NCBI GenBank assembly: GCA_021846045.1
Contig: JAJZCM010000014.1
Coordinates: 1-37,468, forward strand
Source of the DNA: a bacterium
GTDB taxonomy: Bacteria; Elusimicrobiota; Elusimicrobia; UBA1565; UBA9628
Reading direction: 5' to 3'
Length of the DNA: 37,468 nucleotides
Part shown: positions 1 through 37,468 of the stretch, in pieces
Layout of the letters: the number at the start of each line of letters is the position of its first letter
How positions within the stretch are numbered: the first letter of the stretch is position 1
Notes under the pieces: model-generated
The model's database searches: none
What the model saw: the letters and a program-made list of their open reading frames with translations, nothing else
What the model was told of the DNA's origin: nothing
Program-made: the position numbers and the translations under genes

Positions 1-68
1 GCCGCCCGCGCACGCATAGGCGCGGCCAACAGAACAAGAAATATTCCCCACCACTGTCGCATTATCAT
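1..68 (-). CDS. Start of a signal-peptide protein, probable pilus secretin (CpaC/RcpA), cut by window edge
   Basis: Only the first 22 codons are present. They read MIMRQWWGIFLVLLAAPMRA followed by Arg-Ala, a textbook signal peptide: charged start, hydrophobic core, small residues ending in AxA-like positions. Translation could also start at the second Met (position 62). No good Shine-Dalgarno is visible. In Tad/Flp pilus loci the gene after cpaB is commonly the outer-membrane secretin cpaC/rcpA, which has such a signal peptide, so that is the best guess from position. The secretin domain itself lies outside the window, so the product name is inference. The reading frame is open to the edge. 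Confidence 0.45.
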   Translation of the reverse strand, partial: MIMRQWWGIFLVLLAAPMRARA

Positions 69-111
69 GTTGTCGTACTGAAAAAACGGGAACGCCGCAA
101 ATCCGCAACTA

Positions 112-237
112 CTCACGTCACCCCGACAAAAGTCGGGGTCCAGAGCAACGATTTTCTGGCCGCTCTCCAACAAACTTGGAAGCGGCACTTCCTCGCCTAC
201 GCTCGGTCGGATTCCGGCTTTCGCCGGAATGACGAAC
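112..237. repeat. Palindromic repeat, long variant with a 51-nt extra module
   Basis: Inverted relative to the copies at 7614-7699 and 13878-13963. Outer stem CGTCA (116-120) pairs with TGACG (230-234). Arms: CCCCGAC/GTCGGGG (121-138), CCAG/CTGG (140-159) and ATTCCGGC/GCCGGAAT (211-230). Between the second and last arm lies an insertion, 160-210, which forms its own hairpin (CCGCT 160-164 with AGCGG 181-185, TCCAA with TTGGA, loop CAAAC). The rest of the insertion (189-208) matches the 37-bp repeats near 12446 and 23027 with two differences in 20. It separates cpaB from the next pilus gene. Confidence 0.85.
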
Positions 238-243
238 GACAAT

Positions 244-999
244 TTATTTAAAGAGCTTTCTGAAACTCGCCATTTCCATCGGATGCATCTCCAAATCCCC
301 CAGACCTCTCAAAATGACGGTGACTCTCCCTTCCTTCATCGAAAGAGCCAGGTATTGAGCTTCATCCGGATTTAAAGCGACCGAAACCGAGGCCTTGTCC
401 GAAAGAGAAGAAAGCTGACTCTGCTGAGAGTTCAAAGCCTTGGACTGTTTGGCGTTAAGCCCTTGGCCCATGTTGTCTCCAACGGCCAGAACCATTAAAT
501 TTTGGAGAATGGTCGCCGTCACCTTCTCCTTGTGTCCATCGGCCATTTTCGCGTTGAACGTCACGAGAACATCCACATGGTCTCCCGGCTTGATGAGATC
601 TCTCATCGCCGGATTAATCGGCAAAATCGCGCCCCGATACCCCGGAGGAATCTTGACGGAAAGCCCGGCCTTGGCCGACATCGAAATCAACGCCGACTGG
701 GTAATTTGATCGCCTTGCGGAATGCGAATGCGCGTCACCAAATTTGAAATCAGGCTGATATCCGAGGGGGAACGGATCTCAAAGGCGTCTTGCTGCATAA
801 ACTTTCTGGGAATGGAAACCGGCTGAACCATGTTCTCTTTAAGCACCGTGCGCTCGGGAATATCGAGTCTGGCGATCAAGACATGGGTTGTCTCATAAGC
901 GCTCATTAAAGTGCGTTCCTTGGCCGTCAAAATCATCAAATAAATCGTCGCCGCGGCAATCGCCAAAATCGCCGGAATCAGTATATTTTTTTTGTCCAT
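244..999 (-). CDS. cpaB: Flp pilus assembly protein CpaB (RcpC)
   Basis: A 251-aa inner-membrane-anchored periplasmic protein of the Tad/Flp pilus machine. A single N-terminal membrane segment (about residues 7-25) is followed by an SAF domain (about 38-105) that contains the usual V..R.DIPERT pattern, then the RcpC/CpaB domain with GYRGAILP and IKPGDHVDVLV (about 120-150) and a C-terminal LNPDEAQYLALSMKEGRV stretch typical of the family. A Gln/Ser-rich linker lies near 180-200. CpaB is thought to help the secretin channel and pilus assembly. Gene order pilin, pilin, tadE, cpaB supports the call. An AGGAGG sits 20 nt before the ATG, too far to be an ordinary ribosome site. Length is normal for the family. 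Confidence 0.92.
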   Translation of the reverse strand: MDKKNILIPAILAIAAATIYLMILTAKERTLMSAYETTHVLIARLDIPERTVLKENMVQPVSIPRKFMQQDAFEIRSPSDISLISNLVTRIRIPQGDQITQSALISMSAKAGLSVKIPPGYRGAILPINPAMRDLIKPGDHVDVLVTFNAKMADGHKEKVTATILQNLMVLAVGDNMGQGLNAKQSKALNSQQSQLSSLSDKASVSVALNPDEAQYLALSMKEGRVTVILRGLGDLEMHPMEMASFRKLFK

Positions 1000-1031
1000 A
1001 AATAATTTGCGCGAACGCTCCTCCTCATGAG

Positions 1032-1556
1032 CTAATTACTAGAATACGGCAACGGAATTTCAATCGGCATATCAATCACGGCCTGAATCTGGCGCACGTT
1101 CTGCCCATGCACATTCGACAAAATCAAACTGCTTAAAGGGAAAACCAAGGGAACATTATAAGTCGAGGTCACCTCCAAATCTTCATTTTGAAGATTTCCC
1201 GCTTGCTGATCCTGCGTGGTTGGAACGAGGACAGAAGACAAAGTCGCTCCGTGAATATGCTGTCTGAGAAGGGCCTGCATCGCCCCAGTCGGATTTCCAA
1301 CGCTTCCGGTCGGTCCTGCCGCCGTCATGGCTCCCACACGCGCGCATTCAAACGTCGCGTGATTGAGAACAATAACCCAGAAAGCGATATACCCCATTTC
1401 CATGATGGTAAAGACAATCGTCAAGAAAACCGGCAAAATAAGGAGCGTTTCCACCATCACCTGACCGGACGCAAAAAATATCGGGCGAGGGGATAAAACC
1501 CTCGGGGTTCTCTGGAACCCGGACATCCCGATATTTTCAACTGAAGATTTCTTCAT
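1032..1556 (-). CDS. tadE: TadE-like minor pseudopilin
   Basis: A 174-aa protein of the TadE family, a minor component of the Tad/Flp pilus. After an unusually long, basic N-terminal tail of about 30 residues comes the diagnostic prepilin-type segment GQVMVETLLILPVFLTIVFT (about 31-50): Gly before the cleavage point, Glu at the +5 position, then a hydrophobic helix. The region after it (NHATFECARVGAM) also fits TadE, where Ala/Arg-rich sequence follows the helix. The remainder is a small periplasmic domain without recognisable motif. As with cpaB, the AGGAGG lies 20 nt upstream of the ATG; an in-frame TAG lies between them, so the start at 1556 stands. Located between the pilins and cpaB. Confidence 0.85.
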   Translation of the reverse strand: MKKSSVENIGMSGFQRTPRVLSPRPIFFASGQVMVETLLILPVFLTIVFTIMEMGYIAFWVIVLNHATFECARVGAMTAAGPTGSVGNPTGAMQALLRQHIHGATLSSVLVPTTQDQQAGNLQNEDLEVTSTYNVPLVFPLSSLILSNVHGQNVRQIQAVIDMPIEIPLPYSSN

Positions 1557-1587
1557 GACGACTCTCTATTTGGAATCCTCCTTGAAA

Positions 1588-1773
1588 CTATTGCCCCATG
1601 TTGGAAGCCGCACCGGAAATCATCCCCTGAATCTGCTGGAAAAGGCTCGGCATATACTTTTTAAGCGCAAATCCTGCCGCCAAAACGACGCCAACGACGA
1701 CCGTCAACATCAGCAAATACTCGACGGTATTTTGACCGCGCTGAGACTTCAGCCACTTGTTCATTTTTTTCAT
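1588..1773 (-). CDS. flp: Flp-type pilin
   Basis: A 61-aa Flp pilin, the structural subunit of the Tad pilus. The short basic leader MKKMNKWLKSQRG ends at the prepilin peptidase site; the mature protein begins QNTVEYLLML, with Glu and Tyr at the positions conserved in Flp pilins, and runs into a hydrophobic helix. I place the start at 1773, not at the upstream ATG at 1800 (or the in-frame codons up to 1809), because AGGAGAAAGAA sits directly in front of it at ideal spacing and the leader then has the usual length. It follows the second pilin with a 26-nt gap, so the two are almost certainly cotranscribed. Confidence 0.88.
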   Translation of the reverse strand: MKKMNKWLKSQRGQNTVEYLLMLTVVVGVVLAAGFALKKYMPSLFQQIQGMISGAASNMGQ

Positions 1774-1799
1774 TTCTTTCTCCTGTATTTTTACGTTCA

Positions 1800-1970
1800 T
1801 TATATCCACGTCGACAAAATCATATTCGCCGCGTTCGTAAAAAGCATTTTTAATTGCGATTGCATGAACCCATAAAACCCGGCAAAGGCTGTGACCAAAA
1901 CCAAGGTTGTCAACAAATACTCGACAGTGGTCTGCCCCCAGCTCAAGCGATATTTTCCTCTCATACTCAT
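1800..1970 (-). CDS. Second small Flp-like pilin
   Basis: A 56-aa ORF, MSMRGKYRLSWGQTTVEYLL followed by a hydrophobic segment and a short polar tail ending STWI. It has the Flp signature: basic leader, Gly, then QTTVEYLL with the conserved Glu-Tyr pair. It is the first gene of the pilus operon and sits just downstream of a near-consensus promoter. Either ATG at 1970 or the one at 1964 may be used; GGGA lies 2 nt before the former and 8 nt before the latter. Unlike the neighbouring pilin, the mature region is Thr/Phe-rich and longer after the helix, so it may be a minor subunit rather than the main filament protein (inference). Confidence 0.78.
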   Translation of the reverse strand: MSMRGKYRLSWGQTTVEYLLTTLVLVTAFAGFYGFMQSQLKMLFTNAANMILSTWI

Positions 1971-1976
1971 ATTCCC

Positions 1977-2005
1977 AGTGTAACAGTCAGGTCCAATGCT
2001 GTCAA
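1977..2005 (-). promoter_or_regulatory. Sigma-70-type promoter of the Tad pilus operon
   Basis: On the minus strand a perfect -35 TTGACA (2000-2005) is followed by a 17-nt spacer and TACACT (1977-1982), preceded by TG plus one base, which makes an extended -10. Predicted transcription start is about 1969-1971, right at the ATG of the first pilin (1970), suggesting a leaderless or nearly leaderless message. It lies in the 79-nt gap between porV and the pilins and points towards the pilins. Confidence 0.62.
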
Positions 2006-2049
2006 GTCGCTGACGGTTACAAAATTTAACACGACTAAACTCGCCGCAT

Positions 2050-3024
2050 CTAAAACTTAGTGGTCAAAGTAAATTGATTGACAGTTCCCAACGCCCCCAT
2101 GGGAACAAAAGCGTAATCAACCCCAAGGCCGTATCCAAAAGCGGCGGAGGTGTAGAAACCAAGGCCCAAGCTGATGCCGCTGACCGCATTAAGATTAATG
2201 GCCGGCGAACTTGGAGTCGTAATCGCCGTATAGTTATCGGCTTCAAAATATCCCGCGCGAAAAGCCAGCTGCCCAATCTCTAAATATTCTTCAGGAACGG
2301 TAAATTCCACGCCCACGCCAGGACGCGGGATATCCCCGGCGAATTGGTGAACTTCAAAACTCAATTTAAAAAAATCGTTCGGGACAATCGCCACTCCGGC
2401 CCGCATTGTCGATCCCACGATGTATTGGCTGGCGCCGAAATTTTGATAGGAAGCTCCCAGGCTCAGCCAATCATTGGGTTTGACGATAATTCCGACGTCT
2501 CCGACCAGACTGTCTGAAATATCCCCGTTATAATCTTGGTGAACCTCGCGCAAGGTCCCTCCCAAAAAAATACGCTCATACCAGAACGAGCGCGCAACCG
2601 ACACGGCCCCGTACCCGTTATTGACTTGAACGTTGAAGTTGGAAAGAGGCACTCCGTTTTGACCGCGAACGTCGAAATTATTGTCCGACATGTAGGAACC
2701 GCTAAATCCAAAAACCGTTTGTCCCACCGGCTGGGCATACGCCATGTAGACGGGTGCCTGAACCCCTTGGATGTATTTCAGATAGGAATAAGAAAATTCG
2801 CGTTCATCGGTCATCGCCAGCCCCGCCGGGTTCCAGGTAATGGCGTCAACCCCTGAGGCCAAGGACACAAACGACTGCCCCATGGCCATCGCGCGCGCCG
2901 ACCCTTGCGAAATATCCAAAAAAGCCGCGCCTCCGGTTCCGGCGCCGGAACTCAGGGCCCACGCAGAGCCAGGAATAGCCATAAAAACCAGAAAAAAAAG
3001 GGACTGTCCCCCTTTTTTATTCAT
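2050..3024 (-). CDS. PorV/PorQ-family outer-membrane beta-barrel protein
   Basis: A 324-aa protein with signal peptide (about 1-23, ending WALSS). It shows the PorV/PorQ family pattern: FLDISQGSARAMAMGQSFVSLA near residues 34-55 and ITWNPAGLA near 62-70, then alternating beta strands and a C-terminal strand ending in Phe, as outer-membrane barrels do. In Bacteroidota PorV acts in the type IX secretion system, passing cargo across the outer membrane; many other phyla have homologues of uncertain role. Its start codon overlaps the stop of the upstream giant FlgD-repeat protein by 4 nt (ATGA), so the two are translationally coupled and likely act together, the large protein being a candidate cargo. 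Confidence 0.85.
   Translation of the reverse strand: MNKKGGQSLFFLVFMAIPGSAWALSSGAGTGGAAFLDISQGSARAMAMGQSFVSLASGVDAITWNPAGLAMTDEREFSYSYLKYIQGVQAPVYMAYAQPVGQTVFGFSGSYMSDNNFDVRGQNGVPLSNFNVQVNNGYGAVSVARSFWYERIFLGGTLREVHQDYNGDISDSLVGDVGIIVKPNDWLSLGASYQNFGASQYIVGSTMRAGVAIVPNDFFKLSFEVHQFAGDIPRPGVGVEFTVPEEYLEIGQLAFRAGYFEADNYTAITTPSSPAINLNAVSGISLGLGFYTSAAFGYGLGVDYAFVPMGALGTVNQFTLTTKF
2992..3018. repeat. GGGACTGTCCC palindrome in the porV start region
   Basis: An A-run, GGGACTGTCCCCC and a T-run form an imperfect inverted repeat. It overlaps codons 3-11 of the porV-like gene, encoding part of its signal peptide. Same core as the palindromes at 7201-7234 and 7315-7339. Confidence 0.6.
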
Positions 3025-6000
3025 GGAATAAGCACCTTTTTGACGGTTTGGGCGAAATTTTTATTTCCGTAAGTTTCTTGAGCCTGGAATACCACGTAAT
3101 AAATGCCTTTCACCACGGGACGCCCAGCCTCATTATCCTTATTCCAAACGTAGGTCAAGGGAGACGGCGTATCATAAGCCGGTGGAACATTTCCAAAATC
3201 GTGCTGATAAACCATTTCCCCAGCCATCGTATAAATCCGCATGAAAACGTCTCCCTGAAAAGGTGTCCAAATTGAGAAAGTCACCGTCGGCCCATAAGCG
3301 GGGTTGGGATAGGCATAGGTATTCTGATCGAAATCTCCCTGCGGGTTTAAGGAGCCGTTTCTGTTGACCGGTAAATTGTCGATATACTGATCAATGGACA
3401 ATTCGCAAAGATCTCCCGCCGTCGCCTGTCCCGAAATCGTATCAATCGCCGTGTCATCGGTCGAACCTATAATCGTGAAAACGTAATCCCCATCGGGAAC
3501 CTTGGTAAAACTCAAATCTGTTCCATCCCAATCGGTCTCCACTGGCTGCCGGGGCGGCTGATTAGAGACCAGAACATGAACCAGCGAACCAATGCCTCCT
3601 TTGGTCGTATAAGCGGGCGGATTGGGACTTCCGATCTGAGGGCAATAAGACTGATTGATGTTGGAATTGGGAAACTGAGTGTTGGGACGATAAATCAGGA
3701 TTGCAACCTTCATCGGTTCCGATACTTGATAAAAGATGCGCGCCGTCGGATTTTGGAGATTGATGGGGCTAACCGCCAAATCATAAATCTGAATGGGGAA
3801 ATAGCTGATAGTCGCCGCCGAAGTTGACAAGGACAATAAGGAATTTTCAGAGGCCACGTCTTGAGCGGTCATGACGATGGTATAGAAATTCGGAGGCGGG
3901 AAATTTCCGTAATTATCCCGTCCGTCCCATACGGCGCTGACGGGAACCCCTCCATCATAGGATTGGCCAAAGACCAGATTCCGAATGACCTGGGGCGGGG
4001 TATTGTCGTTGACGACGTTAATCGTGACCGAGGAGGGACGCGTCAGCTCAAAGTTGATGGTAAACGGATCGAGTTCGACGGTTTGGCTTGAGTAATAAGT
4101 TTTGGCTATGGTCGGATCGACGTTAAAAATAGGAACGCCGATGATTCCGCGCGAGACCGGAATAATTCCCACGATGCGATCCGTCGAATAGGCCGATCCC
4201 CCTTCCACCGGCACCGTCGCTTGAGCGACCAAGGTGAAGGGATAATCGCCATCTGAAACCATGATTCCGTTTGAATCAATTCCCGGCCAGTTGTCCGAGA
4301 CCATAAAACGCCCCGAACGCATTCCGTAAATTTGATAGAAAGGCACCTCCGGAACTCCATTAGACTCAACGACCTGGTTGCATGGGCTGTTTTGAACGAC
4401 TTGGCCGCAGGGCGGCCAGGAAGTATTGACATTTTTAATGATGGTCCCCGGCTGATAGATATTGATTCCCGTCCACATGGGGTTGGATTCCTCATAATTA
4501 ATAAAGGCCGTGGCGGTGGTTCCGGAAAGAAGCGGCGAGACAGTCAAATTGGTTGTTCGGAACATGTCCACCGGAAAAATAGCGGTCGTGGTCGAAACAA
4601 AACTGGGGAAGGCGGGGTCCCAAGCCTCAAGCTGAACCAAGTAAGTCCCAGAAGAAACGTAGTAGCCCCCATCGTCGGTTCCATCCCAAATTTCCGTGTT
4701 GGGAATGCTCGCGGATCTGGCTTCGCCGAGAACCAAGTGACGCACGACCGCGCTGGAATTGGCCTCGTTAAAAATGTCCACCTTGACGTCCGCGTCCCTT
4801 GTTAGAGTGTAGGTAAAGTCAAATGGATTGATTCCCGCCACCGCCGGGCTGGAGCCGACGACCGTCGAAGTGGGAGTAATTTGGCTGATTCCCACAAGCC
4901 CCCGAACCACCGGAATAAAACCGGTTTTCGCCGCCATGGTCCAAATGCGGGAGTCATTGGCAACGCCGTTAAAAGGATACCCATTTTGAGAAGCGAGCTC
5001 CCCATAGAGCGCATAGACATAATTTCCGTCCGGCAAGAGATTGCCGGAAGAGTCGCGTCCGTCCCACCAATCAATGACCGGGGTTCGGGAGGGTTGAGCT
5101 TGAACGATATGGGCAATGGGAGAAACATTGGGCGTAAATAAACCCGAAGTCGGGCAAGGCCCCATATACGGATAGAATTGTTTGGGTGGCGAAATCGCCT
5201 GGTTGACCCCCGGAATATCCAACGCCGAACTTTCGACATCGGAAAGAGGAACAACGTCTTGGCCGCCGATAACAACGGGAGAGCAAAACTGGACCCCGGG
5301 CGGATAAATATCTAGGAAGGTCGTAGCGGGCTCGGTCAAAGTATATCCAATCACCGCCAACGAAGTTGACCCGCCTTCAAGAGGGGTCACCGCAATATCG
5401 GTAATTTGAAGCGGATCAATGGACATGGGATAAGTAAAAGGAACAGAAATGTCCAGCCCATACTGATCCGCGTTTTCAGCCTGTAAATATATTAGGTAGT
5501 TCCCCGGCGGCGCCAAATCTCCATTATCATAACGCCCATCCCAAGCGTCACCATTGGTCAATGTCCCGCCCGGGTAACCCTCACCCACGCGCGGAAAACC
5601 GTTGACCAAATGCCGGACGATAGTCACGGTTGAATTAGCGATAGTTGAACTGGGAATGGTCACGGTCGTAATTTCAATGTACATCGTCGAGTCTTCAGAA
5701 AGCCGGTAGGTCAGATTGTAAGGCTCAGCCGCCACCGGAGTTAATTTACCGACCAAGGTGGGAGAAGAGCGAACCACGTGAACATCCACCACGTTGACGG
5801 TAATCGGCTGTTGCAAAACATTGCACCCGGCGGTAAAAGCGCCCACGGATTGATAGTTAATAGTACCGCCCGTCACGGTCGCCAATGTCCCCCCGCTATT
5901 GACGCTAAAATTAATCGTCCCCGATGTAATCGCCCCTGACACCGTGGAACCGTTGGAGAAACTGCCTTGGCTGAGGCTCAGACTACCCGTTCCGTTAAGC

Positions 6001-7262
6001 AAAAGCCCGCTGGCCGACCCGATACAGTTACTAGTAGTACCGCAAGAGAGCTCGCCGGCAATCGCCGCCCCCGAGACACTGGTTGATTGCGCCGAGAAAT
6101 ACACGCCGGCAACCCCGGTTGATATGATGCTTCCATCATAATTTCCGACGGGTACACCATTGTTTGCGCCAAAATCCAAACTAACGGCATCGCCGGGGGC
6201 TAAATAACCGGCGGAGCCGGAACCCGAGAAATTGAGAGACAGAGAGCCGCTGTTGATTGTGTTGGATCCTTTTCCCGAAGGAGACGATTGAGTTAAGGGG
6301 CAAGACAGTAAATTCGCGTCATTGGTGGAGCCGGAGGGATAGGCCTGGACATTGGAAAGTTGAATATTTCCGGTGAGGGATTGGGTTTCGTTGGTGGCCA
6401 CCGTCGCCCGAAAACCATATTGGCCGTTGGTTTTCCCAAAAAATCCTTGAATATTAATCGAGCCGTCCCAGGGAACGCAATAAGGCCCCAAATCCGGACA
6501 TCCCGGTTCTCCACTGATTCCGGTCGTGCACCCTTGAAACCCATCGGGAGGAATGTATCCGACATTGTTGATAAAAAAAGTTCTCAAAGGGGGCGTGGAA
6601 GCGGGGTCTAAGGGATTAGAGCCATTGGCGTATTGAAACGCCTCAAACTCAAGGCTATCAATGGCCATCGGAGCCAGCGGAACGCCGCTGCCGGGTAAAA
6701 GCGCCTCGCTCAAATCATAACCGATTGAGGCGCAAAGGTAAATCTCGCTATTACAAATATTACTGGCCTCATCCGACGGCCAGGGAATAAGGGGAATTGT
6801 CGTGGGGGCGGCTGAGGTTTGGGTTGTTCCACTTATTGCGCCTATACTGCTCAATTCTTGAGCGGCCAGAGTGGAACACTGCGCCGCGCCATACCCGCCG
6901 GCGCCGGATCCCCCCTCTTGATCAAATTCGATATGGGGATCATTAGAAATATCTCCAAACCCTGTATAATAATCCGGGTTAATCGTCGGCGCTCCCGCAT
7001 AACTGCCGCAAGCTGGAATGCCGCCCAACCCACCACAGAGATCGTTTGGGAAAAGCGGAATTGGGGGACAAATAAAGCGCGGAACGCCGCCCACGGTATT
7101 TTGAACGATGCAATTGCCGTTAACCTGCTGGGTAAAAATGGAATCAATAAAAATCTGCTGGGCGTAAGAAATTTTCGGCAGAAACAAAAAGACAAAAAAT
7201 AAAAGGAAAAGGGGACTGTCCCCCTTTCCTTTTTTACGCGGATGCGATATTCGGAGGCTCAT
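3021..7262 (-). CDS. Giant secreted protein with seven FlgD-Ig-like repeats
   Basis: A 1413-aa protein with a signal peptide ending ISYA-QQ (about 35). Residues 36-500 are low in Lys, rich in Gly/Ser/Asn/Thr and look like exported beta-rich adhesin sequence, with a Ser/Gly-rich tract about 300-480. The C-terminal two thirds carry a recurring FlgD-Ig-like unit whose hallmark is WDGRDxxGxxxPxGxYxxxLxA: near residues 572, 730, 859, 990 (degenerate, NWPGIDSNG), 1110, 1244 and 1372. The last unit, with GDVFMRIYTMAGEMVY and KGIYYVVFQ, resembles C-terminal sorting or FlgD domains of PorV-dependent proteins. Coupled to the porV-like gene by ATGA overlap. No ribosome site is evident before the ATG at 7262. 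Function unknown; surface adhesin or exo-structure is inference. Confidence 0.85.
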   Translation of the reverse strand: MSLRISHPRKKGKGDSPLFLLFFVFLFLPKISYAQQIFIDSIFTQQVNGNCIVQNTVGGVPRFICPPIPLFPNDLCGGLGGIPACGSYAGAPTINPDYYTGFGDISNDPHIEFDQEGGSGAGGYGAAQCSTLAAQELSSIGAISGTTQTSAAPTTIPLIPWPSDEASNICNSEIYLCASIGYDLSEALLPGSGVPLAPMAIDSLEFEAFQYANGSNPLDPASTPPLRTFFINNVGYIPPDGFQGCTTGISGEPGCPDLGPYCVPWDGSINIQGFFGKTNGQYGFRATVATNETQSLTGNIQLSNVQAYPSGSTNDANLLSCPLTQSSPSGKGSNTINSGSLSLNFSGSGSAGYLAPGDAVSLDFGANNGVPVGNYDGSIISTGVAGVYFSAQSTSVSGAAIAGELSCGTTSNCIGSASGLLLNGTGSLSLSQGSFSNGSTVSGAITSGTINFSVNSGGTLATVTGGTINYQSVGAFTAGCNVLQQPITVNVVDVHVVRSSPTLVGKLTPVAAEPYNLTYRLSEDSTMYIEITTVTIPSSTIANSTVTIVRHLVNGFPRVGEGYPGGTLTNGDAWDGRYDNGDLAPPGNYLIYLQAENADQYGLDISVPFTYPMSIDPLQITDIAVTPLEGGSTSLAVIGYTLTEPATTFLDIYPPGVQFCSPVVIGGQDVVPLSDVESSALDIPGVNQAISPPKQFYPYMGPCPTSGLFTPNVSPIAHIVQAQPSRTPVIDWWDGRDSSGNLLPDGNYVYALYGELASQNGYPFNGVANDSRIWTMAAKTGFIPVVRGLVGISQITPTSTVVGSSPAVAGINPFDFTYTLTRDADVKVDIFNEANSSAVVRHLVLGEARSASIPNTEIWDGTDDGGYYVSSGTYLVQLEAWDPAFPSFVSTTTAIFPVDMFRTTNLTVSPLLSGTTATAFINYEESNPMWTGINIYQPGTIIKNVNTSWPPCGQVVQNSPCNQVVESNGVPEVPFYQIYGMRSGRFMVSDNWPGIDSNGIMVSDGDYPFTLVAQATVPVEGGSAYSTDRIVGIIPVSRGIIGVPIFNVDPTIAKTYYSSQTVELDPFTINFELTRPSSVTINVVNDNTPPQVIRNLVFGQSYDGGVPVSAVWDGRDNYGNFPPPNFYTIVMTAQDVASENSLLSLSTSAATISYFPIQIYDLAVSPINLQNPTARIFYQVSEPMKVAILIYRPNTQFPNSNINQSYCPQIGSPNPPAYTTKGGIGSLVHVLVSNQPPRQPVETDWDGTDLSFTKVPDGDYVFTIIGSTDDTAIDTISGQATAGDLCELSIDQYIDNLPVNRNGSLNPQGDFDQNTYAYPNPAYGPTVTFSIWTPFQGDVFMRIYTMAGEMVYQHDFGNVPPAYDTPSPLTYVWNKDNEAGRPVVKGIYYVVFQAQETYGNKNFAQTVKKVLIP
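7201..7234. repeat. Long GGGGACTGTCCCC palindrome in a signal-peptide coding region
   Basis: AAAAGGAAAAGGGGAC pairs with GTCCCCCTTTCCTTTT with one mismatch, a hairpin stem of about 16 bp with almost no loop. It lies inside the first 20 codons of the giant FlgD-repeat gene, encoding the KKGKGDSPLFLLF part of the signal peptide. Confidence 0.65.
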
Positions 7263-7314
7263 AGCTTTGGCGCAAGGACAGAATAAGATTTTTGTGTTAC
7301 GAATTTATGGCGAC

Positions 7315-7339
7315 AGAATTGGGAACTGTCCCCAATTCT
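7315..7339. repeat. AGAATTGGGAACTGTCCCCAATTCT palindrome after argS
   Basis: Two 12-nt arms (7315-7326 and 7328-7339) around a single T, one mismatch. It begins 1 nt after the argS stop codon. There is no T-run after it on the minus strand, so it is not a canonical intrinsic terminator; it belongs with the two GGGACTGTCCC palindromes nearby. Confidence 0.65.
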
Positions 7340-7340
7340 A

Positions 7341-9116
7341 TTACATTTTCTCGGGCGCGGAAACGCCGATGAGACCCAGCCCCTCTTTGATCAAAGCGCG
7401 AACCCCTGCGCACAAATAAAGCCGGGCTCGGGATAATTCCAAATTCCCGGGGTCCACGACCCGGCATTTTTCGTAAAAGGGGTGAAAAAGGCCGGCCAAC
7501 TCCAAAATATAGTTGGCCAAGGGATGGGGCGAGAGTTCTTTTTGGACGGTCTTTAGGACTTCCGGAAACCATGCCATTTTAACCAACAGCGCCCGCTCTT
7601 CCAAAGTCGAAATTAACTGCGCAGGTTCGTCATTCCGGCGAAAGCCGGAATCCAGAAGATCGCTACTCTGGACCCCGACTTTCGTCGGGGTGACGTGAGC
7701 ATTTCCGATAGAAGGGTTATTTCCCTTGCCCTCAAAAATGCCCTGTATTTTAGCCTCGTCAAAAATCGAGCAAATGCGCGCGTGGACGTATTGGCAGTAA
7801 TAAACCGGGTTTTCGGAAGTCCTTTTTTTAGCGAGCTCTAAATCAAAATTCAGATGAGAATTCGGGGTCCGCTGGGCGAAGAAAAACCGGCAGGCGTCTT
7901 TTCCGACTTCGTCAATCACCTCTTTAAGGCGGACAAATTCGCCGGAACGCTTGGACATCTTGACCGGCTCTTTTCCCCTAAAAAGAAGTATCAACTGATG
8001 GACGATGGCATGGAATGAATTTTCAGGATGGCCCAAGGCCGCAATAGAGGCCTTCATGCGCGGGACATACCCGTGATGGTCGGCCCCCAAAATATCGATC
8101 AACTCCGAAAATCCGCGGGAATATTTGTTCTCGTGATAGGCGATATCGGCCAAAAAATAACTGGGGCGCCCATCTTGACGGATAAGAACCCGGTCCTTGT
8201 CGTCTTCCGATGAAGACGCGGTGCCTGCCTTCGCCCGTTGTTTACGGGCAGCGTGCGCGGCCTCCTCAGGGGAAGGCCTTGAGGCCGTGCCCAGCCAAGT
8301 CGCGCCGTCTTTCTGATAGACCATCCCGCGTTTTTTGAGAAGCTCCAAGGTTCGGTCCAAGGCTTTTGACTCATGCAGTTCGGATTCCCTAAACCAGCGG
8401 TCGAAAGAAACTCCGAAAGACTTCATATCGTCTTGATGGGTCTTGAGAAGGCGCAAGGTTCCCTCTTTCGCCATTGCGTCCTCATTCCAGGAGTCCGCTT
8501 CGGGCGGGAAAGATTTCGCTAAATCCGCGACATAATCCCCGTGATAGCCGTCTTCGGGAACCTCTTGATTGCGGCGCCGCGCCCACAGGGATTTGCCGAA
8601 TTTTTGAATTTGATTTCCCGTGTCGTTGACGTAGTATTCCGCGCATGCGTCATGCCCCAAGCGCCTTAAAATCCGAACCAGAGAATCTCCCAAGGCTCCA
8701 CCGCGGCCGGAGGCCAGATGAAGAGGCCCCGTGGGATTGGCGGAAACAAATTCAATTAAAATTTTTTGCGCAGCGAGGGTCTCATCCCGTCCGTAAGACT
8801 CCGGATGCGCAACGATGGACTCGAGATTTTTCCAGAGAACTTGCCTAGAAAGAGTCAAATTGACAAATCCGGGCGAAGCGGCCTCGGCAATCTCTATTTG
8901 ACTCAAGCTGGAAAGACTCTTCGCTAATTCCCCCGCCAAGTCAAGAGGATTTTTTTTATTCATCTTGGCGATCTGAAGCGGACAGACTAAACTTAAGTCG
9001 GCCTTCACATGAGCCGGAGCCAAGGACAAAACCAATTCTTCCGGAAGAGACAGGTCTTGCGCCTTGGCCCAAGACCGGATTTTTTGCTCAAGTTCTTCCC
9101 TGAAAGAGTTGATCAC
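7341..9116 (-). CDS. argS: Arginine-tRNA ligase, with a palindromic repeat inserted in frame
   Basis: A 591-aa class I aminoacyl-tRNA synthetase that charges tRNA-Arg. N-terminal Arg-specific domain (about 1-110), HIGH-type motif HLASG at 133-137 after SANPTGP, KMSKRSGEF at about 385, and the DALR anticodon-binding domain beginning ENPVYYCQYVHARI at about 440. I choose the GTG at 9116: GTGA overlaps the rsfS stop, whereas upstream ATG starts would lie wholly inside rsfS and add 44 foreign residues. Within the DALR domain, residues about 473-501 (reading HVTPTKVGVQ...DSGFRRNDE) are the translation of a dispersed palindromic repeat, not of synthetase sequence. The frame stays open through it and the domain resumes with LEERALLVKMAWFPEV, so the enzyme is probably functional. 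Confidence 0.93.
   Translation of the reverse strand: MINSFREELEQKIRSWAKAQDLSLPEELVLSLAPAHVKADLSLVCPLQIAKMNKKNPLDLAGELAKSLSSLSQIEIAEAASPGFVNLTLSRQVLWKNLESIVAHPESYGRDETLAAQKILIEFVSANPTGPLHLASGRGGALGDSLVRILRRLGHDACAEYYVNDTGNQIQKFGKSLWARRRNQEVPEDGYHGDYVADLAKSFPPEADSWNEDAMAKEGTLRLLKTHQDDMKSFGVSFDRWFRESELHESKALDRTLELLKKRGMVYQKDGATWLGTASRPSPEEAAHAARKQRAKAGTASSSEDDKDRVLIRQDGRPSYFLADIAYHENKYSRGFSELIDILGADHHGYVPRMKASIAALGHPENSFHAIVHQLILLFRGKEPVKMSKRSGEFVRLKEVIDEVGKDACRFFFAQRTPNSHLNFDLELAKKRTSENPVYYCQYVHARICSIFDEAKIQGIFEGKGNNPSIGNAHVTPTKVGVQSSDLLDSGFRRNDEPAQLISTLEERALLVKMAWFPEVLKTVQKELSPHPLANYILELAGLFHPFYEKCRVVDPGNLELSRARLYLCAGVRALIKEGLGLIGVSAPEKM
7614..7699. repeat. Four-way-junction palindromic repeat inside argS
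   Basis: An 86-bp repeat matching 13878-13963 at 84 of 86 positions. Its core folds with no unpaired base at the junction: outer stem CGTCA 7628-7632 with TGACG 7691-7695; arm 1 TTCCGGC/GCCGGAA with GAAA loop (7633-7650); arm 2 TCCAG/CTGGA with a 12-nt loop (7651-7672); arm 3 CCCCGAC/GTCGGGG with TTTC loop (7673-7690). It lies inside the coding region of argS without breaking the frame. Confidence 0.92.
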
Positions 9117-9481
9117 CGGACCGCCGTTGACACGCCCTCCCAATCGATGACTGGGGAACCGGAATAGATTTTTTCCAGCGCGTAGAAAGAACGCGCTTGG
9201 GCGGTCATCACATGAACCATGAGACCTCCGAAATCCAAAGCCCGCCAATGGTCAGAAGCAGGTTTAGCCCGGTGGAGACAAACAACTCCCTCGGCCTTGA
9301 GCTTCTCTTTAATTTCCCATTCCAAGACCTCCAGATGCGGACGGGAAGTCGCCGTGATGAGCAACCAGAAATCAGCTAGAGGGCTTTTTTTTCCTGGGCG
9401 AAGGAGAACAATATTTTCCCCTTTTTTATCCGAAGCGGCGCGGGCCGCCAAGATGGACAGTTCCTTAAATCTTTTAGCCAT
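9113..9481 (-). CDS. rsfS: Ribosomal silencing factor RsfS
   Basis: A 122-aa protein of the RsfS/YbeB/Iojap family, which binds ribosomal protein uL14 and blocks joining of the 30S and 50S subunits when nutrients are scarce. The family core is clear: DFWLLITATSRPHLEVL (about 37-53), then DHWRALDFGGLMVHVM and FYALEKIYSG (about 77-107). Length is typical. The stop overlaps the argS GTG by 4 nt. In many bacteria rsfS follows nadD and yqeK, as it nearly does here; pilT and a LytR_C gene lie between. Confidence 0.93.
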   Translation of the reverse strand: MAKRFKELSILAARAASDKKGENIVLLRPGKKSPLADFWLLITATSRPHLEVLEWEIKEKLKAEGVVCLHRAKPASDHWRALDFGGLMVHVMTAQARSFYALEKIYSGSPVIDWEGVSTAVR

Positions 9482-9483
9482 GA

Positions 9484-10557
9484 CTAGGCCGCCTTGGGCG
9501 GAAGCCCCGCCAGCTGCCGGAAAGAATCGGGGGTTCGCGCTTTTTCAAGAGCCGTTTCCGCAGAAACGATCCCTTTTTTGACCAACTCCGCCAAGGACTT
9601 ATCCATGGAAATCATTCCGCTTTTGGCTCCGGTCTCAATTGAACCATAAATTAAATGCGTTTTTCCCTCGCGGATTAAATTTGAAATCGCGGGATTAACG
9701 ACCATGATTTCCCGCGCGGCGGCGCGGCCCTGCTTGTCTTTTTTAGGCACCAAGGTTTGCGCGACAACGCCTCTGAGAACAGTTGACAACTGAACCCGAA
9801 TCTGGGCCTGTTGATGGGGCGGAAAAACGTCGATCATGCGGTCAATAGTCGAGGCGCAATCCTGGGTATGAAGGGTCGCAAAGCAAAGATGTCCGGTTTC
9901 AGCCACCGTAACCGCGAGTTGTATCGTCTCAAGATCCCTAAGTTCACCGACCAAGATGACGTCCGGGTCTTCTCGCAAAGCCGATCTTAAAGCCGCGGCG
10001 AAAGATTTAGTGTTTTGCCCCACTTCTCTTTGACGGAAAATCGCCTGTTTCGGTTCATAAACAAATTCAATGGGGTCTTCCACCGTCAAAATATGAACCG
10101 AAGATTTTTGATTGATGAGTTCAATCAAGCAAGCCAAGGTCGTCGATTTTCCGGACCCCGTCGGGCCCGTGACGAGCACAAGCCCCCGGTCCAGACTCGC
10201 GAAACGCGCAATCGGTTCAGGGAGATTAATTTCCTCGGGCGTCGGTATTTTAGAAGAAATAACGCGCAGCACCGCCTCGACTCCATTTTTTTGAATAAAA
10301 GCGTTCACGCGAAAACGGGATAAGCCGGCCGCGCTAAAAGAACAATCCAGTTCCCAGTTGGCTTCAAATTTAGCCCGCTGCTCATCATAAAGAATCGAAT
10401 AAACCAGTTTTTTGGATTCTTCTGCGCTGAGTATGGGAAAGCCGGGAACCTCCTTCATTTCTCCGTTTAAGCGCATCATCGGCGGCTTTCCAATGACCAA
10501 GTGGGCATCGGAAGCCCCAGCGGAAACGACGGCTTTTAGTATTTCAATGAGTTCCAT
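9484..10557 (-). CDS. pilT: Twitching motility ATPase PilT
   Basis: A 357-aa hexameric AAA-type ATPase that powers retraction of type IV pili, on the cytoplasmic side of the pilus base. Walker A GPTGSGKST at 131-139, Asp box EDPIEFVYE about 162-170, Walker B DVILVGELRD about 198-207, and the His-box TGHLCFATLHT about 216-226; the N-terminal PAS-like part carries GASDAHLVIGKPPMMRLNG. The order and length fit PilT rather than PilB or TadA. Strong ribosome site GGAGGAAGGGAT right before the ATG. Its neighbours are not pilus genes; it sits 1 nt after a LytR_C gene and 2 nt before rsfS. Confidence 0.93.
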   Translation of the reverse strand: MELIEILKAVVSAGASDAHLVIGKPPMMRLNGEMKEVPGFPILSAEESKKLVYSILYDEQRAKFEANWELDCSFSAAGLSRFRVNAFIQKNGVEAVLRVISSKIPTPEEINLPEPIARFASLDRGLVLVTGPTGSGKSTTLACLIELINQKSSVHILTVEDPIEFVYEPKQAIFRQREVGQNTKSFAAALRSALREDPDVILVGELRDLETIQLAVTVAETGHLCFATLHTQDCASTIDRMIDVFPPHQQAQIRVQLSTVLRGVVAQTLVPKKDKQGRAAAREIMVVNPAISNLIREGKTHLIYGSIETGAKSGMISMDKSLAELVKKGIVSAETALEKARTPDSFRQLAGLPPKAA

Positions 10558-10558
10558 T

Positions 10559-11335
10559 TTATCCCTTCCTCCCGAAAAAGAGGCTCCGCCAAACCCGTTT
10601 TAGACCCAAGGACCGGGTTCCCTCCGCTAAAGAACAATCTGCGGCTAAAAACACGCTGACATCCACCAAATCTTTCGAATCAACCAACGTCTCTTCACGG
10701 GCCCGCGGGCATCCCAAGGCGTCCAAGACCCGCCACGCGGCGCCGGGGTTTCCCGTCCGATCATAAACGACGGTTTGGGAAAAAGTATCCGCAGAATTAC
10801 CCACCCCCACCACATCCACGCCGTTTAATCTTAGAACTTTCTCGGCCTTTGATGCGAGTCCAGGGGTTTGAGAGGCGTTCATAATCTCAGCGACTGCCGC
10901 ACGGGCGGAGTCGGTTTTCGGCGGATAAAGAAGTTTTGCCGCCAGCTCTTGGTCGCTTTGTGGATTTCCAGAAAGAGAAATAAGGTCCACCTGCCCAAAT
11001 TTCAAAGCCCGCGTTTTCATCCTCCATAAAAAACGGTCCAAAACGCCGATGAACGATGACGGAGGATTTCTTAAGTCATGAACCTCAATGCCGAGGCCTT
11101 TAAAAATATCCTCCATCTCGCGTCTTTGAGGTCCCTTCACTGGAATTTTCTCAAGCCTCGATTCCAAGTGAACAATGTTGAAGCCTTTTTGCTCCTCGAC
11201 TACCCAAGGCCTTCCCGCTCGCAGAGTTTGGGATTGAGGAGAAAAAAATTCGACCAGCCCCGCAGTCAATAAAATAAACGCGGCGACAACCGCCAACACT
11301 CGTTCGGTTAAAACTAAAGAATGATTGAATTCCAT
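10559..11335 (-). CDS. Membrane-anchored protein with C-terminal LytR_C domain
   Basis: A 258-aa protein with one N-terminal membrane segment (about 12-32) and no catalytic LytR-Cps2A-Psr domain. The last 100 residues look like LytR_C: KVLRLNGVDVVGVGNSA, QTVVYDRTGNPGAAWRVLDALGC and DVSVFLAADC, matching the hydrophobic pattern of that small alpha/beta domain. The middle (about 40-150) is unassigned. The domain is found in cell-wall proteins and its exact role is not settled. The ATG lies 22 nt inside the end of nadD-yqeK, and the stop is 1 nt before pilT. A nadD-yqeK-lytR-type order is known from other bacteria, which supports the call. Confidence 0.72.
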   Translation of the reverse strand: MEFNHSLVLTERVLAVVAAFILLTAGLVEFFSPQSQTLRAGRPWVVEEQKGFNIVHLESRLEKIPVKGPQRREMEDIFKGLGIEVHDLRNPPSSFIGVLDRFLWRMKTRALKFGQVDLISLSGNPQSDQELAAKLLYPPKTDSARAAVAEIMNASQTPGLASKAEKVLRLNGVDVVGVGNSADTFSQTVVYDRTGNPGAAWRVLDALGCPRAREETLVDSKDLVDVSVFLAADCSLAEGTRSLGLKRVWRSLFFGRKG

Positions 11336-12426
11336 AATTGAATGGGAAGCGGGTGAATCCAGCCTTGGAGAGACACGGCATGGCGGATTTTACCGTTGAG
11401 GCATTCCGAAAAAGCCCGTGAGGGATCTTTCTCCGCCAATTTTCTAAGTTTGGCCGCTTCGGAATACTTCCGGTCTTCCGAACAGGCATCCGAGACATAA
11501 ATCAAGCGTTCAAGGTCTCCCATGTTGAAGGCCCCCAAGGTGTGATTGCGAATCGCTTTCAAAACTTCCGGGGTTTTAATTTCAAACATTCGTTTTGACA
11601 AATCCTCGCTGATATAAGCGTGAAGAAGAATCGGCTGATAAGCGGAAATTTCTCGAAACAAGGGAACGCGCAGGCGGCGTTTCTGGCAATAGGATTTCAT
11701 TCCCGAAATGGGAACGCTTCTCCCCGCGTCATGCAAAAGCCCAGCCAAAGCCGCCTCGAAAGAATCAATCCCCCAGATGGGAGCAAGTTTGCGCGCAAGG
11801 GTCGCGACCGAAATGGTGTGAGTCAAACGCTCGGCTTTTAAAATTTTTCCAAGCGCCGGAATAATCGTCGTTCCGTAAAGACCTCTCTTTAGAATCCGCT
11901 TAAGCGCCGCCGGAGAAACCTCACGAGACCTGTCTTCGCCCATCAGAAATCCAACCCGTAAATCCGTCGAGGAAATTTCCGGCATTGCGCTTGAAATCAC
12001 GTTGAAAAAACGCGGGATCCGACCCTGAAAAGGCGGCCTCGCCGCCGTCCACCAATGGGCCAATTCCCGAAGACGGGGAGGGTTTTTCCACTCCTTAAAA
12101 CGCAGGGCTAAATCCGAACCGACCACGAAATGGATTTCAGAATCGGGATTTTCTTTTTTTAACCGGCCTAGAACATCAACGGTATAAACGAGCCTGCCAG
12201 CAAGCATTTCCACCCTGCTTATTTCCGCCCCGGGAAAAGCGAGTTTCGCCATTTGAAACCGGTCCTCGGGCAAAGCCCATGATTTATTTTTCCACGGCGA
12301 ATGATAGGAGGGAATAATAATAGTCCGGTCCGGATGAATTTTCTCCTTGGCCGCCTCTACAAGAGCACGATGCCCCTGATGCGGCGGATCGAAGCTCCCC
12401 CCGAAGACGAGAATTCTTTCCCTCAT
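11314..12426 (-). CDS. nadD: NadD-YqeK fusion: nicotinate-nucleotide adenylyltransferase plus HD hydrolase
   Basis: A 370-aa two-domain protein. Residues 1-195 are NadD, which makes nicotinate adenine dinucleotide from NaMN and ATP: GGSFDPPHQGH near 8-18 and ISSTDLR near 152-158. Residues about 205-370 are a YqeK-type HD domain: H in RLTHTISV, LLHDAGR, and later NHT...D, a metal-binding set known in YqeK to hydrolyse Ap4A symmetrically. Such fusions occur in some lineages; most bacteria encode them apart. I start at ATG 12426, preceded by GGAAGGAAG; the longer reading frame begins at TTG inside a repeat. The LytR_C gene starts inside its last codons. Confidence 0.9.
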   Translation of the reverse strand: MRERILVFGGSFDPPHQGHRALVEAAKEKIHPDRTIIIPSYHSPWKNKSWALPEDRFQMAKLAFPGAEISRVEMLAGRLVYTVDVLGRLKKENPDSEIHFVVGSDLALRFKEWKNPPRLRELAHWWTAARPPFQGRIPRFFNVISSAMPEISSTDLRVGFLMGEDRSREVSPAALKRILKRGLYGTTIIPALGKILKAERLTHTISVATLARKLAPIWGIDSFEAALAGLLHDAGRSVPISGMKSYCQKRRLRVPLFREISAYQPILLHAYISEDLSKRMFEIKTPEVLKAIRNHTLGAFNMGDLERLIYVSDACSEDRKYSEAAKLRKLAEKDPSRAFSECLNGKIRHAVSLQGWIHPLPIQLWNSIIL

Positions 12427-12445
12427 GGCTTCCTTCCGTACAAAC

Positions 12446-12482
12446 TCTGGAGCCAACCATTTCCTCGCTTAGGCTCGGTCAT
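12446..12482. repeat. 37-bp dispersed repeat, copy upstream of nadD
   Basis: Identical over 37 bp to 23027-23063 (upstream of metG). In both places it begins exactly 20 nt before the start codon. It contains GAGCC and GGCTC as short inverted arms. Its outer 20 bases match 189-208 inside the long palindromic repeat with two differences. Confidence 0.9.
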
Positions 12483-12490
12483 TTTTCAAA

Positions 12491-12499
12491 TGATACAAT
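12491..12499 (+). promoter_or_regulatory. Possible extended -10 promoter of the GT4-thiolase-wecB operon
   Basis: TGATACAAT: TG, one base, then TACAAT, five of six matching the -10 consensus. No good -35 is seen 17 nt upstream. A start near 12506 would give a leader of about 11 nt before the ATG at 12517. Confidence 0.35.
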
Positions 12500-12516
12500 T
12501 ATTATCAGAGACCTCC

Positions 12517-13866
12517 ATGAGAAACAAAATCGTCTTTGTCGCCGCGCACTTGGGATATCCCATGGACAGGACTCCCCTGGGCGGCGGCGCCATGGTGGGG
12601 GTTCACCTTTCCCGCCTCTTGGGCGCTCAACAAAATCGCGATTTCGATTTTGTTTGCCTTGGTTCCGGGCCCCAAGCTCCCTATGAAGAAGTTTCCTATG
12701 CGGCGCTTAAGCCTCCGCTTTTCCCCGGTGAACACGTCTCTCTTTTGTCTGAATTCCGCTATGCCCGGTTCTCGCGCTGGTTTGAGAAAAAAAGCGCGCG
12801 CTGGATTCTGGACCGAATTTCGGAATTCACCCCGGAAAACACCTGCGTCATCATTAACGACATCTCCGAATCTCCCGACATTTCCGCTCTATCTCAAAGA
12901 GGATATAAGGTTTTATCCCTTTGGCATGTCGACGTCGTTGATTATTTCAACCGCCTCTATTTGAAAGAAATGATTCCAGGGCATTGGCTGACATCAAGCT
13001 ACGAGAAACTCAGGACCTCCAGAGCTAAACGCCTCTTTCCCGATATCCTCAAGCTCGTTTTTGAAAAGGAACGGGAAACCGTTCTATGGTCAAACCGGCT
13101 TATTTTCCCATCTCAGACCATGAAGGAAAGGGCTCTCGCGCTTTACCGAAACCTCCTTCCATCCCAAGAGTTATCTGACAAAAGCCTGGTTCTTCCCTGG
13201 GGAACCTGGTCGGAAGAAATCGATTCGGATTTGGTCCTCAAAGAAGCTCAAAAGATATCCGTGAAGTATGGGTTAACTAAAGAGAATCATGTCCTTTTGA
13301 CCGTCAGTCGCATCTCCCCAGAAAAAGGGCTGGACATTCTGCTTAAAGCGCTTCAAATTCTTGAAAAAAAGCGCCCGGAGTTGGCCCGGGAAATTCGTCT
13401 TTTCATCTGCGGAGAGCCGGCTTTTATGCGCGGACATGCCTACGCCGCCAAGGTTTCCCGCTTGGCGCGCGCTCTTAAGATTGCGCGCGTATTTTTTCCG
13501 GGATATTTAACTCCGCTTCAAAAAAAGGCTTTTTTCGGGACCGCCGAATTATTTATTTCACCCTCAATCCATGAAAGCTACGGCTTGACTATTGTTGAGG
13601 CGATGTCCGGAGGATGCCCCATTCTAGCCGGAGATCACTACGGCGCCAAGGATTTGGTTTCTCCGGAATTTGGAAGAATCGCGCCGTACTCTGGCCCGCA
13701 GACGCCGCAAGAGTCTCTCGCCGCCAATTTGGAAACTCTTCTTTCCGACAAAGCAGAACTTAAAAAGATGAGGGCCTCTTCGCGAGAAGCGGCTTCAAAA
13801 ATGCGCTTTGAAAATGCCGCCCAAAAAATTGCTGATCTGGCGATGATTGAGATTAGGGCTCGTTAG
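12517..13866 (+). CDS. GT4-family glycosyltransferase
   Basis: A 449-aa GT-B glycosyltransferase resembling the glycogen-synthase/GT4 group. The N-terminal part has GGGAMVGVHLSRLL near 22-35, the Gly-rich loop expected of the acceptor domain. The C-terminal domain starts at about 250 (HVLLTVSRISPEKGLDILL) and carries the nucleotide-sugar E-x7-E motif in ESYGLTIVEAMSGG (about 355-368). Donor and acceptor cannot be read from sequence; context with wecB and O-antigen genes suggests surface polysaccharide. The frame runs upstream over nadD, but the ATG at 12517 is the sensible start, past the repeat and a possible promoter. First gene of a three-gene plus-strand run. Confidence 0.85.
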   Translation: MRNKIVFVAAHLGYPMDRTPLGGGAMVGVHLSRLLGAQQNRDFDFVCLGSGPQAPYEEVSYAALKPPLFPGEHVSLLSEFRYARFSRWFEKKSARWILDRISEFTPENTCVIINDISESPDISALSQRGYKVLSLWHVDVVDYFNRLYLKEMIPGHWLTSSYEKLRTSRAKRLFPDILKLVFEKERETVLWSNRLIFPSQTMKERALALYRNLLPSQELSDKSLVLPWGTWSEEIDSDLVLKEAQKISVKYGLTKENHVLLTVSRISPEKGLDILLKALQILEKKRPELAREIRLFICGEPAFMRGHAYAAKVSRLARALKIARVFFPGYLTPLQKKAFFGTAELFISPSIHESYGLTIVEAMSGGCPILAGDHYGAKDLVSPEFGRIAPYSGPQTPQESLAANLETLLSDKAELKKMRASSREAASKMRFENAAQKIADLAMIEIRAR

Positions 13867-13877
13867 AAAATAAATGG

Positions 13878-13963
13878 TAACTGCCCAGGTTCGTCATTCC
13901 GGCGAAAGCCGGAATCCAGAAGATCGCTACGCTGGACCCCGACTTTCGTCGGGGTGACGTGAG
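13878..13963. repeat. Four-way-junction palindromic repeat, intergenic copy
   Basis: Differs from the copy inside argS (7614-7699) at 2 of 86 positions, same orientation. Outer stem, three arms and loops are all preserved. It occupies most of the 136-nt gap between the GT4 and thiolase genes; nothing else is seen there except a GGAG ribosome site before the thiolase. Confidence 0.92.
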
Positions 13964-14002
13964 TAATTACAATAAATGACGCAATAAATCGGAGATTTCC
14001 TC

Positions 14003-15223
14003 ATGAAAAAACCGGAAGCGGTCGCCGTTTTTGCTCTCAGAACCCCTATTGGAAAAATTGGCGGGGTCTTATCTTCCGTCCGCCCCGATGATCTGGCAGC
14101 CGAAACCATTAAGGCCCTCATCCAAAAAGTTCCGGAAATTTCCCCCCAAGAAATCGAGGATGTCTATTTCGGCTGCGCCAATCAAGCCGGAGAAGACAAC
14201 CGCAATGTCTCAAGGATGGCCCTTCTCTTAGCCGGGCTTCCGCAAAGCGTTCCCGGCTGCACGGTCAACCGCCTGTGCGCGTCGGGGCTTGAAGCCGTTA
14301 ATTGCGCCTCCCGCGCCATTTTGTCAAACGAGGGTTCCATTTACATCGCCGGCGGCGTTGAGAGCATGAGCCGAGCGCCCTGGGCTCTTCCCAAGGCTGA
14401 ATCGGCCTACCCATTCGGAAATCTCACGGCCTATGACACTGCCTTGGGGTGGCGTTTTCCCAATCCCAAGATGAAAGAGATGTTTCCACTCTACAGTATG
14501 GGAGAAACGGCGGAAAACGTAGCGGAAAAATATAAAGTTTCAAGAAAGGATCAAGACGAATTCGCCCTTCTCAGCCACCAACGCGCGGTCAAGGCCTCGG
14601 AAGAGGTCTTCAAGGAAGAGATTATTCCTATCACGATCGCCGTTAAGAAAAATCCCGTCATAATTTCACGTGATGAGGGCCCAAGGTCCGACACGAGTTT
14701 AGAAAAACTCGCCTCTCTTAAACCCGCTTTTCGCGCCGGGGGCAGCGTTACTGCGGGCAACAGCTCAAGCTTGAATGATGGAGCGGCCGCGCTTTTGATG
14801 ATGGAAGCCTCCGCCGCGAAAGAACGAAACCTCAAACCCCTCGCTTATTGGCGGGCTTCGACAGCGGCCGGAGTCGATCCCTCTTACATGGGAATCGCTC
14901 CGATTGAGGCGATTCAAAAGCTTCTCAAGCGAACAAACTTGCGCATTGAAGACATCGATCTTTTTGAAATCAACGAGGCCTTTTCCGCTCAAACCCTCGC
15001 CTGCCAAAGAGAACTTAAGATTCCCTTGGAACGCCTCAACGTCAACGGCGGCGCCATCGCCTTGGGGCATCCCTTGGGATCTAGCGGAGCGAGAATCGCG
15101 ACCACTCTTATTTACGAAATGGAAAGGCGAAAAGCTAGGTTTGGGATTTCCGCTCTTTGCGTCGGAGTCGGACAAGGGCTGGCCACGCTCTGGGAAAGGA
15201 TGGATGAAACAGCGTTTTCATGA
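14003..15223 (+). CDS. Thiolase (acetyl-CoA acetyltransferase / 3-ketoacyl-CoA thiolase)
   Basis: A 406-aa thiolase joining or cleaving acyl-CoA units. Nucleophile Cys92 in NRLCASGLEAV; the second catalytic set is GHPLGSSGAR (His at about 356) and CVGVGQG (Cys at about 387). The stretch GCANQAGEDNRNVSRMALLLAGLP is especially close to PcaF/PaaJ-type beta-ketoadipyl-CoA thiolases, but the same pattern occurs in general acetyl-CoA acetyltransferases, so the substrate is open. GGAG lies 8 nt before the ATG. It overlaps wecB by ATGA. A thiolase between polysaccharide genes is unexpected; no other fatty-acid or ketoadipate gene is near. Confidence 0.9.
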   Translation: MKKPEAVAVFALRTPIGKIGGVLSSVRPDDLAAETIKALIQKVPEISPQEIEDVYFGCANQAGEDNRNVSRMALLLAGLPQSVPGCTVNRLCASGLEAVNCASRAILSNEGSIYIAGGVESMSRAPWALPKAESAYPFGNLTAYDTALGWRFPNPKMKEMFPLYSMGETAENVAEKYKVSRKDQDEFALLSHQRAVKASEEVFKEEIIPITIAVKKNPVIISRDEGPRSDTSLEKLASLKPAFRAGGSVTAGNSSSLNDGAAALLMMEASAAKERNLKPLAYWRASTAAGVDPSYMGIAPIEAIQKLLKRTNLRIEDIDLFEINEAFSAQTLACQRELKIPLERLNVNGGAIALGHPLGSSGARIATTLIYEMERRKARFGISALCVGVGQGLATLWERMDETAFS

Positions 15224-16410
15224 AGATTCTCGCCGTTTTGGGAACGCGGCCCGAAATCATCAAAACCGCTCCGGTTCTCAAAGAGTTGCGCCGCTATCCC
15301 CGGATTGAAACCAGGGTTTGCCTCAGTTCCCAACACAAGGAGCTTGCCCTTCCTTTTTTAAATTTTTTCGAGATCGTCCCGCGCTACGATCTCAAGCTTA
15401 TCAATCGAAATTTATCTCCGCGAGAAATCGCATTACTCGTTTCAAAGCGGCTTGAGAGAGTTTTTAAGCGCTGGCAACCGGACTTAGTTCTCGTTCAAGG
15501 CGACACCAGTACCGCTTTAGGGGCGTCTCTTGGAGCTTCCAAAACCGAAATTCCCCTAGCCCATATTGAGGCGGGGCTTAGAAGCTCCGATGAAAATTTC
15601 CCGCACCCCGAGGAAAAAAATCGCAGAATCATCGATTCTCTCGCGCAAATTCATTTTGCCCCCTCGCCCTTATCCGAGAAAAATCTGATTCAAGAAGGAA
15701 TTTCCCCCTCCCAAATTTTCATGACCGGAAATACCGGCCTTGATTCTTTCTTAAAAGCGCTTAAGCTCATCAAAAAAAACCCCTCTTTAAGGGCGAGACT
15801 CAGTCAAAAATGGAATTTCCTTTGCGCCTCAAGAAAACTTATTTTTTCGACTTTCCATCGCCAAGAAAATTTGGGGGGGCGAATGGAAGAAATCTTTAAT
15901 GCCCTTATCGAACTCGCGCAAACCGAAAAGGTTCAAATCGTCTATCCCGTCCATCCGCGACCGGCCATCCAGGCTCTGGCAAGAAAAAAACTCGGGAATA
16001 AGCCCCATATCTTTTTGCTCCCTCCCTTGGACTATCTTTCCTGCGTGAACCTTATGCAAAGGTCGCATTTGATCATCACCGATTCTGGCGGAATTCAGGA
16101 AGAAGCCCCGGTTTTGGGTAAGCCCGTGATTCTCGCGCGCTCTTTAACGGAGCGGCCGGAAGGAATTCTTGAAGGCGCCGCCGTCCTAGCCCCTAATTCT
16201 CAAGCGCTCGGCCAACGCGTGAAGAATTTAATAGCGGATTCTTCCCTTTATGAACGAATGGCCCGCCCAAGGCTGATTTATGGAAACGGAAAAGCGGCTC
16301 CTCAAATCGCCCGCATTTTGGCTAAGGCGTCTCTAAAACTCGCAGAAGATAAGCCCCGTAATCATTTTTCGAATAGAGTTTCGCCAGATTTTCCAATTGC
16401 CGGCGATTGA
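15220..16410 (+). CDS. wecB: UDP-N-acetylglucosamine 2-epimerase (non-hydrolysing)
   Basis: A 396-aa GT-B-fold epimerase making UDP-ManNAc from UDP-GlcNAc for envelope polysaccharide. Family marks: [13 protein letters not shown] (8-20), [13 protein letters not shown] (about 93-105), HIEAGLRS and [10 protein letters not shown] (about 114-137), [14 protein letters not shown] and [17 protein letters not shown] (about 287-303). Translation is coupled to the thiolase by ATGA overlap. The protein runs some 20-25 residues past the usual end (after [16 protein letters not shown]), and this tail overlaps the 3' end of rfbA on the other strand by 89 nt. The core is complete, so the enzyme should work. 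Confidence 0.93.
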
Positions 16411-17191
16411 TAAACCCCTTTCTAAAAGCGATTTCCTCAATACAGGCGACCTTAAGCCCTTGCCTCTGCTCAAGAGTTTGAACAAATTGCGCCGAAGACA
16501 ACAGCGAATCCCAAGTGCCCGTATCCAGCCACGCAGTGCCGCGACCGAGTAATTGAACGCGCAAACTTTGACGGGCCAAATACGCTAAGTTGACGTCGGT
16601 AATTTCAAGCTCTCCCCGCAAAGAGGGTTTGAGCCTTTCCGCGATATCAACCACTTCAGAGTCGTAAAAATAAATTCCAGTCACCGCCCAGTTGGATTTC
16701 GGCTTTTTAGGCTTCTCCTCAAGGCTTTTGACTCTCCCCTTCTGGTCAAATTCGACCACGCCGTATCTCTCAGGATCAAGCACGTGGTAGGCCATGATCT
16801 CCCCTCCGGCTTTAAGCTTCGCCGCCTTTTCAAGATTCGGCGCCAACTCATGACCGTAAAAAATGTTGTCTCCCAAAATCAGGCAGACGGGAGATTGCCC
16901 GATAAAATCCTTTCCAATAGTGAACGCTTGGGCAATGCCCTTGGGTTCAGGTTGTTCCAAATAGCTAAAGCGAAGCCCTAAGCCCCTTCCGTCTCCAAAG
17001 AGATTTTTAATCAGCGGCAAATCTCGGGGAGCGCTGATGATCAGGATTTCTTGAATTCCAGCCAGCATTAAAACCGATAACGGGTAATAGATCGTCGGCT
17101 TATCATAAACCGGAAGAAGCTGCTTGGAAACCGCCTTGGTCAGGGGATAAAGCCGCGTTCCGCTACCGCCGGCGAGAATGATTCCCTTCAT
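16322..17191 (-). CDS. rfbA: Glucose-1-phosphate thymidylyltransferase (RmlA/RfbA)
   Basis: A 289-aa nucleotidyltransferase that makes dTDP-glucose, the first step towards dTDP-rhamnose and related sugars. [11 protein letters not shown] at 8-18, [25 protein letters not shown] (22-46), LGDNIFYG about 106-113, EEKPKKPKS and TGIYFYD (about 158-178), and the C-terminal [11 protein letters not shown]. Length is normal for the long-lived RmlA type. The ATG overlaps the O-antigen ligase stop by 4 nt. No rfbB, C or D is in view, so the final sugar is not known from this window. Confidence 0.95.
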
Positions 17192-18396
17192 TGCTTTCCC
17201 CCATTCACACGGCTTTCACTTTCCATCCACCCGTAAAGGGCTATCGTCGGCATCCAGATCATGGCGACCTGAAAGGCGCTTTCAGTAAGACTCATGAAAA
17301 GAAGAGCTGCAATCCAAGCTAAAAACCAAAGGCTCAAAAAAGAACGGTCCCTTCGGTAAGTCTTAAAGGCCTGAAAAACCATCGTTCCCAGAAGAAACAA
17401 AAGAGCGCAAAAACCAAGCGTCCCTCTTTCCGCAATCGTTTGGAGATAGAGATTGTGGGCATTGCCCCAGGTGGGCTGACCTCCAAACGGAATCGCGTGA
17501 TATTTTCCGAAAAAGGCGCCAAACCTCCCGGGGCCGACGCCTAAAATTGGATGATCCAGAAACATTTTCCAGGCCGCCTTCCATAAGGCGAGATGGATTT
17601 TAAAGCTAGTCTCCTTCTCGCTGAGGGCGCCTCCGGCTAATTGAGAAAAACGCGGGCCGAAGAAAAATTGGGGAATAATCACGATGAGCGCCGCAAAAAG
17701 CTCAACGCGCGCTAAACGAAATTCCGTAGCGGCCAAAACCAAAAGGCCGACCACAAACCCCATCCAGGCGCCGCGGGTTCCGCTCAAAGCCAAGGCGGCG
17801 AGAATCAAGATTCCGGCCAAAATCGTCCAGGGCTTTTCTTTTTCCCCTTTTTGGCGAGCGATAATTCTAAAGGCCAAGATTCCAAGCCCGGCCATACTCA
17901 TGAGCTCGCCAAAAGTCACGGGATGAATAGTCCCATGGGCGCGGTTGGTCGCATAGAGGGCCGACCATAAATGAGAACTTGAAATTTTTTCATTAAAACG
18001 CGCCGCAGCCGTTTGGAAAAATTGCCACAGGCCAAATTCTCCAAGGCCCAAACAAGCCGCTATAGAAAAACCCGCCGTCCAAAAATAAAAAGGTTGAAGA
18101 CCGCTTGAAAACCCGAAAGCGATTGAAAAAATATAATAGTCGGCTAAAAGTTGAAAATTCCGCTCCAAGGGGCCCGTTCCATTTTTAAACCCGCTCATGA
18201 CGGCGCTGGAAATGATTCCCACAAGAATATAGGTCCAAAGAGGCTTTTCTAGGGCTAGACCTTTGAGCGACCACCGCTTTCCATCCAATAAGCGCGCTTT
18301 AAAAATCGCGGTCAAGATCAAGACAATTGCGATATTAGCCCCGGCAATTGAAAGAGGCTGGGCTATTCCCCACAAAGCCAAGGTCAAGGAGATCAA
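17188..18396 (-). CDS. O-antigen ligase / polymerase family membrane protein
   Basis: A 402-aa integral membrane protein with about 10-12 hydrophobic segments and the Wzy_C/WaaL domain. The large periplasmic loop has the family pattern [19 protein letters not shown] followed by [17 protein letters not shown] (about 265-325). These proteins either ligate O-antigen to lipid A core or polymerise repeat units; the two cannot be told apart here. The start is a TTG (18396) immediately after the TAA of the sugar transferase, in the same frame; AGGGGGG lies 8 nt upstream. Stop overlaps rfbA by ATGA. Confidence 0.85.
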
Positions 18397-19845
18397 TTAA
18401 TAGGCCCCCCTGCCAAAAAGGACCGCCGGTATGGTCCGTAAAATAATTCTCAGGTCAAGCCCAAGAGACCAATGTTCGATATAGAAAGTGTCTAAGGCGA
18501 CGCTTTGTTCATTGGACAAGTCCGAACGTCCGGAAACCTGCCAAAGGCCGGTCAGACCCGGCAAAACGCTGAGACGTTTTTTATAGGCAGGTCCAAAATC
18601 TTTTCTGAGCCTGTCCAAATCTCTAAGGGCTAGCGGCCGCGGCCCAACCACGCTCATGTCTCCCATTAAAACATTTAAAAACTGGGGAAACTCATCCAGT
18701 GAAAACCGGCGCAGAAAATTCCCAACGCGCGTAACCCGGGGATCATTTTTAATTTTAAAGAAAGCTCCCGCAGGATTTGCTTCTTGAACCTTATCGACTT
18801 TAGATTCAGCGTTTGCCACCATGGTCCGAAACTTAAGCGCATCAAAAACTCGCAAATGAAGCCCATAGCGTTTCTGGCGGAAAAGAATCGGCCCGAGAGA
18901 ATCAAGTTTGATCAAAAGGGCGATGATGACAAAAGGAATAAATCCCAAGACGCAAACCGCAAACGAAAAGACGATGTCAAAAATCCTCTTAATAACGAAA
19001 TTTTCTCCCGAAAGAGACCCATGCTTAAAGTAAAACGTGGGAATGCCCAAGGATTCGGAAACCTGAAGTTCCCCCATTTTCAGTTCAAGCAAGCTAGGAA
19101 CAAGATGAAGGCGAATTCCGCTCAGCTCAAGACTCTCGGCCAAATTTGCCAGTTCGTCTTGGCTAAGAGAGGCTTGGACCAAAAGGGCTTGCCGGGCCTT
19201 TTCTTGCTTGGCCAAGGACACAATTTCCTCCGGGGATAAGTCCTTTTTTTGGATGACAAGAAAGTGCCGGATTCTCGCGATTCTCTTAACTAAAGAATCT
19301 TTAAGGGGGCCATCGCCAATGACCATGATTTTTTCTTGTCCACCGAAAATCCGCAAAATTCTCAGCCAAACTTCATTAAGAAGCCAGGACTCCAGCGTCA
19401 AATAAGCAGCCGCGACGGGGGCTGTCATGAGTAAAAGAAGACGCGAATCGGAATATCTTTTTGACAGAAAACTCAGCGCCAAGACCATAATCGTCGCTTT
19501 GACTGTTCCGGACAAGATCAAGACGATGCTGTCTTCCGTCGGAAGAGGAGGATATTGGTGGATTTTAACTCCGAAAATTAAAATGGCCATCCAGATCAAA
19601 ACCACCGTCGGTAAAATCGCGGAATAATTGGACCAGGGAGAAGTAATCCCCGAAGGCGGCGGAATCAAGCGCAAGAGCGGATGAAAATGAAATCTCAGCC
19701 AATAAGCCGAATAGAAGGCCGCCGAGACGACCAAGACATCCGCAAAAAAGCCAAGGAATAGAAATAAATATCGCTTTCCTGAATCCCCAACAGGAGCGCG
19801 AAACTCCGCCGCCTCCTTGTCTAAAGCCAAATTTAAGATTCCCAT
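18397..19845 (-). CDS. Polyprenyl-phosphate sugar-1-phosphate transferase
   Basis: A 482-aa enzyme that starts lipid-linked polysaccharide by moving a sugar-1-phosphate onto undecaprenyl phosphate. N-terminal half: about four membrane helices (25-170) and a Rossmann-like CoA-binding-type region (about 175-270, IMVIGDGPL). C-terminal half: a further helix then the bacterial sugar transferase domain, KRIFDIVFS (about 285), [39 protein letters not shown] and [13 protein letters not shown], ending LFGRGAY as family members do. WcaJ/WbaP-like; the sugar is not determined by sequence. AGGA precedes the ATG by 8 nt. First gene of the run with O-antigen ligase and rfbA. Confidence 0.92.
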
Positions 19846-19924
19846 AGATTTATCCTAATTTTACAACATTACCGTCATCGCTGAAGGCAAATGCGAAAAT
19901 GATAATATTCTAAAGACATAGGCC

Positions 19925-20008
19925 GGGCAGGTGGCGGAACTGGCAGACGCAAGGGACTTAAAATCCCTCGGCCGCAAGGCCATGCGGGTTCGATTCCCGC
20001 CCTGCCCA
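19925..20008 (+). tRNA. tRNA-Leu (anticodon TAA)
   Basis: 84 nt without encoded CCA. Acceptor GGGCAGG (19925-19931) pairs with CCTGCCC (20001-20007), discriminator A. The anticodon arm reads GGGACTTAAAATCCC with TAA anticodon; a long variable arm (CGGCCGCAAGGCC) is typical of class II tRNA; the T arm is GCGGGTTCGATTCCCGC. AT-rich sequence upstream (GATAATATTC) may hold its promoter. Confidence 0.96.
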
Positions 20009-20046
20009 CGATTTGTGTCGGCGGGAAACTTAAAACATCTGAATTT

Positions 20047-20688
20047 ATGCGCATCGCTATTCAAGGACTCAAATTCATCGTCGCGGCTGTCTTAGTCGCG
20101 GCTTTGGGAATCTGGACCGCCGCCCATTTCCCCCAAGCGCAGGTATTTGGCGTCGTTGTGGGCGCAATCGGAATCTTAGCGGCCCTTTTCTGCGTCTATT
20201 TTTTCAGAGATCCCCATCGTCCCACCCCGACAGATGACTCCAAAATTTATTCTCCCGGCGATGGAACGGTCATGAGCGTTTCTCAAGAAACCCCCGACAC
20301 AACCACGATCCGGATTTTTCTTTCTCTTTTAAACGTTCACATCCAGCGCATTCCCGCCACAGGAAGAGTCAAAAAAATACAGTATACGAAGGGAAGTTTT
20401 AAGGCCGCGATGCTGGCTTCCGCCCTTGGAAATGAGAAGTGTTCGATGACTCTTGAATGCGGACAGCCTCAAAGACAAATTACGATCGATCAAATCGCAG
20501 GGCTGCTCGCCCGAAGAATCACCTGGTGGGCCAAGGAAGGCGACCTTCTTAAAACCGGAGAGCGATACGGCCTTATTTCATTCGGTTCTCAAGTCGCCGT
20601 CCATCTTCCCCCCTCCGCCCGGGCGCTGGTCAAACCCGGCGATAAAGTTCTCGCGAGCCTAACTGCCATCGCTGAATGGACAAACTAA
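20047..20688 (+). CDS. psd: Phosphatidylserine decarboxylase, short form
   Basis: A 213-aa pyruvoyl enzyme turning phosphatidylserine into phosphatidylethanolamine at the inner membrane. Two hydrophobic segments at the N-terminus (6-26, 33-52), then FFRDPHR, YSPGDGTV and IFLSLLNVHIQRIPATG (68-106), as in the short psd family. The self-cleavage and pyruvoyl site is SFGS with Gly180-Ser181, in place of the LGST of the long form. The alternative archaetidylserine decarboxylase activity cannot be excluded. The next gene, pssA, starts 13 nt before its stop, so substrate maker and user are cotranslated. Confidence 0.93.
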   Translation: MRIAIQGLKFIVAAVLVAALGIWTAAHFPQAQVFGVVVGAIGILAALFCVYFFRDPHRPTPTDDSKIYSPGDGTVMSVSQETPDTTTIRIFLSLLNVHIQRIPATGRVKKIQYTKGSFKAAMLASALGNEKCSMTLECGQPQRQITIDQIAGLLARRITWWAKEGDLLKTGERYGLISFGSQVAVHLPPSARALVKPGDKVLASLTAIAEWTN

Positions 20689-21461
20689 ATCTCAAGCGCG
20701 GCGGGCGAGTGTTGGCGCCGTCTCTCTTAACCGTCGGCAATATGGCCTGCGGATTCTACGCCCTTTTGTCGGTTCATGAACGTGATTTCCCCACCGCCGC
20801 GACCGCCATACTCGCCGGAATGGTTTTCGACTCTCTTGATGGACGGGTCGCCCGAATGTTTCACGGAGAATCTATTTTCGGAGTCGAGTTCGATTCGCTT
20901 TCCGATTTTCTCACCTTCGGCATAGCGCCCGCGATCATGATGTACGGCTTCATTCTCAAAGATTACGGCCCCTGGGGATATCCCTTGGCTTTTCTCTACG
21001 CCCTTTGCGGAGCCTTGAGGCTCGCGCGTTTTAACATTTCCGCCCAGGGATCCGCGCCGCCCAAAAGCCATTTTACCGGCCTTCCCATTCCCGCGGGCGC
21101 AGGGTTTTTGGCCTCTTTTGTTCTTCTTTATCAGATTGTTGAAGAAGGGCGGCCCGCGCGAACATGGAAATTTTTGATGGACCAAATACCGCTTTTGTAT
21201 CCCCTGGTTCCCTTGCTCGTATTTATTTTGGCCTTTCTGATGATTTCAACGATCCCCTATCCGACCTTTAAAAATATCTCCTCGGTCAGACCGCGCTCGG
21301 CCCGAATTTTAGTGACGCTGGTTTTGGCCGGCTTTGTCATTTTCCTCTACCCACAAAACGCCATATTCCTTCTATTTTCCATCTACCTTTTGCTTGGGCC
21401 CGTAGGCCTCCTCATTCGCGGCCTTAAACGGATTTTTAGAATCGCCCCGAAAGCGCCCTAA
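20676..21461 (+). CDS. pssA: CDP-diacylglycerol-serine O-phosphatidyltransferase
   Basis: A 261-aa membrane enzyme joining CDP-diacylglycerol and serine to give phosphatidylserine, the substrate of the upstream psd. The full CDP-alcohol phosphatidyltransferase signature is present and exactly spaced: D55-G56-x2-A59-R60-x8-G69-x3-D73-x3-D77. About six to seven hydrophobic segments follow the Bacillus-type PssA layout. The start overlaps psd by 13 nt. It ends 7 nt from the convergent metG stop, with no visible terminator in between. Confidence 0.94.
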   Translation: MDKLNLKRGGRVLAPSLLTVGNMACGFYALLSVHERDFPTAATAILAGMVFDSLDGRVARMFHGESIFGVEFDSLSDFLTFGIAPAIMMYGFILKDYGPWGYPLAFLYALCGALRLARFNISAQGSAPPKSHFTGLPIPAGAGFLASFVLLYQIVEEGRPARTWKFLMDQIPLLYPLVPLLVFILAFLMISTIPYPTFKNISSVRPRSARILVTLVLAGFVIFLYPQNAIFLLFSIYLLLGPVGLLIRGLKRIFRIAPKAP

Positions 21462-21468
21462 GGGTTCG

Positions 21469-23007
21469 TTAAGCCTTGGTTTTTCTGGGGAAAAGGGGCG
21501 GAGCTTTCAGAATTTCGTGAGTCGCCGCGGTCTTTCCGGCCAAGATTTCTTCCGCAGTGACCGGGCGCGGCAATTGGCGCACTCCCAATTGAGATTGAAC
21601 CTTGGCCGCCGTCTGCGGCATGAAAGGTTCCAGCCAGCCCATTACAATTCGAATGGACCATACCAAATTAAAGAGAACGGGCTCGACTTTTTCGGGACTG
21701 GTCTTTTGCAGTTTCCACGGCGCCTGGGCGTTTACGTATTGGTTAAGACTGGAGATCACCGACCAAATAATGGACAAGGCTTCCGAGAAATTGAGATTTT
21801 CCATCGCGACGTGAATTGCCGAAGTTTTTTCCGCCCATTGTTTGGGATAGTCATTTTTTTCCGGATCGCTTTGGGACGGAAGTTTGCCGTTTAGAAAACG
21901 GTCGGTCATCTCGACTACGCGGGAAATGAGATTGCCCAAGTCGTTGGCCAAATCAGAATTATATCTGCGGCGCAGGGCTTCTATTGAAAAATCTCCGTCT
22001 TGCCCGAAAGGCATTTCGCGCAGAAGAAAATATCGAAATGCATCAACGCCGAATTCCCGAGTCGCCTCGTAGGGATCGACAAAATTCCCTTTCGATTTGG
22101 ACATTTTTTGCCCTTCCACCGTCCACCAGCCGTGGGCAAACACTTTTTTTGGAAGAGGAAAGTTTAAGGCCAAAAGCATCGCCGGCCAGATGACCGCATG
22201 GAAACGATAGATTTCCTTTCCCACGATGTGAATGTCCGCCGGCCAAAAATCAGCGGAGGGGTTCATCACCCTGTCGTCGAAAACCGCTGACACGTAATTC
22301 AGAAGGGCGTCAAACCACACATACACCGTTTGCGTTGGGTCTCCTGGAACCGCAATTCCCCATTTAACCTTCGCGCGGGAAACGGAGATATCCTGAAGGC
22401 CCGCTTTGACGAAATTGACGATCTCCGAAGCTCGGTGAGAGGGGGAAAGAAAATCCGGGGTTTTTTGATAATGGGAGAGAAGCGCGTCCTGATACTTAGA
22501 AAGCTTAAAGAAATAGCTTTCCTCCTTGACCCTCTCCAAGGGCTTCCTGCACTCGGAGTTCGGACAAAGCTTGAGATTTTTTTCATTGGGAAGAATTTCC
22601 TTCTCGGTCCAATAGGTCTCGCAGGACAGGCAATAATACCCCTCGTAAAAACCTTTGTAGATGTCCCCCGATTTTAAAAGACGCCCGAAAACCTCTTCAA
22701 CGCAGCGAGTATGCCGTTCTTCGGTCGTCCGGATAAAATCATCGTGGCGAATGTCAAGATGCTTCCAAAGCTCCCTGAATTTTTCTGAAATCTTATCCGC
22801 ATAGTCTTTAGGGTCAAGCCCTAAAGCGCGCGCCGCCTCTTCAATCTTGAGGCCATGCTCGTCGGTCCCAGTCAAAAAATGAATTTCCCGGTTTTGGCTT
22901 CGGTAAAACCGCGCCAAAACGTCGGCGGCAATGGTCGTATAGGCATGCCCGATGTGCGGAGCGGCATTGATGTAATAAATTGGCGTCGTAATATAGATTT
23001 TTTTCAC
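21469..23007 (-). CDS. metG: Methionine-tRNA ligase
   Basis: A 512-aa class I synthetase charging tRNA-Met. HIGH at 18-21 (AAPHIGHAYTT), TGTDEHGLKI near 47-56, a zinc knuckle of four Cys (CLSC...CPNSEC, about 125-155), and KMSKSKG at about 300-306. It ends after the anticodon domain, without the C-terminal EMAP-type tRNA-binding extension some bacteria have. I choose GTG at 23007: AAGGA lies 5 nt upstream and the protein then begins KKIYITTPIYY as the family does. The longer frame starts at a TTG inside the 37-bp repeat and adds ten unrelated residues. holB ends 60 nt upstream; the gap is largely filled by the repeat. Confidence 0.95.
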   Translation of the reverse strand: MKKIYITTPIYYINAAPHIGHAYTTIAADVLARFYRSQNREIHFLTGTDEHGLKIEEAARALGLDPKDYADKISEKFRELWKHLDIRHDDFIRTTEERHTRCVEEVFGRLLKSGDIYKGFYEGYYCLSCETYWTEKEILPNEKNLKLCPNSECRKPLERVKEESYFFKLSKYQDALLSHYQKTPDFLSPSHRASEIVNFVKAGLQDISVSRAKVKWGIAVPGDPTQTVYVWFDALLNYVSAVFDDRVMNPSADFWPADIHIVGKEIYRFHAVIWPAMLLALNFPLPKKVFAHGWWTVEGQKMSKSKGNFVDPYEATREFGVDAFRYFLLREMPFGQDGDFSIEALRRRYNSDLANDLGNLISRVVEMTDRFLNGKLPSQSDPEKNDYPKQWAEKTSAIHVAMENLNFSEALSIIWSVISSLNQYVNAQAPWKLQKTSPEKVEPVLFNLVWSIRIVMGWLEPFMPQTAAKVQSQLGVRQLPRPVTAEEILAGKTAATHEILKAPPLFPRKTKA

Positions 23008-23026
23008 GGTTTCCTTTTGCACGGAA

Positions 23027-23063
23027 TCTGGAGCCAACCATTTCCTCGCTTAGGCTCGGTCAT
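23027..23063. repeat. 37-bp dispersed repeat, copy upstream of metG
   Basis: Identical to 12446-12482. It starts exactly 20 nt before the metG GTG, the same distance as from its twin to the nadD ATG, and ends 4 nt from the holB stop codon. Confidence 0.9.
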
Positions 23064-23067
23064 GGAT

Positions 23068-24003
23068 TTATCTTAATAAGCCCGCTTTCTGGGCCTCAAC
23101 GCACGCAAGCAACACGGAACTCCTGGGGTCGGCGTTGGAGCGCACAGCGTTTTTAAGCCAAGCGATATCCCCGGCCGCTTTTTCAAAATTCGCCAACGAA
23201 ATTTTTCCCCGCAAATACGACTTCCTTAAATTTTCAGACAGGGAGAAAAAGATGATTTCCGCTTCCCGGCGGGCCGAGGGAAGATCTCGCGGGAGACTTT
23301 CCGCCGCCTCAATGGCCGACAACGGACGTTCCGTCAAAACCTCCGGCCAATTCTCCCGCATTGAGAATTCCAAGGCTTTCCCCGCCGATCCTGCGCAAAG
23401 CTCGACCGCTTGATCCGCTTGAACGCCTTTTTCCGCCAATATTTCCTTGACCATTTTTTTGGCGATAGGCGCGAAGGAAATTTTAAGCGCGCGGGATAAA
23501 ATGGTTTTCGGCAAGGCTTGAGGCCGGGAACTGAGCAAAATCCAAAACGTTTTTCTCGGCGGCTCTTCCAAAATTTTAAGAAGCGCGTTTGAGGATTCAA
23601 TTTCCAGAGTTTCGGCATCAACAATAACGGCCGCTTTCCAGCCCCCCATCAGCGGCTCCATGGACATTTCGGAGCGCAAATGGCGGATGGTATCGACGCG
23701 TAATGTGCGCTGTTTTGAGATTTCTTCCTCTCGCAAATTGGCCTGATAGGCCCCATCGACGATTTTAAAATCCGGATGAACCCCGCGCTCAACAGCCAGG
23801 CAACTGGGACAAGCCCCGCAAGGGCCCTGTTTTTTATCTTGGGCCTCGCACAAAACGGTCTTGATAAAAATTTCGGCGACCAGCTTCTTCCCGACTCCAT
23901 CCGGCCCGCTAAAAAGAAAAACGGACGGAATTTTCCGCGATTCCAAAACCGTGAGAAGAACACGGACGACTTTGTCTTGCCCTTTAACCGCTTCAAAGTT
24001 CAT
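23068..24003 (-). CDS. holB: DNA polymerase III delta' subunit
   Basis: A 311-aa AAA+ clamp-loader subunit. Walker A region SGPDGVGKK (about 32-40), zinc-binding Cys set (CEAQ...CGACPSC, about 52-68), a Walker-B-like IVDAETLEIESSNALLKILEEPP (about 127-149) and the sensor/SRx segment LSSRPQALPKTILSRALKI, with Ala where many members have Cys. The C-terminal third is the loosely conserved collar domain. The ATG comes 1 nt after the tmk stop, so tmk and holB are coupled, an order common in bacteria. It is slightly shorter than E. coli HolB. Confidence 0.9.
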   Translation of the reverse strand: MNFEAVKGQDKVVRVLLTVLESRKIPSVFLFSGPDGVGKKLVAEIFIKTVLCEAQDKKQGPCGACPSCLAVERGVHPDFKIVDGAYQANLREEEISKQRTLRVDTIRHLRSEMSMEPLMGGWKAAVIVDAETLEIESSNALLKILEEPPRKTFWILLSSRPQALPKTILSRALKISFAPIAKKMVKEILAEKGVQADQAVELCAGSAGKALEFSMRENWPEVLTERPLSAIEAAESLPRDLPSARREAEIIFFSLSENLRKSYLRGKISLANFEKAAGDIAWLKNAVRSNADPRSSVLLACVEAQKAGLLR

Positions 24004-24004
24004 A

Positions 24005-24637
24005 TTATTTCTGGCCGCAAGATCGAATGAGCTTCTCGATTCTGGAGATTATTTTCTTGTGAATCTCCTCGATTTGGCCGCGCCCATCGACCACAAAAAT
24101 ATTCCGCTCGGTTTTGGAAATCTTACGATACCCCTCCCGAACGCGCCGGCGAAAAGCGCTTCCTTCTTTTTCTAGGCGATCGGGAGAGACGCCCTTCATC
24201 CGCTCTGAAAAGGAATCGGCTGGAACATCGATTAAGACCGTCAAATGGGGTTTAAGCCCGCCCGAAGCCGCCGCATTAAGACTGCGCACAAGTTTAAGCG
24301 AAAGCCCGCGGCCATATCCCTGATAGGCGAGGCTCGCTAAAACATATCTTTCCGAAATGACGATTTTCCCTGATTCCAGGGCGGGTAAAAGAGTTTCCTG
24401 CGTATGCTGGGCGCGCGCCGCTTCGTAGAGGAAAAGCTCGCTTAAAGGCGTCAAATCGTAGGAAGTATCCAGCAAAATGCGCCGAATGTCCTCCGCAAAC
24501 GGCGTTCCACCTGGTTCTCGGGTATGAAGAACCGAGCATCCCCTCTTTTCCAGCTCCCGAGCTAAAATTTTGGCTTGGGTTGATTTCCCAGATTTGTCCG
24601 GCCCCTCAAAGACGATAAAAATCCCTTTTTTCGGCAC
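24005..24637 (-). CDS. tmk: Thymidylate kinase
   Basis: A 210-aa enzyme that phosphorylates dTMP to dTDP for DNA synthesis. P-loop EGPDKSGKST (11-20), DR(E)-type REPGGTPFAEDIR (about 40-52), SERYVLASLAYQGYGRGL (about 95-112) with the substrate-binding Arg/Tyr/Gln, and VLIDVPADSFSERM (about 133-146). The start is GTG at 24637; no clear ribosome site precedes it. It is followed by holB after a single base and preceded at 27 nt by the TMTC-like gene. Confidence 0.94.
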   Translation of the reverse strand: MPKKGIFIVFEGPDKSGKSTQAKILARELEKRGCSVLHTREPGGTPFAEDIRRILLDTSYDLTPLSELFLYEAARAQHTQETLLPALESGKIVISERYVLASLAYQGYGRGLSLKLVRSLNAAASGGLKPHLTVLIDVPADSFSERMKGVSPDRLEKEGSAFRRRVREGYRKISKTERNIFVVDGRGQIEEIHKKIISRIEKLIRSCGQK

Positions 24638-24664
24638 GAGTTATTTTACAAAAAGAGGAAGCGC

Positions 24665-26308
24665 CTAATTTTTCTTTTCCAGTTCTTCCGCCCATTTCAA
24701 CGCCCGCAAAGCTGGAGGATTTCGGGGATTGAGAAAAATCGCCTCTTTAAACTCCCGGACGGCTTTTTTCTTTCGTCCTCCCAACATATAAATCTCCCCG
24801 GAGAGAATATGGGCATCGGAATCGTTGGGATTCAGGCGAAGGGCTTTATCCACGAAAAACCGGGCTCGGGCGGGATCTTTCTTTTCAAAATTGAGCCTCG
24901 CCAAATCATACCAGATGTCTCCGTATCGGGGGTTAAGCCGGACGGCCTTCCTCATGTGGAGAAATCCCTCGGAGTCCAAGCCTTTTTCAAAAAAACGAAC
25001 CCCTAGAGAATACTGGGCTGCGGCGGAAACAGGGTTGCATTGGGCCGCAGAAGAGTAAAAACCGATGGGAGTCGCCCAATTAAAACTTTGAGAGAAGGAT
25101 TGCGAGGCCTGCCAGATAATGACGGAGGCAGCCAGAAGCCGAACGCAGGCTTTTTGGGACAAACGATCAACCCAGAAGCCGAAACCCGCCGCGAGCGCGA
25201 CGGAAGGAAGATAAAGGAACCTCTGCGCCCCTATGGTATCCAAGGCGATAATCAAGTGACTGGTTGGCAGTAAAAACAAAAAGGGAAAGAGAACCCAAAA
25301 AGCCCAGCGCGAACGCTTAAAAAACAGAAAGTATAAAGCGGTAAGGATCACGAAAGCCAGCGCCAAAAAAGCGCTCCATGCCGTCCATGAGGCAATGGAG
25401 GCATTCGGAATTAAGGGCTTGGTGAAATCAGAACAAATCCCAAGAGCGGAAACGCTCGGCCAAGCATAGCGCTTCCAGAAAAAAATGGACATCGTTAAAA
25501 ATGTAATGAGAGGGCCCTTCGTAAAATAAGGATTTCCCCCATGAAAGGGACGGCTGAGGATAAGAAAGCGAAGGCCCAAATAGGCCGCGCTGAAAATAGA
25601 AAGAAGAACGTAAATCATTTTCCGGGATTTGAAAGCTGAAATTTCCTTAAGTGACGCCCAATCGTCCAAAAAAATGACCGGCATGAACATAATGGAAGAC
25701 TCTTTTGTCAAAAGCGCGGAAACGTAGAAAAAAATCCCCCAAAAGGGGCGATTTTTTTCAGCCAAGGAATCCAGACAAAGCCAGGAAGCGAAAACAAAGA
25801 CCGCCGATAAAAGCTCGGAACGCCCCACCAAGAGAAAAACGCTTTCCAGGTGAACCGTTAAAACCGCAAACAAAAGGGCGCCCATCTTTGCCGCGAAAGA
25901 GCCGTATCTGCGCTTGAGCAAGATAAAAAGAAACGCTCCCGCCAAAAAATTTAAGCAGAGGTTCGCCGCGTGCATTTCCATCAGATTTTTTCCAAACACG
26001 GTCTCTTCCACAAAAAAGGTGGCCATCAGAAGCGGCCGGTATTCGGAAACGGAAGCGGTACGTCCTTTGACCGCCTCCCAATATCCGGTATCAAAGAGTT
26101 TGGGGAAAGAACTCCACCCATGTTCAAGGATGGGATTATTGCCAATCAAGGGCTGATCATCGTAGAAAAAATCCCGCGTTCCCAGGGAGGGAAGAAAGGC
26201 GGAAAAAGACGCTAAAAACAAAAGCGCCCAGAAAAAATTATCGGACCCGATAAACCGCTGAATCTTCTCTTCCATTTTCATAAACCAGTTTAAAAAATTT
26301 TGGGTCAT
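24665..26308 (-). CDS. TMTC-like GT-C glycosyltransferase with C-terminal TPR repeats
   Basis: A 547-aa integral membrane protein. FFYDDQPLIGNNP near residues 47-59 is the acidic GT-C motif in the first extracytoplasmic loop; SEYRPLL and an ANLCLNFLAGAFL stretch follow. The LGICSDFTKPL and GAQRFLYLPSVAL segments closely resemble the DUF1736/TMTC family, whose animal members are O-mannosyltransferases. About ten hydrophobic segments run to residue 400, then three or so TPR units (AAQYSLGVRFFEKG, GDIWYDLARLNFEKKD, SDAHILSGEIYMLGG, 430-540), placed on the outer side of the membrane by the topology. Its start lies 71 nt inside the next GT-C gene. Likely glycosylates exported protein or lipid; the substrate is unknown. 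Confidence 0.8.
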   Translation of the reverse strand: MTQNFLNWFMKMEEKIQRFIGSDNFFWALLFLASFSAFLPSLGTRDFFYDDQPLIGNNPILEHGWSSFPKLFDTGYWEAVKGRTASVSEYRPLLMATFFVEETVFGKNLMEMHAANLCLNFLAGAFLFILLKRRYGSFAAKMGALLFAVLTVHLESVFLLVGRSELLSAVFVFASWLCLDSLAEKNRPFWGIFFYVSALLTKESSIMFMPVIFLDDWASLKEISAFKSRKMIYVLLSIFSAAYLGLRFLILSRPFHGGNPYFTKGPLITFLTMSIFFWKRYAWPSVSALGICSDFTKPLIPNASIASWTAWSAFLALAFVILTALYFLFFKRSRWAFWVLFPFLFLLPTSHLIIALDTIGAQRFLYLPSVALAAGFGFWVDRLSQKACVRLLAASVIIWQASQSFSQSFNWATPIGFYSSAAQCNPVSAAAQYSLGVRFFEKGLDSEGFLHMRKAVRLNPRYGDIWYDLARLNFEKKDPARARFFVDKALRLNPNDSDAHILSGEIYMLGGRKKKAVREFKEAIFLNPRNPPALRALKWAEELEKKN

Positions 26309-27692
26309 TTAATTCACCGGCGATTTTTTGCAGCGTGGAATGAATAGGCGATTGGCCGACATCGCTGAGGCCCAGGTCCAAATTTCCAGCCCATAAGACG
26401 TAACGCACCTGATGCGCCCTGAAAAAATCGTCTAACGCCTCGGCATTCGTCTTTAAGGCTAAGGGAACGCTGGGGCGAGCGGAATAAAATCCGTCTCGAA
26501 CATACAGCGCGCTCGACAAAATATCCTGAGGCTGGGTATGGGAGCGCAACCAAGCGTAACTTTCTCGAAGTTCCACATGATTAAATCCGCCCGAGGAAGA
26601 CAGCCATTGCGGAAGACAGAAAGCCGCTTGAGCCGCCAAAAGGACGGAAAGAACCGGAACAGCCAGACGAGGAATTCCATCATAAAATGCCAATAGAATC
26701 AAAGGAAGGGGCATCATAAGGTAGCGATCGTAATGCCAAGGCCAGAAAAGATGCAGAATCAAGGTTGAAATCAAAGCCCAAAGCGCCGGATCCGACCAAT
26801 CTTTTTTAAACCATAATCCTAATCCAGATAAGGAAATTCCAAGCCCTATCCCCCCAATCAGGACCGCCGCTTTCCCCCCCGCCCACATTCTCGGCAAAAA
26901 ACAAGAGCCCAGGCTTGTCGAATAGTAAAGCGCGTTCTTCAAGGCTACGATCAAAATTGAGCTCAACCCCGCCCCGTAAAAGTCAAGGCCCTCTTTCACT
27001 TTTTGAATCTGCCCTGAAAAATGAAGGGAATAATACATCCAGACCGCAAGAGGCGCTATGGCCAACGCGGAAATCCCGAAAAGTTCTTTCCATTTTCGTT
27101 CCCGAAGTGAACGAATAAGAGCGGCAGGCGCTAAAAAAATCCCCGCCAAGCGAGTTTGAATAACCGCCATTAGAGCGAGGCCTCTCCCCCAAGTCCGGAC
27201 CGAAGATGTCGGGCTTTCCGAAAAAAGCAGAAAAATCAAGGTCAAAAAAACAAATAGGCTTTCCGACATCACGGTCCCTGATTGCGAGAGGATAATGGGA
27301 CTTGTCGAGAAAAGTAAAACCAGAAGAATGTCTGCGGGAAACGTAGTCTTTCTTTTCTTAAGCCAAAGCCAAAAAATCCACGGAGACAACGAGAGAATAA
27401 AGGCGCAAGCCAGTTCAAAGAGCCCAAAATGGCCGGGGGAAAAATAGGCCAACGGAAAAAGAAAGACTGGCAGTCCAGGGCTGACAACATTCATCCATGG
27501 AAGCCCGGGGCTAGTGATCAGGCGAAACCCCTGCCCATAGGCGAGAGACTGGGCCGCCAAGGCATACATCAAGTCGTCTTGTTGACGGCCCAAATATTGA
27601 GCAGGGGCGCTGCCTAAAATAATAATTGAGGCGATGAGGAGGGCGGCCCAAGTCCAGAGGCTTTCTCGTTTAACAGCGGATGAGGAGGACAT
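26238..27692 (-). CDS. GT39-like (PMT/ArnT-type) membrane glycosyltransferase
   Basis: A 484-aa multipass membrane protein of the GT-C fold. The first outer loop holds RQQDDLMYALAAQSLAYGQG (about 37-56), the acidic pair and aromatic pattern typical of PMT_2/ArnT-like enzymes that use polyprenyl-phosphate sugars; about 10-11 helices follow and then a short soluble tail (about 380-484). No further substrate clue is visible. ATG at 27692 is preferred; the frame also has a TTG one codon earlier. Its 3' end overlaps the TMTC-like gene by 71 nt, so the two GT-C genes are cotranscribed. Confidence 0.82.
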   Translation of the reverse strand: MSSSSAVKRESLWTWAALLIASIIILGSAPAQYLGRQQDDLMYALAAQSLAYGQGFRLITSPGLPWMNVVSPGLPVFLFPLAYFSPGHFGLFELACAFILSLSPWIFWLWLKKRKTTFPADILLVLLFSTSPIILSQSGTVMSESLFVFLTLIFLLFSESPTSSVRTWGRGLALMAVIQTRLAGIFLAPAALIRSLRERKWKELFGISALAIAPLAVWMYYSLHFSGQIQKVKEGLDFYGAGLSSILIVALKNALYYSTSLGSCFLPRMWAGGKAAVLIGGIGLGISLSGLGLWFKKDWSDPALWALISTLILHLFWPWHYDRYLMMPLPLILLAFYDGIPRLAVPVLSVLLAAQAAFCLPQWLSSSGGFNHVELRESYAWLRSHTQPQDILSSALYVRDGFYSARPSVPLALKTNAEALDDFFRAHQVRYVLWAGNLDLGLSDVGQSPIHSTLQKIAGELNDPKFFKLVYENGREDSAVYRVR

Positions 27693-27698
27693 CAAATA

Positions 27699-27785
27699 CG
27701 GAAGGGAGGGGATTCGAACCCCTGAGGGCTGTTAGACCCTACACGCTTTCCAGGCGAGCCGTTTAAACCACTCACGCACCCTTCC
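27699..27785 (-). tRNA. tRNA-Ser (anticodon GGA)
   Basis: 87 nt without encoded CCA. Acceptor GGAAGGG (5', at 27785) pairs with CCCTTCC, discriminator G as usual for tRNA-Ser. Anticodon loop CTGGAAA gives GGA; a long variable arm (TAGGGTCTAACAGCCCT) and T arm AGGGGTTCGAATCCCCT follow. It begins 6 nt upstream of the GT39-like ATG. Confidence 0.96.
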
Positions 27786-27795
27786 AATGACTTAA

Positions 27796-27801
27796 ATTGT
27801 A
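27796..27801 (-). promoter_or_regulatory. Possible -10 element of tRNA-Ser
   Basis: TACAAT on the minus strand, 10 nt before the mature tRNA 5' end; the -35 region (TTTCAT at 17-nt spacing) is poor. Confidence 0.3.
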
Positions 27802-27887
27802 GCGAAAAAGGCTCGGGCATGAAATCTTTCTCATAGACGCCCGCGCACGCTCTCGCTTCGCGAGCAAGGAACGCAGGTTATCCGACT

Positions 27888-28817
27888 CTAAATTTCGCCC
27901 TTAAAATACTCAATGGTCCGCCGCAGGCCATCTTCAATGGAAACCCTCGCCGCCCACTTCAGTTCCTTTTTCGCGAGAGCGATATCGGGACGTCTTTGCT
28001 TTGGATCATCGACCGGAAGAGGCTTATACACGATTTTAGATTTGGACCCCGTCAACCGTTTAATCATTTCGGCGATTTCCCTTACCGTCATTTCATCGGG
28101 ATTGCCGATATTGACTGGGGAATTAATCTTGGACTTCAGTAGACGGACCAAGCCCTCCACCAAATCTGAGACATAGCACAAACTGCGAGTTTGAGACCCG
28201 TCTCCATAAATCGTAATCGGTCTTCCCTTCAAAGCCTGCATGGTAAAATTGGGAACCGCCCGTCCATCTTGAGTGCGCATTCTTTCACCAAAAGTATTGA
28301 AAATACGAACGATGCGCGTTTCTAGGCCATGATAACGGTGATACGCCATTGTCATAGCCTCGGCAAAACGCTTGGCCTCGTCATAAACTCCCCGGGGACC
28401 GATGGGATTGACGCGACCCCAATAGCTTTCCGGCTGCGGATTGATATCAGGGTCGCCATAAACTTCGGAAGTGGAAGCCAACATGAAGACCGCTTTTTTT
28501 TCCTTGGCCAGCCCCAAGGCTTTGTGGGTTCCTAATGCTCCCACCTTAAGAGTCGGAATTGGATATTTCGCGTAATCAATGGGGCTAGCCGGACTCGCAA
28601 AATGCAAAACCGCGTCCACTTTCCCAGGGACATGAATGAAATTAGTCACATCCTGCTTAATAAAAGCGAAATTCGGATTCTTAAAAAGCGGCTCAATGTT
28701 GGCCAAACGCCCGGTCAGGAGATTATCAATGGCGGTCACGGAATGGCCGTCCTTAAGAAAGCGCTCGCAAAGATGGCTTCCAATAAACCCCGATCCGCCC
28801 GTAATCAATATGCGCAT
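27888..28817 (-). CDS. uxs: UDP-glucuronate decarboxylase (UDP-xylose synthase)
   Basis: A 309-aa extended short-chain dehydrogenase/reductase. NAD-binding GGSGFIGSH at 7-15, [11 protein letters not shown] (about 72-82), [10 protein letters not shown], then [20 protein letters not shown] (about 131-150) with the catalytic Tyr-x3-Lys; the last two stretches are hallmarks of UDP-xylose synthases. The enzyme oxidises and decarboxylates UDP-glucuronate to UDP-xylose for surface glycans. AAGGG precedes the ATG. Related 4-epimerases and dTDP-glucose dehydratases share the fold but not the YWG..NPIGPR pattern. tRNA-Ser follows at about 100 nt, a gap holding only a short hairpin (27852-27864). Confidence 0.9.
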
Positions 28818-28855
28818 AAAACCCTTGAGTTATACTACAAAATTTTTTTAAAAAT

Positions 28856-30043
28856 TCATGGAACAATTTGTTTTGAATTATTGCCGCCGGATTCTCCAAA
28901 AAAGAAGAAATAAAGCCCAATATTGACGGCCATGACGGCGCCGTAAAGATAAAATGGAAGGCCAATCTCATCCAAACTAAACATTGCGCCGGTGAATACG
29001 GTTCCCGCCGATGAAGAACCGAGGCGAGCCACTTGATTAAAGGCCAAGGCTCGCCCGCGTTCCTCCCCAGGAACAAATTCCGTCATCGCCGTTTGCTGGG
29101 CCGGTAGGGCGGCCACCCTCAACGCCGGGGTTAAGAAATAGATCGCCAAGGCCAAAATAAAATTTCTCTGAGCCGGCAAAAGAATAAGAAGAAAAGCGCC
29201 GATTCCGCGCGTCATCGCAATACTATAGACAAACCCAAGTTTGCGCTCCAGATAAGGAGCCGCCAGCATCGCCACGGATCCCAATATCCCGCTGATAAAC
29301 CCGTAGATAGCCATCTCCTGGCGCGGCACATGGTAGACGATCACGAAAAATGGAACAAGAAACGGGGTTACCAGGCCTTGGGAAAATCCGTTGAGAAGCC
29401 CAGTGACGGCAAATTTGCCGATGGTCTTTTTGCCATGAAGTTTTTTTGCGCTTCCGATATGGTCTTTGAGCTTAAGAGGAACCAGCCCCCAAAGCCCCAC
29501 CAGCGAAATAAGAGTCGCCGCAAGAAAGTCTTCTTTGGCTGGAAAAAACCTCGCTAAAAGTATCCCTAAAGCCGCTAGAGATCCGGAAATAAAAGTAAAG
29601 ATAGAAAAATAAAGGGTGCGATCTTCAGGGGCGCTCAAATCGGCGATTAAAGCGCTTTGAATCGGTTGGGCCGCGCCGCCGACACCGCCCCCAGCTAAGG
29701 CCCCGGTAGCCGAAAAGCCTCCCAACATTGCGGACGCATAGATCCAAACCAGATGATGGGACAAATACGCCATCGCGCAAGCGATTGGAAGCAGCACGCT
29801 GATAAAAATCAGGGTTTTTTTTCTTCCCCAAACATCCGCCAAAAACCCGCAAAGAAGCCCCAAGCCGGCCGTTGCAAGAGTCGCCGCAGTATAAATAAAG
29901 CCCAAGGTGAGCGAGCTAAAATGCAGGTTTTTTAAAATAAGATAAGGAAAAGCTAGGGTCACCATTCCAGCGGCGACGCTACGGAAGGAACGAAAGAAGA
30001 TGAGCAAAGAAATTTGCCGACGCTGGGTCGCTGAAACTTTCAT
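28856..30043 (-). CDS. Major facilitator superfamily transporter
   Basis: A 395-aa protein with about 12 hydrophobic segments. Loop 2-3 carries the MFS motif A-like GFLADVWGRKK (about 65-75), with a weaker second copy, AAPYLERKLG, in the second half; helix 4-5 is Gly/Ala-rich (GGFSATGALAGGGVGG), an antiporter-like feature. The family suggests drug, metabolite or sugar efflux, but no substrate can be assigned. Divergent from the small glycosylase gene with a 57-nt AT-rich intergenic region that has no convincing promoter hexamers. Confidence 0.85.
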   Translation of the reverse strand: MKVSATQRRQISLLIFFRSFRSVAAGMVTLAFPYLILKNLHFSSLTLGFIYTAATLATAGLGLLCGFLADVWGRKKTLIFISVLLPIACAMAYLSHHLVWIYASAMLGGFSATGALAGGGVGGAAQPIQSALIADLSAPEDRTLYFSIFTFISGSLAALGILLARFFPAKEDFLAATLISLVGLWGLVPLKLKDHIGSAKKLHGKKTIGKFAVTGLLNGFSQGLVTPFLVPFFVIVYHVPRQEMAIYGFISGILGSVAMLAAPYLERKLGFVYSIAMTRGIGAFLLILLPAQRNFILALAIYFLTPALRVAALPAQQTAMTEFVPGEERGRALAFNQVARLGSSSAGTVFTGAMFSLDEIGLPFYLYGAVMAVNIGLYFFFFGESGGNNSKQIVP

Positions 30044-30100
30044 TTTTAAATTTTATCAAATACACGAATAAGGACGTGTTAAAATAGAGTGGTCATTTAA

Positions 30101-30430
30101 ATGAGAATATGGGATTTGCCGCCAAAAATTTTATGCCGCAATCATCTCCTGGGAGAACACAGGGAACTGCACGCAGTCTGGGTCGTTTTAACCGAGAATA
30201 AGAAGGGTTACTCTCACCACCCCGAGACGTTGCGCTGGAAAGGCCATCTCAAAGCTTTGTTTCTGCGCCATCAGAAACTGGTTGAGGAAATGAGCCGACG
30301 CGGTTATCGACATCGGAGTTTGCTCGACAAAAGCCTCGCCAAAGGAAGCGGCATCCAAAAAACCTATATTGATGCGCCCGCAAACCAAAGAAAAATTCTC
30401 AAAAAAAAGGGTTGCCGCTGCGCCGTCTAA
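30101..30430 (+). CDS. Pyrimidine-dimer DNA glycosylase family protein (endonuclease V-like)
   Basis: A 109-aa protein of the Pyr_excise family. The pattern MRIWDLPPKILCRNHLLGEH then RELHAVW corresponds to the T4 endonuclease V core HLMAEYREL, including the catalytic Glu, and RWKGHLKALFLRH...RGYRHRSPL-type sequence follows. T4 endonuclease V nicks DNA at UV dimers using its N-terminal Thr2 amine. This protein has Arg after Met, as cellular members do, so Met would be kept and the classical catalytic amine is absent; activity is therefore uncertain. It is short and ends in basic residues. Convergent with rnhA, 4-nt overlap. Confidence 0.82.
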   Translation: MRIWDLPPKILCRNHLLGEHRELHAVWVVLTENKKGYSHHPETLRWKGHLKALFLRHQKLVEEMSRRGYRHRSLLDKSLAKGSGIQKTYIDAPANQRKILKKKGCRCAV

Positions 30431-30963
30431 ATTAAAGGTTTGGAAAAAAATAAGGATGAAGAGGTATGGAGATCAATCGATTCCCCTTTCGAAAAAGCCA
30501 CGGCAATTTCATCGGCCCGAGTATTTCCAAAAAGGCCCGAGTGCCCAGGAATATAACCCCAGGATAATCTCTTCCCGAAAGAGGCGATCAGAGCATCTAA
30601 AGATTCCCACAGCTCGCGATTTAAAACTGAAGGACCCTTGGCTGTTTTCCAGCCTTTTCTTTTCCAGTTTTGAATCCAGGATTCGGCCCCTCCTAGAAGA
30701 TATTTTGAATCGGTCAAAATCCGAACCGAGCTTTGAGGAAATTTTTGAAGGAGTCTTAGCGCCTCAATAGCGGCCATGATTTCCATTCGGTTATTGGTCG
30801 TATGCGGCTCGGAACCCCCAATTTCCCAGATTACCTTGTCTCCCTCGGCGATCACGGCGGCCCAGCCGCCGGGACCCGGGTTTCCCGAACAGGCTCCATC
30901 GGTATAAACGCAAAGGCTAGTGGGCGTAAATGAAATAGGGTTCAGCGTCATCGGTCCAGTCAT
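30427..30963 (-). CDS. rnhA: Ribonuclease HI
   Basis: A 178-aa RNase H that cuts RNA in RNA-DNA hybrids. All four catalytic acids are visible: Asp22 (YTDGACSGNPGPGGW), Glu61 (NNRMEIMAA), Asp85 (LTDSKYL), Asp151 (GNTRADEIA), with His141 in PGHSG. The basic handle KRKGWKTAKG (101-110) is present. A 15-aa N-terminal stretch and a 20-aa Ser-rich tail extend the usual domain. No start codon exists after the DUF4384 stop that keeps the first strand, so the 35-47 nt overlap is real. Last gene of the lipoprotein/stator run. Confidence 0.94.
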   Translation of the reverse strand: MTGPMTLNPISFTPTSLCVYTDGACSGNPGPGGWAAVIAEGDKVIWEIGGSEPHTTNNRMEIMAAIEALRLLQKFPQSSVRILTDSKYLLGGAESWIQNWKRKGWKTAKGPSVLNRELWESLDALIASFGKRLSWGYIPGHSGLFGNTRADEIAVAFSKGESIDLHTSSSLFFSKPLI

Positions 30964-31897
30964 AAGTCGAAGCGTTCAAACGCTTAAGAAGCGAAAAATA
31001 ATCATCCGCTTTTCTCACTTGATAGAGCGCCAAGGGCAGGGATTCTTTTGAAGCGATGACGGAAATCGTCTCCGCCGACATGTTTTCCCCTTTGGGAACT
31101 TCTGCGACCAAGGACAACCCCTCTTGCGCGGGATTGTTCGGGTCGGGATAAATCGTCGTTGAGCTTGGCCCCGCCGTGAGCCTTGCCACGTATTCGTTGG
31201 GAGCAATCAACGAAAGAGAACCGTCCATGCCCTGGTCGTAGAGATAAATGTAACAATGCGTGCTGGCCGACACTTGAATCTCGTCGGCTTCTCCGCTGAC
31301 CAAATGTTGTTTTGATAGATTAATGCGCACCCAAAAATTTCGGTCGGAATGATGTGGAAAAGGCTTCACGCAATCCGAAACCGCGGCTTGATAGCGGCAA
31401 TACGGACATTGGGTGGATTGGACATAGCCGTTTAGTCCGACTTTTTCATCGATGATTCTTCCTTGCCGCATGGTTTGAACCAGGCTTTGAATCATACTGT
31501 CATTTCCCGCTAAACCTGATTGCTGGAAAACCAAGTCCCGCGCGCGAATACGCACACCCAAGACCTTTTCCAAGGCCATTCGCCGAGCTTCTGAAATCGC
31601 CGCCCCTTTCGCCTGTTCGGGGCTCATCGAATTCGTCACATCCGCCACCCCCAAGGACTTAACCCAGGTGCATTTCATTTTGGCGCTTTGGCCCGTCACG
31701 ATGGCATTGAGAGAGCTATCAACAAAATGATTCGCGCCTTGCCCCACGGAAGAAACCGTTTGCGAAGACCCCGAGACGCTTAACTCCGACTGCGCTTTTG
31801 CCGCGTCAGCTTGGATAGCCGCGTAATTGGGGGTTTTCGCCGCATGACATCCGAAGACAAAAATTAAAGCGCCCGCGGACCAAAGGAATCTCTTCAT
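30917..31897 (-). CDS. DUF4384-type lipoprotein with an FlgT/LPP20-like N-terminal region
   Basis: A 326-aa lipoprotein: signal peptide with lipobox FVFGC, Cys17 as lipidation site. Residues about 75-165 (GVADVTNSMS, then KGAAISEARRMALEKVLG) have the Ala-rich helix and strand pattern of LPP20/FlgT-N-type domains. A CxxC...C group (CPYCRYQAAVSDC, about 164-176) follows. Residues about 195-300 fit DUF4384, with GEADEIQVSASTHCYIYLYDQG and SLIAPNEYVARL. DUF4384 often occurs with caspase-like proteins; here the caspase lipoprotein is two genes upstream. The domain call rests on pattern only. It starts 8 nt after the 50-aa lipoprotein and has no clear ribosome site. Confidence 0.7.
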   Translation of the reverse strand: MKRFLWSAGALIFVFGCHAAKTPNYAAIQADAAKAQSELSVSGSSQTVSSVGQGANHFVDSSLNAIVTGQSAKMKCTWVKSLGVADVTNSMSPEQAKGAAISEARRMALEKVLGVRIRARDLVFQQSGLAGNDSMIQSLVQTMRQGRIIDEKVGLNGYVQSTQCPYCRYQAAVSDCVKPFPHHSDRNFWVRINLSKQHLVSGEADEIQVSASTHCYIYLYDQGMDGSLSLIAPNEYVARLTAGPSSTTIYPDPNNPAQEGLSLVAEVPKGENMSAETISVIASKESLPLALYQVRKADDYFSLLKRLNASTYDWTDDAEPYFIYAH

Positions 31898-31905
31898 TTT
31901 TTAAT

Positions 31906-32058
31906 TTATTGCAAAGGATGATTTAGAATCGCCTGATTGAGACCCTTTTGCGCGCTTTGAGAATCCGAATGGACCGTGTGGTAATTGCCTGTTTTGGGAG
32001 CGCATCCAAAAGAAAAAGCCCCAACGCCTAAAAGACCCGCAAACACAAAAGTTTTCAT
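31906..32058 (-). CDS. 50-aa lipoprotein
   Basis: MKTFVFAGLLGVGAFSFGCA is a complete short lipoprotein signal with lipobox FSFGC (Cys19). The mature part is only 32 residues, polar, with PKTGNYHTVHSDSQSAQKG and no recognisable motif. The ATGA start overlaps the caspase stop and GGAGGC sits 8 nt before the ATG, strong evidence that it is translated. Its sequence context (caspase before, DUF4384 lipoprotein after) suggests an accessory or entericidin-like peptide for the same complex; this is inference. Confidence 0.82.
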   Translation of the reverse strand: MKTFVFAGLLGVGAFSFGCAPKTGNYHTVHSDSQSAQKGLNQAILNHPLQ

Positions 32059-33644
32059 TTCAAGACGCCTCCTAAGGTGATTAGAGTATTTTTTCCCATC
32101 AATTGAGGAGTTTGAACCCTCCCCTCGCTGCGAGCCACATCCTCTACCCTCGGTTCTATATAGTGATAAATTCCATAGAGTTTTCCAACTCCTTGGGAGC
32201 GGTTAAGCCCTTTCAAGAGATAATAGGTCAAAATACCGTGCCCTTCTTCGGGAATAACGCCCTCAATTTGCTCCGGTCCGGCCGCGGCCAACCCGACGAT
32301 TTTCCCCAAATAGGCCGGACCCATATCTACTTTTTGGACTAAAGGACGCAGTCCCTTGGCCATGACCGAACGCGGCCCTTGCCCAGAAAAGCAAGAATCC
32401 AAAACCACGATCAAGCGCCCCGCCCTGATTTTATTGATTTGGCGATACAAATGCGAAATCGAATAACCTGTAGCGCTTAAAAAAGAGGGATCTCCGTCCC
32501 AGGGAACCAAGTACGCCTGGTGAGACACGGGATCATTGGCTCCATGCCCTGAAAAATAGAAAAATATTTTTGATTTTTTGGAAGCGTGGTCGGGCAACCA
32601 GCCGGCCACATATTTATCGATTCCGCTTTTGGTCGCCTGGCTGTCGGTTAAAAAAGTGATGTTTTGATCCGGAAAACCCAAGGCTAGCAGATGGCGCCGC
32701 ATCGCCCGCGCGTCGTTGACGGCAAACTCAGCGTCCGACACGTTCTCATATTTTTGAATGCCGACCACGACCGCGTAATTGTCTTGAGCGGCGCTCAAGG
32801 CATAAGTCGGAGAATCCACATCCGATTTAAGAGAAGAAGTGGAGGAAACCGGGACGGGCTTTGCGTTTTCTCCCGCATTTTGAGAATTAAAAATATTCGC
32901 GGGAATAGGCTCTTGGGCGGCCTCATGCGCCGTTAATTGCGATTGATAAAGACCGAGAGCCTTTGAATGGATCAAAGAAGATTCCAAATGTCCCAAGAGA
33001 TCGCTCAAAGCCACGAGAAACCCGCGCTCGAAGCATTGAGTTTGGGAGGCGGGGAAACCCTCTTCATGAGCGAGACTGACGTATCGATCACAGTCCTTCG
33101 CGCCCATTGACTCGGAGGCATGAACCTTGATTTTCTCGATTTGTTTCCCCTCCGGAGTCATGAAGGCGACCGCAAGGCTCTGTTTAACCTCATTTTGTTC
33201 GTAACGCCCTTCCAAAACGGGGACGACCACCGTCCAGTCGATATCGGCTTGAACATCGGATCCTTCAAGATTTTGAGAGGCCGCTTCGAAATTATCCTTA
33301 AAAAGCTCTTGAATCTGAGAGAAAGTCGTTCCCGGCGCCATTTCACCGCTTAAGGGCCCCTCATGTTTGGAGAGCCATTTAAGAACTTGCGCGACGAATA
33401 TATCGGAGTTTCGAGAATTTTGCGTTGGAAGCATCGTCAGCCTCAAATGCGGGAAGGGCGGACGCCCTACGGGAGCCTTCCAAGAAAAAGCGTTGAGATC
33501 GGCGCGGTTAAACAACGGCGACGCCTGAAACGCCACCGGAAGAGGCGCCAGCGGCAAGGGAACCGGTACATCCTTGGGAAGAGTCGCGCACGCGGATAAA
33601 AAACCAAGCGCCAAGAGCGCCGATATTTCCTTTGAGTAAGACAT
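32055..33644 (-). CDS. Caspase-family (C14) lipoprotein
   Basis: A 529-aa predicted outer-membrane or periplasmic lipoprotein with lipobox GFLSAC (Cys19). After a Pro-rich linker (24-40) comes an unassigned domain to about 235. The caspase p20-like domain is in the second half: NYAVVVGIQKYE, NDARAMRRHL, the catalytic His in FFYFSGHG (about 364) and the catalytic Cys in VVLDSCFSG (about 418), both intact; HGILTYYLLKG follows as in metacaspase-like C14 proteins. The dyad suggests active peptidase; P1 preference is unknown. It starts 18 nt after motB and is followed by ATGA-coupled lipoprotein genes. No sign of an inhibitor or death domain. Confidence 0.88.
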   Translation of the reverse strand: MSYSKEISALLALGFLSACATLPKDVPVPLPLAPLPVAFQASPLFNRADLNAFSWKAPVGRPPFPHLRLTMLPTQNSRNSDIFVAQVLKWLSKHEGPLSGEMAPGTTFSQIQELFKDNFEAASQNLEGSDVQADIDWTVVVPVLEGRYEQNEVKQSLAVAFMTPEGKQIEKIKVHASESMGAKDCDRYVSLAHEEGFPASQTQCFERGFLVALSDLLGHLESSLIHSKALGLYQSQLTAHEAAQEPIPANIFNSQNAGENAKPVPVSSTSSLKSDVDSPTYALSAAQDNYAVVVGIQKYENVSDAEFAVNDARAMRRHLLALGFPDQNITFLTDSQATKSGIDKYVAGWLPDHASKKSKIFFYFSGHGANDPVSHQAYLVPWDGDPSFLSATGYSISHLYRQINKIRAGRLIVVLDSCFSGQGPRSVMAKGLRPLVQKVDMGPAYLGKIVGLAAAGPEQIEGVIPEEGHGILTYYLLKGLNRSQGVGKLYGIYHYIEPRVEDVARSEGRVQTPQLMGKNTLITLGGVLK

Positions 33645-33662
33645 ATTATTTATAACGCTTTA

Positions 33663-34403
33663 TTATAGCCCTTTTATATCCGGCGAACTCGCTTTATTTA
33701 TGGGCTTAGGCGCGGCCTGAGCCCGAAGCCCTAAGCGTTTTACATTGGCGTGACCTGGAAGAGAATTGGCTTTTTGTTGCGAGGGAGAAAGGTTTTTAAC
33801 CCAAAAAACAACGCGGCGGTTTTCCGCGCGCCCCTGGGGCGTTTGGTTGGAAGCAATCGGACGATATTGACCGTAGCCTAAAGCCCCCAAACGATTAGGC
33901 GGGAGACCGTATTTGTTTTTGAGAAGCCTGACCACCGCGGTCGCTCTCGCGGTCGAAAGCTCCCAATTCGAATCGAAATACTGATTGGAAATTTTTTTAT
34001 TATCGGTATGCCCTTCGACAATAATATCGTGGTCCTTGGCTAATTCCCTAAGGGTCGGAATGAGTTTTGCGATCATCGCGTCCATCGCGGGCGTCGTATC
34101 GGCTTCTCCGCTTTTAAAAAAGGAGACGTGGCCTTCTTCATTAAGGGTAATTTTAAGCCCTTCGCGGTCGACTTTAACCGCCCCACTGATCTGCTTTGAA
34201 TTCACCATTTTTTGAACATCCTCGACCGCCTGCTGGACTTGTTTATTAAGAGAAGTGGAAAGGGCGTAAAGAATGATGAAAAAGCATGCGATCTCGGTCA
34301 TTAAGTCCGCGTAGTTGACCAACCACGGCGGAGCCGGATGTCCGATCTGGGCGACCTTGGGGTCGCTTTCGTCGATAAAACCTTTCGGAGGTTTGAGAGG
34401 CAT
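33663..34403 (-). CDS. motB: Stator protein MotB / OmpA domain
   Basis: A 246-aa inner-membrane protein. The plug-and-helix segment PPWLVNYADLMTEIACFFIIL has Asp33 at the position that carries ions in MotB. The C-terminal OmpA domain binds peptidoglycan: IIVEGHTDN, NWELSTARATAVVRLL, LGYGQYRPIASN and RAENRRV (about 145-215). I use the ATG at 34403; the earlier frame begins at a TTG inside motA. No Shine-Dalgarno is visible. Partner motA lies 19 nt upstream. A basic Pro/Ala tail (220-246) follows. Confidence 0.9.
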   Translation of the reverse strand: MPLKPPKGFIDESDPKVAQIGHPAPPWLVNYADLMTEIACFFIILYALSTSLNKQVQQAVEDVQKMVNSKQISGAVKVDREGLKITLNEEGHVSFFKSGEADTTPAMDAMIAKLIPTLRELAKDHDIIVEGHTDNKKISNQYFDSNWELSTARATAVVRLLKNKYGLPPNRLGALGYGQYRPIASNQTPQGRAENRRVVFWVKNLSPSQQKANSLPGHANVKRLGLRAQAAPKPINKASSPDIKGL

Positions 34404-34422
34404 ATTATTTCGTTGCGAGCCC

Positions 34423-35205
34423 TTAAGCTGTCTGCGTTTTAATCGCTCCACGCTTGGCCGGCTCAAGATAAGCCTTCAGATTCGCTTCCACCACGCTAGG
34501 AGTCGCACCGCTTTGTAATAAGAGAACTCCCCGAATAATAATTTCCTTGACCAGGAGTTCCTCTTCGGACCTTCGGCGCAACTTGCCGCCCATCGGTAGA
34601 AAAATCAGATATCCCGATCCCAGACCGAAATAAGCTGAAGCCAAGGCGACGGCCATGCGCCTAGGCACTTGGGTGACATCTTCAATCGTCGACAACATCA
34701 GAATCATTCCCAAGACCGTACCGATGATTCCAAAGGCCGGAGCGTAGGTTCCCATCGCGTTAAAAATTTCTTGCCCTACTTTATGCCTTTCCCGAATAAA
34801 CCCAATTTCAGTCTCCAACATGTTGCGGATAAATTCTTGATCCGCCCCGTCAATGACCAGCTGAATCGCTCTTCTCAAAAAATCGTTCTGAATGCCCTTC
34901 ACATCGGTCTGAAGCGACAAAAATCCTTCTTTTTTAGCCTTCTGAGAAAGGCTGACAAAGGTTGCGACAATGTCGGGAGTATCTTCCGGCGCGGAAAACA
35001 AAACTTTCCGTACAATGCGCCCGAGTCCCACGACTTGGCCGAGAGGATAATTGACGAGGGTTGCGCAAAAAGTGCCGCCCATGACCATCAAAAAGGCCTC
35101 CATGTTGAAAAAAGGCTTAAACCCAACCCAGCCTTCCGACAAAAAAATCGTTACGACCGCCAGCCCCAAGAAAACCAGTATTCCCAGCACCGTCGCTATA
35201 TCCAT
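34423..35205 (-). CDS. motA: Stator protein MotA (PomA-like)
   Basis: A 260-aa inner-membrane protein with four hydrophobic segments (about 5-22, 35-50, 150-170, 185-205), forming the flagellar motor channel with MotB. Family marks: FFNMEAFLMVMGGTFCATLVNYP, the cytoplasmic loop with GFLSLQTD and IRERHKVGQEIFNAMGTYAPAFGIIGTVLG (the conserved Pro of the ion path), and FLPMGGKLRRRSEEE. AAGGAGAT lies 8 nt before the ATG. flbD precedes it by 12 nt. FlbD beside it supports a flagellar rather than ExbB-type role. Confidence 0.92.
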   Translation of the reverse strand: MDIATVLGILVFLGLAVVTIFLSEGWVGFKPFFNMEAFLMVMGGTFCATLVNYPLGQVVGLGRIVRKVLFSAPEDTPDIVATFVSLSQKAKKEGFLSLQTDVKGIQNDFLRRAIQLVIDGADQEFIRNMLETEIGFIRERHKVGQEIFNAMGTYAPAFGIIGTVLGMILMLSTIEDVTQVPRRMAVALASAYFGLGSGYLIFLPMGGKLRRRSEEELLVKEIIIRGVLLLQSGATPSVVEANLKAYLEPAKRGAIKTQTA

Positions 35206-35217
35206 CGATTTATCTCC

Positions 35218-35448
35218 TTAAGGATTCTTTCTCTCAAAACCCGCTATCGGGTTGGCGACTTTGGAGCCCGAATTCACTTTCCTTCGATAGTCAATCACTT
35301 TTTGAACGATTTCCTCCACATTTTCTTTAATCAGAAAACGATTTCCCGTCGCAAGACACACGATCGTTTCTTGCCCGCATTCAAGACATTCAATCAATTC
35401 TGCGTTGATGAAGACCTCTTGGCCGTTGAGCTTGTGAACCGAAATCAT
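35218..35448 (-). CDS. flbD: FlbD-family flagellar protein
   Basis: A 76-aa protein of the small FlbD family (PF06289-like), usually encoded in flagellar operons next to motA. The pattern MISVHKLNGQEVFINAELIE, then TIVCLATGNRFLIKENVEEI and VQKVIDYRR, is diagnostic. Its molecular role is not established; it is unrelated to the Caulobacter FlbD regulator. Start overlaps the coiled-coil gene stop by ATGA, with GAAGG upstream. Confidence 0.88.
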   Translation of the reverse strand: MISVHKLNGQEVFINAELIECLECGQETIVCLATGNRFLIKENVEEIVQKVIDYRRKVNSGSKVANPIAGFERKNP

Positions 35449-37468
35449 GAATGACCTTCTTTATTTTTCGATGGTCTTTGACGCACCTGCTGTTGGAGGT
35501 TTTCCACTTCTTTCCTTACGAAGGAGAGTTGCGCCCCCTGGGCCGAGCAAAGACGTTCGGCCTCTTCCTTTCGTTGTTTCATTTCCAAGTAAGCCGCCAA
35601 GGCCCCTTCCAAATCATTTTGCCGCTTTTGAGACTCTTCTTTCAGTCTAGCAATTTCGTTTTCCACCTTTCTTCGCTGATCTTTGATTAGCTTCTCTCTC
35701 TCCACTTCCAATTCCTCTTCCATTTTACGGCGCCGGCCCTGGACAATCGTCTCGGCCTTTTTTTCAACTTCCTGCTTAAACTGCACTTGAAGACGAGCCT
35801 TTTCTTTCTCAAAAAGCTCTTCTGATTTTTTCTGGGCCTGCGCCTCCAATTCTTTTTCCCATTTTTGTCGGACAACCGCTAGGGCAGCGCGCAAACGATC
35901 TTCCCTTTTCACCGAGCTTATTTTCTGGGCTTGCGCCAATGTCATCTGCATTTTAACATCCGCTATCTGTCTTTCATAGGCCTCTTCCAGTCCTTTTATT
36001 TTTTTCTCCATTTCAGACAACCGATTGCGATACTCGGACGTCTCCTGCTGATATTCCCTTTCTTTCTCCTGATGCTTTTTCTGCTCCATCGCGGCTGCGA
36101 GCCGGAATCGACCGATCTCTTCTTCCTTTTGTTTTTTGACTCTCTCTTCGATCTCTTTCGCGGCGGCAAAGGCCTTGGCTACGGCCCTTCTTTCAATTTT
36201 TTCATCCATTTCGGAGTCTATTTTTTCTTTATGGAGTTTAATCTCCGTTTCCACCTCTGAACGCCGATTGCGCAAATCTGATTCGCGCTGAAATCGGTAT
36301 TTTTCAATCGCCTCTTCTTTTTCTCTTCTCATCTCCGCAATCTCATTTTCCACCTTTCTCCGCGCATCCTTCATTATTTTTTCTCTCTCCAAGTCAATTT
36401 CCTCTTCCATTTTTCGCCGCCGGGCCTGAATCACCTCTTCCGCTCGCCGTTCAACCTCCTGTTTAAACCCTGCCTGAATACGCGCAATCTCGTCTTGCAA
36501 TTTCGCATCCGATTCCCTGGAGAGTAACTCGGATTCACTGTGCAGCCTTTGGATTTCGCAATTAAGCGAGGTTTCCCTGTTTTTTGACTGGATTCCCAAT
36601 TCGAGAATCTGCCCCTGGAATTGCGATTTAAGCTCCTGAAGCTCCTTCTCTTTTCCCTTTCTCATCTCCGCAATTTCTGTTTTAAGATGATCCTCTTTTG
36701 ATTGCGAGGATTGATACAACGTTTCCATTTGAAGCTTAAACCCGGCCTGAAGACGCCCGATTTCATCCCGAAGCCTCGTTTCGGATTTTTCGGACATATG
36801 ATCAAACTCGTTTTTAAGCCGCGACAACTCTTCAGACATCTTCATGCCGGCCGACTCGCTCGCAGATAGATTCGATTTTAAGACCGCATTTTCTGACTCT
36901 AACTTGGCTTCCCTAAGGGAATTCTCAGAACGCATAGCGTATAATTCCATCCGGAAAGCGGCTTTAAGTTTCTGGATCTCAGTTTCATATTCCGTCTTGA
37001 TTTGGAGGATCGGTTTATCCACGCGCTCGAGCTTACCACGCAACTCTTGAATCTCGGAGTTAAGCAAGGTTTCTCTGTTTTTTGACTGAATCCCCTGTTC
37101 GATAATTTGTCCTTGAAATTGATTCCTAAGCTCTTCCAGCGCCTTTTCTTTTTCCTTTTTCATCTCCGCAATTTCTGTTTTAAGATGATCCTCTTTTGAT
37201 TGCGAGGACTGATACAACGTTTCCATTTGAAGCTTAAACCCGGCCTGAAGACGCGCAATCTCATCTTGCAATTTCGCCTCGGACTTCTCGGAGAGTCGCT
37301 CAAGCTCGCCACGCAACCCTTGGGTCTCGGAGTTAAGCAAAGTTTCCCTGTTTTTTGACTGGATTCCCAATTCGAGAATCTGCCCCTGGAATTGCGATTT
37401 AAGCTCCTGAAGCTCCTTCTCTTTTCCCTTTCTCATCTCCGCAATTTCTGTTTTAAGATGATCCTCTT
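35445..37468 (-). CDS. Long coiled-coil protein with internal repeats, 5' end outside the window
   Basis: At least 674 residues, open to the right edge, so the start lies outside. Nearly all Glu/Lys/Arg/Gln/Leu/Ala with heptad pattern and no Pro until the C-terminal QRPSKNKEGHS. Two repeat classes are seen: KEDHLKTEIAEM...FQGQI...GIQSKNRET (three copies, one at the edge) and FKQEVE..AE...Q.RRRKMEEE....EREK..KD.RRKVENEIA (two copies). No catalytic motif. It is coupled by ATGA overlap to flbD, motA and motB, so it may be a motility-related scaffold or filament (inference). Ribosome site and N-terminal domain unseen. Confidence 0.8.
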   Translation of the reverse strand, partial: EDHLKTEIAEMRKGKEKELQELKSQFQGQILELGIQSKNRETLLNSETQGLRGELERLSEKSEAKLQDEIARLQAGFKLQMETLYQSSQSKEDHLKTEIAEMKKEKEKALEELRNQFQGQIIEQGIQSKNRETLLNSEIQELRGKLERVDKPILQIKTEYETEIQKLKAAFRMELYAMRSENSLREAKLESENAVLKSNLSASESAGMKMSEELSRLKNEFDHMSEKSETRLRDEIGRLQAGFKLQMETLYQSSQSKEDHLKTEIAEMRKGKEKELQELKSQFQGQILELGIQSKNRETSLNCEIQRLHSESELLSRESDAKLQDEIARIQAGFKQEVERRAEEVIQARRRKMEEEIDLEREKIMKDARRKVENEIAEMRREKEEAIEKYRFQRESDLRNRRSEVETEIKLHKEKIDSEMDEKIERRAVAKAFAAAKEIEERVKKQKEEEIGRFRLAAAMEQKKHQEKEREYQQETSEYRNRLSEMEKKIKGLEEAYERQIADVKMQMTLAQAQKISSVKREDRLRAALAVVRQKWEKELEAQAQKKSEELFEKEKARLQVQFKQEVEKKAETIVQGRRRKMEEELEVEREKLIKDQRRKVENEIARLKEESQKRQNDLEGALAAYLEMKQRKEEAERLCSAQGAQLSFVRKEVENLQQQVRQRPSKNKEGHS
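36571..36697. repeat. 127-bp exact direct repeat, copy 1, inside the coiled-coil gene
   Basis: Identical over 127 bp to 37342-37468, 771 bp (257 codons) apart. A diverged copy lies at 37069-37195. Confidence 0.93.
37069..37341. repeat. 273-bp tandem unit of the coiled-coil gene
   Basis: The start of this unit recurs at 37342; 273 bp is 91 codons, exactly 13 heptads, so whole superhelical turns were duplicated without shifting the coiled-coil phase. Confidence 0.75.
37342..37468. repeat. 127-bp exact direct repeat, copy 2, reaching the window edge
   Basis: Identical to 36571-36697; the match may continue beyond the window. Confidence 0.93.

Follow-up and report, generated by a model that had tools for sequence, protein, structure and literature searches.

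The window, meaning the whole 37,468-nucleotide stretch analysed here, belongs to a draft metagenome assembly (2.0 Mb, 93 contigs, 97% complete) from an organism that its ArgS relatives place in the Elusimicrobiota. It carries argS, which contains an in-frame copy of a dispersed palindromic repeat and a second in-frame insertion, and two more copies of the repeat lie elsewhere in the window:

104..237, plus strand: a third, longer copy of the repeat, with about 50 bp of extra repeat in its middle and the right end lost
7341..9116, minus strand: argS, arginine--tRNA ligase (TIGR00456 above cut-off), probable start GTG at about 9116
7613..7706, minus strand: 94-bp copy of the repeat within argS, in frame, encoding GNAHVTPTKVGVQSSDLLDSGFRRNDEPAQL
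8217..8282, minus strand: second in-frame insertion in argS, unrelated to the 94-bp element (66 nt, 22 aa, SRPSPEEAAHAARKQRAKAGTA)
13877..13970, minus strand: intergenic 94-bp copy with an exact 8-bp duplication, AATAAATG, at 13869-13876 and 13971-13978

The initial annotation had described a near-identical 86-base repeat shared by argS and the intergenic site. The repeat is real: positions 7614-7699 and 13878-13963 agree at 84 of 86 bases, and argS reads through its copy, as had been claimed. The extent given was too narrow, and alignment of the stretches fetched around the copies defined a unit of 94 bp, GTAACTACTCACGTCACCCCGACGAAAGTCGGGGTCCAGAGCAGCGATCTTCTGGATTCCGGCTTTCGCCGGAATGACGAACCTGAGCAGTTAC (7613-7706 and 13877-13970). 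The unit begins with GTAACTRCTCA and finishes with TGAGCAGTTAC, and the 94-bp copies bear terminal inverted repeats (GTAACTACTCA / TGAGCAGTTAC), as a miniature inverted-repeat transposable element (MITE) does. The element contains two inverted CGTC-type REP hairpins, and a strong hairpin is predicted on both strands (z about -4 to -5.5). The consensus layout, CGTC-ATTCCGGC-GAAA-GCCGGAAT-CCA, consists of a CGTC tag, an 8-bp stem, a 4-base loop and a CCA tail; the first two stem positions are A and T in one hairpin (ATTCC) and not in the other (ACCCC), which departs at the second stem base. Sequence and fold had been thought to look unlike the Rickettsia elements. That view was not borne out: judged by the published class description, the inner hairpins fit the CGTC-1 REPs, which include Rickettsia RPE-6 and dRS3 (PMC3733652).

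Full-length copies occupy roughly 45-60 sites in this single Elusimicrobiota genome. A DNA search of the genome, in which 40 of 122 candidates were scored and 41 matches listed, returned about 40 near-full copies among the scored candidates. The 25-nt half-palindrome GTCATTCCGGCGAAAGCCGGAATCC gave 90 matches at up to 3 mismatches, and its reversed control gave 0. Copies of the 94-bp form deviate from the consensus at about 5-6 of 94 bases, and across 44 genomes of the family this form is abundant in one species only, that of the window, which upholds the earlier suggestion of recent spread. A congener (G002) holds older relatives that share these ends and measure 105-106 bp; an 8-bp duplication can still be read in one of them. 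In a 145-bp form of the element, a second repeat contributes 51 additional bases. A 60-bp repeat (GACCGAGCCTAAGCGAGGAAATGGTTGGCTCC...) is present in the window at 12423-12482 and 23004-23063, where it overlaps or immediately precedes the start codons of a nadD-like gene and metG; in L032 similar DNA stands ahead of a start codon, and some copies of the main element contain such DNA as a nested, in-frame unit of 51 bp. Other CGTC dimers (L063 7573, L067 2518, L085 2512, L129 2505 and L090 2573) belong to another element, whose ends resemble (T/C)TAGTGTAGTGATTC... / ...GAATCACTACACTAG, so the hairpins ride at least two transposon-like families in this genome.

The flanks of the element point to transposition. 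Among the 45 copies of exactly 94 bp, the flanking 8-mers match at 7 or more of 8 positions in 33 (chance about 0.0006 per copy), and exactly in 23. The lengths of exact abutting repeats peak at 8 bp (23 copies), other exact lengths being rare. Direct repeats of 8 bp beside 33 of 45 copies indicate that the unit inserted in the manner of a transposon. Together, element and duplication amount to 102 nt, or 34 codons, and the reading phase is thereby kept. DNA alignment with two to four congeners revealed insertions of 102 nt in pheS, ctaA, a YdjC-family gene and pgl, that is, empty sites in the relatives; AAATTGAG is duplicated exactly at the ctaA insertion and TTTTTGCG at the pgl insertion. 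The congeners' versions of all four genes, and of argS, are without the insert. At a different position, the YdjC-family homologue of G002 (L151) appears to have a further in-frame insertion of about 117 nt.

Misjoins can arise at short repeats, and in a 93-contig draft an assembly artefact at the repeat might be suspected. We regard this as extremely improbable, given that for at least five genes the sequences on either side of the element come from one gene and remain collinear and in frame, that exact target duplications stand beside many copies, and that the conserved genes resume at the correct residue after the insert. The position of the duplications also bears on the proposal, made for GTAG REPs, that the hairpins are moved by a RAYT-type (HUH tyrosine) transposase. 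The inner hairpins are indeed REP-like. The 8-bp duplications, however, adjoin the outer ends of the element rather than the hairpins, and RAYT/IS200 chemistry is not known to yield target duplications. Nor has a RAYT link been reported for CGTC REPs (PMC3733652), and this disfavoured route is in our judgement highly unlikely.

Within argS, the copy differs from the consensus at 6 positions, 5 of them in the outermost bases, and its flanking 8-mers match at only 4 of 8 positions. Because its own ends and duplication are eroded, we infer its arrival by transposition from the family to which it belongs. The residues of the ArgS insert are missing from four congeners, and the 97%-complete assembly yielded no second argS, leaving 7341..9116 as the sole copy. 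In the DALR region the insert sits behind the first helix, close to where the domain begins, in a linker that varies in length across the Elusimicrobiota and holds a different palindrome, GGGACAGTCCC, in the congeners. The variability of this linker prevents the definition of an exact empty site. An AlphaFold model of ArgS (42-sequence alignment) had a mean pLDDT of 90, but most of the insert scored about 46-54 and is accordingly predicted to form a disordered loop in the length-variable linker. Palindromes of the type GGGACTGTCCCC recur in the window at 3000, 7212 and 7322, and in the congeners the ArgS linker is filled by a palindrome of this kind. The second insertion, at 8217-8282, is bordered by a 9-bp near-duplication (GGCACGGCC / GGCACCGCG) and is likewise absent from the four congeners. 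It lies in the catalytic region and has a GCCCGTAAACAACGGGC hairpin; a 43-nt relative is present at G000 C29:1742 (L032) and another in G004.

The element has one open frame of six, VTTHVTPTKVGVQSSDLLDSGFRRNDEPEQL. In that frame it would add about 34 amino acids to the products of at least five conserved genes, including two tRNA synthetases. As with the RPEs of Rickettsia, the insertions are in frame within conserved proteins: those of argS, pheS, ctaA, the YdjC-family gene and pgl. Family scans placed PheS (TIGR00468), ArgS (TIGR00456) and Pgl (TIGR01198) above cut-off and also confirmed COX15-CtaA and YdjC. Those of the affected genes that were searched for in the genome gave one match each, with argS and pheS single-copy. 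The PheS insert interrupts a conserved stretch between HHxARxMxDTFY and LLRTHTS, a more surprising site than the ArgS linker. Among other proteins, a C1 peptidase and the unassigned protein at L123 carry the element in parts that vary among congeners, and at L101 it is near the N-terminus. The claim that a mobile repeat is carried as peptide by an essential enzyme is supported by relatives that are without the insert, by the 8-bp duplications and by four further clean in-frame cases. The insert would presumably be translated, and the enzyme carrying it active.

When the flanks of the 51 complete copies were joined in silico, 12 copies proved to be in frame in open reading frames, 34 intergenic and 5 ORF-breaking. 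The single large ORF-breaking case is a pair of neighbouring genes separated by the element, and the remaining four concern short ORFs that may be spurious. This 12/34/5 distribution is of the kind expected if insertions that break the frame are filtered out, and such a filter presumably operates.

Persistence of the inserts within essential single-copy enzymes might suggest that ArgS and PheS benefit from the peptide and that selection has retained it as a new protein part. We consider this very unlikely: the same peptide is found in unrelated proteins, and disorder is predicted for the loop in argS. The substitution pattern is near neutral, with a synonymous share of 11/57 in genic copies and 39/169 in intergenic copies against a neutral expectation of 24%, and selection on the peptide was therefore rejected. 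Stop-creating singletons in intergenic copies arose at the rate expected by chance (1 observed, 0.8 expected), giving no support to selection that keeps the frame open in those copies.

A search of this genome for a long autonomous element bounded by the same ends turned up none; the seven additional stretches whose ends were exact contained only short derivatives or half-elements. Repeated IS copies are often missing from draft metagenome assemblies, and a search for the IS66 transposase (PF03050) gave 0 matches in this genome (G000) or its genus (four congeners), where the draft assembly may have lost one. PF03050 is present in 12 of 235 genomes of the class. In one genome of the same class (G155), the IS66 locus L286 has the ends GTAACTACTCAGGTCA / GTAACTACTCAGGTTC, and L276 and L288 have GTAACTACTCAG / GTAACTGCCCAGGTCC around a full PF03050 transposase; the corresponding ends of the element are GTAACTACTCACG / GTAACTGCTCAGGTTC. 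For the two loci of G155, with ends GTAACTACTCAGGT and GTAACTACTCAG / GTAACTGCCCAGGT, one of them enclosing a full IS66 transposase of 441 codons, agreement with our element reaches 11-12 of 13 bases. A confamilial IS66 element, with ends GTAAGCGTTCAGGGG, agrees at 10 of 13. Neither of the two G155 elements with matching ends has a clear duplication of its own. IS66 elements are reported to make 8-bp duplications and to have ends that begin with GTAA (PMC11946415).

Since the terminal repeats of IS66 loci in another Elusimicrobiota genome are almost identical to those of the element, we read it as an IS66-type MITE. It is likely that the repeat is a 94-bp MITE in which an inverted pair of CGTC-type REP hairpins lies between IS66-like ends, moved in trans by an IS66 transposase; mobilisation of this type appears the likeliest route. 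The main competitor is a MITE mobilised by a DDE transposase outside IS66 whose insertions are likewise accompanied by 8-bp duplications, its IS66-like ends being coincidence or convergence. The lack of a PF03050 gene in the genus leaves room for such an enzyme, as does a transposase search that covered PF03050 only; the agreement of the ends with the two G155 loci and with the confamilial element counts against it, and we judge it improbable. Under IS66-type mobilisation, an IS66-family transposase would act in trans on the non-autonomous 94-bp element, and every insertion, with the 8 bp that it duplicates, would lengthen the target by 102 nt (34 codons). With one open frame of six, a genic insertion would survive only in the sense orientation, in the open phase and at a site that the protein tolerates. 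Other genic landings would presumably be lost.

Protein-coding palindromes were made famous by Rickettsia. The Rickettsia RPEs resemble the present element in being palindromic mobile repeats of about 100-150 bp that lie in frame in unrelated conserved genes and also between genes. They belong to another phylum, and the 8-bp duplications and empty sites measured here contrast with an RPE target duplication listed as unknown (PMC2229807). The CGTC-1 REPs, such as Neisseria dRS3 and R. conorii RPE-6, share the CGTC tag, 8-bp stem, 4-base loop, CCA tail and arrangement in inverted dimers, whereas here the dimer is carried as cargo within an element that has terminal inverted repeats and is flanked by target duplications. 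Intragenic CGTC REPs are reported to encode 20-30 amino acids, some of them within tRNA synthetases, and no transposase was found linked to the class; they are described from five phyla, the Elusimicrobiota not among them (PMC3733652). IS66-family insertion sequences and MITEs have the GTAA ends and 8-bp duplication in common with our element, whose ends are close to those of Elusimicrobiota IS66 loci; unlike them, it lacks a transposase gene of its own, and none of the IS66 family was found in the assembly. Correia/NEMIS, ERIC, YPAL and other bacterial MITEs with open frames, compared here by description only, are also short, structured, non-autonomous and sometimes fused in frame (PMC2229807, PMC10969869), but they are other elements in other organisms.

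In-frame palindromes are thus already known from Rickettsia RPEs and CGTC REPs; what is new is the phylum, the measured duplications with empty sites, and the candidate transposase. The case presents CGTC-type hairpins of the known kind within a MITE whose duplications can be measured. On the way in which protein-coding palindromes move, this genome offers well-defined ends, 8-bp duplications, relatives with empty sites and a family of candidate transposases. Tentatively, and with the odds against it, CGTC-type REPs in general, including Rickettsia RPE-4 and RPE-6 and Neisseria dRS3, might spread as MITE cargo through DDE transposases such as IS66; some of these elements might in addition be built to be compatible with coding, their length plus the duplication being divisible by three and a single frame being open. 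If true, spread as MITE cargo would explain why these REPs lack a linked, dedicated transposase. With the ends, duplications, empty sites and candidate transposase described here, and with the insert present in two single-copy tRNA synthetases, both the movement of the repeat and the tolerance of the insert become directly testable.
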